IMG/VR virus record: IMGVR_UViG_3300043446_003177
Span: 108,233-172,232 of that record
Source of the DNA: a virus
DNA: 64,000 nucleotides
Strand: one strand, 5' to 3'
Shown here: one piece after another, positions 1 to 64,000 of the stretch
Layout of the letters: the number at the start of each line of letters is the position of its first letter
How positions within the stretch are numbered: position 1 is the first letter of the stretch
Notes under the pieces: generated by a model
The model's database searches: none
Seen by the model: only the letters and a program-made list of their open reading frames with translations
What the model was told of the DNA's origin: nothing
Translations under genes and position numbers: made by a program

Positions 1-279
1 GCATATGGATCCGAGTTCAATTTGAATGAATTTACAATTACAGGAGGATCTTTAACTATTGTTGGAGAGACTTCTACATTAGCAATCAACACAGCATTTT
101 CTGGTGTAACAACGACTATAAATAGTAAAAAATATTATCTTGGACAGACCTTTGAAATGGGACTATCAAATCCTGAAGTTAAAAAATATTCTGGTGATAT
201 TATTTACGTGGATAATAGACCATCCATTACTAGGTCATTAAATCAAAAAGAAGATATTAAGGTTATTTTGCAATTCTAA
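1..279 (+). CDS. gp8: Baseplate wedge subunit gp8, C-terminal part
   Basis: The frame is open from the first base, so this is the 3' end of a gene that starts before the window; 92 residues are visible. The tail of the protein (GDIIYVDNRPSITR, then QKEDIKVILQF) resembles the C terminus I associate with T4-like gp8, where a strand with an 'ENR/DNR' motif precedes a terminal 'EDIKxxxxF'. Gp8 is a baseplate wedge component that joins gp10 to gp7 and gp6 during wedge assembly. The position directly before a giant baseplate-type protein and the neck genes fits. Only the C terminus is available, so the family call is recognition of a short stretch. Confidence 0.6.
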   Translation, partial: AYGSEFNLNEFTITGGSLTIVGETSTLAINTAFSGVTTTINSKKYYLGQTFEMGLSNPEVKKYSGDIIYVDNRPSITRSLNQKEDIKVILQF

Positions 280-285
280 AGAATT

Positions 286-3200
286 ATGCCTCAGGAAACT
301 AATCTCAACGTTACTCCATATTTTGACGATTACTTAGCACGTAATGGAGGTAAACAAAATAACTACTATAAAGTTCTTTTTAAGCCTGGATACCCTGTTC
401 AAGCTAGAGAGTTAACAACTTTACAGTCAATTCTACAAAACCAAATTGAACAATTTGGAAATCATATTTTCAAAGAAGGTAGTGTAGTAATACCTGGACA
501 AGTAAACTATCTTCCAAAATTTCCAGCAGTGGAAGTTGAAGCAGAATTTCTTGGTATACCACTAAGAACTTATGCTCAGAGTTTAATTGGTAAAGAAATT
601 GTTGGCGATGACTCTGACGTAAGAGCAAAAGTTATAGCAGTTAGGGATGTTGAGAATTCCCCTAGAAGATATTTTACATTATATGTAACATATACAAGAA
701 CAGGCGTTAATGGAGCTTCTGTTTTTGCTAATAACGAAACTCTACTTTTACCAAGTGGATTGGTAAAAGGCGCTTTAGTGATACAACCAAATCAAGGATT
801 TGCTATTACTGCTTCCCAAAGAGCAACTTCAGTCGGAACCGCTGTAGCTGTTTCTGAAGGTGTTTATTTTGTTAGAGGAACTTTTGTTGATGTAGATAAT
901 CAACTTATTCTTTTAGATCCATATTCCAATAAACCAAATTATAAAGTTGGATTTGATGTTATTGAAGAGATAATCACAGTAGATGATGACCCAAAACTTG
1001 CAGACAATGCAAGAGGATTTAATAATTATGCAGCCCCAGGAGCAGATAGATTTAAAATAAGTTTAATCCTCACTAAAAAAGATTTGGATGAAGAAAAAAA
1101 TGAAAGCTTTGTTCAACTTTTAGAAATTAGAGACGGTAAAATATACGGAGTAACTAAGAGAACAAATTATAGTTTAATTAGGGATGAATTAGCTAGAAGA
1201 ACTTTTGACGAATCTGGAGATTATTATGTTAAACCATTTGATGTAGTTACAAGAGAGTCTCTAGACGATCTAAAGGGAAATAATGGAATATTTAAAGAAG
1301 GCAGGCTTACATACGAAGATAACAAACCAAGTGATGATCTAGGTGTTTATCAAATATCTCCAGGAAAAGCTTATGTAAAAGGTTATGAAATTGAGACCAT
1401 TAGTCCAACATTTTTAGATTTTCCAAAACCAAGAAAAACCAGAACTTTACGAGATCAGAGCATAAATTATTTAACTGGTCCGGCACTAAGACTGAATAAT
1501 GTAAATTCTGCACCAGATATTGGAATTGCAACCTCATATACGCTTTCATTGAGAAACACTAGAGTTGGAGTAAACTCTGAAGTTGGTGCGGGAAAGGAAA
1601 TTGGATTATCAAGAGTGTATGACTTTGCATTAGAATCCGGTTCATATGATACTTCATTACCAGATACTAATCAATGGGATATTTCTTTATTTGATACAAA
1701 ATTATACACAGAGCTTAGATTAAATACTGAAGTAACTCTTTCTTCACCACTTCATATTCTAGGTAAAGCTAGTGGAGCAAATGGATTTTTGCGTTTTGAT
1801 GTATCAAATTCTGGAATCATTACTGCATACGATACTAAAGGGACATTTATTGCGGGCGAAGAACTAATTTTTAATGGTATTGAATCAAATGGAATCACAA
1901 CATCTGTTTTACAATACAAGCTTTCAGATGTAAAATCTTTATATGGTGTTTCTGGAATCAATACATTTACTGCCGATGCAAAGCAAGAAGTAACTAGAAA
2001 TTTTGGACAGGTCACTATAAGTGCTGCTACTGGTGGAATTAGTACTGTGACTTCATCAAAAGTTACTTTCCCAACAAAAATTGAAATTGATGATTTGGTA
2101 TCTTATACCAATCCAGGATTTTCTGTACCAAGTTATGCTAAAGTAACAAATGTATATAAATCGGCATTAACTATCGAGGCAATTACTTCCGTTTCTGGAG
2201 TATGCACTGGAGGACTTCCAACATCACAGATTACTCCCTCCGATTTTAGTTTAATAAACACTAAACTTCTTTCTTCTCCAGATAATACACTTTTCACAAA
2301 GTTACCAAAAAATTTCGTTTCGTCTGTAAACTTAAGTGAATCTAACTTAACAATAAGAAAGCAATTTACAGTTTCTATTTCTGCAAACAAAACCGCACCT
2401 ATCATTGCGGGAGAGAACGAAACTTTCTTACCATTTGATGAAGAAAGATATGTTTTAGTAAGATCTAATGGAAATGTTGAGGCTCTTTCTGCAGATAAAT
2501 TAGTTTTTGCAAATGGTAGCAAACAATTAGAAATTTTAGGGTTAGCAAGTGGTACGGACACTGGTGCTAAATTAATTGCTACTCTTAGAAAAATAAATGT
2601 TAAGAGCAAACTCAAATTAAGAAGAAAGGTAACTTCAGTAGTAATTGATAAGTCTTCTTTACCACAATCCGGTATTGGACAATCAACTCTCAATGATGGA
2701 CTGACTTATGGAACTTTCCCATATGGAACCAGAGTTCAGGATAAAGAGATTTGTTTGCAATATCCAGATATTGTTCAATTACATGGTGTTTATGAATCAA
2801 CGAGTACAACATCTCCAGTATTAACTAGAATTAGATTTTCTGCCTTCGATGGACCATCGGCAAAATCATCCGATTTAATTGTCGGTGAAGAGTGGGTAGG
2901 CGCAAGAAGTTCTTCTATAGGATTAAATGTTGGTAGAATTGATGATGAGACAATTGAAGTTATAAGGACAAACAGAAGAACTCCTCTAGTAGGAGAAAGA
3001 ATTAAATTTAAAGAATCAGGTGTAACAGCAATTGTAGAAGAAGTAAATATTGGGGATCCAAATATTACTTCACATTATGTCCTTGATAATGGACAAGAAG
3101 ATACAATTTATGATTATGGTAAAATTGTTAGAAGGTCTCAGTTTGCTGCACCAACTAGAAAAATAAGAATAGTATTTGAATCTGCATATTATTCAGATTC

Positions 3201-6200
3201 CGATGATGGAGATATTACAACTGCAGCATCATATTCAAGATACGAATATGACGAAATTCCATTTAGTGATAGAAGAATAAAATGTTCCGATCTTCTCGAC
3301 ATTCGCCCTAGAGTACAAGTATATACACCAACTGCAGGATCTAGATCTCCGTTTGAATTTTTAGGAAGATCTTTTGTAAGTGGATCGAATAATTCTTCCA
3401 AAAATATTTTAGTTTCTGATGAATCTATCTTACTAACATATTCACATTATCTGTCTAGAATTGATAGAATTTATCTAAGTAAAGATGGTGAATTTACAAT
3501 TGTAAGAGGAACTCCAGCAGAATTTCCAAAAGAACCTTTACCTTTAAATGATGCTTTAGAAGTTGCAAAGGTCACACTTCCTCCGTATCTATCAAATGCT
3601 AACGATGCTCAGATCAAACTAGTATCTCATAAGAGATATAGAATGACTGATATTGCAAAATTGGATGATAGAATTTCAAACCTAGAATATTATACAACAT
3701 TATCTCTTTTAGAATCTCAAACTCAGAATCTATTCGTCCCAGATAGTAATGGACTTAATAGGTTTAAATCTGGATTCTTTGTAGATAATTTCTCTACAGC
3801 AAATCCACAAGCTAAAACAGCAATTCCAAGAAATGCAATTGATGTTAAAAAATCAGAGCTTAGACCAGCAACATATACAACTCAATTGGATCTTATACTT
3901 GGTTCAAAGTCTCTAGTAGGAATTGGAAGTTCAGCTGACCCAACTGTAGACTCTAGATTTGTATCAGACATTATCGGAAGTAATATTAGAAAAACTGGTC
4001 AACTTATAACTTTAAACTATAGTGATGCAAGGTATTTAAGACAACCATATGCAACTCGTGCAATTAATGTAACTCCATATGCAGTAACAACATATGAAGG
4101 AACTATAGAACTTGAACCGTCTTCGGATATTTGGATTGATACAACCAGAATAGAAGCCAACACCATAACAATTGATACTTTTACTCCTGCACTAGGAATT
4201 CTAAAAGAAGTTATTCCGGGATTTGACCCACAAACTGGATTTGGCCCAACAACCTGGAATGCATGGAACACTGTTTGGACAGGATCCACAACAACTAGAA
4301 ATGGTTGGATACAAACAACAGTTGATACCGGAACAAGTACTAGAACAGGAACTAGACTTGAAGTTACACCTGTTACGACAACACAATCACTTGGAGATAA
4401 ACTAGTTGATAGTGATGTAATCACTAATATGAGATCCAGAAATATAGAAGTTACTGGAAATAGATTTAAGCCATTTACTCAACTGTATGCCTTCTTTGAT
4501 GGGACTGATGTTAATGCATTTGTGTTTCCAAAACTCATTGAAATTAAAATGATTAAAGGAACCTTCCGAGTTGGAGAAACTGTAACGGGTGATGATAAAA
4601 CAAGAACAAATGGTGCAGAAATTCCAAAAATTAAATTTAGAGTAGCGAACGCAAATCACAAATATGGTGCATATAATAAACCAGAAGACATTTATGATGT
4701 AAACCCATACACTAGAGCAAATAGCCTTCCAGCAAATTATTCATCAACATCAACAATCCTTAATGTAGACACATACCATTTAACTGAGGGTGTTAAAGAT
4801 GGATTTGATGGATATATTGCAAAGGGTATGCGTTTGAAAGGAGGTACTAGTGGTGCTGTTGCTGAAGTAACTAATGTTAGACTGGTAACTGACGATGTTG
4901 GTACTATCATTGCATCTTTCTTCATTCCAGATCCAAATATTAGAACTAATCCAAAATTCAAAACTGGAATTAGAACCTTTAGATTTACAAATAGTTCAAC
5001 AAATTCTACTGTTTCTGGAATTTTAGTTACTTCTGGCGAAGAGCAATACTTTGCTCAAGGTACTTTAAATACGGTACAAGAAACCATCCAATCAACAAGA
5101 AGTCCAAGATTCCAAACAAAAACACTAACAGAACAAAAAGCTGCTACAAGAACAACTGTTGTTGATTTAACTCCTCCACCTCCCCCACGCCGCCACGACC
5201 CACTAGCACAGTCATTCTACGTTGATGAACCAAGTGGAATTTTTGTAACTAAGATTGATTTATATTTCCAATCAAAAGATCCTACAGGAAAACTTCCACT
5301 AATATTCCAACTTCGTACAATGTCGTTGGGAGTTCCAACAGAAGAAGTTTATCCATTTAGTGAATTAATCGTACTACCAAAATATATTAAGACATCTCAA
5401 GATGGATCTGTAGCGACAACATTAACATTCCCATCACCAGTTTATCTGAAAGGTGAAAAAGAACATGCTATCGTTATGCTTTCTGATTCAAATGAATATC
5501 AAGTTTGGTGTTCTAGAATTGGCGAAATTGATATTACTACCCAATCTGGACCAGAATCTCGCCAGGTTGTAGTTACAAAACAACCAGATCTTGGATCACT
5601 ATTTAAGTCTCAAAATGGATCTACTTGGGATCCAAGTCAATATGAAGATCTAAAGTATACTTTATATCGTGCAGAATTTGCAAATACTCAGACTGGTACA
5701 GTAAACTTCTTCAATCCAAATCTAACAACAAGAAACAAAAAAATTGCAAAGTTACCTACAAACCCAATTCAATTCTTCTCTAAAAAGATAAGAGTTTCAT
5801 TAGCTTCTTCTATCAATGATCCCAATCTACAAATTGGAAATACAATATTCCAAACTGCATCCAATGCTACAGCAAATTATGTAGGATCTGCAGGTTCGGC
5901 TAGTGGAACCTTAGGAATAACAAATTCTGGAATAGGATATACTCCATCTGATGGGTCGAGTTTTACATACAATAATATTTCTCTAGTTACTGTTACTGGA
6001 TCTGGAAAAAATGCAACAGCCAATATCACTATTGGGGCAAACGCAACAACTAATGGAATTGCAATTGCAGCAACAGTAGTTAATGGTGGAACTGGATATG
6101 TAACTGGTGACGTACTAACTGTTAATTCCCTAGGTGTAGATGGATTAGGTGAAAACTTACGTTTAACTGTTAGAAACACTTCTGGAGGAAATCAGCTAAT

Positions 6201-7713
6201 TCTCGATAACGTTCAGGGTGATTTTATTACTGGAGCAGGATCAACAATTAGATTTGTAACATCTGCTGGTATTAATACAGATTTAAATTCTGCAGTTGGT
6301 GGTGGTGTTACGGTTTCTAGTGTAGACTTAGCAAGTGTATATCAGGATGGATTGCATTTCAAAGTCAATCACAGAAATCATGGAATGCATTCAAAAACTA
6401 ACGATGTAATTATTAGTGGAGTAGATCCAACAACAAAACCAGCAAAATTAAATGCCGATTTAGGGGATACTTCAGAAAACATTGTTTTAGTTGATGCAAG
6501 TGGATTCTCTACGTTTGAAAATGTTGGAATTGCAACTACAAATAGAGGATATTTATTAATTGAGGATGAAATTATTTCTTATAGTGGAGTATCTGGAAAT
6601 ACTTTAACAGGTGTTACTAGAGGAATTGATAATACAAAAGTGTTCACTTATGCAAAGGGAACTGATGTTTATAAGTATGAAACTCGCGGAATTTCTCTAA
6701 GGAGAATTAACAAAACACATACTTTACAGGATGCAACAGTACCAGAGGCAATTGGATTAGATTATTATTGGTTAAGATTGAATATGGATGGAGTTGATAT
6801 TGGCGAAACAGATGAAATCCCCGATAGAAATACTTCCGCAAGTTTCCCTAAACTTTACATTAATGAAACTAAAACTTCTGGAGGGTCTGATGTATATGCA
6901 ACCCAAAATATACAATTTGACATGTTACATCCTCAAGTTCAAACTTTAGTTCTACCAGGAACAAAGATAGATTCTACTGCAAGAACAGTTAGTGGTACGA
7001 GTGTGAACAATAATGCAGAAATTTCATTCTTAGATAAGGGATTTGAATCTGTATCACTAAATGCGGATAACTTCTTATCTTCACCAAGATTAATTTGTTC
7101 TCAAATTAATGAAAAGAATAAGTTATCTGCTCTACCTATTAACAAATCTTTTGAATTGTCTTTAGTTCTATCTTCAACTAAATCAACTGTATCCCCAGTT
7201 ATAGACTTACATAGACTTGGAATTATTTTATCATCAAACAGAGTGAATAGAGTTATTACAAATTATATTTCGGACAACAGAACATCAACTCTAGATGGGG
7301 ATCCAACAGCGTTTACATATGCAACTGCACCAATAACTCTAGAACTTGCAGCAACTTCGATTAAATGCTTATTTACAGCGTATGTAAATAATGATGCAGA
7401 AATCAGAGCACTTTATTCTGTAGGGAAAAATGCTAAAGATTTACAAATTTATAATTTATTCCCTGGATATGATAACTTGGATGTGAATGGTGATATTATC
7501 AATCCAAACAGAAATAGTGGTCTTCCCAATAAGAAGGTTCAAAAATCAACAGAATTTTCTGGAGATAGTAACAAGTTAACATTTAGAGAATATGAATTTT
7601 CTATAGATAAACTTCCACCATTTAGATATTATAGCATTAAATTGTTAGGGACTTCTACAAATTCTGCCCATCCACCTATTATAAGAGACTTTAGAATAAT
7701 CGCATTAGCTTAA
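286..7713 (+). CDS. Giant baseplate/tail-fibre-associated structural protein (DUF4815-like)
   Basis: This protein has 2475 residues and is by far the largest product here. The N-terminal part (MPQETNLNVTPYFDDYLARN, then a conserved YYKVLFKPGYPVQAREL segment) matches the cyanophage virion proteins annotated as DUF4815. A second conserved block near residue 1637 (DPLAQSFYVDEPSGIFVTK) follows a proline-rich linker. Around residues 1875-1960 are beta-rich repeats of the G-x-GY type, and near residue 2092 is a module with 'EDEIISYSGVSGNTL...RGIDNTK'. It lies between gp8 and gp13, where T4 carries the baseplate and short-tail-fibre genes 9-12, so a role in the baseplate periphery or in host contact is inferred. 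No catalytic motif is visible. It starts six bases after the gp8 stop. Confidence 0.75.
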   Translation: MPQETNLNVTPYFDDYLARNGGKQNNYYKVLFKPGYPVQARELTTLQSILQNQIEQFGNHIFKEGSVVIPGQVNYLPKFPAVEVEAEFLGIPLRTYAQSLIGKEIVGDDSDVRAKVIAVRDVENSPRRYFTLYVTYTRTGVNGASVFANNETLLLPSGLVKGALVIQPNQGFAITASQRATSVGTAVAVSEGVYFVRGTFVDVDNQLILLDPYSNKPNYKVGFDVIEEIITVDDDPKLADNARGFNNYAAPGADRFKISLILTKKDLDEEKNESFVQLLEIRDGKIYGVTKRTNYSLIRDELARRTFDESGDYYVKPFDVVTRESLDDLKGNNGIFKEGRLTYEDNKPSDDLGVYQISPGKAYVKGYEIETISPTFLDFPKPRKTRTLRDQSINYLTGPALRLNNVNSAPDIGIATSYTLSLRNTRVGVNSEVGAGKEIGLSRVYDFALESGSYDTSLPDTNQWDISLFDTKLYTELRLNTEVTLSSPLHILGKASGANGFLRFDVSNSGIITAYDTKGTFIAGEELIFNGIESNGITTSVLQYKLSDVKSLYGVSGINTFTADAKQEVTRNFGQVTISAATGGISTVTSSKVTFPTKIEIDDLVSYTNPGFSVPSYAKVTNVYKSALTIEAITSVSGVCTGGLPTSQITPSDFSLINTKLLSSPDNTLFTKLPKNFVSSVNLSESNLTIRKQFTVSISANKTAPIIAGENETFLPFDEERYVLVRSNGNVEALSADKLVFANGSKQLEILGLASGTDTGAKLIATLRKINVKSKLKLRRKVTSVVIDKSSLPQSGIGQSTLNDGLTYGTFPYGTRVQDKEICLQYPDIVQLHGVYESTSTTSPVLTRIRFSAFDGPSAKSSDLIVGEEWVGARSSSIGLNVGRIDDETIEVIRTNRRTPLVGERIKFKESGVTAIVEEVNIGDPNITSHYVLDNGQEDTIYDYGKIVRRSQFAAPTRKIRIVFESAYYSDSDDGDITTAASYSRYEYDEIPFSDRRIKCSDLLDIRPRVQVYTPTAGSRSPFEFLGRSFVSGSNNSSKNILVSDESILLTYSHYLSRIDRIYLSKDGEFTIVRGTPAEFPKEPLPLNDALEVAKVTLPPYLSNANDAQIKLVSHKRYRMTDIAKLDDRISNLEYYTTLSLLESQTQNLFVPDSNGLNRFKSGFFVDNFSTANPQAKTAIPRNAIDVKKSELRPATYTTQLDLILGSKSLVGIGSSADPTVDSRFVSDIIGSNIRKTGQLITLNYSDARYLRQPYATRAINVTPYAVTTYEGTIELEPSSDIWIDTTRIEANTITIDTFTPALGILKEVIPGFDPQTGFGPTTWNAWNTVWTGSTTTRNGWIQTTVDTGTSTRTGTRLEVTPVTTTQSLGDKLVDSDVITNMRSRNIEVTGNRFKPFTQLYAFFDGTDVNAFVFPKLIEIKMIKGTFRVGETVTGDDKTRTNGAEIPKIKFRVANANHKYGAYNKPEDIYDVNPYTRANSLPANYSSTSTILNVDTYHLTEGVKDGFDGYIAKGMRLKGGTSGAVAEVTNVRLVTDDVGTIIASFFIPDPNIRTNPKFKTGIRTFRFTNSSTNSTVSGILVTSGEEQYFAQGTLNTVQETIQSTRSPRFQTKTLTEQKAATRTTVVDLTPPPPPRRHDPLAQSFYVDEPSGIFVTKIDLYFQSKDPTGKLPLIFQLRTMSLGVPTEEVYPFSELIVLPKYIKTSQDGSVATTLTFPSPVYLKGEKEHAIVMLSDSNEYQVWCSRIGEIDITTQSGPESRQVVVTKQPDLGSLFKSQNGSTWDPSQYEDLKYTLYRAEFANTQTGTVNFFNPNLTTRNKKIAKLPTNPIQFFSKKIRVSLASSINDPNLQIGNTIFQTASNATANYVGSAGSASGTLGITNSGIGYTPSDGSSFTYNNISLVTVTGSGKNATANITIGANATTNGIAIAATVVNGGTGYVTGDVLTVNSLGVDGLGENLRLTVRNTSGGNQLILDNVQGDFITGAGSTIRFVTSAGINTDLNSAVGGGVTVSSVDLASVYQDGLHFKVNHRNHGMHSKTNDVIISGVDPTTKPAKLNADLGDTSENIVLVDASGFSTFENVGIATTNRGYLLIEDEIISYSGVSGNTLTGVTRGIDNTKVFTYAKGTDVYKYETRGISLRRINKTHTLQDATVPEAIGLDYYWLRLNMDGVDIGETDEIPDRNTSASFPKLYINETKTSGGSDVYATQNIQFDMLHPQVQTLVLPGTKIDSTARTVSGTSVNNNAEISFLDKGFESVSLNADNFLSSPRLICSQINEKNKLSALPINKSFELSLVLSSTKSTVSPVIDLHRLGIILSSNRVNRVITNYISDNRTSTLDGDPTAFTYATAPITLELAATSIKCLFTAYVNNDAEIRALYSVGKNAKDLQIYNLFPGYDNLDVNGDIINPNRNSGLPNKKVQKSTEFSGDSNKLTFREYEFSIDKLPPFRYYSIKLLGTSTNSAHPPIIRDFRIIALA

Positions 7714-7714
7714 A

Positions 7715-7933
7715 ATGAAACATTACAAAGTAGAAGGGTATTCAAATTTACTAAGAGATACTGATGTTGGTGCTATAGTCAATACTAATGATATTGAATA
7801 TGAACAATATCTCGCAACTAGATCATTAAAAGAAATTGAATCTGAAAAAATTAATTCACTAGAAAATGAAGTGAAAGATATTAAAAATGATCTTGGTGAA
7901 ATTAAAAATTTACTTAGGAGTTTGATTAAATGA
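7715..7933 (+). CDS. Small coiled-coil protein upstream of gp13
   Basis: This 72-residue protein has a short N-terminal segment (MKHYKVEGYSNLLRDTDVGA) and a C-terminal half rich in E, K, L and I with heptad-like spacing (LENEVKDIKNDLGEIKNLL), which predicts a coiled coil. It starts one base after the giant structural gene and its stop overlaps the next start (ATGA), so it is translated with the neck operon. I recognise this arrangement from cyanophage neck regions but know no function. A small virion or assembly factor is possible. Confidence 0.7.
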   Translation: MKHYKVEGYSNLLRDTDVGAIVNTNDIEYEQYLATRSLKEIESEKINSLENEVKDIKNDLGEIKNLLRSLIK

Positions 7934-8097
7934 ACCCATCAGATATTGAACTAGAAAATTTTAGCAAGTCTTTTGAATATGAAAAATTATCTAGAGACAT
8001 AGATAGTATTGAAGATATTGCGATTCTTAGAAATTTAGCAAAATCTTACATTAAATTATACTTTAAACAACAAGAAGTAGTAGCAAGTTTCCGATAA
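7930..8097 (+). CDS. Small conserved protein upstream of gp13
   Basis: The frame encodes 55 residues (MNPSDIELENFSKSFEYEKL...QQEVVASFR). Its ATG overlaps the previous stop as ATGA and its TAA overlaps the gp13 start as TAATG, which is the translational-coupling pattern seen throughout this genome and the main support for it. The sequence looks helical and acidic-to-neutral, with no signal or membrane segment. I cannot assign a function. Confidence 0.65.
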   Translation: MNPSDIELENFSKSFEYEKLSRDIDSIEDIAILRNLAKSYIKLYFKQQEVVASFR

Positions 8098-8939
8098 TGT
8101 CCCAACCATCTACTAGACAACAACTTATTGATTATTGCAAAAGAAAACTGGGAGCTCCAGTTTTAGAAATCAATGTCGCTGACGAGCAAATTGATGATTT
8201 AGTAGATGATGCTATACAGTTTTTCCAAGAAAGACACTTTGATGGTGTTGGTCAAGTATTTTTAAAATATCAAATTACTCAGAATGATATCGATAGAGGT
8301 AGAGCACCGAGAAATGGAAATGTTGGTGTAGCAACAACATCTGCTTCGGCGGTTATAGGTGGATCTACAACCAACTTTAATTTCTCCGAAAACGGTAATT
8401 TTTTACAGATACCTCCTGATATTATTGGAATTAATAAAGTAATGCAATTTGATGGTACTAATAGAGTATCTTCTGGGATGTTTAGTATTAAATATCAATT
8501 ATTTTTGAACGATATTTACTATTGGGGATCTACAGAGATTTTAACATATTCCATGGTAAAAAGATACCTTGAAGATTTAGATTGGTTATTGACTAACCAA
8601 AAGCAAATTAGATTTAATAAAAGAATGGACCGACTCTATATGGATATAGATTGGTCAGCAGTTAATGTTGGCGACTATGTAATCATCGACTGTTATAGAG
8701 TATTAAATCCTAATGAATATCCTAGAGTCTGGAATGATTCATTCCTAAAACCATATTTGACTGCATTAATTAAAAAGCAATGGGGGCAAAACTTAATCAA
8801 ATTCCAAGGAGTTAAACTTCCTGGGGGTGTTGAGTTAAACGGAAGACAAATATATGATGATGCTACAAGAGAATTAGAGGAAATAATGAATAAGATGTCC
8901 AATACATACGAATTACCACCTTTCGATATGATAGGTTAA
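8097..8939 (+). CDS. gp13: Neck protein gp13
   Basis: This 280-residue protein is close to the size of T4 gp13 (309). The N terminus (RQQLIDYCKRKLGAPVLEIN, then ADEQIDDLVDDAIQFFQERH) is the characteristic gp13 start, and the C-terminal half keeps the helical block around LTALIKKQWGQNLIKFQGVKLPGG. In T4, gp13 and gp14 form the neck that closes the DNA-filled head and receives the tail. It lies directly upstream of gp14 in the T4 order. A glycine/threonine-rich stretch near residues 75-100 may be a surface loop. Confidence 0.92.
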   Translation: MSQPSTRQQLIDYCKRKLGAPVLEINVADEQIDDLVDDAIQFFQERHFDGVGQVFLKYQITQNDIDRGRAPRNGNVGVATTSASAVIGGSTTNFNFSENGNFLQIPPDIIGINKVMQFDGTNRVSSGMFSIKYQLFLNDIYYWGSTEILTYSMVKRYLEDLDWLLTNQKQIRFNKRMDRLYMDIDWSAVNVGDYVIIDCYRVLNPNEYPRVWNDSFLKPYLTALIKKQWGQNLIKFQGVKLPGGVELNGRQIYDDATRELEEIMNKMSNTYELPPFDMIG

Positions 8940-8943
8940 TCAT

Positions 8944-10341
8944 ATGCTTAATCCATTTTTTCTCCAAGGATCAAAAGGTGAGCAAAATCTTATACAAGAT
9001 TTGATTAATGAACAAATTCAAATGTATGGAATTGAAGTTCATTACCTACCAAGAAGATTTTTGACCACAAAGACTGTTATAAGAGAAGTAATAGAATCTA
9101 CTTTTAGAGATGCTTATCCAATTGAAGCATATATTGAAAATTATGAAGGGTATGGTGGACAAGGAACTATCCTTTCAAAATTTGGAATACAAGATCTAGA
9201 TGATCTTACATTAGTAATTTCTAAAGAAAGATATGACTCTTACATCTACCCTTTAATACAATATCAGAACATACCAGATACTGAACTAATTTCAAGACCT
9301 AAAGAAGGAGATTTAATTTATTTTCCTTTGGGTGATAGATTGTTTGAAATTAAATTTGTAGAGCATGAACAACCTTTTTATCAACTAGGAAAAAATTATG
9401 TTTATGTTCTAAAATGCGAACTATTCAGAGCTTCAAATGAAGAAGTTGATACCAACATCGATTACATTGATGATAATGTAAAAGAAGACGGTTATATTCA
9501 ATCTTTGACTTTGGCTGGTTCTGGAGTAACAGCAACTGCATATACTGGATTGGTAAATGGTGCGGTTTATGGAGTAACTATTCTGAATAGAGGATCGGGA
9601 TATGAATCACAACCAACAATTGTTTTTGAAAAATCTCCAGTTTCTGGGGGAACTGCAACTGGAACTGCAAATATGATTTCTGGGTTAGTTGATTGTAACG
9701 GAACAACATCCAAAAAAATTCAATCTATTATTATTACAAATCCGGGATTTGGATATACAGTAGCGCCAAAAGTAATTGCTCTGGGCGGCGGACCTGATGC
9801 ATCTGGATTTATAGCAACTTGTTCTATTGGTGATGGAGTAGTAGGAGTAGTAACAATCACCAATGGTGGAACAGGATATCTAGTATCTTCTCCACCTGCC
9901 GTTGCATTTAGCACTGCACCTTACGGTGGTATAACAGCAACAGGAATTACCTCAGTAAGTACTGCTTCTACTATTTCTAATATATCAATGGCGAATCGTG
10001 GGGTTGGTTACATAACTACTCCAACAGTAACTATTGGAAACCCAGTTCTCATTGGATCAGGATCTTATATATTCAATGAGTATGTAATTGGAGGGATTAG
10101 TAGTACAACTGCAAGAGTATCTTCTTGGAATGGGGTAACGAGAATACTACAAATTTCAAAACCAGATGGAGAATTTATAGACGGAGAAACTTTAACAGGA
10201 CAAGAATCTGGAGCTGTTTATAAAATATCTTACAAATCGGAATTTGATATTACTGATAAATACGCAACAAATGATGAGATTGAAGTTGAATCCGATAATA
10301 TCGTTGATTTCACTGAACGAAATCCTTTTGGTATGCCCTAA
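8944..10341 (+). CDS. gp14: Neck protein gp14 with repeat insertion
   Basis: The N-terminal part of this 465-residue protein (MLNPFFLQGSKGEQNLIQD, then YGIEVHYLPRRFLT) is typical of gp14, the head-closure neck protein. T4 gp14 is only about 256 residues, and the extra length is explained by an insertion between roughly residues 190 and 400. The insertion has four copies of a beta-strand unit with a central G-x-GY: RGSGYESQP near 213, PGFGYTVAP near 265, GGTGYLVSS near 305 and RGVGYITTP near 350. The C terminus (SEFDITDKYATNDEIEVESD) returns to gp14-like sequence. The insertion probably decorates the neck surface. Confidence 0.9.
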   Translation: MLNPFFLQGSKGEQNLIQDLINEQIQMYGIEVHYLPRRFLTTKTVIREVIESTFRDAYPIEAYIENYEGYGGQGTILSKFGIQDLDDLTLVISKERYDSYIYPLIQYQNIPDTELISRPKEGDLIYFPLGDRLFEIKFVEHEQPFYQLGKNYVYVLKCELFRASNEEVDTNIDYIDDNVKEDGYIQSLTLAGSGVTATAYTGLVNGAVYGVTILNRGSGYESQPTIVFEKSPVSGGTATGTANMISGLVDCNGTTSKKIQSIIITNPGFGYTVAPKVIALGGGPDASGFIATCSIGDGVVGVVTITNGGTGYLVSSPPAVAFSTAPYGGITATGITSVSTASTISNISMANRGVGYITTPTVTIGNPVLIGSGSYIFNEYVIGGISSTTARVSSWNGVTRILQISKPDGEFIDGETLTGQESGAVYKISYKSEFDITDKYATNDEIEVESDNIVDFTERNPFGMP

Positions 10342-10343
10342 AG

Positions 10344-10351
10344 GATAAATA
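10344..10351 (+). promoter_or_regulatory. Late promoter box GATAAATA for gp15
   Basis: The octamer GATAAATA matches the T4-type late promoter (NATAAATA) recognised by gp55-containing RNA polymerase. It starts three bases after the gp14 stop and ends 27 bases before the gp15 ATG, a spacing shared by other late boxes here. Confidence 0.7.
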
Positions 10352-10378
10352 GTAAATAAGAAATATTGATCTCCCATC

Positions 10379-11386
10379 ATGTTTGAGTATTTTTATCACG
10401 AAATTTTTAGGCGAACCATTATAGGGTTTGGAACTTTATTTAATAATATAACAATTAAAAAAACTGATGATAATGGAAATGTGGTTTCTGAAACTAAAGT
10501 TCCTTTAGCTTATGGTCCCACCCAAAAGTTTCTGGCTAGATTAGAACAATCTCCCAATCTAAACAAACCAGTTCAAATAACACTCCCAAGAATGTCTTTT
10601 GAATTTGTTGGGTTGAATTATGATACTACTAGAAAATTAACTCAAACACAAACTTTTTTAACTTCTTTAGCTTCAGATAATACTCAACCAAGAAAAGCAT
10701 ATCTACCAGTTCCATATAACATGGACTTTGAGTTGAGTATAATGACTACATTGAATGATGATATGCTCCAAATTGTAGAGCAAATTTTACCATACTTTCA
10801 ACCATCATACAATTTAACAATTACTCTAGCTGGAGACATTGGAGAAAAAAGAGATATTCCGATTGTATTCAATAATATAACGATGCAAGATGATTATGAA
10901 GGAAATTTTGATACTAGAAGGGCATTAATTTATACGCTAAGATTTACGGCAAAAACATATCTATTTGGCCCTATCGCATCTGCAGGAATTTCAAACGAAA
11001 TTATCAAAAAAGTTTCTGTTGGATTTGTCGAGGGTGGAAAAACAACTTCACCAAGAAGAGACCTTACATATACAGTTGAACCTCAAGCTACAAAAAATTA
11101 TACTGGAAATGCAATTACCTTATTAACAGATAATGTTGAGCTAGAAACAAAGACATTCTCTGTTGCAGATGCTTCCAGTCTAATTAAAAATACGGTTATT
11201 ACAATAGATGATGAGACCATGAAGGTTTTATCAAAAACTGGAAATTCTATTACAGTAGAAAGAGGACTATATGATACCAAAATCACTGAGCATGTATCTG
11301 GAACGAATCTTTATACAATAACAGAATCTGATAATGCACTAATTGAATTTGGGGATGATTTTGGATTTAATGGATTATTCACATGA
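10379..11386 (+). CDS. gp15: Tail sheath stabilizer and completion protein gp15
   Basis: The N terminus (MFEYFYHEIFRRTIIGFGTLFNNITIKK in short segments) parallels T4 gp15, which starts MFGYFYNSSFRR and continues with the same LFxNIxIK pattern. Gp15 caps the tail at the head-proximal end and stabilises sheath and tube. The protein is 335 residues against 272 in T4. The extra sequence is largely a C-terminal module around residues 265-320 (IDDETMKVLSKTGNSITVERG) that also resembles a segment of the giant protein at 286-7713. It lies between gp14 and gp16, and its stop overlaps the first ATG upstream of gp16. Confidence 0.88.
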   Translation: MFEYFYHEIFRRTIIGFGTLFNNITIKKTDDNGNVVSETKVPLAYGPTQKFLARLEQSPNLNKPVQITLPRMSFEFVGLNYDTTRKLTQTQTFLTSLASDNTQPRKAYLPVPYNMDFELSIMTTLNDDMLQIVEQILPYFQPSYNLTITLAGDIGEKRDIPIVFNNITMQDDYEGNFDTRRALIYTLRFTAKTYLFGPIASAGISNEIIKKVSVGFVEGGKTTSPRRDLTYTVEPQATKNYTGNAITLLTDNVELETKTFSVADASSLIKNTVITIDDETMKVLSKTGNSITVERGLYDTKITEHVSGTNLYTITESDNALIEFGDDFGFNGLFT

Positions 11387-11391
11387 AACTA

Positions 11392-11820
11392 ATGAGCAAA
11401 AATTTTGATGAACTAAATGAGACGTTTAACGTCGAGAGTTCTATTGTCGAAACAGAAAAAGATGACTCCGCAATAAAACCTATTGAAGAAAATAGTAAAG
11501 TTGATGATATTCAAAAGGATTATGAATATACTAGAGGAAATTTATATTCTTTAATTGAAAAAGGACAAGAAGCTATAAATGGAATTTTAGAACTTGCTCA
11601 AGAAAGTGAAATGCCCAGAGCTTATGAAGTTGCTGGGCAATTAATAAAAAGTGTTGCTGATGCAACAGATAAATTAATGGACTTACAAAAGAAGTTAAAA
11701 GATATTGATGAAAGTAAATCCTCCAGAGGACCAACTACAGTAAATAATGCTCTTTTTGTAGGATCTACTGCGGATTTAGCAAAATTTTTAAAACAACAAT
11801 CGCAAAATGAAAACGTTTAA
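11392..11820 (+). CDS. gp16: Terminase small subunit gp16
   Basis: From MSKNFDELNETFNVE this is a 142-residue protein; an in-frame ATG at 11383 would add three residues (MKL) and overlap the gp15 stop. I prefer 11392 because cyanophage gp16 proteins usually begin MSKNFDELN. The conserved core (YEYTRGNLYSLIEKGQEAI, LAQESEMPRAYEVAGQLIK) is the helical oligomerisation region of T4 gp16. The small terminase regulates the gp17 motor and helps choose packaging start sites. In T4, genes 16 and 17 adjoin, but here four genes separate them. Confidence 0.88.
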   Translation: MSKNFDELNETFNVESSIVETEKDDSAIKPIEENSKVDDIQKDYEYTRGNLYSLIEKGQEAINGILELAQESEMPRAYEVAGQLIKSVADATDKLMDLQKKLKDIDESKSSRGPTTVNNALFVGSTADLAKFLKQQSQNENV

Positions 11821-11962
11821 AGAATTTCAAGAAGAGTGGAGCAATAAATATAAGAAGAGTATTAATTGCTCAAATCCTAAAGGATTTTCTCAACGCGCCC
11901 ATTGTGCCGGTAGAAAGAAAAGAGCAAAAGGTGAACAGACTAAATCAAAACCAGTTGAATAA
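11807..11962 (+). CDS. Small basic virion-type protein with MKTF N terminus
   Basis: This 51-residue protein starts inside the end of gp16 and its TAA overlaps the next start (TAATG). The N terminus, MKTFKEFQEEW, resembles the capsid-targeting peptides of T4 internal proteins (MKTYQEFIAE). The rest is basic with two cysteines (SINCSNPKGFSQRAHCAGRKK), a short motif also common in modular cyanophage virion proteins. A canonical gp21 cleavage site (L/I-x-E) is not obvious. A DNA-associated protein packaged in the head is plausible but is inference. Confidence 0.65.
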   Translation: MKTFKEFQEEWSNKYKKSINCSNPKGFSQRAHCAGRKKRAKGEQTKSKPVE

Positions 11963-13698
11963 TGCCCAAGATAAAGTCCCATAAAACAGTTGAACAAATT
12001 GCAAAGAAGCATCGCCTTGATGTTTCTTTCATACAGAAGCAACTTGATATGGGAGAACCCATTGAACATGAGCATACAAAAGATCATGAATTAGCGATGG
12101 ATATTGCTCTTCAACATCTTGATGAAATTCCAGATTATTATACTCGATTAAAAAAAATGGAGGCATCCGCCAAAAAAGAACATAAAAAATTTAAAGATGT
12201 TACTGAAGAGGGTCTTCGTGATTGGTTTGGAAAATCAAAATCAAAAGATGGAAAAGCGGGTTGGGTAAACGTTGTAACTGGCGGAACATGCGCTAGTGAT
12301 GAACCTGGAGAAGGAGTTCCAAAATGTGTCTCTTCTTCAAAAAGAGCGAGTATGACTCCAGCAGAAAGACGTTCTGCATCAAGAAGAAAAAAAGCGGCAG
12401 ATTCTGGACAACAAGAAAAATCTGGTGCTGCAAAACCAACCTATGTTTCTACAGATTCACCTAAAAAGAAAATGAAAGAAGAAATGGAAGTACAAGAAGA
12501 AAAAGATAAACCAAGTAAAGGTAGTGGTAAAAAAGATGCTTGCTATCATAAGGTAAAGGCAAGATATGATGTTTGGCCTAGTGCATATGCATCTGGTGCA
12601 TTGGTCAAATGTCGCAAAAAAGGTGCTGCAAATTGGGGTACAAAATCCGAAGCGGTAGAAGAAGAAAGATTTTGTCCATTATGCGATAAAAGGGAAAAAA
12701 GATCAGAATGTTCTTATGGGGAAGAAGCTTGGGATAAAGTATCAATTAAAGATCATGAATATTCTATGGCTAGATCAGAAATAAAGAACATTATTGATGC
12801 TGCTAAAAGACTTGAAAAGAAAGTAGCAAAAGGTGAAGGATCTCTGGAAGCTTGGGTACAATCAAAAATTACTAAGGCTGCAGACTACATTGATACTGCT
12901 GCAGATTATGTTGCAAGTGGAGAAATGGAAGAAGCATGTTGGACTGGATATAAGCAAGTGGGGATGAAAAAGAAAGGAAAAAAAATTGTTCCTAATTGTG
13001 TTCCAGCATCCGAAGAAAAACTAGTAGATAAAATTGTAAACGAAATTATTTCTGAAAAGCAAAATTCAAGTACAATTGAAGATGCAAATGGAAACAGTTT
13101 TGTTGAAGTAGTTAACTTGATTGAACCGGAACCAATCAAAGGATTTAAATCACAAATTGAAGAGGCAACACGTTTGCAGTCACAAACTGGAAATATAGTT
13201 GCAGTAACTATATCTTGGAGAGGAAAATATTATGCAATGCGTATGTTTTTCCCTCAGGCAAAAGTTCCATCAAGAAAAGAAATTAATGATGAGATTAAAA
13301 AAGTATATCCAAATTCTATAGTTGTTGCTCACTCAGTTTCCGAGTTTACTCCAGGACAACCCTTAATCCAAACTGGAGTTCAGGGTGGAAGTTACGGAAA
13401 TCCAGGTCCAAGCAAAAATTATGTAAAAACAATGGGTGAAGACTGGCAGTCAGTCAATCGCAAAGATAAAACTGATGGTCTCAGTCAAAAAGCTGTAAAT
13501 GCTTATCGTCGTGAGAATCCAGGTTCAAAACTTCAAACTGCAGTAACAGAAAAGAACCCAACAGGTAAAAGAGCATCTCGTCGCAAATCATTCTGCTCAA
13601 GGATGAGTGGTATGAAAAAAAGATTAACTTCCGCAAAAACTGCAAACGATCCAGATTCCAGAATCAACAAAGCCCTTCGTCGTTGGAACTGCAACTAA
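11962..13698 (+). CDS. Modular basic, cysteine-containing virion protein
   Basis: This 578-residue protein is a chain of short modules I recognise from cyanophage structural proteins. In order they are: an N-terminal block with HEHTKDHELAMDIALQHLDE (DUF5661-like); a GGTCASDEPGEGVPKCVSSS module; ACYHKVKARYDVWPSAYASG (DUF5872-like, Cys-bearing); a CPLC...C segment with a helical region near residues 240-315; a CWTGYKQVGMKKKGKK motif near 330; a WRGKYYAMRMFF module near 405-465; and a C-terminal FCSRMSGMKKRLTSAKT motif. It is strongly basic, with many lysines between modules. Its place between the terminase genes suggests a late head-associated product. Individual module functions are unknown. 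Confidence 0.75.
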   Translation: MPKIKSHKTVEQIAKKHRLDVSFIQKQLDMGEPIEHEHTKDHELAMDIALQHLDEIPDYYTRLKKMEASAKKEHKKFKDVTEEGLRDWFGKSKSKDGKAGWVNVVTGGTCASDEPGEGVPKCVSSSKRASMTPAERRSASRRKKAADSGQQEKSGAAKPTYVSTDSPKKKMKEEMEVQEEKDKPSKGSGKKDACYHKVKARYDVWPSAYASGALVKCRKKGAANWGTKSEAVEEERFCPLCDKREKRSECSYGEEAWDKVSIKDHEYSMARSEIKNIIDAAKRLEKKVAKGEGSLEAWVQSKITKAADYIDTAADYVASGEMEEACWTGYKQVGMKKKGKKIVPNCVPASEEKLVDKIVNEIISEKQNSSTIEDANGNSFVEVVNLIEPEPIKGFKSQIEEATRLQSQTGNIVAVTISWRGKYYAMRMFFPQAKVPSRKEINDEIKKVYPNSIVVAHSVSEFTPGQPLIQTGVQGGSYGNPGPSKNYVKTMGEDWQSVNRKDKTDGLSQKAVNAYRRENPGSKLQTAVTEKNPTGKRASRRKSFCSRMSGMKKRLTSAKTANDPDSRINKALRRWNCN

Positions 13699-14015
13699 TG
13701 AAATCATTCAATCAATTTCTATCAGAAGCTGTAAACATTGCCGGAGATTTTAACGGCAATCTATACATTAATAGTTCTGAAATGCAATCAGAACAGGTTA
13801 AAGAATCTTTTTTTGCTGATGTTGTATGGGAAGGGAGACTTTATCGCCTTGAAGTTGAAGGTAGCATGATGAATAAAACAGAACTAGCTGAACAACTTCA
13901 AGATCAATATCCAGGGGTAATTGTTCACAATATTTACCCACAACAACCATCAAGTTCATTAAAAATTAAAAATACGCAAAGATACCAACCAGAAAGATTG
14001 ACTTGGAGTGACTAA
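13698..14015 (+). CDS. Small protein with capsid-targeting-like N terminus
   Basis: I start at 13698, where TAATG overlaps the previous stop; an upstream in-frame ATG at 13683 lies inside the preceding gene. The 105-residue product begins MKSFNQFLSEA, close to the capsid-targeting peptide of T4 internal proteins (MKTYQEFIAEA), with a perfect gp21 consensus (L-S-E before A). The body has a module (VVWEGRLYRLEVEG, then LAEQLQDQYPGVIVHNIYP) that parallels the W-x-G-x-Y module in the preceding gene. Packaging into the prohead with removal of the first ten residues is the predicted fate. Confidence 0.72.
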   Translation: MKSFNQFLSEAVNIAGDFNGNLYINSSEMQSEQVKESFFADVVWEGRLYRLEVEGSMMNKTELAEQLQDQYPGVIVHNIYPQQPSSSLKIKNTQRYQPERLTWSD

Positions 14016-14017
14016 TT

Positions 14018-15349
14018 ATGGCTATTTGGAATAAAAATGATCAAGATTATCTAAATCAAGAACGATCTTTATTTGAAATTTTTGGTGTTGCAACTAGAGA
14101 CGGAAAAATTGTAGATAAATTTAACAGATTTCCAGTTGATGTTCTTCCAGCAAATGCAGATGCCTTTGGAAGAACTAGGGTATCAAATCCTCTCACACTT
14201 TTTGACTCTTCGCACAGATATAGAGACAATAATCTGTGGACAAATTTGATTGTAGGCACTGGTTCTACTGTTGGATTTGTGACTACACAGGGATTAATTA
14301 ATATTGGTATTGGAACTACTGCTGGTTGTTCTGTGATTAGAGAAACTACAAAGGTGTTTTCTTATCAACCAGGAAAGTCATTATTGATAATGAACACCTT
14401 TGTTCCTGAGACACCAAAAGCAAATCTAACACAAAGAGTTGGATATTTTGGTGCAGATAATGGTATCTACTTTGAGATTGCTGGAATTGGAAGCACTTCA
14501 ATCAGTTTTGTAGAAAGAAGTTTATCTATAGGAACAGAAACAAGAGTCCCACAAACAGAATGGAATATTGATAAATTAGATGGAACTGGTGTTTCTGGAA
14601 TTACTCTAGACCCATCTAAAGCACAAATTCTGTGGACTGATATTGAATGGTTAGGACTTGGAACCGTTAGAGTTGGATTTGTGATTGATGGTATATTCAT
14701 TCACTGCCATTCTTTCCATCACGCAAATAAAATTCAGTCAACATATATGACTACTGCGTGTTTGCCTTTGAGGTATGAGATTGCAAATACTGGAATAACC
14801 ACAAGTACAAGCACACTCAAACAAGTTTGTTCTACAGTGATTTCAGAAGGTGGTTATGAACTTCGTGGATTGCAACAAGGTGTGGGAACTACTATCACAT
14901 CTCCAGTAACTCTCGCAACAGCTGGAACCTATTATCCTATTATTTCATTAAGACTAAAAACATCCCCAAATAGATTAGATGCTATTGTAATTTTGACTGC
15001 TCTTTCCATTATGGGCATTACGAATAATGTTCATTATAACTGGAGAGTGCTTGCAAGTGCAGATACTACTGGTGGTGGAACTTGGGTCAGTGCTGGGGTT
15101 GATAGTTCCGTTGAATATAAGATTGATGGTGGAAGTGTGACTGGAGGTAGAATATTAGCAGAGGGATACAGTAGTGCATCTAATCAGGCAGTAACCGCAG
15201 TTGATATTCTCAAAGAAGCATTATTCAAATTCCAGTTAGAAAGAGATGGATTAACTGGAACTCCATATGAATTAACAGTTGTTGCTTCTGCTAGTTTAGC
15301 AAATGCTAGTATTCACGCTTCAATGGATTGGGAAGAAGTTAGTAGGTAA
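14018..15349 (+). CDS. Conserved virion structural protein
   Basis: This 443-residue protein is of a type seen in many cyanophage structural clusters. Recognisable blocks are AFGRTRVSNPLTLFDSSHRY near residue 49, a KVFSYQPGKSLLIMNTF strand pair, VPQTEWNIDKLDGTG, and IEWLGLGTVRVGFVIDGIFI followed by HCHSFHHANKIQSTYMTTA. The pattern is beta-rich with glycine turns, which suits a surface or fibre-like domain, and no enzyme motif is evident. It starts two bases after the previous stop and precedes gp17. Whether it sits on head or tail cannot be told from the sequence. Confidence 0.72.
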   Translation: MAIWNKNDQDYLNQERSLFEIFGVATRDGKIVDKFNRFPVDVLPANADAFGRTRVSNPLTLFDSSHRYRDNNLWTNLIVGTGSTVGFVTTQGLINIGIGTTAGCSVIRETTKVFSYQPGKSLLIMNTFVPETPKANLTQRVGYFGADNGIYFEIAGIGSTSISFVERSLSIGTETRVPQTEWNIDKLDGTGVSGITLDPSKAQILWTDIEWLGLGTVRVGFVIDGIFIHCHSFHHANKIQSTYMTTACLPLRYEIANTGITTSTSTLKQVCSTVISEGGYELRGLQQGVGTTITSPVTLATAGTYYPIISLRLKTSPNRLDAIVILTALSIMGITNNVHYNWRVLASADTTGGGTWVSAGVDSSVEYKIDGGSVTGGRILAEGYSSASNQAVTAVDILKEALFKFQLERDGLTGTPYELTVVASASLANASIHASMDWEEVSR

Positions 15350-15355
15350 ATTATT

Positions 15356-16999
15356 ATGAGTGAAGTCTATCTTGGTAATCCAAATCTTAAAAAAGCAAAT
15401 ACCCAAATTGAATTTACAGAAGATCAAATTATTGAATTCTTAAAATGTAAAGAAGATCCGGTTTACTTTGCAAAAAATTATGTAAAGATTGTAACTCTTG
15501 ATTATGGTCTACAACCATTTAAACCATATCATTTCCAAGAGAAGTTAATTAATAATTTCCATAAGAACAGATTTAATATCTGTAAGATGCCTCGACAGAC
15601 AGGTAAATCCACTACAGTAGTGTCTTTCCTGCTCCACTATGCCGTCTTTAACGATAATGTTAACATAGGTATCCTAGCAAACAAAGCAGCGACCGCACGG
15701 GAGCTCCTGGATAGGTTACAGACTGCATATGAAAACCTACCCAAGTGGATGCAGCAAGGAATTATAGCTTGGAACAGAGGATCTCTTGAACTTGAAAATG
15801 GGTCAAAAATATTAGCGGCATCCACCTCTGCTTCCACAGTTCGTGGTATGTCTTTTAATATTATTTTCTTGGACGAATTTGCATTCGTCCCAAATCATAT
15901 TGCCGACGATTTTTTTAGTTCGGTATATCCAACAATTTCTTCAGGTAAGTCCACAAAGGTTATAATCGTTTCAACTCCAAAGGGGATGAATCATTTTTAC
16001 CGAATGTGGCATGATGCTGAAAGGGGTAAAAATGAATATGTATTTACCGACGTTCACTGGAGCGAAGTTCCAGGAAGAGATGAAAAGTGGAAAGAGCAGA
16101 CAATTGCAAACACATCAGAACAGCAATTCAAAGTTGAGTTTGAATGTGAATTTTTAGGATCAGTAGATACTCTGATTGCGCCAAGCAAAATAAGAAATTT
16201 AGTATATGATCACCCAAGAAAAAGAAACGCAGGATTGGATGTTTATATAGATCCGCAAGAAAATCACGATTATATTATTACAGTTGATGTTGCAAGAGGA
16301 GTTGGAAGTGATTACTCAGCTTTTGTAGTTGTGGATATAACACAGTTTCCACATAAGGTAGTTGCAAAATACAGGAATAATGAAATCAAACCTATGCTAT
16401 TTCCGAGTATCATTCACGAAGTAGCAAAGAGTTATAATAATGCTTATATTTTATGCGAAGTTAATGATGTTGGAGATCAAGTTGCTAGTATTATCCAATA
16501 TGATTTGGAATATAATAATTTACTCATGTGTTCTATGAGAGGAAGAGCCGGTCAAATTGTCGGACAAGGATTTTCTGGAAAGAAAACTCAACTCGGAGTT
16601 AAGATGTCCAAGACTGTTAAAAAGGTTGGATGCCTTAATTTAAAGACAATGATTGAGGAAGATAAGTTACTCTTCAACGACTATGAAATTATAAGCGAAC
16701 TAACAACATTCATTCAAAAACATAATTCCTTTGAAGCGGAAGAAGGATGTAATGATGATTTGGCGATGTGCCTGGTCATTTATGCTTGGTTAGTTGCTCA
16801 AGATTATTTTAAAGAATTAACTGATCAAGACGTTAGAAAAAGATTATACGAGGAGCAAAAAAATCAAATAGAACAAGATATGTCTCCGTTTGGATTTATT
16901 ATTGATGGTACAGAAGCCGATAGTTTTATAGATGCTGATGGAGACAGATGGTTTGCTGACGAATATGGAGATAGATCTTACATGTGGGAATATAGGTAA
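15356..16999 (+). CDS. gp17: Terminase large subunit gp17, packaging ATPase/nuclease
   Basis: This 547-residue protein is the DNA-packaging motor and headful nuclease. The Walker A motif lies near residues 79-86 (RQTGKST) and the Walker B near 171 (IIFLDEFAFV), with the conserved LLAxK-type coupling segment replaced by ILANKAATAREL. The RNase H-like nuclease domain begins near 308 (TVDVARGVGSDYSAF) and its later acidic residues lie in NDDLAMC near 464. T4 gp17 is 610 residues, so this is a complete, slightly short version. It docks on the portal gp20 encoded downstream. The stop overlaps the next start. Confidence 0.97.
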   Translation: MSEVYLGNPNLKKANTQIEFTEDQIIEFLKCKEDPVYFAKNYVKIVTLDYGLQPFKPYHFQEKLINNFHKNRFNICKMPRQTGKSTTVVSFLLHYAVFNDNVNIGILANKAATARELLDRLQTAYENLPKWMQQGIIAWNRGSLELENGSKILAASTSASTVRGMSFNIIFLDEFAFVPNHIADDFFSSVYPTISSGKSTKVIIVSTPKGMNHFYRMWHDAERGKNEYVFTDVHWSEVPGRDEKWKEQTIANTSEQQFKVEFECEFLGSVDTLIAPSKIRNLVYDHPRKRNAGLDVYIDPQENHDYIITVDVARGVGSDYSAFVVVDITQFPHKVVAKYRNNEIKPMLFPSIIHEVAKSYNNAYILCEVNDVGDQVASIIQYDLEYNNLLMCSMRGRAGQIVGQGFSGKKTQLGVKMSKTVKKVGCLNLKTMIEEDKLLFNDYEIISELTTFIQKHNSFEAEEGCNDDLAMCLVIYAWLVAQDYFKELTDQDVRKRLYEEQKNQIEQDMSPFGFIIDGTEADSFIDADGDRWFADEYGDRSYMWEYR

Positions 17000-17229
17000 T
17001 GGAAATTGATAAGCAATTAAAGTTAGGACATTTATTATTGGCGGATAGAACTTGCAGATGTTGTGGAGAAGTTAAGAATTTGATCGATGGATTTTATAGG
17101 ACTCGTAAAAATAGAGGACCAGTAGCATCTTCGTATTCTTACGAATGTAAAGAATGTGCAATTAAAAGAATCATAAGAAGAAAATCTTTGCCAAAAAATA
17201 CTTCTAAATGGGAATATCCTGACTGGTAG
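16999..17229 (+). CDS. Small zinc-binding protein with two CxxC motifs
   Basis: This 76-residue protein has a CRCC pair near residue 19 and CKEC near residue 50, spaced like a zinc ribbon, followed by a basic tail (IKRIIRRKSLPKNTSKWEYPDW). The ATG overlaps the gp17 stop (TAATGG), so it is co-translated with the large terminase. Such CxxC ribbons often bind nucleic acid. I recognise the arrangement after gp17 in cyanophages but know no function. It lacks the H and N residues needed for an HNH nuclease. Confidence 0.7.
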   Translation: MEIDKQLKLGHLLLADRTCRCCGEVKNLIDGFYRTRKNRGPVASSYSYECKECAIKRIIRRKSLPKNTSKWEYPDW

Positions 17230-17269
17230 TCAGTTCACGTCATGTTTCCCCCATGAAAAGTAACTTTTT

Positions 17270-17277
17270 AATAAATA
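17270..17277 (+). promoter_or_regulatory. Late promoter box AATAAATA for gp18-gp19
   Basis: AATAAATA ends 34 bases before the sheath ATG in an 82-base intergenic gap. It fits the T4 late consensus and would drive the sheath and tube genes. Confidence 0.72.
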
Positions 17278-17311
17278 TTTTTTAGATAAACTGAGATTTA
17301 CGGAGAAAAAC

Positions 17312-19585
17312 ATGGCGACTCCTCAATTATCTCCCGGTGTACTTATTAGGGAAGTTGACCTAACAGTAGGAAGGGCTGATAACGTATTTGAGAATACGGG
17401 TGGTATTTGTGCTCCTTTTTCAAAAGGACCAGTTAATGAGGTAATTGATGTTACCAGTGAGCAAGAGTTATTAAATGTTTATGGAAAACCACTTTCAACA
17501 GACAGACAATATGAGTGGTGGTTAAGTGCGTCTTCTTTCTTAACCTATGGTGGAAAATTAAAAACGGTAAGAATTGACGGAGATAACTTAAAAAATGCTA
17601 TTGTAGGATCTTCATCATCAACTCCAGCAGTTAAGATTAGAAATTATGACGAATATAGCGAGAATTATTCTGAGGCAGACGCAGTAAGTTTCTTATATGC
17701 TGCGAAGAATCCAGGAACCTGGGCAAATGGACTAAAAATTTGCACAATTGATGCTTTTGCTGATCAAAGGGTTGCAATTTCAACATCAGATCCAGTTGGT
17801 TCTGGAATAACTGTAGGCACAGAAATCTTTAAAAATTTAACAGCAGTATCAATTCCAGGTACTGGATCAACTACAACTTTCACAGGAAAACTTAGAGGAA
17901 TTGTAGTTGGAATTAATTCCAGCACTACAGGAACTTCTACTGTAGACATTAAAATTTTATCTAGAGTATCAACTGCAGGAACCACTTCAGGAACAGAAAC
18001 TGCCATAGATTATGCTTCTGGAAGTTCTGTTGCAGCATTTAATCAGAATGATACTATTTCTTTCCAAAGACCTGGCGGAACAGTTTCATTAACTGGAATT
18101 GGAACTCAAGCAACAACAACTACAACATTAGGAGTAGTTCTTGACTGGTACAACGAGCAAACTTTAAATTTAACAAATAATACAATTTATTGGAAATCAC
18201 TTGCACCAAGACCAAAAACTACAAACTATTCTCTAGCAAGAGGTGGAAAAAATGATGAAATTCATTTAGTTGTTGTAGATGATACCGGAACTTTTACCGG
18301 AACAAAAGGAGCACTAGTTGAAAAGTTCGTAGGAATGTCGAAATCCTTAGATGCAATTTCTGAGGTTAATTCTCCATCCAAGAATTGGTATAAATCCTAT
18401 CTTGCTAACTTCTCATCGATACTTTACGCAGGAACTAATTTGTCCGGCGCTACTGGAGCGATAGCACCACAATTTACAACAGTAAATTCTGGAATATCAA
18501 CAACACCATCTACTCTCTCTGGAGGTGTATGGAATCAAGAAGCTCAAGGAATTTACTTCAACGTACTTGGTAACCAATCCTATACGTTGGGCGGAACAAC
18601 AGTAGAAGGAACATCCTCATATTGGGGTGGAGTTGATTATGCAGCATCCACACAACCTGGACAATTTGCCGCTTCTCTTTCCGGATTAAACTCAGGTTAT
18701 GCTCTGTTCGATAATGATGATGATAAGGTAGTTGATTTCCTCATTGGGGGTCCTGGATTACCTGATGAAACCGAATCACAAGCACACGCAATTAATCTGA
18801 TCACAATTGCAGCAAATAGAAAAGATTGCCTTGCAGTAATTTCTCCACACAGATCAAATGTTTTAGGTGCCGCTGGTCCACTTGGGTCAGCAACACAAAC
18901 TAATAATGTAAACAAATTCTTTAATGGAATTACGATTTCATCATCATATGGAGTCTTTGATAGTGGGTGGAAGTACACCTACGATAGATTTAACAATCAG
19001 TTTGTTTACATTCCATGCAATGCGGATACTGCAGGTTTGATGGTCAGAACATCACTCGACCAATATTCTTGGTATTCACCTGCTGGACAGCAAAGAGGTG
19101 TTCTAAACAATGCTATTAAACTAGCATACAACCCATCTAAAGCACAAAGAGACGCAATTTATCCAAATAGAATTAATCCTATCATTTCTTCTCCTGGAAC
19201 AGGAATTATTCTATTCGGTGATAAAACCGCCTTAACATATCAATCAGCATTTGATAGAATTAACGTTAGAAGACTTTTCATTACTCTAAAGAGAGCACTG
19301 AAGAGAGCTGCTGAGGCACAACTGTTTGAATTCAACGATTCAATCACAAGAGCAAACTTTGTAAATATCGTTGAGCCATATCTACGTGATGTTCAGGCAA
19401 AGAGAGGTGTTTATGACTTCCTTGTTGTTTGCGATGAATCAAATAACACACCAGACATTATTGATAACAATGAATTTAGAGCTGAAATTTATCTGAAGCC
19501 AGCGAAATCAATTAACTACGTTACACTCACGTTTGTTGCTACCCGCACTGGCGTTAGCTTTGACGAAGTAGTTGGAACAGTTTAA
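17312..19585 (+). CDS. gp18: Tail sheath protein gp18
   Basis: This 757-residue contractile sheath subunit begins with the diagnostic segment LSPGVLIREVDLT and GICAPFSKGPVNE. The C-terminal conserved domain is intact (RINVRRLFITLKRALKRAA, then RANFVNIVEPYLRDVQAKRG and a final strand YVTLTFVATRTGVSF), which forms the inter-subunit handshake in T4 gp18. It is longer than T4 gp18 (659), with extra threonine- and glycine-rich sequence around residues 150-290 that probably forms an outward-facing domain. A weak ribosome site, CGGAGA, lies at 17301. gp19 follows directly. Confidence 0.97.
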   Translation: MATPQLSPGVLIREVDLTVGRADNVFENTGGICAPFSKGPVNEVIDVTSEQELLNVYGKPLSTDRQYEWWLSASSFLTYGGKLKTVRIDGDNLKNAIVGSSSSTPAVKIRNYDEYSENYSEADAVSFLYAAKNPGTWANGLKICTIDAFADQRVAISTSDPVGSGITVGTEIFKNLTAVSIPGTGSTTTFTGKLRGIVVGINSSTTGTSTVDIKILSRVSTAGTTSGTETAIDYASGSSVAAFNQNDTISFQRPGGTVSLTGIGTQATTTTTLGVVLDWYNEQTLNLTNNTIYWKSLAPRPKTTNYSLARGGKNDEIHLVVVDDTGTFTGTKGALVEKFVGMSKSLDAISEVNSPSKNWYKSYLANFSSILYAGTNLSGATGAIAPQFTTVNSGISTTPSTLSGGVWNQEAQGIYFNVLGNQSYTLGGTTVEGTSSYWGGVDYAASTQPGQFAASLSGLNSGYALFDNDDDKVVDFLIGGPGLPDETESQAHAINLITIAANRKDCLAVISPHRSNVLGAAGPLGSATQTNNVNKFFNGITISSSYGVFDSGWKYTYDRFNNQFVYIPCNADTAGLMVRTSLDQYSWYSPAGQQRGVLNNAIKLAYNPSKAQRDAIYPNRINPIISSPGTGIILFGDKTALTYQSAFDRINVRRLFITLKRALKRAAEAQLFEFNDSITRANFVNIVEPYLRDVQAKRGVYDFLVVCDESNNTPDIIDNNEFRAEIYLKPAKSINYVTLTFVATRTGVSFDEVVGTV

Positions 19586-19626
19586 GTAAATTAATTGCTT
19601 AAGATTTAACAAAGGAGGAATTTAAA

Positions 19627-20253
19627 ATGTCTACTCTCAGAACAATTACAGGATTTAAAGAAAGACTTGCTGGTGGTGGTGCTAGGCCCAATCTATTTGA
19701 AGTTTCCATTCCATCATTTCCAAGAACTTTAGGTGTTACTTGGGACAATGAGTCTGTAAGAACTTTCAATTTCTTATGCAAGGCAGCAGCACTTCCTGCT
19801 TCAAACATTGCTCCAATTGAAGTTCCTTTTAGAGGACGTATCTTAAAGGTTGCTGGCGACAGAACATTTGATACCTGGACAGTTACTGTTATTAACGATG
19901 AAGATTTCAAACTCAGAACTGCATTTGAGCAGTGGATGAATGGAATCAGCAAACTGGATAATAACACTGGTGCAACCAACCCAACTTCATACATGGTCAA
20001 TGCTGAGGTTTACCAACTAGGAAGAGGTGCTGGAGCTGGAAGATTCTCCCAAAATAATGTTCAAGCTGCAGATGGAACTTCTATTCCACCACTGAGAGCC
20101 TATAAGTTCTACGATATTTTCCCAACTAACGTATCTCAGATTGATCTTTCATATGATACTGGAGATACTATTGAAGAATATACAGTAGAATTCCAAGTTC
20201 AATACTGGACTGTAGGTGAACTTCGTGACCAAACTGGTCAAAGAATTAGCTGA
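19627..20253 (+). CDS. gp19: Tail tube protein gp19
   Basis: This 208-residue tube subunit has the family pattern: an N-terminal NLFEVSIPSFP strand, CKAAALPASNIAPIEVPFRG, DRTFDTWTVTVINDEDFKL and a C-terminal YTVEFQVQYW strand. T4 gp19 is 163 residues; the extra length lies mainly between residues 125 and 165. The protein stacks as hexameric rings inside the sheath. The start is fixed by a very strong ribosome site, AAAGGAGG at 19611-19618, one of the best in the window, as expected for an abundant protein. Confidence 0.97.
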   Translation: MSTLRTITGFKERLAGGGARPNLFEVSIPSFPRTLGVTWDNESVRTFNFLCKAAALPASNIAPIEVPFRGRILKVAGDRTFDTWTVTVINDEDFKLRTAFEQWMNGISKLDNNTGATNPTSYMVNAEVYQLGRGAGAGRFSQNNVQAADGTSIPPLRAYKFYDIFPTNVSQIDLSYDTGDTIEEYTVEFQVQYWTVGELRDQTGQRIS

Positions 20254-20259
20254 TAAATA
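20252..20259 (+). promoter_or_regulatory. Late promoter box GATAAATA for gp20
   Basis: GATAAATA overlaps the gp19 stop codon and ends 33 bases before the portal ATG, matching the T4 late consensus. Confidence 0.7.
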
Positions 20260-20292
20260 ATATCAGCAATAAAAGAAGTCTAACCTTTATTC

Positions 20293-21978
20293 ATGGCAAA
20301 ATTATTTGGTTTTTCTATTGAGGATCAAACTCCTCAATTACCACCCACATCTTCCCCCATTCCTCAAAATAATGAGGATGGGGTTGATCATTATTTGACT
20401 AGTGGGTTTTTTGGATCGTATGTTGATATTGAGGGTGTATATAAAACTGAATTTGATCTCATAAAGAGATATAGAGAAATGGCTCTGCATCCAGAAGTTG
20501 ATGGAGCTATAGAAGATATTGTTAACGAAGCAATTGTATCTGATACTAATGACTCTCCAGTAGAAATTGAATTATCAAATTTAAATGCTAGCGATGGTAT
20601 TAAGAAGAAAATAAGGGAAGAATTTAAATATATTTTAGAACTTTTAGACTTTCATAGAAAATCTCACGAAATATATAGAAATTGGTATATTGACGGTAAA
20701 ATTTACTACCATAAAGTTATTGATTTAAAAAATCCCCAAGAAGGTATTAAAGAACTTCGTTACATTGACGCAATGAAAATGCGTTATGTTAGGCAGGCTA
20801 AAAAAGATACCAAACAACCATATAAAATTAGAAGACAAGACGAAGATCCTACGGATTTTACATTTATCGATATTGAAGAATATTTTGTATATAATCCAAA
20901 AATGACTTACTTATCAGGAAATCCAACAGGAACTGTTGGAAGTTCCGCTGGGGTAAGAATTGCAAAAGATGCAATTGCATATTGCACATCAGGACTGGTT
21001 GATAGAAACAGAGGAACAGTACTTTCTTATTTACATAAAGCAATCAAAGCACTCAATCAACTCCGCATGATTGAGGATTCACTAGTTATTTACAGACTAT
21101 CAAGGGCACCAGAAAGAAGAATATTTTATATTGATGTAGGCAATCTTCCTAAAGTAAAGGCAGAACAATATCTCCGTGATGTTATGATGCGTTATCGTAA
21201 CAAATTAGTTTACGATGCTCAGACTGGAGAAATTCGTGACGATAAAAAATTCATGAGCATGATGGAAGATTTTTGGCTTCCAAGAAGAGAAGGTGGTAGA
21301 GGAACTGAAATTACAACTCTTCCTGGTGGACAAAATCTTGGGGAGATTACTGATATTGAATATTTTAAAAAGAAACTTTACCGTTCTTTAAATGTCCCAC
21401 CATCCAGAATGGATGGGGAAGGTGGATTTAATCTTGGACGTTCATCAGAAATACTACGTGATGAACTTAAGTTCACCAAGTTTGTTGGTAGATTGAGAAA
21501 AAGATTTTCTGGAATGTTTAACGATATTCTTAAGACTCAATTAATTCTTAAGAACATCATAACTCCAGAAGATTGGGAGGCAATGAAAGATCATATTCAA
21601 TATGACTTCTTATATGATAATCACTTCTCCGAACTTAAAGAAGCTGAGTTACTAACAGAAAGACTCAATCTGGTAGCAACCGCAGAACCTTATGTCGGTA
21701 AATATTATTCTCAAGATTACGTTAGAAGAAAAATTTTAAGACAGACTGATCAAGAAATCATAGAACAAGACGAAATTATTAAAAAAGAAATAGAGGAAGG
21801 AATCATTCCAGATCCAAATGCACCAATAGATCCAGCAACAGGTCAACCAATGGATCCAAATTCAATGGATCTTGGACAACCTGTTATGGAACCAAATTTG
21901 GATTCTCAGGGAGCAGCAACTGAAGCTGATGGAAAAGCAGCAGAACCACCCCCATCTCCTCGTGGTGGGAAAATATAA
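20293..21978 (+). CDS. gp20: Portal vertex protein gp20
   Basis: This 561-residue portal protein forms the dodecameric ring through which DNA enters and leaves the head. Recognisable blocks are EFDLIKRYREMALHPEVDGA with IEDIVNEAIVSD, a WYIDGKIYYHKVID strand, DRNRGTVLSYLHKAIKALNQ, and the wing/stem segment RRIFYIDVGNLPKVKAEQYL. It is near the size of T4 gp20 (524). The C terminus has a proline/aspartate-rich tail (DPNAPIDPATGQPMDPN). It is followed by the core, protease and scaffold genes, which is the T4 head-assembly order. Confidence 0.97.
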   Translation: MAKLFGFSIEDQTPQLPPTSSPIPQNNEDGVDHYLTSGFFGSYVDIEGVYKTEFDLIKRYREMALHPEVDGAIEDIVNEAIVSDTNDSPVEIELSNLNASDGIKKKIREEFKYILELLDFHRKSHEIYRNWYIDGKIYYHKVIDLKNPQEGIKELRYIDAMKMRYVRQAKKDTKQPYKIRRQDEDPTDFTFIDIEEYFVYNPKMTYLSGNPTGTVGSSAGVRIAKDAIAYCTSGLVDRNRGTVLSYLHKAIKALNQLRMIEDSLVIYRLSRAPERRIFYIDVGNLPKVKAEQYLRDVMMRYRNKLVYDAQTGEIRDDKKFMSMMEDFWLPRREGGRGTEITTLPGGQNLGEITDIEYFKKKLYRSLNVPPSRMDGEGGFNLGRSSEILRDELKFTKFVGRLRKRFSGMFNDILKTQLILKNIITPEDWEAMKDHIQYDFLYDNHFSELKEAELLTERLNLVATAEPYVGKYYSQDYVRRKILRQTDQEIIEQDEIIKKEIEEGIIPDPNAPIDPATGQPMDPNSMDLGQPVMEPNLDSQGAATEADGKAAEPPPSPRGGKI

Positions 21979-21981
21979 ATA
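21974..21981 (+). promoter_or_regulatory. Late promoter box TATAAATA
   Basis: A perfect T4 late consensus, TATAAATA, overlaps the gp20 stop and ends 23 bases before the small core gene at 22005. Confidence 0.75.
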
Positions 21982-22004
21982 GTTAAAATTTAAAATTATT
22001 AAAT

Positions 22005-22178
22005 ATGGATATGGAAGACCTAATCGACATGATTGCTACTGACGAAAGTCCTTCTCAGATTAGCGACAAAATTAAAGATCTATTATTTTCAAAAGCTGCT
22101 TCTAAGATTGATGAATTCAAACCAGATGTAGCAAATTCGATGTTTGACTTTGAATCAGAAGAATCAGAAGAAGAATAA
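22005..22178 (+). CDS. gp67: Prohead core protein, gp67-like
   Basis: This 57-residue protein (MDMEDLIDMIATDESPSQIS, ending in FESEESEEE) is acidic at the C terminus. T4 has the small acidic core protein gp67 in the same place, between the portal gene and the protease gene, and T4 gp67 also begins with MEDLI. The gene is flanked by two late boxes. Gp67-type proteins are part of the scaffolding core and are degraded by gp21 during maturation. Similarity is limited to the start, the acidity and the position. Confidence 0.62.
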   Translation: MDMEDLIDMIATDESPSQISDKIKDLLFSKAASKIDEFKPDVANSMFDFESEESEEE

Positions 22179-22179
22179 T

Positions 22180-22187
22180 AATAAATA
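22180..22187 (+). promoter_or_regulatory. Late promoter box AATAAATA
   Basis: AATAAATA lies just after the gp67-like stop and ends 29 bases before the ATG at 22217. It follows the same box-to-start spacing as other late genes. Confidence 0.62.
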
Positions 22188-22216
22188 ATTATTATAATAA
22201 AATGAATTAGAAAATA

Positions 22217-22774
22217 ATGGCGCATAAACCAGTAGGTGCGGGAATTTCATTATCAACAACTGCCGTTTCAGCATTAACCACTTCATTTTCCGTTCAATCA
22301 AATGTTCTGAGAGTGACTGCAGTTAATGCTGGGGCATTTGTTGCAATTGGAACAAACCCAACCGCATCAATTACAGATTATTATATTCCTGCAGGAAAAT
22401 CAGAAACTCTTGCTTTAACAAAAGCATCACAAAGAGTTGCTGGTATAACAACCGGAACAACTACTATTATTGATTTTCCAGAAGGAACTCAAACTCCTTT
22501 TGTTGCTGGAGATTATGTTACCTTAACAGTCACTGGGCAATCTTATTACAATTTTACCCATGTTCCTGTTATTTCCGTAAATAATACTGCATCTTATGAT
22601 GGGTATTTTTCAAAGAGAATTGTCGTAGATTATAACTCAAGTGGTATTGTAACCGCATTTTCACCAACAACATCATATGCTGATTTGAGAGGATCTATCA
22701 GAGTTGCTGCTAGAACCGAAGGTGGATCTGGAACCGTTTATATTCAACAAGTACAAATTTCAGGACAAGCATAA
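22217..22774 (+). CDS. Virion structural protein between core and protease genes
   Basis: This 185-residue, beta-rich protein (VSALTTSFSVQSNVLRVTAV, IGTNPTASITDYYIPAGKSE) has no enzyme motif, signal or membrane segment. Its last base overlaps the gp21 start, so it is translated with the protease. I know similar proteins at this locus in cyanophages, where they are annotated as structural; a head decoration or capsid-associated role is plausible but not shown. The central segment with YYNFTHVPVISVNNT looks like an immunoglobulin-like or jelly-roll strand pair. Confidence 0.65.
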   Translation: MAHKPVGAGISLSTTAVSALTTSFSVQSNVLRVTAVNAGAFVAIGTNPTASITDYYIPAGKSETLALTKASQRVAGITTGTTTIIDFPEGTQTPFVAGDYVTLTVTGQSYYNFTHVPVISVNNTASYDGYFSKRIVVDYNSSGIVTAFSPTTSYADLRGSIRVAARTEGGSGTVYIQQVQISGQA

Positions 22775-23424
22775 TGAAACTTATTACCGAAGAAATCGAA
22801 TCAGTAGAAGTTCTTACCGAAACGGTCAACGGTAAGAAGACTCTTTATATCCAAGGACCTTTCCTTCAAACTGAAGTTGTAAACAGAAACGGTAGAATGT
22901 ATCGTTTACCTGTTATGGAAAGAGAGGTAAAGCGTTACACTGAACAATATGTAAATAAGGGTCGTGCTCTTGGAGAGCTTGGACACCCTGATGGTCCTAC
23001 TGTAAATCTAGATCGAGTCTCCCATAAAATTGTTTCACTTCACCGCGAAGGAAATAATTTTATTGGTAAGGCGCAAATCCTCTCAACTCCAATGGGAAAA
23101 ATTGCAGAGTCACTTTTAAAAGAAGGAGTTACTCTTGGCGTTTCCTCTCGTGGTATTGGTTCAGTCAAATCTACTCGTGAAGGTTTTACTGAAGTTGGCG
23201 AAGATTTCATGCTAGCAACTGCTGCTGATATCGTTGCCGATCCTTCTGCTCCTGACGCTTTTGTTCAGGGAATCATGGAAGGAAAGGAATGGGTTTGGGA
23301 AGGTGGAATGCTCAGAGAAAGAGCAGCACAAAAAACTTATAAGAGAATTAATACTCTTGTAGACCAAAAACGTCTGGAAGAGCATAAATTGAATCTATTC
23401 AATGAGTTTTTAAACTCATTGTAA
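22774..23424 (+). CDS. gp21: Prohead core protease gp21
   Basis: This 216-residue protein has the serine protease pattern of T4 gp21: NRNGRMYRLPVMEREVKRY, a catalytic histidine in GELGHPDGP near residue 72, and the nucleophile serine in GVSSRGIG near residue 122. It cleaves scaffold and capsid proteins after L/I-x-E during head maturation. Substrates in this window would include gp22, gp23 (LTE at residues 56-58) and the MKSF-tagged proteins. The C terminus (EGKEWVWEGGMLRER) is typical. An inverted repeat of 9-bp arms covers the last codons. Confidence 0.95.
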   Translation: MKLITEEIESVEVLTETVNGKKTLYIQGPFLQTEVVNRNGRMYRLPVMEREVKRYTEQYVNKGRALGELGHPDGPTVNLDRVSHKIVSLHREGNNFIGKAQILSTPMGKIAESLLKEGVTLGVSSRGIGSVKSTREGFTEVGEDFMLATAADIVADPSAPDAFVQGIMEGKEWVWEGGMLRERAAQKTYKRINTLVDQKRLEEHKLNLFNEFLNSL

Positions 23425-23434
23425 TTTGTTAAAT

Positions 23435-23442
23435 TATAAATA
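23435..23442 (+). promoter_or_regulatory. Late promoter box TATAAATA for gp22-gp23
   Basis: TATAAATA lies in the gap between gp21 and gp22 and ends 41 bases before the gp22 ATG. It probably also supplies gp23, which has no box of its own. Confidence 0.75.
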
Positions 23443-23483
23443 AATATAGATTAAATTACACTAAGGTTAATCGGAGAGTTCAA

Positions 23484-24674
23484 ATGTCTCGTGGAGATTT
23501 ACAAGAAATGGAAGTAGGCACTAAGCAATCCAAAACCGCTGTCAATGCAAATGCAAAAGCGGGAGATCCAATGCCTAAACTAGCAGCAGGTGCCGTTGCT
23601 GGGCAAACAGGTGGTTGGGAAGATCTGGGTGGTCCAGATCCAACAAACTATCGTCCAGATGATGACTCGGCTAAATTAAAAACACCTGGAGCAACTCTTA
23701 AGCAAGTTAGAGATGTTGTTAATAAGGGTGCTAAAGCTGCAGATCCAACTCCTCATATGAAAGGTGCTGTTAAAGAAGAAACCGAAGAAGATGAGGAAGA
23801 TCTAATTGTAGACGAAGAGGATCTTGAAATCTCTGATGACGAAGAAGTAGTAGAAGAAGAAGCTTCTGAAAAAGAAGAAAAGGGTGAGAAGGAAGAGAAG
23901 GGTAAGAAGGATAAGGAAGAAGAAGAGGAAGAGGAAGAGATGGAAGAAGAGTTTAACATCGATGAAGATGTTAATGCTCTCTTAGATGGCGAAGAGCTCT
24001 CTGAGGAATTCCAAGAGAAAGCACGTATCATTTTTGAAGCTGCTCTTCGTTCAAAAGTTTCTGATATTAAAGAAACTCTTGAAGAGCAGTATGAGCAAAG
24101 ACTTTCTGAAGAAATTTCAGAAATCAAATCAGTTCTTCAAGAAAGAATTGATTCATACTTAGAGTATGTTGCTGACGAATGGTTTGAGGAAAATGCTCTA
24201 GCAATTGAGCATGGAATCAAAACCGAGATTACCGAGTCATTCCTCCAAGGAATGAAGGGTCTTTTTGAAGAGCATTATGTAACAATCCCTGAAGATAGAT
24301 ATGATGTTTTAGAGAGCATGGTAGACAAACTTGATGAAATGGAGACAAAACTCAACGAGCAGATTGAGAGAAATATTTCCCTAAACAAGCGCCTCGCAGA
24401 GTCGGTTGCTGACGGAATCTTAGATCAAGTCTCTGAGGGCCTTGCTGCTACTCAGAAAGAAAAGCTCGCTTCACTTGCCGAAAGTGTTGAGTTTGAAAGT
24501 GAAGAGGAATATCGTGAAAAACTGGAGACTTTAAAGGAATCATATTTTCCTTCCAGAACAGTATCTCCATCAGCTAAAACAGAAACCCTCTCAGAGGGTT
24601 TAGACAGAGCACCTGAAAATGTAACAGGTTCGATGGCGGCTTATCTGAGAACGCTTTCATCTTTTAGCAAATAA
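23484..24674 (+). CDS. gp22: Prohead core scaffold gp22
   Basis: This 396-residue scaffold forms the prohead core around which gp23 assembles and is then cut up by gp21. It has a poorly structured N-terminal third, a very acidic low-complexity tract around residues 90-155 (long runs of E), and a C-terminal half that is almost entirely helical (VADEWFEENALAIEHGIKTE, YDVLESMVDKLDEMETKL). T4 gp22 is about 270 residues; cyanophage versions are longer through the acidic region. Position between gp21 and gp23 confirms the call. Several L/I-x-E sites are present. Confidence 0.9.
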   Translation: MSRGDLQEMEVGTKQSKTAVNANAKAGDPMPKLAAGAVAGQTGGWEDLGGPDPTNYRPDDDSAKLKTPGATLKQVRDVVNKGAKAADPTPHMKGAVKEETEEDEEDLIVDEEDLEISDDEEVVEEEASEKEEKGEKEEKGKKDKEEEEEEEEMEEEFNIDEDVNALLDGEELSEEFQEKARIIFEAALRSKVSDIKETLEEQYEQRLSEEISEIKSVLQERIDSYLEYVADEWFEENALAIEHGIKTEITESFLQGMKGLFEEHYVTIPEDRYDVLESMVDKLDEMETKLNEQIERNISLNKRLAESVADGILDQVSEGLAATQKEKLASLAESVEFESEEEYREKLETLKESYFPSRTVSPSAKTETLSEGLDRAPENVTGSMAAYLRTLSSFSK

Positions 24675-24724
24675 ACTGAATTTAATATTAAATCAAACGT
24701 AACAAACAACAGAGGTAAACGCAA

Positions 24725-26155
24725 ATGTTCCATTCCGAGCATCTGCAGGAAAAGTGGGCACCACTCCTCAACTATGAGGGTCTTGATCAAATCAAAGATT
24801 CGCATCGTAGAGCGGTAACCGCAGTCCTGCTAGAAAACCAAGAAAGATTTTTAAGAGAGCAATCTGCATTTGAAAGTGCAGGTTCATTCCTAACCGAAAC
24901 TCCAGTAAACAGCACTGCTTCAAGTTCAACTGCAGGTTTCGGTGGTAGCGCACAAGGATTTAGCGCAGGTCCTACCGCAGGTTTCGACCCTGTTCTGATC
25001 TCTCTGATCAGACGCTCAATGCCTAACCTTGTTGCTTATGATCTCGCTGGCGTTCAACCAATGAACGGTCCAACCGGCCTGATCTTTGCAATGCGTTCAC
25101 GCTACAACAACCAGAGCGGTACAGAAGCATTCTATAACGAAGTTGATACCGCATGGTCTGGTCAGCCATTTGGCCGCGATAACGAAGATGGATTTACCAA
25201 CGGTGCCGTTGGTATGGGTACTACTGCACAAAATGGTACAAACCCATCCGTTCTGAACGCAGCTGGTGCAGCTGGTGGCGACTACAATGTTGGTCAGGGT
25301 ATGCGTACTGACCAGGCTGAAGCACTTGATAGTGGTGCGGACGCTTTCAACCAGATGGCGTTCTCAATCGAGAAGGTTACCGTTACTGCAAAGTCACGCG
25401 CCCTCAAGGCTGAGTACACCTTAGAACTCGCACAAGACCTCAAGGCAATCCACGGTCTGAATGCTGAAGCGGAACTCGCAAATATTCTCTCAACTGAGAT
25501 TCTTGCTGAGATCAACCGCGAAGTCATCAGAACCATCTACAAGGTTGCTGAACAGGGTGCTGCTCAAAACACCGCTACTGCTGGTGTATTTGACCTCGAC
25601 GTTGATTCAAACGGTCGTTGGTCGGTTGAGAAGTTCAAGGGTCTACTCTTCCAGATCGAGAGAGATGCAAACGCAATCGCTCAAAGAACTCGTAGAGGAA
25701 AGGGCAACATCATCATGTGCTCTGCTGACGTTGCTTCAGCACTGACCATGGCTGGTGTTCTCGATTACACCCCTGCGCTCAATGCTAATCTGTCTGTTGA
25801 TGATACCGGTAATACTTTTGCTGGTACTCTGATGGGCAAATTCCGCGTCTACATTGACCCATATGCTGCTAACCTGACTTCAGGTAACGCTGCTCCAACA
25901 GGTGGTAACCAGTACTACGTTGTTGGTTATAAGGGTTCTTCACCTTATGACGCAGGTCTCTTCTATTGCCCATATGTTCCTCTCCAAATGGTACGTGCCG
26001 TTGGTGAGAACAGCTTCCAGCCTAAGATCGGCTTTAAGACCCGTTATGGAATGGTTGCAAACCCATTCGCTGAGGGTACTACCCAGGGTCAAGGCAATCT
26101 CACTGTTAACGCAAACCGTTACTACAGAAGAGTTGCTGTGAAAAATTTAATGTGA
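24725..26155 (+). CDS. gp23: Major capsid protein gp23
   Basis: This 476-residue protein matches T4 gp23 (521): LLNYEGLDQIKDSHRRAVTA near the start, SLIRRSMPNLVAYDLAGVQP, MNGPTGLIFAMRSRY, and the C-terminal RVYIDPYAAN with VGYKGSSPYDAG. The propeptide ends at the predicted gp21 site SFLTE after residue 58, as in T4 (after residue 65). The mature N-arm then carries a glycine-rich stretch (residues 69-89) that recurs in the small gene at 57138. The gene is visibly more GC-rich in third positions than its neighbours, consistent with very high expression. A ribosome site AGAGGT lies near 24712. Confidence 0.98.
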   Translation: MFHSEHLQEKWAPLLNYEGLDQIKDSHRRAVTAVLLENQERFLREQSAFESAGSFLTETPVNSTASSSTAGFGGSAQGFSAGPTAGFDPVLISLIRRSMPNLVAYDLAGVQPMNGPTGLIFAMRSRYNNQSGTEAFYNEVDTAWSGQPFGRDNEDGFTNGAVGMGTTAQNGTNPSVLNAAGAAGGDYNVGQGMRTDQAEALDSGADAFNQMAFSIEKVTVTAKSRALKAEYTLELAQDLKAIHGLNAEAELANILSTEILAEINREVIRTIYKVAEQGAAQNTATAGVFDLDVDSNGRWSVEKFKGLLFQIERDANAIAQRTRRGKGNIIMCSADVASALTMAGVLDYTPALNANLSVDDTGNTFAGTLMGKFRVYIDPYAANLTSGNAAPTGGNQYYVVGYKGSSPYDAGLFYCPYVPLQMVRAVGENSFQPKIGFKTRYGMVANPFAEGTTQGQGNLTVNANRYYRRVAVKNLM

Positions 26156-26174
26156 GTTTTCTTCACATTTATTC

Positions 26175-26200
26175 AAGACCTCCTTTGGAGGTCTTTTTTT
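26175..26200 (+). terminator. Intrinsic terminator after gp23
   Basis: A perfect 9-bp stem AAGACCTCC/GGAGGTCTT with a TTT loop is followed by seven Ts. It closes the head-gene transcript. Confidence 0.9.
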
Positions 26201-26207
26201 ATAAATA
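26200..26207 (+). promoter_or_regulatory. Late promoter box TATAAATA for HNH gene
   Basis: TATAAATA begins on the last T of the gp23 terminator and ends 25 bases before the HNH gene start. Confidence 0.7.
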
Positions 26208-26232
26208 AAAATGTAAGAATTAGTTGTGAACG

Positions 26233-26559
26233 ATGCCTAGACCAATTACCAATACCACTGGATTTTATGGAGAAGGGAAAACCAAAAGACGGGCAGAAAA
26301 TCATCGTATAAATGTTAGAAAACGTAGAGATGAAAGAAAACAATACTTAGTTGATCATTTTGGAGATAAGTGTCATGATTGTAAAAATAGTTTTCCAGTA
26401 TGTTGCTATGATTTTCATCATATAGACCCATCTACAAAATCTTTTGAAATTGCCCCTAGATTAGACGGAAATTTGGAAACTATTATGGAAGAGGTAAAAA
26501 AATGTATAATGATATGCTCAAACTGTCATAGAATTAGACACTATAAAGAAAGCAGATAA
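26233..26559 (+). CDS. HNH endonuclease, probably a free-standing homing enzyme
   Basis: This 108-residue protein has the HNH/zinc arrangement: CHDC near residue 50, CCYDFHHIDP near 65 containing the paired histidines, and CSNCHRIRH near 95 with the final Cys pair and histidine. The basic N terminus (TKRRAENHRINVRKRRDER) is suited to DNA binding. It sits alone between a terminator plus late box and the gp3 gene, next to the conserved capsid gene. That is typical of intron-less homing endonucleases in T4-like phages, though a general nicking role in packaging cannot be excluded. Confidence 0.8.
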   Translation: MPRPITNTTGFYGEGKTKRRAENHRINVRKRRDERKQYLVDHFGDKCHDCKNSFPVCCYDFHHIDPSTKSFEIAPRLDGNLETIMEEVKKCIMICSNCHRIRHYKESR

Positions 26560-26562
26560 ATA
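26555..26562 (+). promoter_or_regulatory. Late promoter box GATAAATA for gp3
   Basis: GATAAATA overlaps the HNH stop and ends only nine bases before the gp3 ATG. If initiation follows T4 spacing, the mRNA leader is just a few bases. Confidence 0.6.
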
Positions 26563-26571
26563 GTTAAAAAA

Positions 26572-27135
26572 ATGGCTACAAAAAATATTTACGATCATCA
26601 AATACAGAATAGAAATTTTCTATCTCCTGTTGGATTTAAATTTATATTAAACAAAAGTCCTAAGGTATCGTTTTTTAGTAACCAAGCAAATATTCCAGGA
26701 ATAGATTTAGGAGTAGCTATTCAACCAACATACCTAAAAGACATTGATGTTCCTGGTGATAAATTAGTTTTTTCTGATTTTAATTTGCGATTTTTGGTAG
26801 ATGAAAATCTTGAAAACTATATGGAGATACAAAACTGGATGAGAGGTCTTGGATATCCAGAAAGTCTTCAAGAAATATATGATTTACAAAAATCAAACAA
26901 AGCAATGGACGCACAACCAAAGTCCATGCTCAACATATATTCTGATGGTACTCTGCAAATACTAACAAGTAATAATAATCCAAATTTTAAAATAAAATTT
27001 AAAGACTTATTTCCTGTATCTCTATCCACTTTACAGTTTGATGCAACTATGAGTGATATAGAGTACTTTACGGCAGAAGTAATATTCAAGTATACTATTT
27101 ACAATATAACTGATTTGAATGGCGACCCTCTATGA
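26572..27135 (+). CDS. gp3: Tail completion protein gp3
   Basis: This 187-residue protein has the gp3 / tube-like pattern: FKFILNKSPKVSFFSNQANI, PGIDLGVAIQPTYLKDIDV, FRFLVDE-type strand (LRFLVDENLENYMEIQNWMR) and GLGYPESL. T4 gp3 (176 residues) has the same KLDFDTLTIEFIVDEDLQNY order and terminates the tail tube. In cyanophages gp3 lies after gp23 and before uvsY, as here. The fold is related to the tube protein gp19, so confusion between the two is possible, but gp19 is already present upstream. Confidence 0.83.
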   Translation: MATKNIYDHQIQNRNFLSPVGFKFILNKSPKVSFFSNQANIPGIDLGVAIQPTYLKDIDVPGDKLVFSDFNLRFLVDENLENYMEIQNWMRGLGYPESLQEIYDLQKSNKAMDAQPKSMLNIYSDGTLQILTSNNNPNFKIKFKDLFPVSLSTLQFDATMSDIEYFTAEVIFKYTIYNITDLNGDPL

Positions 27136-27569
27136 ATTTAGATCTTGATACTATACAAAGAATGTGGGAAGAAGATGCAAAAATTGATCCAGATAACTTA
27201 CATACTGAATCTCTAAACATTCCCATGTTACATGCAAAATATTTTAATTTATACAACACAATTTTTCTTTTAAGAAAAAAAGCAGAACAACAAAGAAAAA
27301 ATATTCGTCATGAGAGATATGAATACTTTACTGGAAAAGCAGATCCAGAAGTTTATGTAGAAAATCCCTTTCCCAAAAAAATCAGAGATAAAGAAACACT
27401 TCAAAAGTATTTGGATGCGGATGAAAAACTATCTCAGATTTGTTTAAAAATTGACTACTACGAAACTATCCTAAATTATATTGAGAGTATTCTTAAAGTA
27501 ATTCAAAACAGAACTTATCAAATTAAGAATGCTATTGAATTTATAAGATTCCAGGCAGGATATGGTTGA
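27132..27569 (+). CDS. uvsY: Recombination mediator UvsY
   Basis: This 145-residue helical protein begins LDTIQRMWEEDAKIDPDNL, the diagnostic UvsY start, followed by PMLHAKYFNLYNTIFLLRKK. UvsY loads the UvsX recombinase on gp32-coated single-stranded DNA. T4 UvsY is 137 residues. The start overlaps the gp3 stop (ATGA) and the end overlaps uvsW by eight bases, so structural gp3 and recombination genes are joined. Its partners uvsX (48185) and uvsW lie in the window. Confidence 0.95.
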   Translation: MNLDLDTIQRMWEEDAKIDPDNLHTESLNIPMLHAKYFNLYNTIFLLRKKAEQQRKNIRHERYEYFTGKADPEVYVENPFPKKIRDKETLQKYLDADEKLSQICLKIDYYETILNYIESILKVIQNRTYQIKNAIEFIRFQAGYG

Positions 27570-29034
27570 TACATCTAATCTAACTATTAGCAAGTCTAAC
27601 GAAGTTTTTTTAAAAATAAAAACAGAACCTCATATCGAATATGAACTAAAGGATTATTTTAAATTTGAGGTTCCCAATGCAAAGTTCATGCCCCAATATA
27701 GGGGCAGAAATTGGAATGGAGAAATTCATTTATTTGACTTAAGATCAAAACAAATATATGTTGGTCTTCTAGATAAGTTAATATCTTTCTGTAAAAATTA
27801 TAATTATACTTATTCTTTTGAAGAAAATAAGTTCTATGGTTTGCCCTTTGAAATTAATGAGGGCATATCATATGAAGGTGTTAAAGATTACATGAATTCT
27901 ATTTGCTCTCATACTCCTCGTTCGTATCAGGTAGACGGAGTATACGATGCTCTAAAACATAATAGAAAGCTATTGATATCACCAACTGCCTCGGGAAAAT
28001 CTCTGATGATTTATTCCTTAGTAAGGTACTATGTAGATAAAGGACAAAAAATTCTTTTAGTTGTTCCAACGACATCTCTTGTAGAGCAGATGTATAAGGA
28101 TTTTCAGGATTATGGTTGGAATGCTGACTCATATTGCCATCGGATTTATTCCGGAAGAGAAAGGACAAACGAATATCAAGTTACAATCACAACTTGGCAG
28201 TCAGTTTACAAATTAGAAAGATCTTTCTTTGAAGACTATAATGTAGTTATAGGAGATGAAGCTCATTTATTCAAAAGTAAGTCACTAATCGAAATAATGA
28301 CTAAACTTCATCATGCAAAATATAGATTTGGATTTACAGGAACTCTGGATGGAACACAAACTCACAAATGGGTTTTGGAAGGATTATTTGGTCCTTCATA
28401 TAAAGTAACAAGAACAGCAGAGTTGATGGAACAGGGACATGTTTCCAAATTAGACATAAAGTGTATTGTTCTTAAACATCCAGCTAATAAATTTTTTACC
28501 TTTGAAGATGAGATTCAATATCTTATTACTCATGAAAGAAGAAATAATTTTATAAAAAATTTATCTATAGATTTAAAAGGAAATACTTTAGTTCTTTTTT
28601 CTAGAGTGGAAACTCATGGATTACCTTTATTTGAACTAATAAATAAAAATACACATCAAGATAGAAAAGTATTTTTCGTTCATGGTGGTGTTGATGCAGT
28701 TGAACGTGAGAAAATTAGAGAAATTACAGAGAATGAATCTAATGCAATTATAATAGCATCTTATGGTGTATTTTCTACAGGTGTGAATATTAAAAATCTG
28801 CACAATGTAATATTTGCATCACCAAGTAAATCTAGAATAAGAAATTTACAAAGTATAGGAAGAGTTCTAAGAAAAAGTAAATTTAAAAATAAAGCAATGT
28901 TGTATGATATTGCAGATGATTGTACCCAAAACTCCAGAAAAAATTATACACTCAACCATTTAATTGAAAGAATAAAAATATACAACGAAGAAAATTTCAA
29001 CTATGAAATAGTAACTGTAAATTTAAAGCAATGA
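27562..29034 (+). CDS. uvsW: Recombination helicase UvsW
   Basis: This 490-residue SF2 helicase resolves stalled forks and branched recombination intermediates and unwinds R-loops. The N-terminal wedge domain (YFKFEVPNAKFMPQYRGRNW, then GEIHLFD) is typical of UvsW. Helicase motifs follow: Walker A SPTASGKS near residue 140, a GDEAH box near 231, GFTGTL, and motif VI QSIGRVLRKS near 430. T4 UvsW is 503 residues. The stop overlaps the next start. Confidence 0.96.
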   Translation: MVDTSNLTISKSNEVFLKIKTEPHIEYELKDYFKFEVPNAKFMPQYRGRNWNGEIHLFDLRSKQIYVGLLDKLISFCKNYNYTYSFEENKFYGLPFEINEGISYEGVKDYMNSICSHTPRSYQVDGVYDALKHNRKLLISPTASGKSLMIYSLVRYYVDKGQKILLVVPTTSLVEQMYKDFQDYGWNADSYCHRIYSGRERTNEYQVTITTWQSVYKLERSFFEDYNVVIGDEAHLFKSKSLIEIMTKLHHAKYRFGFTGTLDGTQTHKWVLEGLFGPSYKVTRTAELMEQGHVSKLDIKCIVLKHPANKFFTFEDEIQYLITHERRNNFIKNLSIDLKGNTLVLFSRVETHGLPLFELINKNTHQDRKVFFVHGGVDAVEREKIREITENESNAIIIASYGVFSTGVNIKNLHNVIFASPSKSRIRNLQSIGRVLRKSKFKNKAMLYDIADDCTQNSRKNYTLNHLIERIKIYNEENFNYEIVTVNLKQ

Positions 29035-29429
29035 TAGAAGACGATTTTTATGCAACATTAAAGTTAAAATCCGGAGAAGAAATATTCGCAAAGGTTTCTC
29101 CTTGTGAAGAAGAAGATAGAATGTTATTGCTTGTTAACAACCCAATAGTAATTACTGAAATCAAAGGTAAAAACGGAGTTATCGGGTATAAAATAGAACC
29201 ATGGTTGAAAACAACATCAGAAGATCTTTTCATTGTTGATATTGACAACATAATCACAATGTCTGAATCTTTTGATGTTGAAATGATCCAAATGTATCAA
29301 TCCTATGTAAGACAGGCAGGATTCTCAAAAGGGAATTATCAAAACACAAAATTGAATCGAAAGATGGGATATATTGCTAACGTCAATGATGCTAAAGAGA
29401 TCTTAGAGAAGCTTTATAAAAAAAGCTAA
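29031..29429 (+). CDS. Sm-like (LSm-type) small beta-barrel protein A
   Basis: This 132-residue protein begins with short strands typical of Sm-like folds (ATLKLKSGEEIFAKVSPCEE, LLLVNNPIVITEI). It then has YKIEPWL, a strand ending in IDNIITMSES, and a helical tail with MIQMYQSYV. The EPW...IITM...Y order is shared with the proteins at 44919 and 45238, so the three look paralogous. It is translationally coupled to uvsW. Sm-like proteins often form rings that bind RNA; that function is inferred from the fold pattern, not from a motif I can confirm. Confidence 0.6.
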   Translation: MIEDDFYATLKLKSGEEIFAKVSPCEEEDRMLLLVNNPIVITEIKGKNGVIGYKIEPWLKTTSEDLFIVDIDNIITMSESFDVEMIQMYQSYVRQAGFSKGNYQNTKLNRKMGYIANVNDAKEILEKLYKKS

Positions 29430-29480
29430 TATTATTGTTTTCAACCTCCACAAAGGTTATTATACACATCATCCGGACAC

Positions 29481-29509
29481 TTGTCAAGCATTAAGAAAAG
29501 TGTTATCAT
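29481..29509 (+). promoter_or_regulatory. Sigma70-like promoter for gp55
   Basis: TTGTCA at 29481 and TATCAT at 29504 are separated by 17 bases, with TG one base before the -10 (extended -10). The gp55 start is 44 bases downstream. A second AT-rich -10-like TATAAT lies at 29522. Confidence 0.62.
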
Positions 29510-29553
29510 GTACTGATAATATATAATAATATTAAATGATAACCACAGCAATA

Positions 29554-30033
29554 ATGACCAAAAGAAAAAGGTCAATTCACTATGTAAACAACAAAGAGTT
29601 TTTAGCAGCTTTGATTCAGTACAGAGAATCTGTTAAGATTGCTCAGACTAAAGATCAACCAAAACCAAAAATTCCTAATTACATTGGTGAATGTTTCTTA
29701 AAGATCGCAACTCATTTATCATTCAAACCTAATTTTGTAAATTACATCTTTAAAGATGATATGATTTCTGATGGGATTGAAAATTGTATTCAGTATATTC
29801 ATAATTTTGATCCCGAGAAATCTCAAAATCCTTTTGCTTATTTTACTCAGATTATTCACTACGCATTTCTGAGACGTATTCAAAAAGAAAAGAAGCAACT
29901 GGAAATTAAGAATAAGATTCTTGAAAGAACTGGTTTTGATGAGGTATTTGTTGATAACAACCTCATTGACGGATCAAACTATAGCGACTATAATAGCATT
30001 AAGGATAATGTTCACGCTAAACTTCGCTATTGA
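29554..30033 (+). CDS. gp55: Late-gene sigma factor gp55
   Basis: This 159-residue protein directs host RNA polymerase to the NATAAATA late promoters. Typical segments are KRSIHYVNNKEFLAALIQYR, IGECFLKIATHLSFKPNFVN and the region-2-like FDPEKSQNPFAYFTQIIHYA with FLRRIQKEKK. T4 gp55 is 185 residues. I prefer 29554 (MTKRKRS) over an upstream in-frame ATG at 29536 because the conserved N terminus begins there. It stands at the head of a transcription unit, with its own sigma70-like promoter, and is followed by gp47 without a gap. Confidence 0.93.
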   Translation: MTKRKRSIHYVNNKEFLAALIQYRESVKIAQTKDQPKPKIPNYIGECFLKIATHLSFKPNFVNYIFKDDMISDGIENCIQYIHNFDPEKSQNPFAYFTQIIHYAFLRRIQKEKKQLEIKNKILERTGFDEVFVDNNLIDGSNYSDYNSIKDNVHAKLRY

Positions 30034-31074
30034 ATGAAAGTCGCTATCATTTCAGACACCCATTACGGGGCAAGAAAAAATTCTAAACTTTTTCATGATT
30101 ATTTTAAGAAGTTTTACCATAACGTTTTTTTCCCTTCTTTAGATGAGGAAGGAATTAAAACTGTTATTCATATGGGTGATGCTTTTGATAGTAGAAAAGG
30201 AATTGATTTTTCTGCTCTAGCTTGGGCTAAAAATAATATTTTTGATCCTCTTAAAGAAAGGGGAATCAAACTATATTTGATTGTAGGAAATCACGATTCA
30301 TATTATAAAAATACAAACGAAGTAAATGCTGTGGATCTTCTTCTTCGTGAGTATGATAATGTGGAAGTGATTTGGGAACCATCTGAAGTGGTAATCGACA
30401 AATTAAAGTGCTTGTTTATTCCTTGGATTAATCAGGAGAATGAAAAAAAGACGTTCCAATTAATCGAAAATACCAAGTCATCTGTTGCAATGGGTCATTT
30501 GGAATTGAATGGATTTAATTCTCACCGTGGTCATGTGATGGATCATGGTATGGAAACAAAAAGTTTTAACAAGTTTGAAAAAGTTTTTTCTGGGCATTAC
30601 CACACAAGATCTAATGATGGAAAAATTTTCTATTTGGGTAACCCTTATGAGATTTATTGGAATGATGTGAATGATGCTCGTGGGTTTACTATTTTTGATA
30701 CTGAAACTCTAGAGCATTTTCCAATTAATAATCCATTCAGGATGTTTTATAACATTTATTATGAAGATACAAATCCCCAACTTTTTGATGCTAGAGAGTA
30801 TGAGGAAAAAATAGTAAAAGTTATTGTTAGAAAAAAATCAGATACTAAGCAATTTGAAAAATTTATTGATAAGTTGTACGCAGCAAATGTTGCAGAATTA
30901 AAAATTGTCGAGAATTTTCAAATTATTGATAATGATGATTTTGAAGGATTTGAATCCGAAGACACTATTTCAATCCTCAATAGATATATTGAAGAATCTG
31001 AAGTTAATTTGGATAAATCTATGATTCAAAATATCATATCAGAAATTTATAAAGAAGCTTGTGAGATGGTATAA
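30034..31074 (+). CDS. gp47: Recombination exonuclease subunit gp47
   Basis: This 346-residue Mre11/SbcD-type nuclease has all phosphoesterase motifs: ISDTHYGARK near residue 6, HMGDAFDSRKG near 46, VGNHDSYY near 85, MGHLELNG near 155 and SGHYHTRS near 187. With gp46 it resects DNA ends for recombination-dependent replication and degrades host DNA. T4 gp47 is 339 residues. It begins at the base after the gp55 stop. Confidence 0.96.
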   Translation: MKVAIISDTHYGARKNSKLFHDYFKKFYHNVFFPSLDEEGIKTVIHMGDAFDSRKGIDFSALAWAKNNIFDPLKERGIKLYLIVGNHDSYYKNTNEVNAVDLLLREYDNVEVIWEPSEVVIDKLKCLFIPWINQENEKKTFQLIENTKSSVAMGHLELNGFNSHRGHVMDHGMETKSFNKFEKVFSGHYHTRSNDGKIFYLGNPYEIYWNDVNDARGFTIFDTETLEHFPINNPFRMFYNIYYEDTNPQLFDAREYEEKIVKVIVRKKSDTKQFEKFIDKLYAANVAELKIVENFQIIDNDDFEGFESEDTISILNRYIEESEVNLDKSMIQNIISEIYKEACEMV

Positions 31075-31075
31075 A

Positions 31076-31348
31076 ATGTATATTCTTACAATCGATGGAA
31101 AAGAGGAGAAGGGGGCATATTCAGTAGAAAATGAAGAAGGGGAGCAAATCATCTATCTTTTTGAAGAGGAAGATGATGCAACAAGATATGCTATGATGTT
31201 AGAAGAAAAAGAATACCCTCCAATGAATGTTTTAGAAGTGGACGATGAATTGTTGATCAAAGCATGTGAAGTTCATAATTATCAGTACACCATAATTACC
31301 GAAAACGATATTGTAATTCCACCAGACACAAATGATTTTATTTCGTAA
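31076..31348 (+). CDS. DUF3110 protein between gp47 and gp46
   Basis: This 90-residue protein (MYILTIDGKEEKGAYSVEN, then IYLFEEEDDATRYAMMLEE) matches the DUF3110 family, which is otherwise best known from cyanobacteria, and supports a cyanobacterial host. I start at 31076, the first ATG after the gp47 stop; an upstream frame opening at 31061 lies inside gp47. It is acidic and overlaps the gp46 start by 17 bases. Function is unknown; its constant place between the two nuclease subunits hints at a role with them. Confidence 0.8.
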   Translation: MYILTIDGKEEKGAYSVENEEGEQIIYLFEEEDDATRYAMMLEEKEYPPMNVLEVDDELLIKACEVHNYQYTIITENDIVIPPDTNDFIS

Positions 31349-33041
31349 TATTCGTTGGAAAAATTTTCTTTCAACTGGAAACCATTTTAGTGAAATTGAA
31401 TTCACAAATAAAACAACTAATTTGATTATTGGTACAAATGGTGCAGGTAAAAGCACCGTTCTGGATGCCTTAACTTTTTCGTTGTTTGGAAAACCTTTTC
31501 GTAAAATTAATAAACCACAACTTATTAATTCTGCAAATGAAAAGGACTGTGTTGTTGAAGTAGAATTTTCTATAGGTAATACTGAGTGGAAAGTGGTTCG
31601 TGGTATTAAACCAGCTATTTTTGAAATATACCGAAATGGATCTGTTTTAGATCAGTCTTCTGCTGCATTGGATCAGCAGAAATGGTTAGAGCAAAATGTT
31701 CTAAAGATGAATTACAAATCTTTTACTCAGATTGTAATTTTGGGATCAAGTGCATTTGTTCCATTTATGCAACTCCCAGCAGCGCATAGAAGAGAAGTTA
31801 TTGAAGATCTTTTGGATATTAAGATTTTTTCTTCTATGAATAATTTAATTAAAGAAAAAATAAGATCCGTTAAAGAACAACTTAGAACTTTAGATCTCAA
31901 GAAACAATCCATATTGGAAAAAGTTGAGATGCAAGAGAACTTCATTGAAGAGCTTGAAAATCGTGGAAAGGAGAATATTAATAATAATAATCGGAAAATT
32001 TCCGATTTAACTAAGGAAATTGATCAATATACTGAAGAGAATTCTTCTTTGGAAGAACCTCTTCGGGGGTATATTCGGGAACAGGATCAAATAATTGGCT
32101 TTGCAGAAAAACTTAAAAAACTTGGAAATCTTAAAGGTAAAATCTCTCAGAAAGTATCAACAATAACTAATGAGCATAAGTTCTTTACTGAGAATACGGT
32201 TTGCCCTACATGCACTCAACCAATCGAAGAGGACTTTAGAATAAATAAAATTGCAGACGCTCAAAATAAGGCAAAAGAGTTGCAATCTGGTTATAAAGAA
32301 CTGGAGGAGGCAATTAAAGAGGAAGAGGAGCGAGAGCGTCAATTTAATACTCTATCGAAGGAGATTTCAAAATTAACTAATGGCATTTCTCAAAACAATA
32401 TTAAGATTAATGGATTACGAAGACAAATCCGAAATCTTGAATCGGAAATTCAAGTTCTTACCGAGAACCTTGCAAACAGAAATTCTGAACATGAGAAGTT
32501 AGAATCCTTCAAAGACAATTTAAAAACTACATACGACGAGCTCGCTTCTAAAAAAGACTTAATCAACTATTACGATTTCACGTACAGTTTGTTGAAAGAC
32601 GGTGGAGTTAAATCCAAAATTATCAAGAAGTATTTGCCTCTAATCAATCAGCAAGTCAATCGTTACTTGCAAATGATGGACTTTTATATTAATTTTACTC
32701 TTGATGAAGAATTTAACGAAACCGTTCAGTCTCCAATTCATGAAGATTTTTCCTATGCTTCTTTTAGTGAAGGGGAAAAAATGAGAATTGATTTGGCTCT
32801 TCTTTTTACATGGAGAGAAGTTGCTAAGTTCAAAAACTCAGTAAATACAAATCTCCTTATTATGGATGAGGTATTTGATTCATCTCTTGATGGATTTGGT
32901 ACAGATGATTTTCTGAAAATCATTAGATACGTGATTAAAGACGCAAATATTTTTGTTATTTCTCACAAAGAATCTCTGCATGATAAGTTTGATAATGTAA
33001 TTAAATTTGATAAAATTAAAGGATTTAGTAGAATTGTATGA
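31332..33041 (+). CDS. gp46: Recombination ATPase subunit gp46
   Basis: This 569-residue SMC-like protein partners gp47 (the Rad50/SbcC role). It has Walker A GTNGAGKS near residue 33, long coiled-coil arms, a zinc hook CPTC near 291, an ABC signature SFSEGEKMRID near 476 and Walker B LLIMDEVFD near 507. T4 gp46 is 560 residues. The start MILFRNIRWKNFLSTGN is the family start and overlaps the DUF3110 gene. Confidence 0.97.
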   Translation: MILFRNIRWKNFLSTGNHFSEIEFTNKTTNLIIGTNGAGKSTVLDALTFSLFGKPFRKINKPQLINSANEKDCVVEVEFSIGNTEWKVVRGIKPAIFEIYRNGSVLDQSSAALDQQKWLEQNVLKMNYKSFTQIVILGSSAFVPFMQLPAAHRREVIEDLLDIKIFSSMNNLIKEKIRSVKEQLRTLDLKKQSILEKVEMQENFIEELENRGKENINNNNRKISDLTKEIDQYTEENSSLEEPLRGYIREQDQIIGFAEKLKKLGNLKGKISQKVSTITNEHKFFTENTVCPTCTQPIEEDFRINKIADAQNKAKELQSGYKELEEAIKEEEERERQFNTLSKEISKLTNGISQNNIKINGLRRQIRNLESEIQVLTENLANRNSEHEKLESFKDNLKTTYDELASKKDLINYYDFTYSLLKDGGVKSKIIKKYLPLINQQVNRYLQMMDFYINFTLDEEFNETVQSPIHEDFSYASFSEGEKMRIDLALLFTWREVAKFKNSVNTNLLIMDEVFDSSLDGFGTDDFLKIIRYVIKDANIFVISHKESLHDKFDNVIKFDKIKGFSRIV

Positions 33042-33781
33042 AAGTCTTAATTACTGGACATAAAGGTTTTATTGGAAAACATGTTTTTAATGATTGGGTA
33101 GAGACTCATAACAACTTAGTTGTTGGTATGGATTTACCTTATGATATTGGTGATTTTTCTGGAGGTGATTTTAATCTTGTAATTCATCTTGCTGCTTTTG
33201 CTGATATTAGAGACAGTCAAGAGAATCCAGAAAAGTATTATGAAAACAATGTTCTCAAAACTAAAAGGATATTTGATTGGTGTAGAGAAACAAATACACG
33301 CCTTTTGTATGCCTCTTCAAGCACTGTAGAAGAGGATTATTGGACTAATCCATATGCAATGACTAAATGGATTAATGAGGTAATGGCCCCACCAAACTCT
33401 GTTGGTATGAGATTTACCACAGTCTACGGTCCTGGTGGTCGCGGTAATATGATGTATGACTTACTTAGAGATAAGAAAGCAACTTATGTGACCAATCACA
33501 AAAGAGACTGGATTCACGTTAAAGATGTTTGTCGCGCTATTCGGTATCTTGCCTCAAGTGATATAACTGGACCAGTTCCAGTTGGTACGGGAAAATCAAT
33601 AAAAGTTTCTGATTTAGCAAAAGCATTTGGTCAGGGTCACTTGCCAGTTAAGGAACTGACACCTGGAGAAAGACAGGACAATGCAGCAGATGTTAAAATA
33701 CTAACTAGTATTGGGTGGTTTCCCACCATCAACATTCTGGACACGATCAATGACCACTCCAAACTGGCAACATCACAGTAA
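33038..33781 (+). CDS. NAD-dependent epimerase/dehydratase (extended SDR)
   Basis: This 247-residue protein has the Rossmann start VLITGHKGFIGKHV, the HLAAFADIRDS segment of nucleotide-sugar epimerases, YASSSTVEE, and the catalytic Tyr-Lys pair in NPYAMTKW. A later block (RDWIHVKDVCRAIRYLAS) is typical of UDP-sugar epimerases and dehydratases. It is shorter than cellular enzymes (about 310-340), so part of the substrate-binding domain is reduced. It is coupled to gp46 by ATGA overlap. Modification of host surface glycans or phage structures is a reasonable inference; the substrate is unknown. Confidence 0.85.
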   Translation: MKVLITGHKGFIGKHVFNDWVETHNNLVVGMDLPYDIGDFSGGDFNLVIHLAAFADIRDSQENPEKYYENNVLKTKRIFDWCRETNTRLLYASSSTVEEDYWTNPYAMTKWINEVMAPPNSVGMRFTTVYGPGGRGNMMYDLLRDKKATYVTNHKRDWIHVKDVCRAIRYLASSDITGPVPVGTGKSIKVSDLAKAFGQGHLPVKELTPGERQDNAADVKILTSIGWFPTINILDTINDHSKLATSQ

Positions 33782-33896
33782 AAAGGAACAGAAGCGGAAA
33801 CTGAAACCGCAAGCACTTCGACAAGCAAAGGCACGTCGCCAAGCACTCAAGAAGCGTCTCAACTCTAGAGACGCTTCTTTTTTTATAAATAACTAA
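33750..33896 (+). CDS. Small very basic protein overlapping the epimerase end
   Basis: This 48-residue frame (MTTPNWQHHSKKEQKRKLKP, then QALRQAKARRQALKKRLNSR) overlaps the epimerase by 32 bases and reads through the following terminator to stop at 33896. It is about one third K and R. The composition suggests nucleic-acid binding, but part of the C terminus (NSRDASFFINN) is dictated by the terminator hairpin. The start has no strong ribosome site. I consider it a probable gene on coupling and length alone. Confidence 0.45.
   Translation: MTTPNWQHHSKKEQKRKLKPQALRQAKARRQALKKRLNSRDASFFINN
33851..33884 (+). terminator. Intrinsic terminator after epimerase
   Basis: A perfect 10-bp stem GAAGCGTCTC/GAGACGCTTC with a 7-base loop is followed by seven Ts. 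It ends the gp55-to-epimerase unit. Confidence 0.9.
33884..33891 (+). promoter_or_regulatory. Late promoter box TATAAATA
   Basis: TATAAATA starts on the last T of the terminator and ends 20 bases before the ATG at 33912, giving a late unit inside the replication region. Confidence 0.75.
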
Positions 33897-33911
33897 AAAG
33901 TGTTTATAAAA

Positions 33912-35105
33912 ATGGATTCAAAAGAACTTCGCAATTTATACGAAGCGTATAATCAAGTTTATCAGATTGATGAAATTTCTGCTGATCTTGCATTGAAGGC
34001 AAGTAAGGAGGCAGATATTAAAAGAGGTAAACTTGCTCATGCTGGTGATAAAGCAGGTGCTGCTGCTAAAGCAGCACAAGCCTCGCGTCTTTATAAAGCG
34101 CAAGCAGCAAAGAGACTGAATAGAGAAGAGTTTGAACTTTGGGTAAATTCTCTTGTAGAAGAAGGTTATGACCTTTCTGACTACACTTGGGATGAAATGT
34201 ATGAGTTTTATCTTGGTGAAGCAATCACTAGCGAAAAGGGTAAAGCAAAAGCAGCAGAAATGATTGCTAAGCGCACTACTGCTTCTGGTAGAGCAAAACC
34301 AGGACAAGGTGATAATGTTGCTACAATCAAGCACATTAGTCGTTCTAATAGAGACGGACTTCTGGGAACTCCCCCTAATCGTAAAGTAGCAGGTTCCAAT
34401 TGGCCAAAATCATATACTGGAATTGGGGGAACTGGAAACAAAGCAGCAAGAAGAGCAGCAGCACTCAAGAAAGAAGAAGTTGATATCTTTGATATTGTTC
34501 TTGAGTTCCTCCAAGTAGAAGGATATGCAGAAACTCTTGAAGAAGCAGAGTGGATAATGGCAAATCTAATTGATGATGAAGCGATTGAAATTATCCTTGG
34601 CGAATCTGCACTTGGAACTATGGCTGTTCTGGGTGGTATGGCGGCAGGTCGTGCTATTCATGGCAAACTGCAAGATAGAAAAGCAAAAAAAGAATATGAA
34701 GCAAAGAAAAGAACTAGTGATTATTTGATCATGAAAGACAGAACTAAAGATGCTGTTGCTAGAGATAGATCTTCTAGTGGTGATACGAGGAAAGAAGAAT
34801 TTGAAGCATGGTTTGATGCAATTCTTGAAGCACGTAGAGCTGATAAAGAAGGTTATGAAAGAGGTAGTGCAGCAAACCCTAAGAGAAAAGATATTCCTCA
34901 TGGAGATCCTTCTCAAAGATCAATGCTGCACTCCAAACTGAAGAGACGTGCTGATGAAATGGGAAGAGAAAGAAGAAGTTCTTCTGCATATAAAGCAGGC
35001 AGCCGTCCTCCTGTTTCTAAAAAAGAAAAGGCATTTTTGCAAGCAGCAGATAGAACTAGACAAAGTATTAGAAATCCAAATGTTCCCAACACTGGAAAGC
35101 ACTGA
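33912..35105 (+). CDS. Lysine/alanine-rich virion-type protein
   Basis: I start at ATG 33912 (MDSKELRNLYEAYNQVYQ), a start seen in cyanophage virion-type proteins. The 397-residue product alternates basic, alanine-rich stretches with acidic helical blocks of the form EEFELWVNSLVEEGYDLSDY and DIFDIVLEFLQVEGYAETLE. A small hydrophobic segment near residue 240 (LGTMAVLGGMAAGRAI) could insert in a membrane or be buried. Several L/I-x-E sites (such as LGE before A) could be cut by gp21. It is driven by its own late box. A packaged or head-associated role is inferred. Confidence 0.65.
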   Translation: MDSKELRNLYEAYNQVYQIDEISADLALKASKEADIKRGKLAHAGDKAGAAAKAAQASRLYKAQAAKRLNREEFELWVNSLVEEGYDLSDYTWDEMYEFYLGEAITSEKGKAKAAEMIAKRTTASGRAKPGQGDNVATIKHISRSNRDGLLGTPPNRKVAGSNWPKSYTGIGGTGNKAARRAAALKKEEVDIFDIVLEFLQVEGYAETLEEAEWIMANLIDDEAIEIILGESALGTMAVLGGMAAGRAIHGKLQDRKAKKEYEAKKRTSDYLIMKDRTKDAVARDRSSSGDTRKEEFEAWFDAILEARRADKEGYERGSAANPKRKDIPHGDPSQRSMLHSKLKRRADEMGRERRSSSAYKAGSRPPVSKKEKAFLQAADRTRQSIRNPNVPNTGKH

Positions 35106-35129
35106 GACCACTTTTTAAACTGTCCACAT

Positions 35130-35154
35130 GGAGGTCTTTTGACCTCCTTTTTTT
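35130..35154 (+). terminator. Intrinsic terminator
   Basis: Stem GGAGGTC/GACCTCC with a TTTT loop and seven Ts ends the late gene at 33912 before the metallopeptidase gene. Confidence 0.88.
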
Positions 35155-35161
35155 GTATAAT
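35153..35161 (+). promoter_or_regulatory. TTGTATAAT promoter box behind a terminator
   Basis: TTGTATAAT contains a perfect -10 (TATAAT) 21 bases before the ATG at 35183 and abuts the terminator T-run. No good -35 is visible. The same nonamer follows terminators at 38704 and 44148. Confidence 0.55.
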
Positions 35162-35182
35162 GATTTCATACGCATCAGACCT

Positions 35183-37333
35183 ATGACCGTCCGCCACGAA
35201 ATCAAGTCCCAACTTGCTAAACTGCTTGCTACCGAAGACCTTGTGGTTGAGCACAAGAAGGTAGAGACTGCCCAGTTTAATGTTCATACCCGTGTGCTCA
35301 CCCTGCCTATGTGGGAGAAGGCAAGCAACACCGTGTATGACCTGCTGGTGGGGCACGAGGTCGGACATGCTCTCTATACGCCTGATGAAGACTGGTTGAA
35401 GGAATATAAAATTCCTCCGCAGTTTGTGAATGTGGTTGAAGATGCTCGTATCGAGAAACTGATGAAGCGTCGGTATCCTGGTCTTGCTAAGACTTTTTAT
35501 AACGGATACAAAGAACTCGCTGAGCAAGATTTCTTTCAACTTGCCGATGAGAAACTTGATGAGATGAATCTTGCTGACCGTGCAAACCTGTGGTTCAAAA
35601 TTGGTAACTTTACTGATATTTTGATTGAGGGTGATGAAGAAACTGAAATCATTAATTTGATTTCTGATGCAGAAACTTTTGCTGATGTGCTGATTGCTGC
35701 AGAAGCACTCTATAAGTATTGTAAGCAAAAGCAACAAGAAGAAACCAAGACTCAACTGGATGATCTCCAGTCGCAAGATTCTGGTGCAAGTCAGCAACCT
35801 GCTTCTGATTTTTCTGATCAACAAGAGGGTGAGAATGACCAACCTGAGTCTGATGGTTCAGAAGGTTCTTCTTCTGGAGAAGATTCTCAACAACAGAAAC
35901 CCACTAATTCTCCTTCTGGAGGTGAAAAAGATACCGAGCCTGAAGTTAAAACAATGGATTCTTTGGAAGATGCTCTCAAAGATCTTCTGAGTAAAGATGG
36001 GTATGAAAATGTTTATTTGGAACTTCCCCAACTTGATCTAAGTAAAGTTATTGTTCCTAATTCTCAGATTCATAATCGTTGTAAGGAAGAGTGGGATACT
36101 TGGGTTGAACGTATGGACTATACTAAAGAACTTATTTTTGGAAGTGTTGATGCCCAGTTTAATGAGTTCAAGCGTTCTGCTCAGAAAGAAGTCAATTATT
36201 TGGTCAAAGAGTTTGAATGCCGTAAAGCAGCAGACTCTTATGCTCGTGCATCTACTTCTCGCACGGGTGTTCTGGATTGCACTAAGCTTCACACCTATAA
36301 GTATAATGAAGACTTGTTCCGTAAAGTAACGACACTTGCTGATGGTAAGAATCATGGTCTGGTGTTTGTTCTGGACTGGTCTGGTTCAATGTGTGATGTG
36401 ATGTTGGATACGGTCAAGCAACTTTTCAACCTTGTCTGGTTCTGTAAGAAAGTTGCTATTCCGTTCGATGTTTATGCCTTTACATCCGATTACCCCTTGG
36501 TTTCTTATGATGAAAATAATAAAGCAAGTCTTCGTGAACTTTCCTATAAGAAGCGTGATGGTCTAGTTCAGGTTGGTGAATGGTTCTCGATGATGAATCT
36601 TCTCACCAGTAAGGTGAATGGTAAGACTCTGGATGAGCAGATGAAGAACATCTTTCGTCTTGCAACTTCTTTCGGCCGCTGGTCTCAATGTTCTTACACA
36701 ACTCCTACTGGACTGAGTTTGTCTGGAACTCCTCTGAATGAAGCACTTATTTCTCTTCATCAGATCCTTCCCAAGTTCCAGAAAGAAAACAAACTCCAGA
36801 AAGTTCAGTGTGTGGTTTTGACTGATGGTGAGGCGTGTATGGTGAAGTATCATCGTCAAGTTCAGCGTCACTGGGAACAAGAACCTTTTATAGGCACTTC
36901 TCATATTGGTCCTAATGCTTTTCTTCGTGACCGTAAGACTGGTAATACCTATTCTTGCGATGTTGAGTGGAGTGGTTTTAGTGATGTTCTTCTCCGCAAC
37001 CTTCGTGATAAGTTTGCTGATATTAACTTTATTGGTATTCGTGTTCTTGAAGGTCGTGATGCTGGTAACTTTATCCGCCGCTACTGTGGATTCTTTGGAC
37101 CTAATTTTGAAAAGACAATGACTGCTTGGAAAAAAGAAAAAGCATTTACAATTAAACAATCTGGTTATCATTCCTACTTTGGTCTTTCTGCTTCTGCGCT
37201 TACCCAAGATAGTGGATTTGATGTTGCAGAAGATGCTACTAAATCTCAAATCAAATCTGCTTTTGTGAAGAGTTTGAAGTCTAAGAAGATGAACAAAAAA
37301 ATTCTTGGTGAGTTTGTGGAACTGATTGCGTAG
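35183..37333 (+). CDS. Metallopeptidase-VWA protein (CobT-like)
   Basis: Starting at ATG 35183 (MTVRHEIKSQLAKLL), this is a 716-residue protein with two parts. The N-terminal part has a zinc-peptidase motif H58-E59-V-G-H62 followed by NVVEDARIE near residues 83-91, the likely third-ligand helix. A Ser/Gln/Glu-rich linker spans about residues 185-260. The C-terminal part has a von Willebrand A domain with the metal-binding DWSGS motif near residue 398 and a later LTDGE. This arrangement parallels CobT and other VWA partners of MoxR-type ATPases, and a CobS-like ATPase lies at 38745. Cobalt chelation itself is doubtful because no CobN-like subunit is seen. Confidence 0.82.
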   Translation: MTVRHEIKSQLAKLLATEDLVVEHKKVETAQFNVHTRVLTLPMWEKASNTVYDLLVGHEVGHALYTPDEDWLKEYKIPPQFVNVVEDARIEKLMKRRYPGLAKTFYNGYKELAEQDFFQLADEKLDEMNLADRANLWFKIGNFTDILIEGDEETEIINLISDAETFADVLIAAEALYKYCKQKQQEETKTQLDDLQSQDSGASQQPASDFSDQQEGENDQPESDGSEGSSSGEDSQQQKPTNSPSGGEKDTEPEVKTMDSLEDALKDLLSKDGYENVYLELPQLDLSKVIVPNSQIHNRCKEEWDTWVERMDYTKELIFGSVDAQFNEFKRSAQKEVNYLVKEFECRKAADSYARASTSRTGVLDCTKLHTYKYNEDLFRKVTTLADGKNHGLVFVLDWSGSMCDVMLDTVKQLFNLVWFCKKVAIPFDVYAFTSDYPLVSYDENNKASLRELSYKKRDGLVQVGEWFSMMNLLTSKVNGKTLDEQMKNIFRLATSFGRWSQCSYTTPTGLSLSGTPLNEALISLHQILPKFQKENKLQKVQCVVLTDGEACMVKYHRQVQRHWEQEPFIGTSHIGPNAFLRDRKTGNTYSCDVEWSGFSDVLLRNLRDKFADINFIGIRVLEGRDAGNFIRRYCGFFGPNFEKTMTAWKKEKAFTIKQSGYHSYFGLSASALTQDSGFDVAEDATKSQIKSAFVKSLKSKKMNKKILGEFVELIA

Positions 37334-37340
37334 ATAAATA
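37333..37340 (+). promoter_or_regulatory. Late promoter box GATAAATA
   Basis: GATAAATA starts at the last base of the metallopeptidase-VWA gene and ends 21 bases before the ATG at 37362, so the next gene is late although its neighbours look early or middle. Confidence 0.7.
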
Positions 37341-37361
37341 CTCAAAAGAGTGCCTATAAAG

Positions 37362-38477
37362 ATGCAACTTCCAGAAGAACTTCTTGATGAGAGAACCCTG
37401 ATGAAAATGAAAGGATCCAAGAAATCAGGCACTATGCCTATTCCTGGATCCGAAGGTGCTGCACGAAAAGATGTTGCTCGTGCTGGATTTAGAAAAAAGG
37501 GTCCAATTCAAGATCCTAAAGTTGAGAAAAGTGGAAAAGATGTTCCTGTTTGGGTAAGAACTCATAAATCTCCTGCTGATTATGCTGCTCATACAGCAAA
37601 GCAAAAACATAAAGAAGGTGAAAAAACTGATACTAAAGAATTAAGAAAACAGTTTCATAAAACTGGAGCTAAAAAAGATAGTGAAGTTCATGATATTACT
37701 GTAGGATCCCCCAAATCAAAAGTAAAAGATCCTGGGCAAAGGGCAAGACAATTTGTCGGTGCTTTAAAAGATGTTAAAGATAAAATGAAGGAAAAGAAAG
37801 GAGTTGCTACAAATACTCCAACTGCTATTGATTCCACTAAAACAAAAAATAAAAAAAATAGAAGTGGGGAAGAAGGTGCAGAGCAAAGAGGTAGAATTTA
37901 TAAGAAACTCGGAATGGGCGAAAGAAATCCAAAGACAGGAGTACAAATGGCAAAATTAGGAGAATGCAAGTCTTTCAGTCAGTTCATGTTAGAGTGTAAT
38001 TCTATTCAAGAAACATCTCTGAACAGAATTAGATCTAAGTCGGAAAAAGGCGGAATGGCTATCATGTCTGCTCAACGTGGTGATAAATCTAAGTCAGAAA
38101 ATAAAGCACGTTCTAAGCAACTTGAGAAGGATGTGAGGGGCGCTGGTCTTCCCGGACCCACCAAAGTTAAAGGTAGATATACTGAAAATCCAGGAACACC
38201 TCAAGAGAAAAAAGTAGGAGAAAAGTCCCACGTCATTACTCCTGGTAAGAAAGGCAAAAGAAAGTTTAAAAAGGCAATCGAAAAATTAGGTAAGAAGTAT
38301 GATCAAGACTCTGTTCTCATCCAACGTAAGAAGGGTGGGAGTGCAACTCTTAAAGGAACATCAAAAACATCTTGGCCTGGAAAGGGAAAGAATGTTAAAA
38401 TTGGTAAAATGAAACCTGGACGTACAGGTGAGTTTGATACTAAGGTAAAAAACAAAACATTTACAGTTGAGGATTGA
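37362..38477 (+). CDS. Mosaic basic virion-type protein with DUF3293-like C-terminal domain
   Basis: I start at ATG 37362 (MQLPEELLDERTLMKMKGSK). The 371-residue protein is strongly basic and modular. After the N-terminal block come a DPGQRARQFVGALKDVKDKM segment, a GRIYKKLGMGERNPKTGVQM motif near 185, and an internal KSFSQFMLECN near 203 that looks like an embedded capsid-targeting peptide. The C-terminal domain (MAIMSAQRGDKSKSENKARS ... KKYDQDSVLIQRK) resembles DUF3293-type sequences. It has its own late box. Head packaging is inferred. Confidence 0.65.
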   Translation: MQLPEELLDERTLMKMKGSKKSGTMPIPGSEGAARKDVARAGFRKKGPIQDPKVEKSGKDVPVWVRTHKSPADYAAHTAKQKHKEGEKTDTKELRKQFHKTGAKKDSEVHDITVGSPKSKVKDPGQRARQFVGALKDVKDKMKEKKGVATNTPTAIDSTKTKNKKNRSGEEGAEQRGRIYKKLGMGERNPKTGVQMAKLGECKSFSQFMLECNSIQETSLNRIRSKSEKGGMAIMSAQRGDKSKSENKARSKQLEKDVRGAGLPGPTKVKGRYTENPGTPQEKKVGEKSHVITPGKKGKRKFKKAIEKLGKKYDQDSVLIQRKKGGSATLKGTSKTSWPGKGKNVKIGKMKPGRTGEFDTKVKNKTFTVED

Positions 38478-38478
38478 G

Positions 38479-38673
38479 ATGGCAAAAAAACTTGATAAAT
38501 TTCCATTTGATCATGTAGTAAAATATGATACTCAAGAAGTATGGATTAAGTGCAGCAGTGTTACTACTGCTATGGGACTTCCTACACTTGTAAATCAATA
38601 TTATCCTGGGTATAAAGCAAAGATTGGGACACAGGAGCAACTTGACCAACTTCGCAACCAGTTGGTGAACTGA
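38479..38673 (+). CDS. Small conserved protein upstream of cobS
   Basis: This 64-residue protein (MAKKLDKFPFDHVVKYDTQE, then VTTAMGLPTLVNQYYPGYKA) starts one base after the previous stop and ends seven bases before a strong terminator. It therefore belongs to the late unit that begins at 37333. No motif, membrane segment or signal is visible and I do not recognise the family. Confidence 0.6.
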   Translation: MAKKLDKFPFDHVVKYDTQEVWIKCSSVTTAMGLPTLVNQYYPGYKAKIGTQEQLDQLRNQLVN

Positions 38674-38679
38674 CCATTC

Positions 38680-38701
38680 GGGGGGTTCTGCCCCCCTTTT
38701 T
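38680..38701 (+). terminator. Intrinsic terminator before cobS
   Basis: An all-GC stem of six G/C pairs (GGGGGG/CCCCCC, loop TTCTG) is followed by five Ts. Confidence 0.85.
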
Positions 38702-38703
38702 GG

Positions 38704-38712
38704 TTGTATAAT
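38704..38712 (+). promoter_or_regulatory. TTGTATAAT promoter box for cobS
   Basis: TTGTATAAT lies three bases after the terminator T-run and 32 bases before the cobS ATG. It has a perfect -10 and no clear -35. Confidence 0.55.
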
Positions 38713-38744
38713 ATGTCTGTTGAAACAAACCACCTAACTACATT

Positions 38745-39875
38745 ATGTCTCGCAAGTCCTCTGTGAACGACCAACAACTTATTGAAAGCATTAAAGAACT
38801 CTATGGTTCTGAAATTACTTCTGGCGACCTCAAAGGTTTCTGTGCATCTCGTAGTCTCAACTATCAGACCGTTACTCGTCGTCTTGAAAATTATAAAACT
38901 GCTCGTGGTCGCTGGAATCTTGAAGTGACTCAAGAACGTGTTGAAGAGATCGAACGTTCCTTCCAAGCCCCTGCTGTTATTCCTTCTGTGGAACAAAACC
39001 TCATTCCCGATAAAGATGATACCTTCGTCAAGTTTGGTAACTTTGGTGATATTAAAAAAATTATTCAGTCCCGTATCTTTTACCCTGCGTTTATCACGGG
39101 TCTGTCGGGTAACGGTAAAACGTTCTCGGTGGAGCAAGCATGTGCTCAACTCAAGCGTGAAATGATTCGTGTGAATATCACTATTGAGACTGACGAGGAT
39201 GACCTGATTGGTGGTTTCCGCCTTGTGAATGGTGAAACTGTCTGGCACAATGGTCCCGTAGTGGAAGCACTTGAGCGTGGCGCTGTACTCCTTCTGGATG
39301 AGATCGACCTTGCTTCTAACAAGATCCTGTGCCTGCAATCCATTCTGGAAGGTAAGGGTGTATTCCTTAAAAAGATTGGTCGCTTCGTGAAACCTGCCGC
39401 TGGTTTCAACGTCATCGCAACCGCCAACACCAAGGGTAAGGGTTCTGATGACGGTCGCTTTATCGGCACCAATGTGCTCAACGAAGCCTTCCTTGAGCGT
39501 TTCCCTGTGACCTTTGAGCAGTCCTATCCCGCCCCTGCTACTGAGCAGAAGATCCTGGAAGGCATCGCTCTGGACCTGGGTGTGGAAGACCGCGACTTCT
39601 GCAAGCGCCTGGTGGACTGGGCAGACATCATCCGTAAGACCTTCTACGATGGTGGTATTGAGGAAATCATCAGCACCCGCCGTCTGACTCACATTATCCG
39701 TGCCTACAGTATCTTCCAAGATAAGGCAAAGGCAATTCAAGTGTGTGTGAACCGCTTTGATGATGAAACCAAGCAGTCTTTCTTGGAACTGTATGATAAG
39801 GTGGATGCTGACTTCCAGATGCCCACAAATCAAGTGGATATCACTCCTGGAATTGACTCTCCGCATCCGTTCTGA
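38745..39875 (+). CDS. cobS: CobS-like MoxR-family AAA+ ATPase
   Basis: This 376-residue ATPase has Walker A GLSGNGKT near residue 124, Walker B VLLLDEIDLA near 185, the sensor segment NVIATANT near 222 and a C-terminal lid (IISTRRLTHIIRAYS). It matches the cyanophage gene annotated cobS. In bacteria CobS works with VWA-domain CobT in cobaltochelatase, and here a CobT-like metallopeptidase-VWA protein lies upstream. The N-terminal 90 residues look like a helical DNA- or partner-binding extension. Codons between about 39.1 and 39.7 kb are markedly GC-rich compared with flanking genes. A sigma70-like promoter lies inside its 3' end. Confidence 0.9.
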   Translation: MSRKSSVNDQQLIESIKELYGSEITSGDLKGFCASRSLNYQTVTRRLENYKTARGRWNLEVTQERVEEIERSFQAPAVIPSVEQNLIPDKDDTFVKFGNFGDIKKIIQSRIFYPAFITGLSGNGKTFSVEQACAQLKREMIRVNITIETDEDDLIGGFRLVNGETVWHNGPVVEALERGAVLLLDEIDLASNKILCLQSILEGKGVFLKKIGRFVKPAAGFNVIATANTKGKGSDDGRFIGTNVLNEAFLERFPVTFEQSYPAPATEQKILEGIALDLGVEDRDFCKRLVDWADIIRKTFYDGGIEEIISTRRLTHIIRAYSIFQDKAKAIQVCVNRFDDETKQSFLELYDKVDADFQMPTNQVDITPGIDSPHPF

Positions 39876-39881
39876 TATAAT
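39853..39881 (+). promoter_or_regulatory. Strong sigma70-like promoter at the end of cobS
   Basis: TTGACT and TATAAT are separated by exactly 17 bases, with TGA forming an extended -10. It would drive the DUF3310-clamp-clamp loader-regA unit. Transcription should begin near 39888, inside the next hairpin. Confidence 0.75.
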
Positions 39882-39882
39882 T

Positions 39883-39914
39883 GGGGAAGGTAAATTATGA
39901 CCCTTCCCCTTTTT
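39883..39914 (+). terminator. Intrinsic terminator after cobS
   Basis: Stem GGGGAAGG/CCTTCCCC with an 11-base loop is followed by five Ts. The promoter immediately upstream would start within the 5' arm, so its own transcripts should escape this hairpin. Confidence 0.8.
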
Positions 39915-39917
39915 ATT

Positions 39918-40394
39918 ATGGACGAATATCCTTATTCAGAAAGTCAATTTCAATTCACCTTATCAGATGGTGGTGATGGAACATTGGACCTTAGTAAAAC
40001 TCCTGTTAATGAGAGTATGCCTCCTTGGGGGCACAGCGACCTTGAATTTTTGATTAACAATCCTGAAATGAACGAACCTACTAATCATCTTTGGAAATAT
40101 AGTGAAGATAAAATCCTGAAAGACATTCAGGACTATGTGACTGGAACTTATAATAGTCATTACTGTGGTCACAATCAAGCATATAAAGACACACAAACTA
40201 TTGATTTGATGGCTGCAAAAGATCTTGCTGCTCATTTCTGCCAGGCAAACATTTTGAAGTATGGTAGTCGCTATGGCGATAAGGACGGTCGCAATAAGCG
40301 TGATCTCCTGAAAGTCATTCACTATGCTATGCTTCTATTGCATTTTGATGGGCACTATTCTCGTAAAGATAATGGTCTAACTGAATTCCGCTGA
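39918..40394 (+). CDS. DUF3310 protein (putative nucleotide kinase-like)
   Basis: I start at ATG 39918 (MDEYPYSESQ), just after the terminator; the upstream ATG at 39897 lies in the terminator loop and is unlikely to be used. The 158-residue product ends with the DUF3310 signature (FCQANILKYGSRYGDKDG, then RDLLKVIHYAMLLLHFDG). DUF3310 is widespread in phages and is described as a protein of unknown function sometimes called nucleotide-kinase-like; no P-loop is present here. It opens the clamp and clamp-loader unit. Confidence 0.78.
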   Translation: MDEYPYSESQFQFTLSDGGDGTLDLSKTPVNESMPPWGHSDLEFLINNPEMNEPTNHLWKYSEDKILKDIQDYVTGTYNSHYCGHNQAYKDTQTIDLMAAKDLAAHFCQANILKYGSRYGDKDGRNKRDLLKVIHYAMLLLHFDGHYSRKDNGLTEFR

Positions 40395-40420
40395 TTGTAA
40401 TGAAACTGAGAAAAAAAACT

Positions 40421-41086
40421 ATGAAATTTACTGAAAAGACCATTTCCATTCTCAAAAACTTTTCTTCAATTAACCAGTCAATTTTGTTTAAGTCTGGTAG
40501 TACTATTCGCACTATTTCTGTAATGAAAAATATTCTTGCAGAAGCAACGGTTGATGAACAGTTTCCGAAGGATTTTGGAATTTATGATCTCACTCAATTT
40601 TTGAATGCATTATCAATTAATGATAATCCAGAGTTGGATTTTGAGAATGATAATTACACTATCATCCGTGATGGTAAAGAACGGTCGAAGTACTTCTTTG
40701 CTGATCCAAATGTAATTGTTACACCACCAGACAAACAAATTAGTCTTCCCAGTGAAGACGTTTGTTTTGTAATCAATACTCAGCAGATTGATAAACTGAA
40801 AAAAGCATCTTCCGTTTATCAAGTTTCTGATCTATCTGCTGTTGGTGAAAATGGAGTAGTTAAGTTAGTTATCCGAGACAAAAAGAATGATTCTTCCAAT
40901 GAATTTTCAATCGTTGTTGGAGAAACGGATTCTGAATTTACGTTCAATTTTAAAGTAGAAAACATTAAGATTCTTCCTGGAACTTATGAAGTGGTGATCT
41001 CACAGAAACTTCTTTCTAGATTCAAAAATCAAACATCTGATTTGACTTATTATATTGCTTTAGAACCAGATTCGACATTTGGATGA
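40421..41086 (+). CDS. gp45: Sliding clamp gp45
   Basis: Starting at ATG 40421 (MKFTEKTISILKNFSSINQS), this 221-residue protein aligns with T4 gp45 (228; MKLSKDTTALLKNFATINS). Further matches are FGIYDLTQFLNALSI and the C-terminal YYIALEPDSTFG, close to T4's VVALEADSTH. It forms the trimeric clamp for DNA polymerase gp43 and also activates late transcription through gp55. An upstream in-frame ATG at 40400 would add seven basic residues and is less likely. Its stop overlaps the next start. Confidence 0.95.
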   Translation: MKFTEKTISILKNFSSINQSILFKSGSTIRTISVMKNILAEATVDEQFPKDFGIYDLTQFLNALSINDNPELDFENDNYTIIRDGKERSKYFFADPNVIVTPPDKQISLPSEDVCFVINTQQIDKLKKASSVYQVSDLSAVGENGVVKLVIRDKKNDSSNEFSIVVGETDSEFTFNFKVENIKILPGTYEVVISQKLLSRFKNQTSDLTYYIALEPDSTFG

Positions 41087-41229
41087 AGTATCGTGTAAAA
41101 TACAAACTTCCAGGTGACGGACGTTACTTGGAAGTTATTGTCGATGCAGATAGTCAGTCGCAAGCAAAGAAAATTGCTCAAGCACAGATTCCCTCTGCTA
41201 TTATTGTTGGTGGTCCTCAACCTATTTGA
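41083..41229 (+). CDS. Small conserved protein between gp45 and gp44
   Basis: This 48-residue protein (MKYRVKYKLPGDGRYLEVIV, then DADSQSQAKKIAQAQIPSAI) starts by ATGA overlap with gp45 and ends two bases before gp44. The pattern of two strands, a helix with 'A-x-x-IA', and a closing strand looks like a tiny ferredoxin-like or dsRNA-binding-like unit, but this is a guess. I have seen a similar small gene here in cyanophages; the function is unknown. Confidence 0.65.
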   Translation: MKYRVKYKLPGDGRYLEVIVDADSQSQAKKIAQAQIPSAIIVGGPQPI

Positions 41230-41231
41230 TT

Positions 41232-42176
41232 ATGCGTGATGAATTTTTGTGGGTAGAAAAATATCGCCCAAAGACAATTGAAGATTGCATTCTCCCCGAG
41301 AATATTAAAAAAACCTTTACTGATTTTCTAAATAGAGGTGAAATTTCAAATATGCTTCTCGCTGGTCCTCCTGGAGTTGGGAAGACTACTGTAGCTAAAG
41401 CACTATGTAATGAATTGGGAGTAGATGTTTATGTTATTAATGGATCCGACGAAGGTAGATTCCTTGATACTGTCCGAAACAATGCGAAAAACTTCGCTTC
41501 GACCGTATCACTTTCGTCAACTGCTAAACACAAAGTCATCATCATTGATGAGGCAGATAACACAACCTCAGATGTACAACTCCTCCTACGGGCGTCTATT
41601 GAGGAATTTGCTAACAACTGCAGGTTCATCTTTACCTGCAACTATAAAAATAAAATCATTGAACCGCTCCATTCCAGGTGTGCTGTCGTTGAGTTCGGCA
41701 TCAAAGGAAAGGAAAGAACCTATCTTGCAGGTGCGTTCTTCAAAAGATTGCAAGAAATCTTGGATAAAGAAGGTATCGAATATGATGAAAAAGTTCTTGC
41801 CGAAATCATCAACAAGCACTTCCCCGACTGGCGACGAGTCCTCAACGAGTGTCAAAGGTACTCGGTGGGAGGAAAAATTGACTCAGGAATTCTTGCATCT
41901 TTCTCAGACATCTCTGTAAATGAACTTATTAAAAATCTCAAGGATAAGAACTTTACTGAAGTCCGAAAGTGGGTGGTCTCCAACCTGGACAACGATGCTA
42001 GTAGTCTACTTCGCAGGATTTATGACGCCGCTTTTGACTATCTTTCACCCCCATCTATTCCTGCTGCCGTTCTTATTATTGCTAAGTATCAATACCAATG
42101 TGCGTTCGTGGCTGACCAAGAAGTGAACCTTCTTGCTGCTCTTACTGAAATTATGTGTGAGTGTGAATTTAAATGA
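41232..42176 (+). CDS. gp44: Clamp loader ATPase subunit gp44
   Basis: This 314-residue AAA+ protein loads gp45. It begins EFLWVEKYRPKTIEDCILP, with Walker A GPPGVGKTT near residue 44, IIIDEADN near 106, the sensor FTCNYKNKI and the arginine-finger SRC motif. T4 gp44 is 319 residues. I start at ATG 41232, the first ATG after the preceding stop. The stop overlaps the next gene, which is unusual because gp62, the partner subunit, is displaced by one gene. Confidence 0.96.
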   Translation: MRDEFLWVEKYRPKTIEDCILPENIKKTFTDFLNRGEISNMLLAGPPGVGKTTVAKALCNELGVDVYVINGSDEGRFLDTVRNNAKNFASTVSLSSTAKHKVIIIDEADNTTSDVQLLLRASIEEFANNCRFIFTCNYKNKIIEPLHSRCAVVEFGIKGKERTYLAGAFFKRLQEILDKEGIEYDEKVLAEIINKHFPDWRRVLNECQRYSVGGKIDSGILASFSDISVNELIKNLKDKNFTEVRKWVVSNLDNDASSLLRRIYDAAFDYLSPPSIPAAVLIIAKYQYQCAFVADQEVNLLAALTEIMCECEFK

Positions 42177-43234
42177 TTCTTTCAAACGAAGATGCAGTAT
42201 GGGCTGCTGATCAATTTATACAATACTATTCCAAGTTTAATCGAATTGATGACTATCTTCGGTTTGTAAAATCTAGCAGACTTACAAATGCTTCTGGAAA
42301 ACTGTTTGGTCCAGAGTATGAAATTTTTTCTAATTTTGGTATTCATCCAAACGAAATGTCGTTCCAAATTCATGAGGTGGATACTTCTTTAAAACCAAAT
42401 TCAAAGTATAATCAAGATTTGTATTCTGAAATTCTAAATGAAACAGCATCAAATGCTATTGAGGAAGCAATTCCTGGAAGAACTTTGAAGTGGATTGTTA
42501 CTGAAGAAACCACTCAAAAGATAATTGGTGTAGTTAGGTTTGGATCTCCAACTATTAACTCAAAACCAAGAAATGAGTACTTTGGAGAAGTTTTATCTTT
42601 ATCTACCATCAATAAAGAATTTGTAATGGGATTTAATATAGTTCCCGTACAACCTTTTGGTTATAATTATCTTGGTGGGAAATTACTTGCCCTACTAGCA
42701 TCTTCAAATAAATTGAAGAGGGATTTTGATAAGAAATACGGAACAGATCTTCGTTATTTTGAAACAACATCTTTGTATGGAACTACTAAGGGAGTTTCTA
42801 TGTACGATGGGTTAAAACCATTTATTCGGCATATTGGAGATACTGAAAGTAAGTTTTTGCCTCTTTTTCATGACGATTATTTTCGTGAAATGTTCTGGTG
42901 GTTTAATGAAAAAGCCAACGGAGGGGAGAGACTGATCTCTGCTGATAAGTCCTCAAAGAAATTAAAAATCCAAACCAAGATGATTTCAATCATCACAAAG
43001 TCTCTTCAAGATGATTCAAAGCTACAAGAGTTTAAATCTTGTATTGAACATGCAAAATCTTTGACCGAAAAGAAAAGATATTATATTTCCAAGTTTGGAT
43101 ATGAACCAGAGGATGTGATTTCTTGGTGGAAAAAGAAAGCAAGTAAGAGATATGAGAAATTAAAGTCTGATAATTGTTTGAGGACAGAGTTGGAACTTTG
43201 GAAATTGGGCAGTGATTTGGAGATTATACGATGA
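42173..43234 (+). CDS. DUF4338/DruA-like protein inside the clamp-loader operon
   Basis: This 353-residue protein has a core (KIIGVVRFGSPTI, GFNIVPVQPFGYNYLGGKLL, ALLASSNKLKRDFDKKYG, YFETTSLYGTTKGVSMY) that matches the pattern I know from DUF4338 proteins, the family of DruA in Druantia defence systems: a Gxx(R/L)xSP strand, GGKLxALL and a (T/E)TTSxxG segment. The N-terminal 100 residues and the lysine-rich C-terminal third are less familiar. It overlaps gp44 and gp62 by four bases at each end, so it is expressed with the clamp loader. Biochemical function is unknown. Confidence 0.55.
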   Translation: MILSNEDAVWAADQFIQYYSKFNRIDDYLRFVKSSRLTNASGKLFGPEYEIFSNFGIHPNEMSFQIHEVDTSLKPNSKYNQDLYSEILNETASNAIEEAIPGRTLKWIVTEETTQKIIGVVRFGSPTINSKPRNEYFGEVLSLSTINKEFVMGFNIVPVQPFGYNYLGGKLLALLASSNKLKRDFDKKYGTDLRYFETTSLYGTTKGVSMYDGLKPFIRHIGDTESKFLPLFHDDYFREMFWWFNEKANGGERLISADKSSKKLKIQTKMISIITKSLQDDSKLQEFKSCIEHAKSLTEKKRYYISKFGYEPEDVISWWKKKASKRYEKLKSDNCLRTELELWKLGSDLEIIR

Positions 43235-43617
43235 CTTATGAATTGAAGGAGTGGTTGAATTCTATTAATTTTACTAAAGAAAATTTAATAGAAGAATCCT
43301 TGGATCTGATAAAAGATTATCCACCCTATATTGTTAATAGATGCTTATCTGGGCATATTGATTGCATACTCTTTGCAAATGAGATAAACATGAATCATCA
43401 CCTCGACAAAGATATGCAATATTCATTTTATCTAAATAGTCTTAGGAAAAAGAAGAGATTTTCTCCTTGGATCCGAAAAGATAAAATCAAAGATTTAGAA
43501 TGCATTAAAAAATACTATGGATATAGTAATGAAAAAGCATCTCAAGCTTTGAAGATTCTAAACAAAGAACAATTAGACTTTATTAAAAAACGACTTGAAA
43601 CTGGCGGAACAAAATGA
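43231..43617 (+). CDS. gp62: Clamp loader small subunit gp62
   Basis: This 128-residue protein has the gp62 pattern: ELKEWLNSINFTKENL, YPPYIVNRCLSGHIDCILFA and FYLNSLRKKKRFSPWI, with a helical C terminus. T4 gp62 is 187 residues, so this is a short version, as in other cyanophages. One gp62 joins four gp44 subunits in the clamp loader. It overlaps regA by four bases. Confidence 0.92.
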   Translation: MTYELKEWLNSINFTKENLIEESLDLIKDYPPYIVNRCLSGHIDCILFANEINMNHHLDKDMQYSFYLNSLRKKKRFSPWIRKDKIKDLECIKKYYGYSNEKASQALKILNKEQLDFIKKRLETGGTK

Positions 43618-44054
43618 CTAACCAAACAATTGAACCTCAAGTAAACTGGTCCCCTGATATGATGGTGGAGGTTATTCTTAATGAACCAGATGACTTTTTA
43701 AAAGTCCGTGAAACTTTGACTCGTATCGGAGTAGCATCGAGAAAGGAGAAAAAATTATACCAATCTTGCCACATTCTTCATAAGCAGGGTAGGTATTATA
43801 TTACTCACTTTAAGGAACTGTTTGCCCTGGATGGTAAACATGCTAACCTGACTGTAAATGACGTTCAGCGTCGCAATCGTATTGCCCAACTTCTTGCTGA
43901 TTGGGGTCTTATTACAATTGTTGAACTGAAAAAAATTCAAGATATCGCACCACTTAACCAAATCAAAGTTCTTTCTTATAAGGAAAAGAATGAATGGGTT
44001 TTAGAAACTAAGTATAATATTGGTTCTAAAAAGAAAAAAGAAGAGGAAGTTTGA
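43614..44054 (+). CDS. regA: Translational repressor RegA
   Basis: This 146-residue protein matches RegA (T4, 122): FLKVRETLTRIGVASRKEKK, LYQSCHILHKQGRYYITHFK and LFALDGKHANLT. RegA binds early mRNAs near their start codons and turns off translation of replication genes, including gp44 and its own in T4. The C terminus is longer and ends in a charged KKKKEEEV tail. It is the last gene of the clamp unit and its stop overlaps a late box. Confidence 0.95.
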   Translation: MTNQTIEPQVNWSPDMMVEVILNEPDDFLKVRETLTRIGVASRKEKKLYQSCHILHKQGRYYITHFKELFALDGKHANLTVNDVQRRNRIAQLLADWGLITIVELKKIQDIAPLNQIKVLSYKEKNEWVLETKYNIGSKKKKEEEV

Positions 44055-44060
44055 TAAATA
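44053..44060 (+). promoter_or_regulatory. Late promoter box GATAAATA upstream of a terminator
   Basis: GATAAATA overlaps the regA stop. The next credible gene (hsp20) is 156 bases away and beyond a strong terminator, so the expected product is a short RNA. Confidence 0.55.
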
Positions 44061-44065
44061 AGTAT

Positions 44066-44141
44066 GAGACCTTTCGTGCGGTCTCTACGAAAGTCGGAAC
44101 ACCCTAAAAAGAGGTTCGGTTTTTACCGCTCCTCTTTTTTT
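44066..44141 (+). ncRNA. Candidate short late RNA between regA and hsp20
   Basis: If the late box at 44053 is used with T4 spacing, the RNA begins near 44066 and ends at the terminator, about 76 bases. Its 5' half can form two mutually exclusive hairpins: GAGACC (44066-44071) with GGTCTC (44080-44085), or CTTTCGT (44071-44077) with ACGAAAG (44087-44093). The 3' half is the terminator. No credible protein is encoded. This rests on sequence pattern only. Confidence 0.35.
44106..44141 (+). terminator. Intrinsic terminator before hsp20
   Basis: A long stem AAAAAGAGG/CCTCTTTTT encloses an inner CGGT/ACCG stem with a TTTT loop, and the outer arm continues into a T-run. Confidence 0.88.
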
Positions 44142-44147
44142 CGTTTC

Positions 44148-44156
44148 TTGTATAAT
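44148..44156 (+). promoter_or_regulatory. TTGTATAAT promoter box for hsp20
   Basis: TTGTATAAT lies seven bases after the terminator and 60 bases before the hsp20 ATG. It is the third instance of this terminator-linked box. Confidence 0.55.
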
Positions 44157-44216
44157 TAATAATGGATGCCGTAAGGGTCCACACAACACAAACTCGCTTA
44201 AAAAGGAGCTACTATA

Positions 44217-44651
44217 ATGACTAACCTTTCGCGCTATACGACTGCAGATCTTCCTACTCTGCTCGATAAGATCACTCGCAATAGTATTGGAATGGATGAA
44301 TACTTTGACCGTCTTTTCCATCTACACGAAACCACTACGAATTATCCACCATATAATCTTGTCCAAGTCAGTAATGTGGAATCACGACTTGAACTTGCTC
44401 TTGCTGGATTTAAGAAGAAGGAGGTTTATGTCTACACGCAAGATGGTAAACTCTTTGTCGAAGGTCAAAAAGAAGATAAAGAAACGGAGTCCAACTATGT
44501 CCACAAAGGTTTGGCTCAACGGAGTTTTAAGAGAGCGTGGACACTCTCTGATGATACGGAAGTACGATCAGTTGATTTTGAGGATGGGCTTTTAACTATT
44601 ACTCTTGGTAGGATTGTGCCGGAACATCACAAACGAAAAGACTATCTATAA
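44217..44651 (+). CDS. hsp20: Small heat-shock protein Hsp20
   Basis: This 144-residue protein has an alpha-crystallin domain: YPPYNLVQVSNVESRLELAL, AGFKKKEVYVYTQDGKLFVE, then a loop and FKRAWTLSDDTEVRSVDFED followed by GLLTITLGRI (the G-x-L strand). Hsp20 holdases are common in T4-like cyanophages and may protect host or phage proteins during infection. A good ribosome site (AAGGAG at 44203) precedes the ATG. A terminator and a TTGTATAAT box upstream make it an independent unit. Its C terminus overlaps a late promoter. Confidence 0.94.
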   Translation: MTNLSRYTTADLPTLLDKITRNSIGMDEYFDRLFHLHETTTNYPPYNLVQVSNVESRLELALAGFKKKEVYVYTQDGKLFVEGQKEDKETESNYVHKGLAQRSFKRAWTLSDDTEVRSVDFEDGLLTITLGRIVPEHHKRKDYL

Positions 44652-44654
44652 ATA
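44647..44654 (+). promoter_or_regulatory. Late promoter box TATAAATA
   Basis: A perfect late box overlaps the hsp20 stop and ends 11 bases before the ATG at 44666, which predicts an mRNA leader of only a few bases. Confidence 0.68.
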
Positions 44655-44665
44655 AAAATAAAAAA

Positions 44666-44821
44666 ATGAAAACGTTTCGGGAATTTATTTCTATAATAAA
44701 TGAAATGAAAGGTGATTTTGGTTCGGATGTAAAACCACCAAAACCAAAATGTTATGGTAAAACTACAACATATGCTATGCTTCCCGGAAAACGTGTTTGT
44801 AAATTTAAACGTAAAAGATAA
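44666..44821 (+). CDS. Small basic protein with capsid-targeting-like N terminus
   Basis: This 51-residue protein begins MKTFREFISIINEM, close to the T4 internal-protein peptide MKTYQEFIAE, and has an I-N-E gp21-type site after residue 13. The rest is basic with two cysteines (CYGKTTTYAMLPGKRVCKFK). It has a perfect late box and sits alone between hsp20 and another late box. A head-packaged DNA-binding peptide is the likely role. Confidence 0.62.
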   Translation: MKTFREFISIINEMKGDFGSDVKPPKPKCYGKTTTYAMLPGKRVCKFKRKR

Positions 44822-44824
44822 ATA
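44817..44824 (+). promoter_or_regulatory. Late promoter box GATAAATA upstream of a terminator
   Basis: GATAAATA overlaps the preceding stop; a terminator begins 20 bases later and no gene intervenes. Confidence 0.5.
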
Positions 44825-44830
44825 TTATTG

Positions 44831-44886
44831 AATATCGTCGGCGCGAGGAGCACCTGGCAAAATCCAGGTTGACTCCTCCTTTTTTT
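44831..44886 (+). ncRNA. Candidate short late RNA before the Sm-like gene
   Basis: A transcript from the late box at 44817 would be about 56 bases: a short unpaired leader (GAATATCGTCGGCGC) followed by the two-part terminator hairpin. It repeats the box-then-terminator layout found at 44053. Sequence pattern is the only evidence. Confidence 0.28.
44845..44886 (+). terminator. Intrinsic terminator with two-part stem
   Basis: GAGGAG/CTCCTC encloses CCTGG/CCAGG with a CAAAAT loop, followed by a T-run. Confidence 0.85.
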
Positions 44887-44897
44887 CTTGCTATACT
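44869..44897 (+). promoter_or_regulatory. Sigma70-like promoter for Sm-like protein B and gp43 unit
   Basis: TTGACT and TATACT are separated by 17 bases, with TGC before the -10 (extended -10). The -35 lies within the 3' part of the terminator hairpin. Confidence 0.72.
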
Positions 44898-44918
44898 ACA
44901 AGGAGGTATCTAAGTAAA

Positions 44919-45314
44919 ATGACTACGAAATTAGTAATACTAAAGACGGGTGAAAATATTATTACCCAGATTAGAGAAATGGTTATCGGTGGAGAATCTC
45001 CAGAATCCGAAGAGAATAAGAGAGTTGTTGGGTATATTTTTAATAAAGCCTGTGGTATTCGTATTAAAAGTACTAAACCATCTGATGTTAAAGGTAAAAC
45101 ATCTTTGGACGTTGAATTGTATCCTTGGATTCCTTTGACTAAAACGGAAAACATTCCTGTTAATCTTGACTGGGTTCTTACTATTGTTGATCCAGTAGAC
45201 AGTTTACTTAAAATGTACGAAAAGGATGTATTGAAAAATGGAAAAAACGAAGAAACTGAAGAACGTCCAGATGTTGATTTTACTGAATCAGACAGTTCTG
45301 ATCAGTCAAATTGA
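44919..45314 (+). CDS. Sm-like small beta-barrel protein B
   Basis: This 131-residue protein begins with Sm-like strands (LVILKTGENIITQIREMV, then KRVVGYIFNKACGIRI), continues with LDVELYPWIPL, a strand WVLTIVDP and a helical SLLKMYEKDVL, and ends in an acidic tail. The order PW ... LTI ... LLxxYE matches the proteins at 29031 and 45238. A ribosome site AAGGAGG at 44900 and a strong promoter precede it. It leads the DNA polymerase unit. RNA binding is inferred from fold pattern. Confidence 0.6.
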   Translation: MTTKLVILKTGENIITQIREMVIGGESPESEENKRVVGYIFNKACGIRIKSTKPSDVKGKTSLDVELYPWIPLTKTENIPVNLDWVLTIVDPVDSLLKMYEKDVLKNGKNEETEERPDVDFTESDSSDQSN

Positions 45315-45525
45315 AGAATGTGGATCTGAACTGGGAGAACCTGACTGTAGGTTAATTGAACCATTTATTGTAAAAAGCGGAATACTTGAATCTCAAATTG
45401 CGCTTGAACCTTGGTTAGTTCATTATACTGACCAAAATACATTTATGATTCATTCGGATAAAATTCTTACTATAACTCAACCTAATCCAAAATTATTAAA
45501 ATCCTACGAGGACATTTTGAACTGA
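45238..45525 (+). CDS. Sm-like small beta-barrel protein C
   Basis: This protein overlaps the previous gene by 77 bases if it starts at 45238 (95 residues), or by 44 bases from the ATG at 45271 (84 residues). Alignment with the paralogues favours 45271 (MLILLNQTVLISQIEEC). The core shows IALEPWLVHYTDQ, FMIHSDKILTITQ and KLLKSYEDIL, matching the EPW...LTI...LLxxYE order of the proteins at 29031 and 44919. Its last base overlaps the gp43 start, so it is coupled to DNA polymerase. It is the shortest of the trio. Confidence 0.62.
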   Translation: MEKTKKLKNVQMLILLNQTVLISQIEECGSELGEPDCRLIEPFIVKSGILESQIALEPWLVHYTDQNTFMIHSDKILTITQPNPKLLKSYEDILN

Positions 45526-48020
45526 TGAGATTTTATACCAATGTGCAAATGATCGGGAATCAATTTCTCGTCCGTGGTTATGAAAATGGTAGACATGTAA
45601 TGTTTAAAGAGGAGTATTCTCCTACTTTATTTGTACCTTCTAAAAAAGAAACAAAATATAAAACTCTAGAGGGTGAGAGTGTTGAACCTATCAATCCTGG
45701 TATGGTTCGTGATTGTAGAGAATTTTATAAGAAGTATGAGAATGTAGATGGATTTAAAATCTATGGAAATGATCGATATGTGTCTCAGTACATATCAGAT
45801 AAGTATCCAGAAGATGAAATTAAATTTGATATTACAAAAATTAAATTAACCACTATCGATATTGAGGTTGCATCGGAAAATGGATTTCCTGATGTAGAAT
45901 CTTGTGCTGAAGAAATTCTTACAATTACTATTCAAGATTATGCAACCAAGAAAATAACTACTTGGGGAGTCAAACCTTTTAAAAACAATAATCCAAATGT
46001 AACTTATATTGAATGCTCTGGGGAGCATCATTTGCTTTCAAATTTTATTGATTATTGGGATGCTAATATTCCAGAAGTTATTACTGGTTGGAATATTCAA
46101 TTCTACGATATTCCGTATATTTGCGGGAGACTTGGTAGAATTTTAGGGGAAAAGCAGATGAAAAGATTTTCTCCATGGGGATTGGTGACTCAAGATGAAA
46201 TTTTTGTAAATGGTAGAAAGCAAACTGTATATGATGTTGGTGGGATCACCCAGTTAGATTACTTAGATCTTTATAAGAAATTTACTTATAAAGCTCAAGA
46301 ATCTTATCGACTAGATCATATTGCTAATGTTGAACTTGGACAAAAGAAACTAGATCACTCCGAGTTTGATACTTTTAAAGACTTCTATACTAAAGGATGG
46401 CAGAAGTTTGTAGAATATAACATCGTTGACGTAGAACTTGTTGACCGTCTGGAAGACAAGATGAAACTGATTGAACTTGCAATCACGATGGCTTATGACG
46501 CAAAAGTAAACTATGGAGATATCTTTTATCAGGTTAGGATGTGGGATAATATTATCTACAACTACCTCAAGAAGAGAAATATTGTTATCCCTCCAAAAGA
46601 GAGATCGGTGAAAAATGAAAAGTATGCTGGTGCTTATGTAAAAGAACCAAGACCTGGCGTGTATGATTGGGTTGTTAATTTTGACCTTAACTCCCTATAT
46701 CCACACCTTATTATGATGTACAACATTTCTCCAGAAACTCTTTTGGATGAGAGGCATCCATCTGTAACTGTAGATAAAATTCTCAACCGAGAAATTAGTT
46801 TTGAACTTTATAAGGATTATGCAGTTTGTGCTAACGGCGCAATGTATCGTAAGGATGTTCGTGGATTTCTCCCGGAACTGATGGAAAAGATCTACAAAGA
46901 TCGCACCATCTATAAGAAGAAAATGCTTGCAGCGAAGCAAGAGTATGAAAAGACAAAGAATAAAGAATTAATTAAAGAAATTGCTCGCTGCAACAACATT
47001 CAAATGGCGAGAAAGATTCAACTTAACTCTGCTTATGGTGCTATCGGTAATCAATATTTCCGCTACTATAAATTAGCAAATGCTGAGGCAATTACTTTGT
47101 CTGGTCAAGTTGCAATCCGTTGGATTGAAGAAAAAATGAATAACTACTTCAATAAAGTTTTTAAAACTGAGGATGTTGATTATGTTATTGCTTCAGATAC
47201 TGACTCCATTTATCTTAATATGGGTCCTCTGGTTGAAACTGTATTCAAGGGAAGAGAGAAAACTACTGAAGGCATTGTTTCGTTCCTTGATAAGGTCTGT
47301 CAGGTGGAACTTGAAAAGTATATTGAAAGTTCTTACCAAGAACTGGCTGAGTATGTAAATGCTTATGACCAAAAAATGTTCATGAAGCGCGAGAATATTG
47401 CTGATCGTGGTATTTGGACTGCTAAAAAACGGTACATTCTTAATGTATGGGATAGTGAGGGTGTTCGTTATGAGGAACCCAAACTCAAAATCATGGGCAT
47501 TGAGGCAGTCAAGTCATCTACTCCAGCACCTTGTCGGAAGATGATTAAAGATGGACTTAAATTGATGATGAGTGGAACTGAAGATGATGTAATCGACTTT
47601 ATTGATAAGAGTCGTGAAAAGTTCAAAACTCTTCCACCAGAAGAGATTGCTTTTCCTCGTACAGCTTCTGATGTTCGTAAATATACAGCATCATCTACAA
47701 TCTATAGTAAAGGAACACCAATTCATATTCGCGGAGCACTTCTCTTTAATCACCACATTAAAGAGAAAAAGTTAACCAATAAATATTCTCTCATTGCAAA
47801 TGGTGAAAAGGTTAAGTTTATCTTTTTAAAGAAACCAAATACAATTCAAGAAAATGTTATTGCATTTATTCAAGATTTTCCAAAAGAACTTGGATTAGAT
47901 AAGTACATTGATTATGATACTCAATTTGAGAAAGCATTTCTAGAACCTTTAAAAATTATTCTAGACTCTATTGGGTGGTCAGTTGAAAAGAAAATTAGTC
48001 TTGAAGATTTTTTCTCATGA
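45525..48020 (+). CDS. gp43: DNA polymerase gp43 (family B)
   Basis: This 831-residue replicative polymerase carries a 3'-5' exonuclease domain (TIDIEVASENGFPD near residue 110, GWNIQFYDIPYI near 188, YNIVDVELV near 303) and polymerase motifs A (FDLNSLYPHLI near 386), B (KIQLNSAYGAIGN near 497) and C (ASDTDSIYLNM near 555). T4 gp43 is 898 residues; the protein here is complete and not split. It works with gp45, gp44/62, gp41 and gp61, all encoded nearby. A small gene starts on its stop (ATGA). Confidence 0.98.
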   Translation: MRFYTNVQMIGNQFLVRGYENGRHVMFKEEYSPTLFVPSKKETKYKTLEGESVEPINPGMVRDCREFYKKYENVDGFKIYGNDRYVSQYISDKYPEDEIKFDITKIKLTTIDIEVASENGFPDVESCAEEILTITIQDYATKKITTWGVKPFKNNNPNVTYIECSGEHHLLSNFIDYWDANIPEVITGWNIQFYDIPYICGRLGRILGEKQMKRFSPWGLVTQDEIFVNGRKQTVYDVGGITQLDYLDLYKKFTYKAQESYRLDHIANVELGQKKLDHSEFDTFKDFYTKGWQKFVEYNIVDVELVDRLEDKMKLIELAITMAYDAKVNYGDIFYQVRMWDNIIYNYLKKRNIVIPPKERSVKNEKYAGAYVKEPRPGVYDWVVNFDLNSLYPHLIMMYNISPETLLDERHPSVTVDKILNREISFELYKDYAVCANGAMYRKDVRGFLPELMEKIYKDRTIYKKKMLAAKQEYEKTKNKELIKEIARCNNIQMARKIQLNSAYGAIGNQYFRYYKLANAEAITLSGQVAIRWIEEKMNNYFNKVFKTEDVDYVIASDTDSIYLNMGPLVETVFKGREKTTEGIVSFLDKVCQVELEKYIESSYQELAEYVNAYDQKMFMKRENIADRGIWTAKKRYILNVWDSEGVRYEEPKLKIMGIEAVKSSTPAPCRKMIKDGLKLMMSGTEDDVIDFIDKSREKFKTLPPEEIAFPRTASDVRKYTASSTIYSKGTPIHIRGALLFNHHIKEKKLTNKYSLIANGEKVKFIFLKKPNTIQENVIAFIQDFPKELGLDKYIDYDTQFEKAFLEPLKIILDSIGWSVEKKISLEDFFS

Positions 48021-48175
48021 AAAATTACACTGTTTTTTGGTATGAGCATTGTGGTGGAAAGATTCACAAAAGATCTAAAGAATTTGAAGAAGAAAGTAAA
48101 GCAACTTGGTTTGCAAACCAAATGAAAAGATGGTATGATTGGGTTACTTGTATAGAGACTAAAGATTTTAACTAG
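48017..48175 (+). CDS. Small protein between gp43 and uvsX
   Basis: This 52-residue protein (MKNYTVFWYEHCGGKIHKRS, then EESKATWFANQMKRWYDWVT) starts by ATGA overlap with gp43 and ends nine bases before uvsX, which supports it as a real gene. It is rich in aromatic residues and has two cysteines. I do not recognise a family; no membrane segment or signal is present. Confidence 0.6.
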   Translation: MKNYTVFWYEHCGGKIHKRSKEFEEESKATWFANQMKRWYDWVTCIETKDFN

Positions 48176-48184
48176 AGGTTATTG

Positions 48185-49186
48185 ATGGATTTTCTTAATG
48201 ATATTGTAAAAGAAATTGGAGGCGAGTATACACAACTTGCTGCAAATATTGATGAGACTGAAAAGTATGTGGACACGGGTTCGTACATTTTTAATGCACT
48301 GGTTTCAGGTAGCATATTTGGTGGTGTATCTGGGAATAAGATTACTGCTATTGCTGGAGAGTCTTCTACTGGAAAGACTTTCTTTTCTCTCGCTGTGGTT
48401 AAGAATTTTCTTGATACTCACTCCGATGGTTATTGTCTCTACTTTGATACTGAAGCCGCTATTACCAAATCTCTCTTAGAATCCCGTGGAATTGATACTT
48501 CTCGTCTTGTGGTTGTTAATGTTGTTACAATTGAAGAGTTTCGCGGAAAGGCGCTCAAAGCGGTAGATCTATATTTAAAAAAACCTGAAGGTGAACGCAA
48601 ACCTTGTATGTTTGTGTTAGACTCTTTGGGGATGCTCTCAACAGAGAAAGAAATCACTGATGCACTCAACGATAAACAAGTTCGTGATATGACCAAATCT
48701 CAACTGGTCAAGGGTGCATTCCGAATGCTCACACTTAAACTAGGTCAAGCAAATGTTCCACTCATTGTCACAAATCATACATACGATGTCATCGGAGCTT
48801 ATGTACCAACGAAAGAAATGGGGGGAGGTTCTGGACTCAAATACGCAGCAAGTACGATCATTTATCTCAGCAAAAAGAAAGAAAAGGATGGAACAGAAGT
48901 GGTCGGCAATATTATCAAAGCTAAGACTGCTAAATCGCGTTTGAGTAAGGAGAATAAAGATGTTGAAGTCCGTCTGTATTATGATGAGCGCGGCCTTGAT
49001 CGTTACTATGGTCTTCTGGAACTTGGTGAGATTGGTGGACTCTGGAAGAATGTAGCAGGACGTTATGAAATGGATGGTAAGAAAATCTATGCAAAACAGA
49101 TTCTTGCTAATCCTGAAGAATACTTCACTGAAGAGGTGATGCAAAAATTGGATGAAATTGCTAAGAAAGAATTTAGTTATGGATGA
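48185..49186 (+). CDS. uvsX: UvsX RecA-like recombinase
   Basis: This 333-residue strand-exchange protein has Walker A GESSTGKT near residue 57, LYFDTEAAIT near 86, a Walker B strand FVLDSLGMLS near 143 and the DNA-binding loop EMGGGSGLKYAAST near 218. T4 UvsX is 391 residues. It works with UvsY and gp32. A ribosome-like AGAGGT precedes ATG 48185. The next gene starts inside its last codons. Confidence 0.96.
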   Translation: MDFLNDIVKEIGGEYTQLAANIDETEKYVDTGSYIFNALVSGSIFGGVSGNKITAIAGESSTGKTFFSLAVVKNFLDTHSDGYCLYFDTEAAITKSLLESRGIDTSRLVVVNVVTIEEFRGKALKAVDLYLKKPEGERKPCMFVLDSLGMLSTEKEITDALNDKQVRDMTKSQLVKGAFRMLTLKLGQANVPLIVTNHTYDVIGAYVPTKEMGGGSGLKYAASTIIYLSKKKEKDGTEVVGNIIKAKTAKSRLSKENKDVEVRLYYDERGLDRYYGLLELGEIGGLWKNVAGRYEMDGKKIYAKQILANPEEYFTEEVMQKLDEIAKKEFSYG

Positions 49187-49736
49187 ACTTAATGACTTTA
49201 TTAAAATCTATGAAAATTCTTTAGAACCAGACATCTGCGATTATCTAGTAACTGTATTTGATCCTTTAGTTGATTATCAGGAAAGAATTGATAATGATGG
49301 TACGCCAAATTTTACCCAAATAAATTTGACTAAACTAGCAAAAGAATCTGATGAACTTAATGAAGTTCATGATCATATTATTAAGAAAACTTTTGAGTAT
49401 AAAAATTTGTATTATGAATACATCGATAAAAGATGTTTTCCTGAAAAACATGCATTTGAACAATTTAGAATCAAAAGATATTTAAATGATGGTAATGATC
49501 TTTTTGATACTCACGTAGATGTTACTGATTATGAAAGTTCTAGAAGATTTTTATCTTTTTTCTGGTATTTGAATGATGTTGATGATGGTGGAAAAACTGT
49601 ATTTAAAGACCTTGAAATTAAACCAGAAAAGGGAAAGTTAGTGGTTTTTCCTCCTCTTTGGTTATTCCCCCATAGAGGAGAAAAACCAATTAGCGGACCA
49701 AAATATTTGTTGAGTACTTACTTGCATTATAAATGA
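49179..49736 (+). CDS. 2OG-Fe(II) oxygenase, prolyl 4-hydroxylase-like
   Basis: Starting at ATG 49179 (MDELNDFIKIYENSLEPDIC), this 185-residue protein has the double-stranded beta-helix of 2-oxoglutarate dioxygenases. RIKRYLNDGNDLFDTHVDV carries the H-x-D iron ligands; FLSFFWYLNDVDDGGKTVF is the core strand; the second histidine is in LWLFPHRGEKPISG, with the lysine/arginine for 2OG nearby. Such oxygenases are frequent in cyanophages; the substrate (protein, sugar or nucleic acid) is unknown. It sits between uvsX and gp41 with overlaps on both sides. Confidence 0.88.
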   Translation: MDELNDFIKIYENSLEPDICDYLVTVFDPLVDYQERIDNDGTPNFTQINLTKLAKESDELNEVHDHIIKKTFEYKNLYYEYIDKRCFPEKHAFEQFRIKRYLNDGNDLFDTHVDVTDYESSRRFLSFFWYLNDVDDGGKTVFKDLEIKPEKGKLVVFPPLWLFPHRGEKPISGPKYLLSTYLHYK

Positions 49737-51115
49737 TGGACAAAATTGAATTCTTAGTTCTAAGAAACCTTTTATATAATGAAGAGTATACTAGAAAAGT
49801 AATACCTTTTATTAAGAATGAATATTTTGAGGATGCTAATCAAAAAGTAGTCTTTGAGGAAATTCTTAAATTCATTCAAGAGTATAATCAATTAGTTACC
49901 AGTGAAGTTCTGTTAATTGAAATTGAAAATAGAAGAGATATCAATGAATCTTCTTTTAAAGAAATTTCTCATTTGATTTCTTCTTTGGAAAATGTTCCAG
50001 TTGAATTTAACTGGTTGGTTTCTACAACTGAAAAATGGTGTCGGGATAGGGCAATTTATCTTGCCTTAATGGAATCGATTCATATCACTGATGGAAAAGA
50101 TTCCAAAAAAGGTAGAGATAGTATTCCATCTATTCTTTCCGATGCTCTTGCTGTTAGTTTTGATACTCATATTGGACATGATTATCTAGAGGATTATGAG
50201 TTACGTTATGAGTCTTATCACAAAAAGGAGGATAAAATTGAATTTGATCTCGAATACTTTAACAAAATCACGAAAGGTGGTCTCCCTAACAAAACTCTTA
50301 ACATCGCTCTTGCTGGTACGGGTGTCGGGAAATCTCTATTCATGTGCCATGTGGCTAGCTCCGTCTTGCTCCAGGGACGGAACGTTCTGTACATTACGTT
50401 GGAAATGGCAGAAGAACGCATTGCTGAAAGAATTGACGCAAACCTCCTGAATGTTCCCATTCAAGATATTGTAGAACTTCCTAAGTCTGTTTTTGAATCA
50501 AAAGTCACCAATATCTCAAAGAAAACACAGGGAACTCTTATAATTAAAGAGTATCCCACTGCATCAGCGCATAGTGGACATTTCAAGGCACTTCTTAATG
50601 AACTTGCACTTAAGAAGTCATTTAGACCTGATATTATTTTCATTGATTACCTTAATATTTGTGCTTCCAGCAGGTATAAAGGAAACAGCAATATCAACTC
50701 TTATACTTTCGTCAAAGCTATTGCTGAAGAACTTAGGGGACTCGCAGTCGAGTTTAATGTCCCGATTGTCTCCGCTACTCAGACCACTCGTTCAGGTTAT
50801 GGTTCTTCTGATGTTGAACTTACTGATACTAGTGAGTCCTTTGGTCTTCCTGCTACTGCTGATCTTATGTTTGCCCTTATTAGCACTGAAGAGTTGGAGG
50901 GACTTGGACAGATTCTAGTTAAGCAACTTAAGAATAGGTATAATGATCCTACTATTAATAAGAGGTTTGTTATTGGAATTGATAGGGCAAAAATGAGACT
51001 ATATGATGTCGAGCAATCCGCACAACAAGATATACTTGACTCTGGTCAGGGAGAAGAGTATAATGATTACGAAGAAAAGAAACCAAAGAAAACATTTGAG
51101 GGATTTAAATTCTAA
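49733..51115 (+). CDS. gp41: Replicative helicase gp41 (DnaB-like)
   Basis: This 460-residue protein has an N-terminal helical domain (FLVLRNLLYNEEYTRKVIPF) and a RecA-like domain with Walker A AGTGVGKS near residue 193, LYITLEMAEERIAERID near 218, IIFIDYLNIC near 300 and ATQTTRSGYG near 345. T4 gp41 is 475 residues. The ATG at 49733 overlaps the previous stop; a second ATG follows at 49736. The C terminus KKTFEGFKF is a likely interaction tail. It associates with primase gp61, encoded at 57925. Confidence 0.96.
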   Translation: MMDKIEFLVLRNLLYNEEYTRKVIPFIKNEYFEDANQKVVFEEILKFIQEYNQLVTSEVLLIEIENRRDINESSFKEISHLISSLENVPVEFNWLVSTTEKWCRDRAIYLALMESIHITDGKDSKKGRDSIPSILSDALAVSFDTHIGHDYLEDYELRYESYHKKEDKIEFDLEYFNKITKGGLPNKTLNIALAGTGVGKSLFMCHVASSVLLQGRNVLYITLEMAEERIAERIDANLLNVPIQDIVELPKSVFESKVTNISKKTQGTLIIKEYPTASAHSGHFKALLNELALKKSFRPDIIFIDYLNICASSRYKGNSNINSYTFVKAIAEELRGLAVEFNVPIVSATQTTRSGYGSSDVELTDTSESFGLPATADLMFALISTEELEGLGQILVKQLKNRYNDPTINKRFVIGIDRAKMRLYDVEQSAQQDILDSGQGEEYNDYEEKKPKKTFEGFKF

Positions 51116-51519
51116 TGACTATTGATCTTAATAAGTATATTGAATTCGTTAATACAACTACTTCTAATCCAAGTAAAGACCATGTTTCTTTCATCAACAG
51201 TCTTATGGAACTGCGAGAACGAGATTTTCCTGCCGAGCGAATGCTTACTGCTGCTGTAGGAATGTCTGCTGAGGCAGGTGAGTTTACTGAAATTGTAAAG
51301 AAGATTGTATTCCAAGGCAAACCAGTAAACCAAGAAAATCTTTTTCACTTGAAGCGTGAACTTGGAGACATTATGTGGTATGTTGCTCAAGCGTGTATTG
51401 GACTCGATATTTCACTTGAAGAAGTTATTCAAATGAACTTTGAGAAATTGAGTGCTCGTTATCCTGAAGGTGCTTTTACTATTGAGCGTTCTGAAAATCG
51501 TAAGGAGGGGGATCTGTGA
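51115..51519 (+). CDS. mazG: MazG nucleotide pyrophosphohydrolase
   Basis: This 134-residue all-helical NTP pyrophosphohydrolase has the metal-binding pattern of MazG: GMSAEAGEFTEIVKK near residue 49 and LKRELGDIMWYVAQA near 84, with the two E-x-x-(E/D) pairs. Phage MazG has been proposed to act on noncanonical nucleotides or on the alarmone ppGpp. It is coupled to gp41 by a one-base overlap and to the next small gene. It is a single-domain form, as in other cyanophages. Confidence 0.92.
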   Translation: MTIDLNKYIEFVNTTTSNPSKDHVSFINSLMELRERDFPAERMLTAAVGMSAEAGEFTEIVKKIVFQGKPVNQENLFHLKRELGDIMWYVAQACIGLDISLEEVIQMNFEKLSARYPEGAFTIERSENRKEGDL

Positions 51520-51701
51520 CTAAAGAAAAAAAAGTAACAATCAAAATGGATGCTCGTGCTGCAGCAGCAGTTCGTCAAGTTTTGTTTGATTCCCAAAAAG
51601 GATATACTTATGATGGGGCAAGTGTTCCTCCTCGTATCTCAGACATTCGTTCTGTAATTCAAGATCTTGATGATAATATTGGTGCCGTTTTAGGTGTCTG
51701 A
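51516..51701 (+). CDS. Small protein downstream of mazG
   Basis: This 61-residue protein starts with GTG at 51516, fixed by a strong ribosome site (AAGGAGG at 51502) and by overlap with the mazG stop. The sequence (MTKEKKVTIKMDARAAAAVR, then VPPRISDIRSVIQDLDDNIG) is helical with no known motif. It ends at the terminator that precedes the tRNA. Confidence 0.68.
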   Translation: MTKEKKVTIKMDARAAAAVRQVLFDSQKGYTYDGASVPPRISDIRSVIQDLDDNIGAVLGV

Positions 51702-51717
51702 CCCGAAAGGGTTTTTT
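51701..51717 (+). terminator. Short terminator before tRNA-Ala
   Basis: ACCC and GGGT pair around a GAAA tetraloop and are followed by a T-run that leads directly into the tRNA. The stem is short, so the terminator may be weak. Confidence 0.6.
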
Positions 51718-51790
51718 GGGGAATTAGCTCAGTTGGTAGAGCATCGCCTTTGCAAGGCGGGTGTCAGGAGTTCGAGTCTCCTATTCTCCA
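51718..51790 (+). tRNA. tRNA-Ala (anticodon UGC)
   Basis: The sequence folds as a full cloverleaf of 73 bases. The acceptor stem GGGGAAT pairs with ATTCTCC (one G-U pair), the D arm has AGCTCAGTTGGTAGAGC, the anticodon stem CGCC/GGCG encloses TTTGCAA with anticodon TGC, and the T arm has CAGGAG-TTCGAGT-CTCCTA. The discriminator is A; CCA is not encoded. It is the only tRNA found in the window. Confidence 0.95.
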
Positions 51791-51791
51791 T

Positions 51792-51798
51792 CTAAATA
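51792..51798 (+). promoter_or_regulatory. CTAAATA box, possible variant late promoter
   Basis: CTAAATA begins one base after the tRNA and ends 22 bases before the ATG at 51821, the spacing used by the canonical late boxes. Confidence 0.45.
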
Positions 51799-51820
51799 CT
51801 TGAAAGAGTATTCTAATCTT

Positions 51821-52666
51821 ATGGCTAATAAGGGGTTGCAATTTGAAAAATGTATAATGTACTTGGCGATGAGCACTGGATATTTGAAAGAGAGAGAATA
51901 CAACACAAAAGTTGGTGAGTTTTTGTCTGACTGGCAAACCTCACCTAATGAGATCAAGATCGCTGCCTCTAATGCAATGAGAGGAATTTTTAGTGAGTGT
52001 GGGGCTACTACATTTACTCAAAAAAAAGCATTATGTAAAACATTTCAAAAAATGTCTGGTGGTGGGACTGAACCAAAAACAGATATCATGTTTGTAAAGA
52101 GTGGTAAAAAATATAAGTGTTCTCTTAAATATGGAGATGCTTTTCAGTTAAGTAGTGCTGGAATTGAAAAGACAAATCAATTCTTAACTAAAGTTATTAA
52201 AAAAGTTGCTAAAGATATGGGAAAAAACTCATTGCAATCTTTAGGCGAGATGGTAATGATATTAGAACAAATTGATGGTGTTATTGGAGACACTGTTAAA
52301 GCAGAAGAAAGTGTTATTCAAACTAAACTATCTCAATTACAGGGAGTTCAATTTGCACTGCAGCAAATATTGGGATCACGGACACAACCCAATGTTGGTG
52401 AAGCTTATATTGATTTTAAGAGAACTGCTATACGGGAGTGTTTAACTGGCGAACTAACCTTTGGGGCAAGAAATGATAGAACTGCAAACTACATTCTTGA
52501 GGGTCCAGTTTTTGCTTTGCATAAAATAGATGATGCCTATGTAAATATGGTTATGTCCAAATCATCGGTTAGAATTGCAGCTAAAGGTAGAGGTAAAGTT
52601 GAAGGTGAGGGGGGAGAAATAATAAGGTATCAAGAGGCAACGGTTAGGTTTGATGTTAAGAGTTAA
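51821..52666 (+). CDS. Putative PD-(D/E)XK-type nuclease
   Basis: I start at ATG 51821 (MANKGLQFEK); the frame extends upstream through the tRNA but that part cannot be coding. The 281-residue protein has a pattern reminiscent of PD-(D/E)XK nucleases: an N-terminal helix with E9, then TEPKTDIMF with D88, a short strand, and KCSLKYGDAFQLSS with S101-x-K103, where some phage families have SLK instead of ExK. The rest is helical and unfamiliar. It lies between a tRNA and the virion block. Fold assignment is tentative; it could also be a structural protein. Confidence 0.5.
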   Translation: MANKGLQFEKCIMYLAMSTGYLKEREYNTKVGEFLSDWQTSPNEIKIAASNAMRGIFSECGATTFTQKKALCKTFQKMSGGGTEPKTDIMFVKSGKKYKCSLKYGDAFQLSSAGIEKTNQFLTKVIKKVAKDMGKNSLQSLGEMVMILEQIDGVIGDTVKAEESVIQTKLSQLQGVQFALQQILGSRTQPNVGEAYIDFKRTAIRECLTGELTFGARNDRTANYILEGPVFALHKIDDAYVNMVMSKSSVRIAAKGRGKVEGEGGEIIRYQEATVRFDVKS

Positions 52667-52673
52667 ATTAAAG

Positions 52674-52681
52674 AATAAATA
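52674..52681 (+). promoter_or_regulatory. Late promoter box AATAAATA
   Basis: AATAAATA ends 20 bases before the MKSF-tagged nucleotidyltransferase gene at 52702. Confidence 0.68.
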
Positions 52682-52701
52682 TAGGTATATCAACACAAAA
52701 T

Positions 52702-53946
52702 ATGAAAAGTTTTTCACGATTTTTATCTGAGGCGCAGTCTTCTCAAGCCGTAATGCAAGCAAAAAGGCTTGGTTTGGTTGGTGATGGTCATGGTGGGTGG
52801 TACGATAAAAATGGTGAATTTGTTGCAAAAACTGAAGGTAGTAAATTAAAGTTTTATAATAAGAATCAAGTTCCTGGGCAGCAAGATCCTCCTCAAGATA
52901 GAACTGCTGCTAATCAACAACCAGTTGCAACTCAGGTTCAAGCACCACAGCAAGAACAACCACCTGCAGAAGAACCAAAGAAAGATAAAGGAATTCTAAC
53001 CGTTGCTTTTGGGCGTTTTAATCCTCCAACAACAGGGCATGAGAAACTTCTAGATAAAGTTGCTAATGTTGCTGGAAAGGGTGAATACAAAATTTATCCA
53101 TCAAGATCTAACGATAAGAAAAAGAATCCACTAGATCCTGATACTAAAATTTCAATCATGCGTCAGATGTATCCGAAGCATGGTGAAAGAATTGTGAATG
53201 ATGCAAACTCAAAGACAATCTTTGATGTATTGAAGCAAGCACATGCAGATGGATATTCTGGAGTTAATATTGTAGTTGGTTCTGATCGTCAAGCAGAATT
53301 TGAAAAACTTGCAACTCAGTATAACGGCGAACTCTATGATTTTAAGGATTTGAATGTAGTTTCTGCTGGAGAAAGAGATCCTGATGCTGAGGGTGTGGAA
53401 GGAATGTCTGCATCCAAACTCCGCAAGGCAGCAGCAGAAGGAGACTTTAAAACATTTAGGTCAGGAGTTCCTTCCACACTTGATGATGAATCTGCAAAGA
53501 AAATATACAATACCATCCGCAAATCTATGGGTGTTAAAGAAGGATGGGACTTGTGGGAAATTGCCCCTAAATTTGATTGGAAGAATTTGAGAGAGAATTA
53601 TATCTCTCAGAATATATTTAAGATGGGGCAACTAGTTGAAAATTTAAATACGGGTCTTATTGGGAAGATAATTCGTAGAGGAACAAATTATTTAATTTGT
53701 GTAACTGAAGATAATATAATGTTTAAATCTTGGATTAAAGATGTAATGGAATATACTGAAGTTAAAATGGATACTCCAATGAGAGATAAAAAACATCCAA
53801 ATACGTTGGTTGGTACTCTAGGTGCATTTAAGCATTATGCAAAAATGACTACTGGTGCAATAGGAACTGGAAAAGAAAATCTGACTTCAAGTTCAAAGGC
53901 GTATGGTATTAATTTCATAAATAAGTATAAGGCAAATAAGAAGTAA
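52702..53946 (+). CDS. Nucleotidyltransferase with capsid-targeting-like N terminus
   Basis: This 414-residue protein begins MKSFSRFLSEAQ, matching the T4 internal-protein targeting peptide MKTYQEFIAEA with a gp21 site (L-S-E before A). A Gln/Pro-rich linker (residues about 55-90) leads to a cytidylyltransferase-like domain: AFGRFNPPTTGHEKLLDKV near 100 contains the P-x-x-x-GH motif (T-x-GH) and MSASKLRKAAAEGD near 235 is the ISxTxxR-type loop. The C-terminal module (GKIIRRGTNYLICVTEDN, SWIKDVMEY) occurs in other virion-type proteins. It has its own late box. Packaging and ejection with the DNA is predicted; the substrate (NMN, CTP or other) is unknown. Confidence 0.78.
   Translation: MKSFSRFLSEAQSSQAVMQAKRLGLVGDGHGGWYDKNGEFVAKTEGSKLKFYNKNQVPGQQDPPQDRTAANQQPVATQVQAPQQEQPPAEEPKKDKGILTVAFGRFNPPTTGHEKLLDKVANVAGKGEYKIYPSRSNDKKKNPLDPDTKISIMRQMYPKHGERIVNDANSKTIFDVLKQAHADGYSGVNIVVGSDRQAEFEKLATQYNGELYDFKDLNVVSAGERDPDAEGVEGMSASKLRKAAAEGDFKTFRSGVPSTLDDESAKKIYNTIRKSMGVKEGWDLWEIAPKFDWKNLRENYISQNIFKMGQLVENLNTGLIGKIIRRGTNYLICVTEDNIMFKSWIKDVMEYTEVKMDTPMRDKKHPNTLVGTLGAFKHYAKMTTGAIGTGKENLTSSSKAYGINFINKYKANKK
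53916..53923 (+). promoter_or_regulatory. Late promoter box CATAAATA
   Basis: CATAAATA lies within the last codons of the preceding gene and ends 32 bases before the ATG at 53956. Confidence 0.55.
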
Positions 53947-53955
53947 AGTATTGCA

Positions 53956-55698
53956 ATGTCCACAAATCCTCTAAATGACATTTCTGCAGTTTACATGCAA
54001 GAAGTGCTAAAACCACAATTGGGTAAAAATGTTGCTAAAGCAAAACCCGAAAAGTCTGAAAAAGGTGGAGAGTCTGGTCCAAAGGATGCGTCAGAATCTT
54101 CTGCTAAAAGGATTCGTCAGGCAGTTTACGACATTCGTTATAGAGCAAGAAGGGAAGAAATTCCTCTACCCCAAGCATATAACCAATACATGTCTCACAC
54201 CACAATGAGTGGTCCAGAAAAATCTGAAGTTAAATCGAAACTTGGCGAAGAAAAAGTTTTTGAGGAAACTGAGGATAAAAAGTTTCAAGTTAGAGTGACT
54301 GATAAAAATTCTGGTAAGTCCTATGTTCGCATGGCTACTAGAGAAAAGATTAATCAACTTCGTGCTAACCCAAATATTTCTTCTGTTGAAATGACGAAGT
54401 ATGGAACTCCTTATGAGGGTGAGAAGAAAAGAGGTAAGCAAACTGCATCAGTAACTTCTGGTAAAGGTTTAGATCCCGTTGGTCATGAAGACAAGGATAT
54501 TGATAATGATGGCGATCATGATAAGAGTGATAAGTATCTTTTAAATCGTAGAAAGGCTCGTGGTGCTGCAATTCAAAAGAGAGTTGCAAAGGAAGAGTAC
54601 TCAAACTGGAGAGAAGATCTTTTTGAGATTGTGGATAAAATTAAGAAAGAAAAAGATGATAAGAAAATTGTAGAAAAAAATATTAGCAATAAGATTAATG
54701 TTCATCCAAAAATGGATGAAGCCATTGAGTCTATGGGTGGTCAACTTATTGAAATGGTTGAACTTGAAGAAGGCATGACGATGAAGGACTTCAAAAAGCA
54801 AAGAAGTCGTCAGAAGCAAAAAGAAAAGAGAGCAGCAGATAAGATTGCTCCTAATCGTAGAAAGGATATTCATACTGATAGATATTCTCCTGAGAGAGCA
54901 GCAAGACATCGTGCTAATGTAGATCCAGATTTTGAAGGTAATGATGAAAGAAACTATCCTGGTGGTAAGTTAAATCCAAAGAAAGTTCGTAAGGCAAAAG
55001 CACTTGGAGAACTTGGCGAAGCAGTTCTTGATGAAAAGACTCTGACTTCTGCTGAAACCAAAAAGAAGGAAGAGATTGTAAAGTCAATGAAGAAGAGTGC
55101 AGGTGATTTTGAAAAGAGATATCCTGGACGTGGTAAAGAAGTCATGTATGCTACTGCAACAAAGCAAGCAAAAAAGGTTGCTGAAGCAGTAGGACAAATG
55201 CCCGGAAGAGAAACTACTCCTCCAGCAGGTACAACTGCCAAGCAAGATGATGTTCAGAAAAAGCAAGTAATGAATGCTGGTGAAAAGCAAAAACTTGCAA
55301 ACTTGAAAGTGATGCAACAGAAGCAACAAATGCTTCAGCGCCAAAAACTTAATCTCCAAAAGCAAGGTAAACTTCCTTTAAATGCAGAAGAGGTTGAGAT
55401 TGTTAGTGAACTCAATCGTTATGAAAAGGAAACTGGTAAAGATTTAAAAACTGGTAAACCAGTAACAAAAGGTGGAACAATGGGTGGAGATGATACTCAT
55501 TCAAAAGTAATGAGACATATGCATAAAGTTATGGGTGCTGGTAGAATGGGTGCTGGTGGAGCAATCCAACCAAGGGGTAAAAAGAAGGACAGGGGTGGAC
55601 CAACACCTGGACCTGTTCGTACTCCTGCCCAAAAAGTAGCAAAGCGTCGTGCTGATGCTCAAAGAGCACAGGACGCAATGCACTCTAGATTTGATTGA
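53956..55698 (+). CDS. Charged modular virion-type protein with EF-hand-like loop
   Basis: This 580-residue protein is basic and low-complexity, with recognisable short modules. SAKRIRQAVYDIRYRARREE near residue 50 is helical; KDIDNDGDHDKSDKYLLNRR near 178 has the D-x-D-x-D-G spacing of a calcium-binding loop; EEYSNWREDLFEIVD near 215 is a recurring virion motif; KEEIVKSMKKSAGDFEKRYP with KEVMYATATKQAK near 375-400 is widespread in T4-like phages; and the C terminus is Gln- and Lys-rich. It follows a late box. A head-packaged or tail-associated role is inferred; no catalytic motif is visible. Confidence 0.7.
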   Translation: MSTNPLNDISAVYMQEVLKPQLGKNVAKAKPEKSEKGGESGPKDASESSAKRIRQAVYDIRYRARREEIPLPQAYNQYMSHTTMSGPEKSEVKSKLGEEKVFEETEDKKFQVRVTDKNSGKSYVRMATREKINQLRANPNISSVEMTKYGTPYEGEKKRGKQTASVTSGKGLDPVGHEDKDIDNDGDHDKSDKYLLNRRKARGAAIQKRVAKEEYSNWREDLFEIVDKIKKEKDDKKIVEKNISNKINVHPKMDEAIESMGGQLIEMVELEEGMTMKDFKKQRSRQKQKEKRAADKIAPNRRKDIHTDRYSPERAARHRANVDPDFEGNDERNYPGGKLNPKKVRKAKALGELGEAVLDEKTLTSAETKKKEEIVKSMKKSAGDFEKRYPGRGKEVMYATATKQAKKVAEAVGQMPGRETTPPAGTTAKQDDVQKKQVMNAGEKQKLANLKVMQQKQQMLQRQKLNLQKQGKLPLNAEEVEIVSELNRYEKETGKDLKTGKPVTKGGTMGGDDTHSKVMRHMHKVMGAGRMGAGGAIQPRGKKKDRGGPTPGPVRTPAQKVAKRRADAQRAQDAMHSRFD

Positions 55699-55701
55699 TT
55701 C

Positions 55702-55708
55702 CTAAATA
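55702..55708 (+). promoter_or_regulatory. CTAAATA box, possible variant late promoter
   Basis: CTAAATA lies just after the stop of the preceding gene and 32 bases before the small membrane protein gene at 55741. Confidence 0.4.
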
Positions 55709-55740
55709 GGCTAGGATACACTCTTAAAACGGAGGTTATT

Positions 55741-55920
55741 ATGTCCGCTCTAGTAGCATGGTGTCTTGCAAATCAGGCTCTTATTGCAACTGTACTCTTT
55801 GCAGTTTCTGAAGCACTGGGAGCAAACCCAAAAGTAAAATCAAATGGTATTCTTTCACTAGTTCTTATTCAAGCTCAAGCAGCACTGAAAAAGAAAGGCG
55901 CTCAAGATTTAACTCCATAA
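55741..55920 (+). CDS. Small membrane protein, possible holin-like
   Basis: This 59-residue protein (MSALVAWCLANQALIATVLF, then AVSEALGANPKVKSNGILSL) has one hydrophobic N-terminal helix and a second moderately hydrophobic segment before a basic tail (KKKGAQDLTP). A strong ribosome site (GGAGG at 55731) precedes it. Size, one or two membrane segments and a charged C terminus suit a holin or other small membrane protein, but no family is recognised. It stands alone between a CTAAATA box and a terminator. Confidence 0.6.
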   Translation: MSALVAWCLANQALIATVLFAVSEALGANPKVKSNGILSLVLIQAQAALKKKGAQDLTP

Positions 55921-55943
55921 TCAAATAAAAACTTAATAATTTC

Positions 55944-55968
55944 GTGGGGAGTCTACTCCCCATTTTTT
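55944..55968 (+). terminator. Intrinsic terminator
   Basis: GGGGAG/CTCCCC with a TCTA loop, extended by flanking pairs and followed by six Ts, ends the small membrane gene. Confidence 0.87.
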
Positions 55969-55975
55969 ATAAATA
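55968..55975 (+). promoter_or_regulatory. Late promoter box TATAAATA
   Basis: TATAAATA starts on the last T of the terminator and ends 32 bases before the structural gene at 56008. Confidence 0.75.
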
Positions 55976-56007
55976 TTTCTACGATTAAATTAATAAAGGT
56001 AAAAAGG

Positions 56008-56763
56008 ATGGCACTCTGGGGAATTTCCACAACTACTGAAACTGCTGCTAATAATTACGCTATTCCAAAGTATCAACAAAATACGGATAGAAATAGAAGC
56101 CCTTGGAATACTTTTGCAGATGTTCGTGGTTGGATTCAAAGACATTATGGAACTGCTGAGCATTCTGGTCTTTCTAGTACATACTATGATGAAGTTTTAG
56201 TTGTTGTTGCTGGATTAAATACAGGAACAGATGCTGTAGGAAATCCTGGATTAAACAATACTGGTATTGGAAGTGCTACCCCAGTTGCTATTTTCTTTGA
56301 AGATCCTAATCAAGCATCTCCTATTTCTATTGGTGCTGGTGGTACGACAGGTATTGGAACTGGTAGAACTGGATATGTTCATGTTGTATGGAATGAAAAT
56401 GTTTACTGCTCCGCTGGTGCAACAGTAAGAATTCTACGTTCAACTGGTGCAGCTCTTATTGGTACAGCAGCATCAACGGGTACAGCAGTTGTTAATTATA
56501 CAAATGCTGACGGTGCGGTATCGCAGACATTTAACGGTCAAATTTCTAATAGGATTTCCTTCGCGTTCACTGTACCAAACACTGGTATTGGAACTGTACT
56601 TTCTATTGATTTGGCTGCAGGGGTTGTTGGAACAATCACTGATTTCTCGGGTGGTGGTGCTGTAAACAAGTCACTTTCTGGTTTAATTAAGAATGTTGGC
56701 GGTGCTGGTGATTATCTGTCTGGTGTTGGTATTGGAACAACCACTTTAACAATTAAGGCATGA
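56008..56763 (+). CDS. Virion structural protein, beta-rich
   Basis: This 251-residue protein (MALWGISTTTETAANNYAIP, NTFADVRGWIQRHYGTAEHS) is rich in G, T, A and V with many short strands, like phage fibre or decoration proteins. The MALWG start is common in cyanophage virion proteins. No enzyme motif is visible. A late box and an AAAGG ribosome site precede it. It leads a late unit that also contains the gp23-arm-like gene at 57138. Confidence 0.68.
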   Translation: MALWGISTTTETAANNYAIPKYQQNTDRNRSPWNTFADVRGWIQRHYGTAEHSGLSSTYYDEVLVVVAGLNTGTDAVGNPGLNNTGIGSATPVAIFFEDPNQASPISIGAGGTTGIGTGRTGYVHVVWNENVYCSAGATVRILRSTGAALIGTAASTGTAVVNYTNADGAVSQTFNGQISNRISFAFTVPNTGIGTVLSIDLAAGVVGTITDFSGGGAVNKSLSGLIKNVGGAGDYLSGVGIGTTTLTIKA

Positions 56764-56764
56764 T

Positions 56765-57157
56765 ATGATCTTCAATGAATTGAATGAGGATAATTTCCTC
56801 TTGTTTGCAATTAAACACTATGAAAATCCTCAAGCAGTTACGAAAGAAGACTTTGAGAAGGATTTGAATCATTTTAAGTATATTAAAAGATTGCTAAAAA
56901 GGTATAAAAATACCGGTAATTTAAAAACTCATCTCCTTCTCAATCATTTTATTATTCTTTATAATATATTTGGTGATGCTACCACTCCAATGCTTTTCTA
57001 TAAAATAGAGAAAGAACTTTGGGATAGTATGAAAACTTTTGTTATGTTTTTGGGTAAACTGCCTGAGTATCCAAAATGTTATATCCATGATGTTAAAGTT
57101 GATTTAGAATGTTTAAAAGAATTGCAAAAAATCTTCCATGGACAAAACGAAACTTGA
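56765..57157 (+). CDS. Conserved hypothetical helical protein
   Basis: This 130-residue protein (IFNELNEDNFLLFAIKHYEN, then LLKRYKNTGNLKTHLLLNHF, IILYNIFGDATTPML) is almost wholly helical with hydrophobic stretches that look buried, not transmembrane. I know similar uncharacterised proteins in T4-like cyanophages and pelagiphages. It starts one base after the structural gene and overlaps the next start by 20 bases, so the three are co-translated. No function can be assigned. Confidence 0.68.
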   Translation: MIFNELNEDNFLLFAIKHYENPQAVTKEDFEKDLNHFKYIKRLLKRYKNTGNLKTHLLLNHFIILYNIFGDATTPMLFYKIEKELWDSMKTFVMFLGKLPEYPKCYIHDVKVDLECLKELQKIFHGQNET

Positions 57158-57374
57158 TAAAGTAATTGAAGCTTTTAGGCATCTTAAAGAAGATGGCGTT
57201 CCAACAATGAATACTGCTAGTACTGCAGGTAAAGCGGGATTCGGTGGAAGTGCTCAAGGATTTGACCCTGGACCAACTGCTGGTTTTGATCCAAAGATGG
57301 GTGGTGTAAGAAAAAGATATGCTAAAGGTGGAAGAGACTCCAGAAAAAAATGGTTGGACTACTTAAAGAAGTAG
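57138..57374 (+). CDS. Small protein carrying a copy of the gp23 N-arm motif
   Basis: This 78-residue protein has an N-terminal helix (KLDKVIEAFRHLKEDG), then residues 33-52 AGFGGSAQGFDPGPTAGFDP. Residues 70-89 of the major capsid protein read AGFGGSAQGFSAGPTAGFDP, identical at 18 of 20 positions although many codons differ. The C terminus is basic and aromatic (KRYAKGGRDSRKKWLDYLKK). It overlaps the previous gene by 20 bases and belongs to a late unit. It may bind whatever contacts the capsid N-arm, or act as a small capsid or core component; this is inference. Confidence 0.75.
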   Translation: MDKTKLDKVIEAFRHLKEDGVPTMNTASTAGKAGFGGSAQGFDPGPTAGFDPKMGGVRKRYAKGGRDSRKKWLDYLKK

Positions 57375-57386
57375 CAGGTAAGAAAA

Positions 57387-57737
57387 ATGTTCAGCAACGA
57401 CTCAAAAATTCAATTAGCAGTGCTTCAGGAAAGATTTAAGGCACACGAACAGATTATTGAGAAAGTTGATACTGCTATTCAAACCTTAAGTGAAACGAAT
57501 CAAAATATTTGCAAGATGTTAACAGTTCATGATGAGCGTTTAGCACAATGTACTAAAGATGATGGAGAACTTTGTAAAAAAGTCGAAGATATTGAAAGTA
57601 GAATAGATAGTCTTTATAAGTTTAGATGGCAGATTGGCGGAGTCATTGCTGTTGCTGCTGTAGTTATTGGATTACTCCCATCAATTTCAACTATCTTTAA
57701 TCCTCCTTCTGCTGCTACAATAGAAAGAACAAAATAA
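57387..57737 (+). CDS. Coiled-coil protein with C-terminal membrane helix
   Basis: This 116-residue protein has a long heptad-rich helix (QLAVLQERFKAHEQIIEKVD to ESRIDSLYKFRW) and one transmembrane segment near residues 82-103 (IGGVIAVAAVVIGLLPSIS), ending in a short polar tail. The architecture is that of XhlA-like accessory holins or other phage inner-membrane proteins. It closes the late unit that starts at 55968. A lysis role is plausible, given the small membrane protein at 55741 and the lysozyme-domain protein at 63439, but is not shown. Confidence 0.68.
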   Translation: MFSNDSKIQLAVLQERFKAHEQIIEKVDTAIQTLSETNQNICKMLTVHDERLAQCTKDDGELCKKVEDIESRIDSLYKFRWQIGGVIAVAAVVIGLLPSISTIFNPPSAATIERTK

Positions 57738-57748
57738 TAAGCTTTAAC

Positions 57749-57755
57749 CTAAATA
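57749..57755 (+). promoter_or_regulatory. CTAAATA box, possible variant late promoter
   Basis: CTAAATA ends 27 bases before the short frame at 57783, the same spacing as other late boxes. Confidence 0.38.
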
Positions 57756-57782
57756 ATGTAAGATCGGGCACATTGTTGCCTT

Positions 57783-57890
57783 ATGAAAACTAAAAAGAAA
57801 CCGACTAATTACTCTCTACATAAACTTACAAATTCCGTTATAAAGTGGACAGGAATTATAACCGTTTTATGCCTTGACAAGCAGAGATAG
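57783..57890 (+). CDS. Possible 35-residue peptide
   Basis: A short frame (MKTKKKPTNYSLHKLTNSVI, then KWTGIITVLCLDKQR) lies in the 188-base gap before primase and follows a CTAAATA box. It has a basic N terminus and a weak hydrophobic segment. It lacks a clear ribosome site and its end overlaps the strong promoter at 57874, which constrains the DNA, so it may be fortuitous. Confidence 0.3.
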   Translation: MKTKKKPTNYSLHKLTNSVIKWTGIITVLCLDKQR

Positions 57891-57901
57891 TCTGGTATAA
57901 T
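57874..57901 (+). promoter_or_regulatory. Consensus sigma70 promoter for the primase-nrd unit
   Basis: TTGACA and TATAAT are both perfect, with a 16-base spacer and TGG forming an extended -10. It is the best sigma70 promoter in the window and lies 23 bases before the gp61 ATG. Confidence 0.82.
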
Positions 57902-57924
57902 TAAGGGACTGGTGCTATAAGATT

Positions 57925-58896
57925 ATGGATTTTGTTGATGTGAAATACATCAATTTGATTTCTATCAGACTTCAAAAGTTTAAAAAAGTAAAAGATAATC
58001 TTTATAATTTTAGATGTCCTATTTGTGGAGATTCTGAAAGAAGCAAAAATAAAGCAAGAGGATATCTTTATCGAGTTAAGAATAATACAAATTTCAAATG
58101 CCATAATTGCGGCGTAAATATATCCTTTAATAACTTTTTAAAGAAAGTAGATAGCGAAGTATATAAGCAATATACATTTGAAAAATTTAAAGAAGGTAAC
58201 ACTGGAAAAAACTTTGTAGTAGAAGAACCAAAATTTAATTTTGAATCTCCTAAGTTTAAACAAAAATTAGATCTACCTAAAGCATCGTCAAATTCTGACG
58301 CAAAAAAATATCTTGAAAGTAGAAAATTAAACCCAGATAACTATTATTACACCGAAAAATTTAAGGAGTGGACAAATTCTTTCAAATTGATATTTGATGA
58401 TACAAGTAAAGATGAACCAAGAATAATTATTCCTTTGTTCTATCAAAATAGACTTGTTGGTTATCAGGGAAGATCTTTACTTCACCATTCTAAAATTAAA
58501 TATATAACGATCATGTTGGAGGACCAAGCTCCAAAAATTTATGGAATTGATAATCTTAAAAAAGAGGAGACGATTTATGTTACCGAAGGCCCATTTGACT
58601 CAACTTTCATTCCAAACGCGATTGCTCTTTGTGGAGCTGACGGTGATCTTAGTAAGTGGGGCATTAGCAATCCTGTGTGGATCTATGATAACGAACCACG
58701 TAATTCAGAAATCGTCTCCAGATATGCCTCTACCATCGCTAGAGGAGAAAAAATCGTCATCTGGCCAAATAGTATAAAAGAAAAAGACATTAATGAAATG
58801 ATATTGTCTGGACTTGAAGTTCAGTCCGTGATAGAATCAAATACTTATTCTGGATTAGAAGCAAAACTTAAATTCACCACTTGGAAGAAAATATGA
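57925..58896 (+). CDS. gp61: DNA primase gp61
   Basis: This 323-residue primase makes RNA primers with helicase gp41. An N-terminal zinc site (CPICGDS near residue 31 and CHNC near 58) is followed by a TOPRIM-like core: RIIIPLFYQNRLVGYQGR near 172, YVTEGPFDSTF near 217 and WIYDNEPRN near 253. T4 gp61 is 342 residues. A consensus promoter precedes it and nrdA starts within its last codons. Confidence 0.95.
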   Translation: MDFVDVKYINLISIRLQKFKKVKDNLYNFRCPICGDSERSKNKARGYLYRVKNNTNFKCHNCGVNISFNNFLKKVDSEVYKQYTFEKFKEGNTGKNFVVEEPKFNFESPKFKQKLDLPKASSNSDAKKYLESRKLNPDNYYYTEKFKEWTNSFKLIFDDTSKDEPRIIIPLFYQNRLVGYQGRSLLHHSKIKYITIMLEDQAPKIYGIDNLKKEETIYVTEGPFDSTFIPNAIALCGADGDLSKWGISNPVWIYDNEPRNSEIVSRYASTIARGEKIVIWPNSIKEKDINEMILSGLEVQSVIESNTYSGLEAKLKFTTWKKI

Positions 58897-61190
58897 GCAA
58901 CGGTACAAAAGTAAAAAAAAGAGATGGAAGAATTGAGTCTCTAGATTTGAATAAAATGCACTTGATGGTTGATGAAGCATGTAAAGGACTTGCTGGAGTC
59001 TCTGCAAGTCAAGTTGAAATGACTTCTGGAATCCAATTTTATGATGGTATTACTACCGCAGAAATTCAGGAAATTCTGATTCGTTCTGCTTCTGATCTAA
59101 TTGATTTGGATCATCCCAACTATCAGTTTGTTGCTGCCCGTCTTCTTTTATTTGCTGTTCGTAAGCAACTTTATGGAAAGATGAAGGAACTCCCTGCTCT
59201 CGACCAACACATTTATCAATGTGTTAATGCAGAGGTATATGATGCTGAGATTTATAGTAAATATTCAAAAGAAGAAATTGAGAAAGCTGATAGTTACATT
59301 GATCATGACCGTGACTATTTGTTCACTTATGCAGGTCTACGTCAAGTCGTTGATAAATACCTCGTGCAGGATAGAAGCACTGGAGGTGTTTATGAAACAC
59401 CACAGTTTATGTACATGATGATTGCTCTGACTATCTTTGCAGAATATCCTAAAGATACAAGAATGTCATATGTTCGGAGGTACTATGACGCAATCTCCAA
59501 ACACAAAATCAACATTCCAACTCCCATCATGGCGGGAGTGCGGACGCCACTGCGACAATTTGCTAGTTGTGTTCTTGTTGATGTTGATGACACCCTCGAT
59601 AGCATCGGTAGTAGCGATTTGGCTATTATGCGCTATGTTGCTCAAAGGGCGGGCATCGGTATCAACGCAGGCAGAATCCGTGGTATCAACAGCAAAATCA
59701 GAGGCGGAGAAGTTGCTCATACTGGGGTTGTCCCATTCCTCAAGAAGTTTGAAGCAACTGTCCGATGCTGTACACAGAATGGCATCAGAGGTGGAAGCGC
59801 AACGGTCCACTTCCCAATTTGGCACCAAGAAATAGAAGATATTTTGGTTCTTAAGAATAACAAGGGAACGGAAGATAATCGCGTCCGCAAACTTGATTAT
59901 TCAATTCAGATTAGTAAGTTGTTCTATGAAAGATTTATTCAAGACGGTGAGATCACACTTTTCTCCCCACATGATGTACCTGGACTTTATGATTCTTTTG
60001 GACTCTCTAGTTTTGATGAGCTCTACTGTGCATATGAAAAGGATTCGTCCATTCCGAAGAAAACTGTTAAAGCGCAAGAACTCATTTTTAATCTACTCAA
60101 AGAACGCGCTGAAACGGGTCGTATCTATATCATGAATATAGATCATTGCAATTCTCACTCTTCATTTAAAGATAAAATTGAGATGAGCAATTTGTGTCAG
60201 GAAATTACTCTCCCCACTTATCCCATTCAGCATATTGATGATGAAAGTGGAGAAATTGCACTTTGCATTCTTTCCGCTATTAATGTTGGTAAAGTCAAAT
60301 CTGATGATGAACTTGAAGATCTTTGTGATCTTTCTGTCCGTGGTCTGGATGAGTTGATTGACTATCAGAAATACCCCGTAGCGGCGGCGGAAATCGCCAC
60401 TAAGGCACGTCGTTCGCTTGGTATAGGGTTTATTGGTCTTGCTCACTATTTGGCTAAATTGGGGTTCAAGTATGATTCTCAGGAAGCCTGGGATGCAGTC
60501 CATGGACTTTCTGAATCATTCCAATATTACCTTCTCAAGGCTTCTAACGAACTCGCTAAAGAAAAGGGACATTGTGGTAATTTTGGACGCACAAAATACG
60601 CAGATGGTATTCTGCCCATTGATACATACAAGAGTGATGTAGATGAAATTTCTTCTGTAGAATATCAGCATGATTGGGAAAGTCTTAGAGCATCCATCTT
60701 GGCTCACGGTCTCAGGCACTCAACACTGTCCGCACAAATGCCTTCAGAGAGCAGTTCCGTTGTGTCAAATGCAACCAACGGAATCGAACCACCTCGCGGA
60801 TACTTGTCCATTAAGAAGTCGAAGAAGGGTCCGCTCAAGCAGATTGTTCCTCAGTACCAAACTCTTAAGAACAATTATACGTTGCTTTGGGATATGCCTG
60901 GGAATACTGGTTATATTAATATTGTTGCAGTTATGCAGAAATTCTTCGATCAAGCAATTTCTGGAAACTGGTCCTATAATCCGGAACATTACCAAGATAA
61001 TGAAATTCCTATTAGTGTGATGGCCAATGATTTCTTGACTACATACAAGTACGGGTGGAAAACTTCTTACTACCAAAATACAAATGATATGAAAAATGAT
61101 GAGGTAGAAGAAGAAAAACCCAATCTTCAAGATTTGCTCAATGAGTTAAGTTCAGTAGAGGAGGGAGAGTGTGAATCCTGTGCAGTTTAA
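58893..61190 (+). CDS. nrdA: Ribonucleotide reductase large subunit NrdA
   Basis: I start at ATG 58893 (MSNGTKVKKRDG), which overlaps the gp61 stop. The 765-residue class Ia alpha subunit has an ATP-cone-like N terminus, the active-site cysteine in LRQFASCVLVD, SNLCQEITLP near residue 431 (N and E of the radical site) with the second redox cysteine in EIALCILSAINV, and MPSESSSVVSNATNG near 615. The C terminus has the mobile redox pair CESC. It supplies dNTPs for phage replication and partners nrdB. Confidence 0.97.
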   Translation: MSNGTKVKKRDGRIESLDLNKMHLMVDEACKGLAGVSASQVEMTSGIQFYDGITTAEIQEILIRSASDLIDLDHPNYQFVAARLLLFAVRKQLYGKMKELPALDQHIYQCVNAEVYDAEIYSKYSKEEIEKADSYIDHDRDYLFTYAGLRQVVDKYLVQDRSTGGVYETPQFMYMMIALTIFAEYPKDTRMSYVRRYYDAISKHKINIPTPIMAGVRTPLRQFASCVLVDVDDTLDSIGSSDLAIMRYVAQRAGIGINAGRIRGINSKIRGGEVAHTGVVPFLKKFEATVRCCTQNGIRGGSATVHFPIWHQEIEDILVLKNNKGTEDNRVRKLDYSIQISKLFYERFIQDGEITLFSPHDVPGLYDSFGLSSFDELYCAYEKDSSIPKKTVKAQELIFNLLKERAETGRIYIMNIDHCNSHSSFKDKIEMSNLCQEITLPTYPIQHIDDESGEIALCILSAINVGKVKSDDELEDLCDLSVRGLDELIDYQKYPVAAAEIATKARRSLGIGFIGLAHYLAKLGFKYDSQEAWDAVHGLSESFQYYLLKASNELAKEKGHCGNFGRTKYADGILPIDTYKSDVDEISSVEYQHDWESLRASILAHGLRHSTLSAQMPSESSSVVSNATNGIEPPRGYLSIKKSKKGPLKQIVPQYQTLKNNYTLLWDMPGNTGYINIVAVMQKFFDQAISGNWSYNPEHYQDNEIPISVMANDFLTTYKYGWKTSYYQNTNDMKNDEVEEEKPNLQDLLNELSSVEEGECESCAV

Positions 61191-61224
61191 AATTTCTTCC
61201 ACAGAAGAACATAAAATTAAAGGA

Positions 61225-62355
61225 ATGACGGTTTTTAATACCGAAAAAGTGGATACCAAAAAGCAACCTATGTTTTTTGGAAAACCTCTAGGAATACAAA
61301 GATACGATTCATACAAATATCCCATCTTTGAAAAACTAACTACTCAACAATTAGGATACTTCTGGAGACCCGAAGAGGTGTCTCTCCAGAAGGATCGTGG
61401 AGATTATCAAACTTTACGTCCTGAGCAGAAGCATATCTATACTTCCAATTTGAAGTATCAGATCATGCTTGATTCTGTTCAGGGTCGTGGTCCTGGTATG
61501 GCTTTTATTCCATACTGTTCCCTTCCTGAGTTGGAAGCATGTATGGAAGTGTGGGGATTTATGGAAATGATCCATTCCCGTTCATACACTTATATCATCA
61601 AGAACGTCTATTCAGACCCTTCTGAGGTGTTTGATACTATCATCAGTGACGAGCGGATTCTAGAGCGTTCTAGGAGCGTCACAGAGTCTTATGATGACTT
61701 TATTCGATCAGCCCAAAATTATGGAACATCCAATGAATGGATGTATCAACTTGAAGGAGTCACAAACGCAAAGGAAACCCTCAATGACGTTAAAAGAAAA
61801 CTCTATAGAGCAGTCGCAAACGTTAATATTCTTGAAGGTATTCGGTTCTACGTTAGTTTTGCTTGCTCTTTCGCCTTTGGTGAACTTAAGCTTATGGAAG
61901 GATCAGCTAAGATCATCTCTCTTATCGCAAGAGACGAAAATCAACACTTAGCAATCACTCAAAATATTCTTAATAAGTGGCGTGATGGTGATGATCCTGA
62001 AATGAAACAGATTGCTAAGGAAGAAGAAGAATGGGTTTATAAGATGTTTGATCGTGCTGTAAATGAAGAGAAGAAGTGGGCAGATTATTTGTTTAAAGAT
62101 GGAAGTATGATTGGACTTAATGATAAACTTCTTCAACAATATGTTGAGTGGATTGCAAACAGAAGACTTAAGGCAATTGGTCTCAAACCAGTTTATGATA
62201 TTGCCGCAAATAACAATCCACTTCCATGGACTCAGCACTGGATTTCTTCCAAAGGTCTTCAGGTTGCTCCACAGGAAACGGAGGTAGAATCATACGTTGT
62301 AGGTGGAATCAAACAAGATGTTACCAAAAATACTTTTTCAGGATTCAAATTATGA
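61225..62355 (+). CDS. nrdB: Ribonucleotide reductase small subunit NrdB
   Basis: This 376-residue beta subunit has the di-iron and tyrosyl-radical ligands: MLDSVQG (Asp), FMEMIHSRSYTYI (Glu, His and the radical Tyr), an internal EGIRFYVSF (Glu) and ARDENQHLAI (Glu, His). I start at ATG 61225 (MTVFNTEKVD), the usual cyanophage start; a GTG at 61171 within the end of nrdA would add 18 residues. The C-terminal tail binds NrdA. A small gene overlaps its end. Confidence 0.95.
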   Translation: MTVFNTEKVDTKKQPMFFGKPLGIQRYDSYKYPIFEKLTTQQLGYFWRPEEVSLQKDRGDYQTLRPEQKHIYTSNLKYQIMLDSVQGRGPGMAFIPYCSLPELEACMEVWGFMEMIHSRSYTYIIKNVYSDPSEVFDTIISDERILERSRSVTESYDDFIRSAQNYGTSNEWMYQLEGVTNAKETLNDVKRKLYRAVANVNILEGIRFYVSFACSFAFGELKLMEGSAKIISLIARDENQHLAITQNILNKWRDGDDPEMKQIAKEEEEWVYKMFDRAVNEEKKWADYLFKDGSMIGLNDKLLQQYVEWIANRRLKAIGLKPVYDIAANNNPLPWTQHWISSKGLQVAPQETEVESYVVGGIKQDVTKNTFSGFKL

Positions 62356-62479
62356 TGAATGGGTTGAACAGAATATCATAAACGCTTATAAAGAAGCGGC
62401 AGAATGTGATGAATATTTGTTTGGTGATTATGACTATGAAACTGAATGGTTAGGAAAAAATCACAATGACGTTGTATAG
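62318..62479 (+). CDS. Small acidic protein overlapping the nrdB end
   Basis: This 53-residue frame (MLPKILFQDSNYDEWVEQNI, then INAYKEAAECDEYLFGDYDY) overlaps nrdB by 38 bases in another frame and ends three bases before a terminator. It is acidic and helical. Overlap with nrdB and position before the terminator suggest a real downstream gene of the nrd operon. No function is known. Confidence 0.5.
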   Translation: MLPKILFQDSNYDEWVEQNIINAYKEAAECDEYLFGDYDYETEWLGKNHNDVV

Positions 62480-62481
62480 AT

Positions 62482-62506
62482 AAAGGAGGTAACCCCTCCT
62501 TTTTTT
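62482..62506 (+). terminator. Intrinsic terminator after the nrd operon
   Basis: AAAGGAGG/CCTCCTTT with a TAACC loop is followed by a T-run. The 5' arm also resembles a ribosome site for the next ATG. Confidence 0.85.
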
Positions 62507-62668
62507 ATGTCTAAAAATCAATTAACCAAAGATGAAATGAAAGTACGTGTTTTAAAATTAAAGCACGATCTGCATGTCGAGCATATTAGGCATGATATGG
62601 ATATGAAAGGCCTTGCCCATAAATATCTGAATCAAGTTCTTGATATATTAGATGAATATAGATATTGA
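62507..62668 (+). CDS. Small conserved protein
   Basis: This 53-residue protein (MSKNQLTKDEMKVRVLKLKH, then GLAHKYLNQVLDILDEYRY) is helical and resembles a short cyanophage protein I have seen, with the same MKxRxLxLKH and HKYLNxVLDILDEYRY pattern. It starts right after the terminator T-run. The AAAGGAGG of the terminator stem is 18 bases upstream, too far for a normal ribosome site. It overlaps the next gene by 17 bases. Confidence 0.62.
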   Translation: MSKNQLTKDEMKVRVLKLKHDLHVEHIRHDMDMKGLAHKYLNQVLDILDEYRY

Positions 62669-63095
62669 CTATGAAAACCCTTGGACCTATAATGGAAAGG
62701 TATTTGGTTCAGGTGATATTCAAGATTATTTTGGTTTTGTTTATCATATTCACTGCAATCAAACTGGTCGTGACTATATTGGTCGAAAGTATTTCTGGAG
62801 TTTCCGCACACCAAGAGGAAAATCTAGAAAAGTTAAGTCAGAGTCTGATTGGAAAAAATACTATGGATCATGTCCAGAACTCAAGGAAGACGTAGATAAG
62901 TATGGTAGGGAGAATTTTACGCGCACTATTTTATCATTACATAAAACAAAAGGCAAAACTAATTTTGAAGAAACAAGACAACTTTTCTTCAATAATGTCC
63001 TCACGGAAGCACTTGACGACGGAACCCCGAGGTACTACAATAGCAACATCCTCAACAGGTACTTCCGAAAAGATTATTATGGAAACACAGACTGA
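62652..63095 (+). CDS. GIY-YIG-like endonuclease
   Basis: This 147-residue protein has the reduced GIY-YIG pattern: FGFVYHIHCNQTGRDYIGRK near residues 27-46, SDWKKYYGSCPELKEDV near 66 and KYGRENFTRTILSLH near 84, the arrangement of phage Seg-like homing endonucleases and packaging-linked nucleases. The C terminus (LFFNNVLTEALDDGTPRYYN) is typical of the cyanophage form. It overlaps genes on both sides. It may act as a homing enzyme or a nicking enzyme; conservation of the catalytic residues cannot be confirmed here. Confidence 0.75.
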   Translation: MNIDIDYENPWTYNGKVFGSGDIQDYFGFVYHIHCNQTGRDYIGRKYFWSFRTPRGKSRKVKSESDWKKYYGSCPELKEDVDKYGRENFTRTILSLHKTKGKTNFEETRQLFFNNVLTEALDDGTPRYYNSNILNRYFRKDYYGNTD

Positions 63096-63276
63096 AGATA
63101 TTATCGGTCATGTTCGTGAATGGGCAATCGAAAAATTGCACCAAACAGCATCTTACAATAGAAAAAATGCTGAAGCTATTTCTCAAGAATTTTATGAATG
63201 GATTTATCTGGATGAATCTCAAGAACAATTAGAAGTTATGAGTTTGGAAAAAGTCGAAGATGATTATTTTGACTAG
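63079..63276 (+). CDS. Small acidic helical protein
   Basis: I start at ATG 63079 (METQTEDIIGHVREWAIEKL); the frame is open further upstream but inside the nuclease gene. The 65-residue product is acidic and helical (AEAISQEFYEWIYLDESQEQ). It overlaps the GIY-YIG gene by 17 bases, which supports translation coupling. No family or function is recognised. Confidence 0.58.
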   Translation: METQTEDIIGHVREWAIEKLHQTASYNRKNAEAISQEFYEWIYLDESQEQLEVMSLEKVEDDYFD

Positions 63277-63281
63277 GACTC

Positions 63282-63310
63282 TTTACTTTTTCTAAATAAT
63301 CACTTATAAT
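63282..63310 (+). promoter_or_regulatory. Candidate promoter with embedded CTAAATA
   Basis: TTTACT at 63282 and TATAAT at 63305 are separated by 17 bases, and a CTAAATA box lies at 63292. Initiation would occur at the start of the hairpin at 63316. The next gene is 129 bases downstream. Confidence 0.4.
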
Positions 63311-63315
63311 GTAAG

Positions 63316-63336
63316 AACCCACCTATGGTGGGTTTT
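63316..63336 (+). terminator. Intrinsic terminator
   Basis: AACCCACC/GGTGGGTT with a TAT loop and a short T-run closes the unit that ends at 63276. Confidence 0.8.
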
Positions 63337-63367
63337 CTGTTATGAGTCATTGAGGTGACAATTAGAG

Positions 63368-63416
63368 CCTAGGAGATTGCCCCTTGAGAAAGGGGAAGTG
63401 CGCTTTCTCTATTAGG
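63368..63416 (+). ncRNA. Candidate structured leader RNA before the lysozyme gene
   Basis: CCTAGGAGA (63368-63376) pairs with TCTCT and TAGG (63406-63416, with an AT bulge), and inside it CCCCTT/AAGGGG (63380-63395) closes a GAGA tetraloop. The two nested helices lie 23 bases before the next ATG. I recognise no known riboswitch or tRNA. Structure is predicted by eye. Confidence 0.4.
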
Positions 63417-63438
63417 ATGTAGAGTTCAATCGGAGTTA

Positions 63439-64000
63439 ATGCAAAATTTCTTTACAGTAGCCCTGCCTCTTGTGGCAACGGTTACAACCAATGTGGCAAC
63501 ACTGCCTTCAGTGTTTCCTCCTCCGCCCGTAAATGGTCCTCCATTTGCAATTATTCAGGAGGAGCCTACATCAAAGACAGCGACCAAAGAGGTTGCTCCC
63601 GAAAAACCTAAAGAGACAAGGTTAATTTGTAAAGGGTGTAATGAACATGAGAATGCTACCCTGGCATACTTCCAGGATCGTGGTATTAAAGACAAAAACG
63701 CCCTTGCTACCATCATGGGTAACATTAGACAAGAATCAACATTCGTGCCTAATATCTGTGAAGGTGGTAGTAGAACCTCATACTATAATTGTGGAAGAGG
63801 TTATGGTTTGATACAATTTACTTCTGCTTCTCGTTATTATGGACTGGGTGCTTTTGCTAAAAAAATAGGAGGCAATCCTTCTACTGCTGATACTCAACTT
63901 CGGTATATTACTACTGAACCACAATGGAAGAGTATTGAAAACAGAATGAGAGTTTCTGGAAAATCTATTGATAGGTATATGAATTATGCCTACGAATGGA
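63439..64000 (+). CDS. Lysozyme-domain protein with signal-like N terminus, truncated by window end
   Basis: The frame starts at ATG 63439 with GGAG upstream and runs off the window after 187 residues. The first 25 residues (MQNFFTVALPLVATVTTNVA) are hydrophobic and look like a signal peptide or signal anchor, followed by a proline-rich linker. From about residue 75 the sequence matches the phage tail lysozyme family: KNALATIMGNIRQESTF with the likely catalytic Glu, then RGYGLIQFTSASRYYG and GNPSTADTQLRYI. It probably cleaves peptidoglycan, either as an endolysin or as a virion-associated enzyme; a pair of cysteines (CKGC) precedes the domain. Confidence 0.78.
   Translation, partial: MQNFFTVALPLVATVTTNVATLPSVFPPPPVNGPPFAIIQEEPTSKTATKEVAPEKPKETRLICKGCNEHENATLAYFQDRGIKDKNALATIMGNIRQESTFVPNICEGGSRTSYYNCGRGYGLIQFTSASRYYGLGAFAKKIGGNPSTADTQLRYITTEPQWKSIENRMRVSGKSIDRYMNYAYEW

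Follow-up and report, generated by a model that had tools for sequence, protein, structure and literature searches.

The T4 vertex protein gp24 has a gp21-trimmed N-terminus and is a full HK97-fold paralogue of the major capsid protein gp23. The cyanophage protein described here, 78 residues long, would likewise be a head protein with a gp21-trimmed N-terminus (its cleavage is predicted), but it is far too short for an HK97-fold paralogue of gp23. T4 gp21 cuts after L/I-X-E, a three-residue motif (PMC9026906). This protease takes 65 residues off T4 gp23 (PMC7136217), and the first 25 residues left after the cut, residues 66-91 of gp23*, form the N-fist, which contacts four subunits, two in its own capsomer and two in the next (PMC9958956). 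The N-terminal regions of gp23* are disordered inside the prohead before expansion. The N-fist orders on head expansion and contributes to the Soc site (PMC9958956, PMC7136217); only the five subunits whose N-fist faces the portal keep it disordered (PMC7136217). These passages on the N-fist describe no separate T4 protein with a copy of it (PMC9958956, PMC7136217). The T4 internal proteins IPI, IPII and IPIII are small and basic, with leaders of 10-19 residues that follow the same L/I-x-E rule (PMC9026906).

Like the internal proteins, the 78-aa protein has a predicted leader, of 18 residues, an L/I-x-E motif and a small, basic mature part; the differences are that this mature part begins like gp23 and that short orthologues have no leader. 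With the N-fist, the copied segment shares its position, immediately past the gp21 cut and ahead of the N-arm; in the window genome, its sequence nearly repeats that of the gp23 stretch. The T4 segment, in contrast, belongs to gp23 itself, and its equivalence to the cyanophage gp23 segment is drawn from the cut site and an alignment.

The N-fist equivalent of the cyanophage gp23

The window, a 64,000-nt stretch of a 172-kb IMG/VR record (IMGVR_UViG_3300043446_003177), encodes gp21, gp22 and gp23 homologues as well as the small gene (Table 1). A maturation site after residue 58 of gp23 had been predicted in the preliminary description, and the sequence there does obey the published gp21 rule. 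Residues 59-89 lie almost wholly ahead of the Pfam Gp23 domain. The alignment was made with T4 gp23. Because the copied stretch follows the cut, the T4 N-fist occupies residues 66-91 and the Gp23 domain begins at residue 85, the stretch is, as judged by cut site and alignment, the equivalent of the N-fist. It had earlier been labelled N-arm; it does follow the cut, but what the two proteins share matches the T4 N-fist and stops where the N-arm starts. A literature search found no cyanomyovirus head structure.

Table 1. Positions of the small gene, its neighbours and the head genes within the window
Feature	Position	Strand	Details
gp21 prohead protease homologue	22774-23424	+	phrog_207, 7.6e-82
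gp22 scaffold homologue	23484-24674	+	phrog_237, 1.9e-110
gp23, major capsid protein	24725-26155	+	Pfam PF07068 1.8e-150, residues 85-472; phrog_138
gp23 propeptide, residues 1-58	24725-24898	+	predicted cut FLTE/TPVN (slash, cut); fits gp21 rule
gp23 residues 59-89, N-fist equivalent by cut site and alignment	24899-24991	+	core match 70-89 at 24932-24991
phrog_11617 protein, neighbour	56008-56763	+	in other cyanophages, the gene at this place is annotated as head, structural or S-layer protein
phrog_407 / T4-GC198 gene	56765-57157	+	20-nt overlap with start of small gene; marks syntenic place
Gene of 78-aa protein	57138-57374	+	78-aa ORF; phrog_3286 E=4e-7, residues 1-74
Predicted propeptide, residues 1-18, MDKTKLDKVIEAFRHLKE	57138-57191	+	helix 5-18 ending L-K-E (L16-K17-E18)
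N-fist-like tag, residues 19-52	57192-57293	+	core 33-52 at 57234-57293
Basic tail, residues 53-78	57294-57371	+	11 K/R, 2 D/E; C-terminal YAKGGxxSRKKWLDYLK; conserved
Gene in T4-GC201 position	57387-57737	+	DUF7201 coiled coil

Two other window proteins resemble the T4 capsid-targeting leader at their N-termini: the one encoded at 52702-53946 starts MKSFSRFLSEA, and the one at 13683-14015 has MKSFNQFLSEA after its first five residues. The former is apparently the gene in the cytidylyltransferase place, and its relatives are listed in cyanophage virions. In S-SZBM1, a 199-aa virion structural protein is listed a few genes from the cytidylyltransferase (compare the phrog_11617 gene of the window).

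The small protein, its tag and its relatives

Residues 33-52 of the small protein (AGFGGSAQGFDPGPTAGFDP) are identical to residues 70-89 of gp23 (AGFGGSAQGFSAGPTAGFDP) at 18 of 20 positions. The match, already noted from the sequence, is real: the two proteins gave a local score of 110, compared with a mean of 30.3 (s.d. 4.6) and a maximum of 57 in 2,000 shuffles. The likeness had been put at 20 residues, which describes the core, but the similarity is longer, covering residues 24-60 of the small protein and 61-97 of gp23. Searched against the whole 172-kb record, the small protein retrieved only itself (2.8e-51) and gp23 (4.2e-10), and a six-frame pattern scan of the record disclosed no third copy of the motif, which rules out any further copy in this genome. 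Pattern scans also found the motif absent from gp21 and gp22 of the same genome.

A Pfam search with the 78-aa protein returned nothing significant and no Gp23 (PF07068) match, and comparison with the sequences of solved structures gave chance matches only, mostly to helical repeat proteins. AF2 models of the 78-aa family were of low confidence, with helices at 5-18 and 66-77 and the tag disordered, without a fold. Beyond residue 18 the protein has 12 K/R versus 5 D/E. Its second PHROG profile match is to phrog_696, named 'major head protein' (E=0.001, residues 26-63).

We found 49 relatives of the small protein in IMG/VR. The gene is syntenic in cyanomyoviruses: in these relatives and in the positional orthologues of cultured cyanomyoviruses, it lies between the phrog_407 (T4-GC198) and GC201/gp61 genes. 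Relatives of phrog_407 itself occur in 511 phage records. The parts behind the tag vary among four PHROG types: phrog_3286 (short), phrog_696, phrog_4187 and phrog_727 (S-CREM2). Proteins of phrog_696, T4-GC 426 and T4-GC 657 (122-286 aa) occupy the same gene place with the same kind of tag, and those tested (S-SSM5) showed no Pfam Gp23 match. For the phrog_696 type, AF2 modelled a disordered tag, a folded middle and a long helix, and the model had no significant fold match. These proteins share place and tag with the 78-aa protein and are not major capsid proteins; the name 'major head protein' is probably misleading and has probably spread from the gp23-like tag. As to the neighbourhood, the usual T4-GC201 place is taken in S-CREM2 by a gene that bears a UvrC annotation and resembles homing endonucleases by PHROG (L331:13355-13789). 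In P-HM2 and MED4-213, an extra gene lies between the tagged gene and the GC201 place (L326:2202-2975; L088:2651-3343); that of P-HM2 is T4-GC 539.

The 78-aa protein presents the gp21-substrate motif, L16-K17-E18, upstream of its mature part. Residue E18 is invariant in 16 relatives, and L/I-x-E precedes the tag in 35 of 37 relatives, which are not independent, versus 13% of shuffled N-termini. After this motif, long forms continue as, for example, MMAVGTSGF (L033), and the Sf-FS3 long form reads MMSAGTGGF after V-x-E. In short forms the propeptide is missing or nearly so, and the protein begins at the tag, with MMTAGTGGF in S-SSM5 and MNEEMMTAGTGGF in G016. Cutting of the long form and translation start of the short form would both give the same mature start. 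As read from these sequences, three features go beyond the preliminary description: the small protein has its own gp21-type site, which would expose the tag; short orthologues have the tag as their very start; and four different C-terminal modules are headed by the same tag.

About a quarter of the lineages are without the tag: Bellamy, S-SM2, ACG-2014f, S-SRM01, G033 and the S-PM2/S-CAM1/S-RSM4/S-WAM2 group either lack it or have another sequence in its stead. Melnitz-3 and S-BM3 retain only short resemblances to their own gp23; the non-cyanophage T4 relatives checked for such a protein were Melnitz-3 and one Rhizobium phage. Nine orthologues without the gp23-like tag have other tags after the site: the types APTN..G..IAG...DDPPV or LPP...PP and, in the S-PM2 group, LNE/MMAGDG..LPPAFVFVNP. 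No second copies of the Bellamy-type tag were found in four records.

The positional orthologue in S-CREM2 is gp160, encoded directly after phrog_407, and it reads IKE/EMMAAGATGFTGAAAPEGPVAGYDP compared with LLTE/APTQAVGADGFTGAAAPGGPNAGFDP in the gp23 of that phage; the gp23 variant GFTGAAAP occurs in its tag. In the published S-CREM2 virion proteome, gp160 is represented by 7 unique peptides that cover 13.1% of it (PMC10665884). For S-SZBM1, we could recognise no orthologue among the proteins of the main-text proteome table. For S-SM1, Sullivan et al. report 41 proteins found in virions (PMC3037559).

Co-variation of the tag with gp23

Co-variation within each genome had been proposed as the check on the motif. 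We scored each small protein against the gp23 segment of each genome and compared own pairs with others. Own pairs averaged 71.2 and others 52.2 (38 genomes, p=5e-5); with three more genomes (N=41) the values were 71.5 and 50.2 (z=10.9), and z was 6.7 for a thinned set of 14 genomes whose gp23 bodies are less than 82% identical. A partial Mantel test controlled for gp23-body and phrog_407 distance, which treats phylogeny only roughly, gave r=0.554 for tag versus gp23 segment (p=0.0003, 36 genomes). Leaving out any single clade kept r at 0.43-0.61, and among tag bearers without the two strongest clades it was 0.23 (p=0.013). As controls, gp23 segment versus phrog_407 gave r=0.13 and tag versus gp23 propeptide r=-0.08. 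The expected co-variation is thus present.

The clearest case is that of P-HM2 and MED4-213, whose gp23 bodies are 95% identical. MED4-213 has TNVGPINTPTT in both proteins and P-HM2 has TNVGPINTQTT in both, a parallel change of P versus Q; in addition, GAVDG/GAIMG in P-HM2 correspond to GAVAG/GAIAG in MED4-213. Other clear pairs of tag and gp23 are QTTGYT in P-RSM3, GAQGGFGG in P-TIM68, the S-CREM2 variant given above and an AQGF insertion in the window clade. Co-variation holds across the sample, but it is not universal: several lineages do without the tag, and in five genomes (S-P4, S-SM1, S-RIM2, ACG-2014b and G016) it does not follow gp23, which has TTGYTG where the tag has AGTGGFS.

Proposed docking of the tag at the head

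We consider it somewhat likelier than an even chance that the small protein is a minor head protein, matured by gp21, and docks on the gp23 shell via its own N-fist copy. Since the tag and gp23 copies change in step between viruses, the tag probably plugs into the same head sockets as the gp23 N-fist; cutting, docking and location are what we infer. The N-terminal propeptide, of 18 residues in the window protein, could bring the protein into the prohead in the manner of the T4 internal-protein leaders, and a gp21 cut after L-K-E18 would leave it with an N-terminus resembling the one on matured gp23*. Once exposed, this N-terminus may take the kind of site used by the gp23 N-fist, between neighbouring subunits, and so would hold the attached tail at the head, a tail that is short and basic in the window and a larger domain in other phages. 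Short orthologues would reach the same N-terminus by starting translation at the tag. Because these have no or almost no propeptide, the route through the inside of the prohead is not general. Of the two ideas raised earlier, a shared capsid-binding tag fares better, with an orthologue in virions and an inter-capsomer contact as the T4 counterpart, whereas competition for a scaffold or protease contact has no specific support.

The rival of most weight, which we nevertheless regard as unlikely, is that the tag and the N-terminal part of gp23 are bound by one and the same prohead partner (gp22, gp21 or some other protein of the core), so that the small protein would act in assembly or timing and not in the mature shell. 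The disordered gp23* N-termini inside the T4 prohead can meet core proteins, and the 18-residue leader resembles the T4 capsid-targeting leaders of 10-19 residues (PMC9026906). However, an orthologue stays in purified virions, short forms do without a leader, and the removed part of gp23 does not co-vary with the tag.

A role mainly as cargo, in which an internal protein is injected into the host and the tag serves packaging only, would suit a small, basic protein with a leader, L-x-E and varied C-terminal modules, as in IPI-III. The T4 internal proteins, though, are packaged by the leader alone (PMC9026906), which would make a retained capsid-like segment unnecessary, and we hold this account to be improbable. 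Quite improbable, too, is that the shared sequence represents only what lies downstream of a gp21 cleavage site, the likeness being due to recognition of both by a single protease. Both tags do lie just past an L/I-x-E site, and in each the cut is often followed by PTN or PTM, but the match extends over ~25 residues and reaches its greatest strength 12-31 residues past the gp23 cut, while the T4 rule comprises three residues (PMC9026906). Moreover, in several orthologues with the tag, the protein starts there without a site, and the motif is lacking in gp21 and gp22 of the window genome.

The codons of tag and gp23 had been described as widely different, and indeed the codon is shared at no more than 6 of the 18 identical residues (44 of 60 nt identical). 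Pooled over genomes, codons agree at 217 of 487 identical residues of own pairs, where codon usage predicts 224.9; synonymous sites are saturated. Codon agreement is at chance, therefore the peptide is kept by selection and not by recent copying, and the earlier proposal of selection on the peptide is supported by these counts together with the co-variation. Recent gene conversion from gp23 is rejected by the same counts, so that recent duplication or conversion without common function is a very improbable source of the likeness, despite the sequence similarity, the near-perfect short stretches and tags that are possibly homologous via ancient duplication.

Returning to docking on the shell, N-fist sites that have no donor, for example around the portal, would be a natural guess for the place. 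Among 22 reference records, we found no second gp23-like protein (gp24) at E<=0.001, and for this reason the donor-less sites may lie mainly at the portal. On a broader and tentative reading, which we put forward with low confidence, the exchangeable N-fist copy could be a general docking plug of T4-like cyanophages: different head proteins at one genome place would wear the tag and fill donor-less N-fist sites, chiefly those at the portal vertex, and the plug would then have to evolve in step with the shell.

These results offer a testable function for a gene place common to many T4-like cyanophages, which are abundant ocean viruses, where products are now named 'hypothetical' or, misleadingly, 'major head protein'. 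The natural pairs in P-HM2, MED4-213 and S-CREM2 make the idea directly testable. If it is true, attachment to the capsid would be achieved by mimicking the shell's own glue, with a segment copied and then kept in step by selection.
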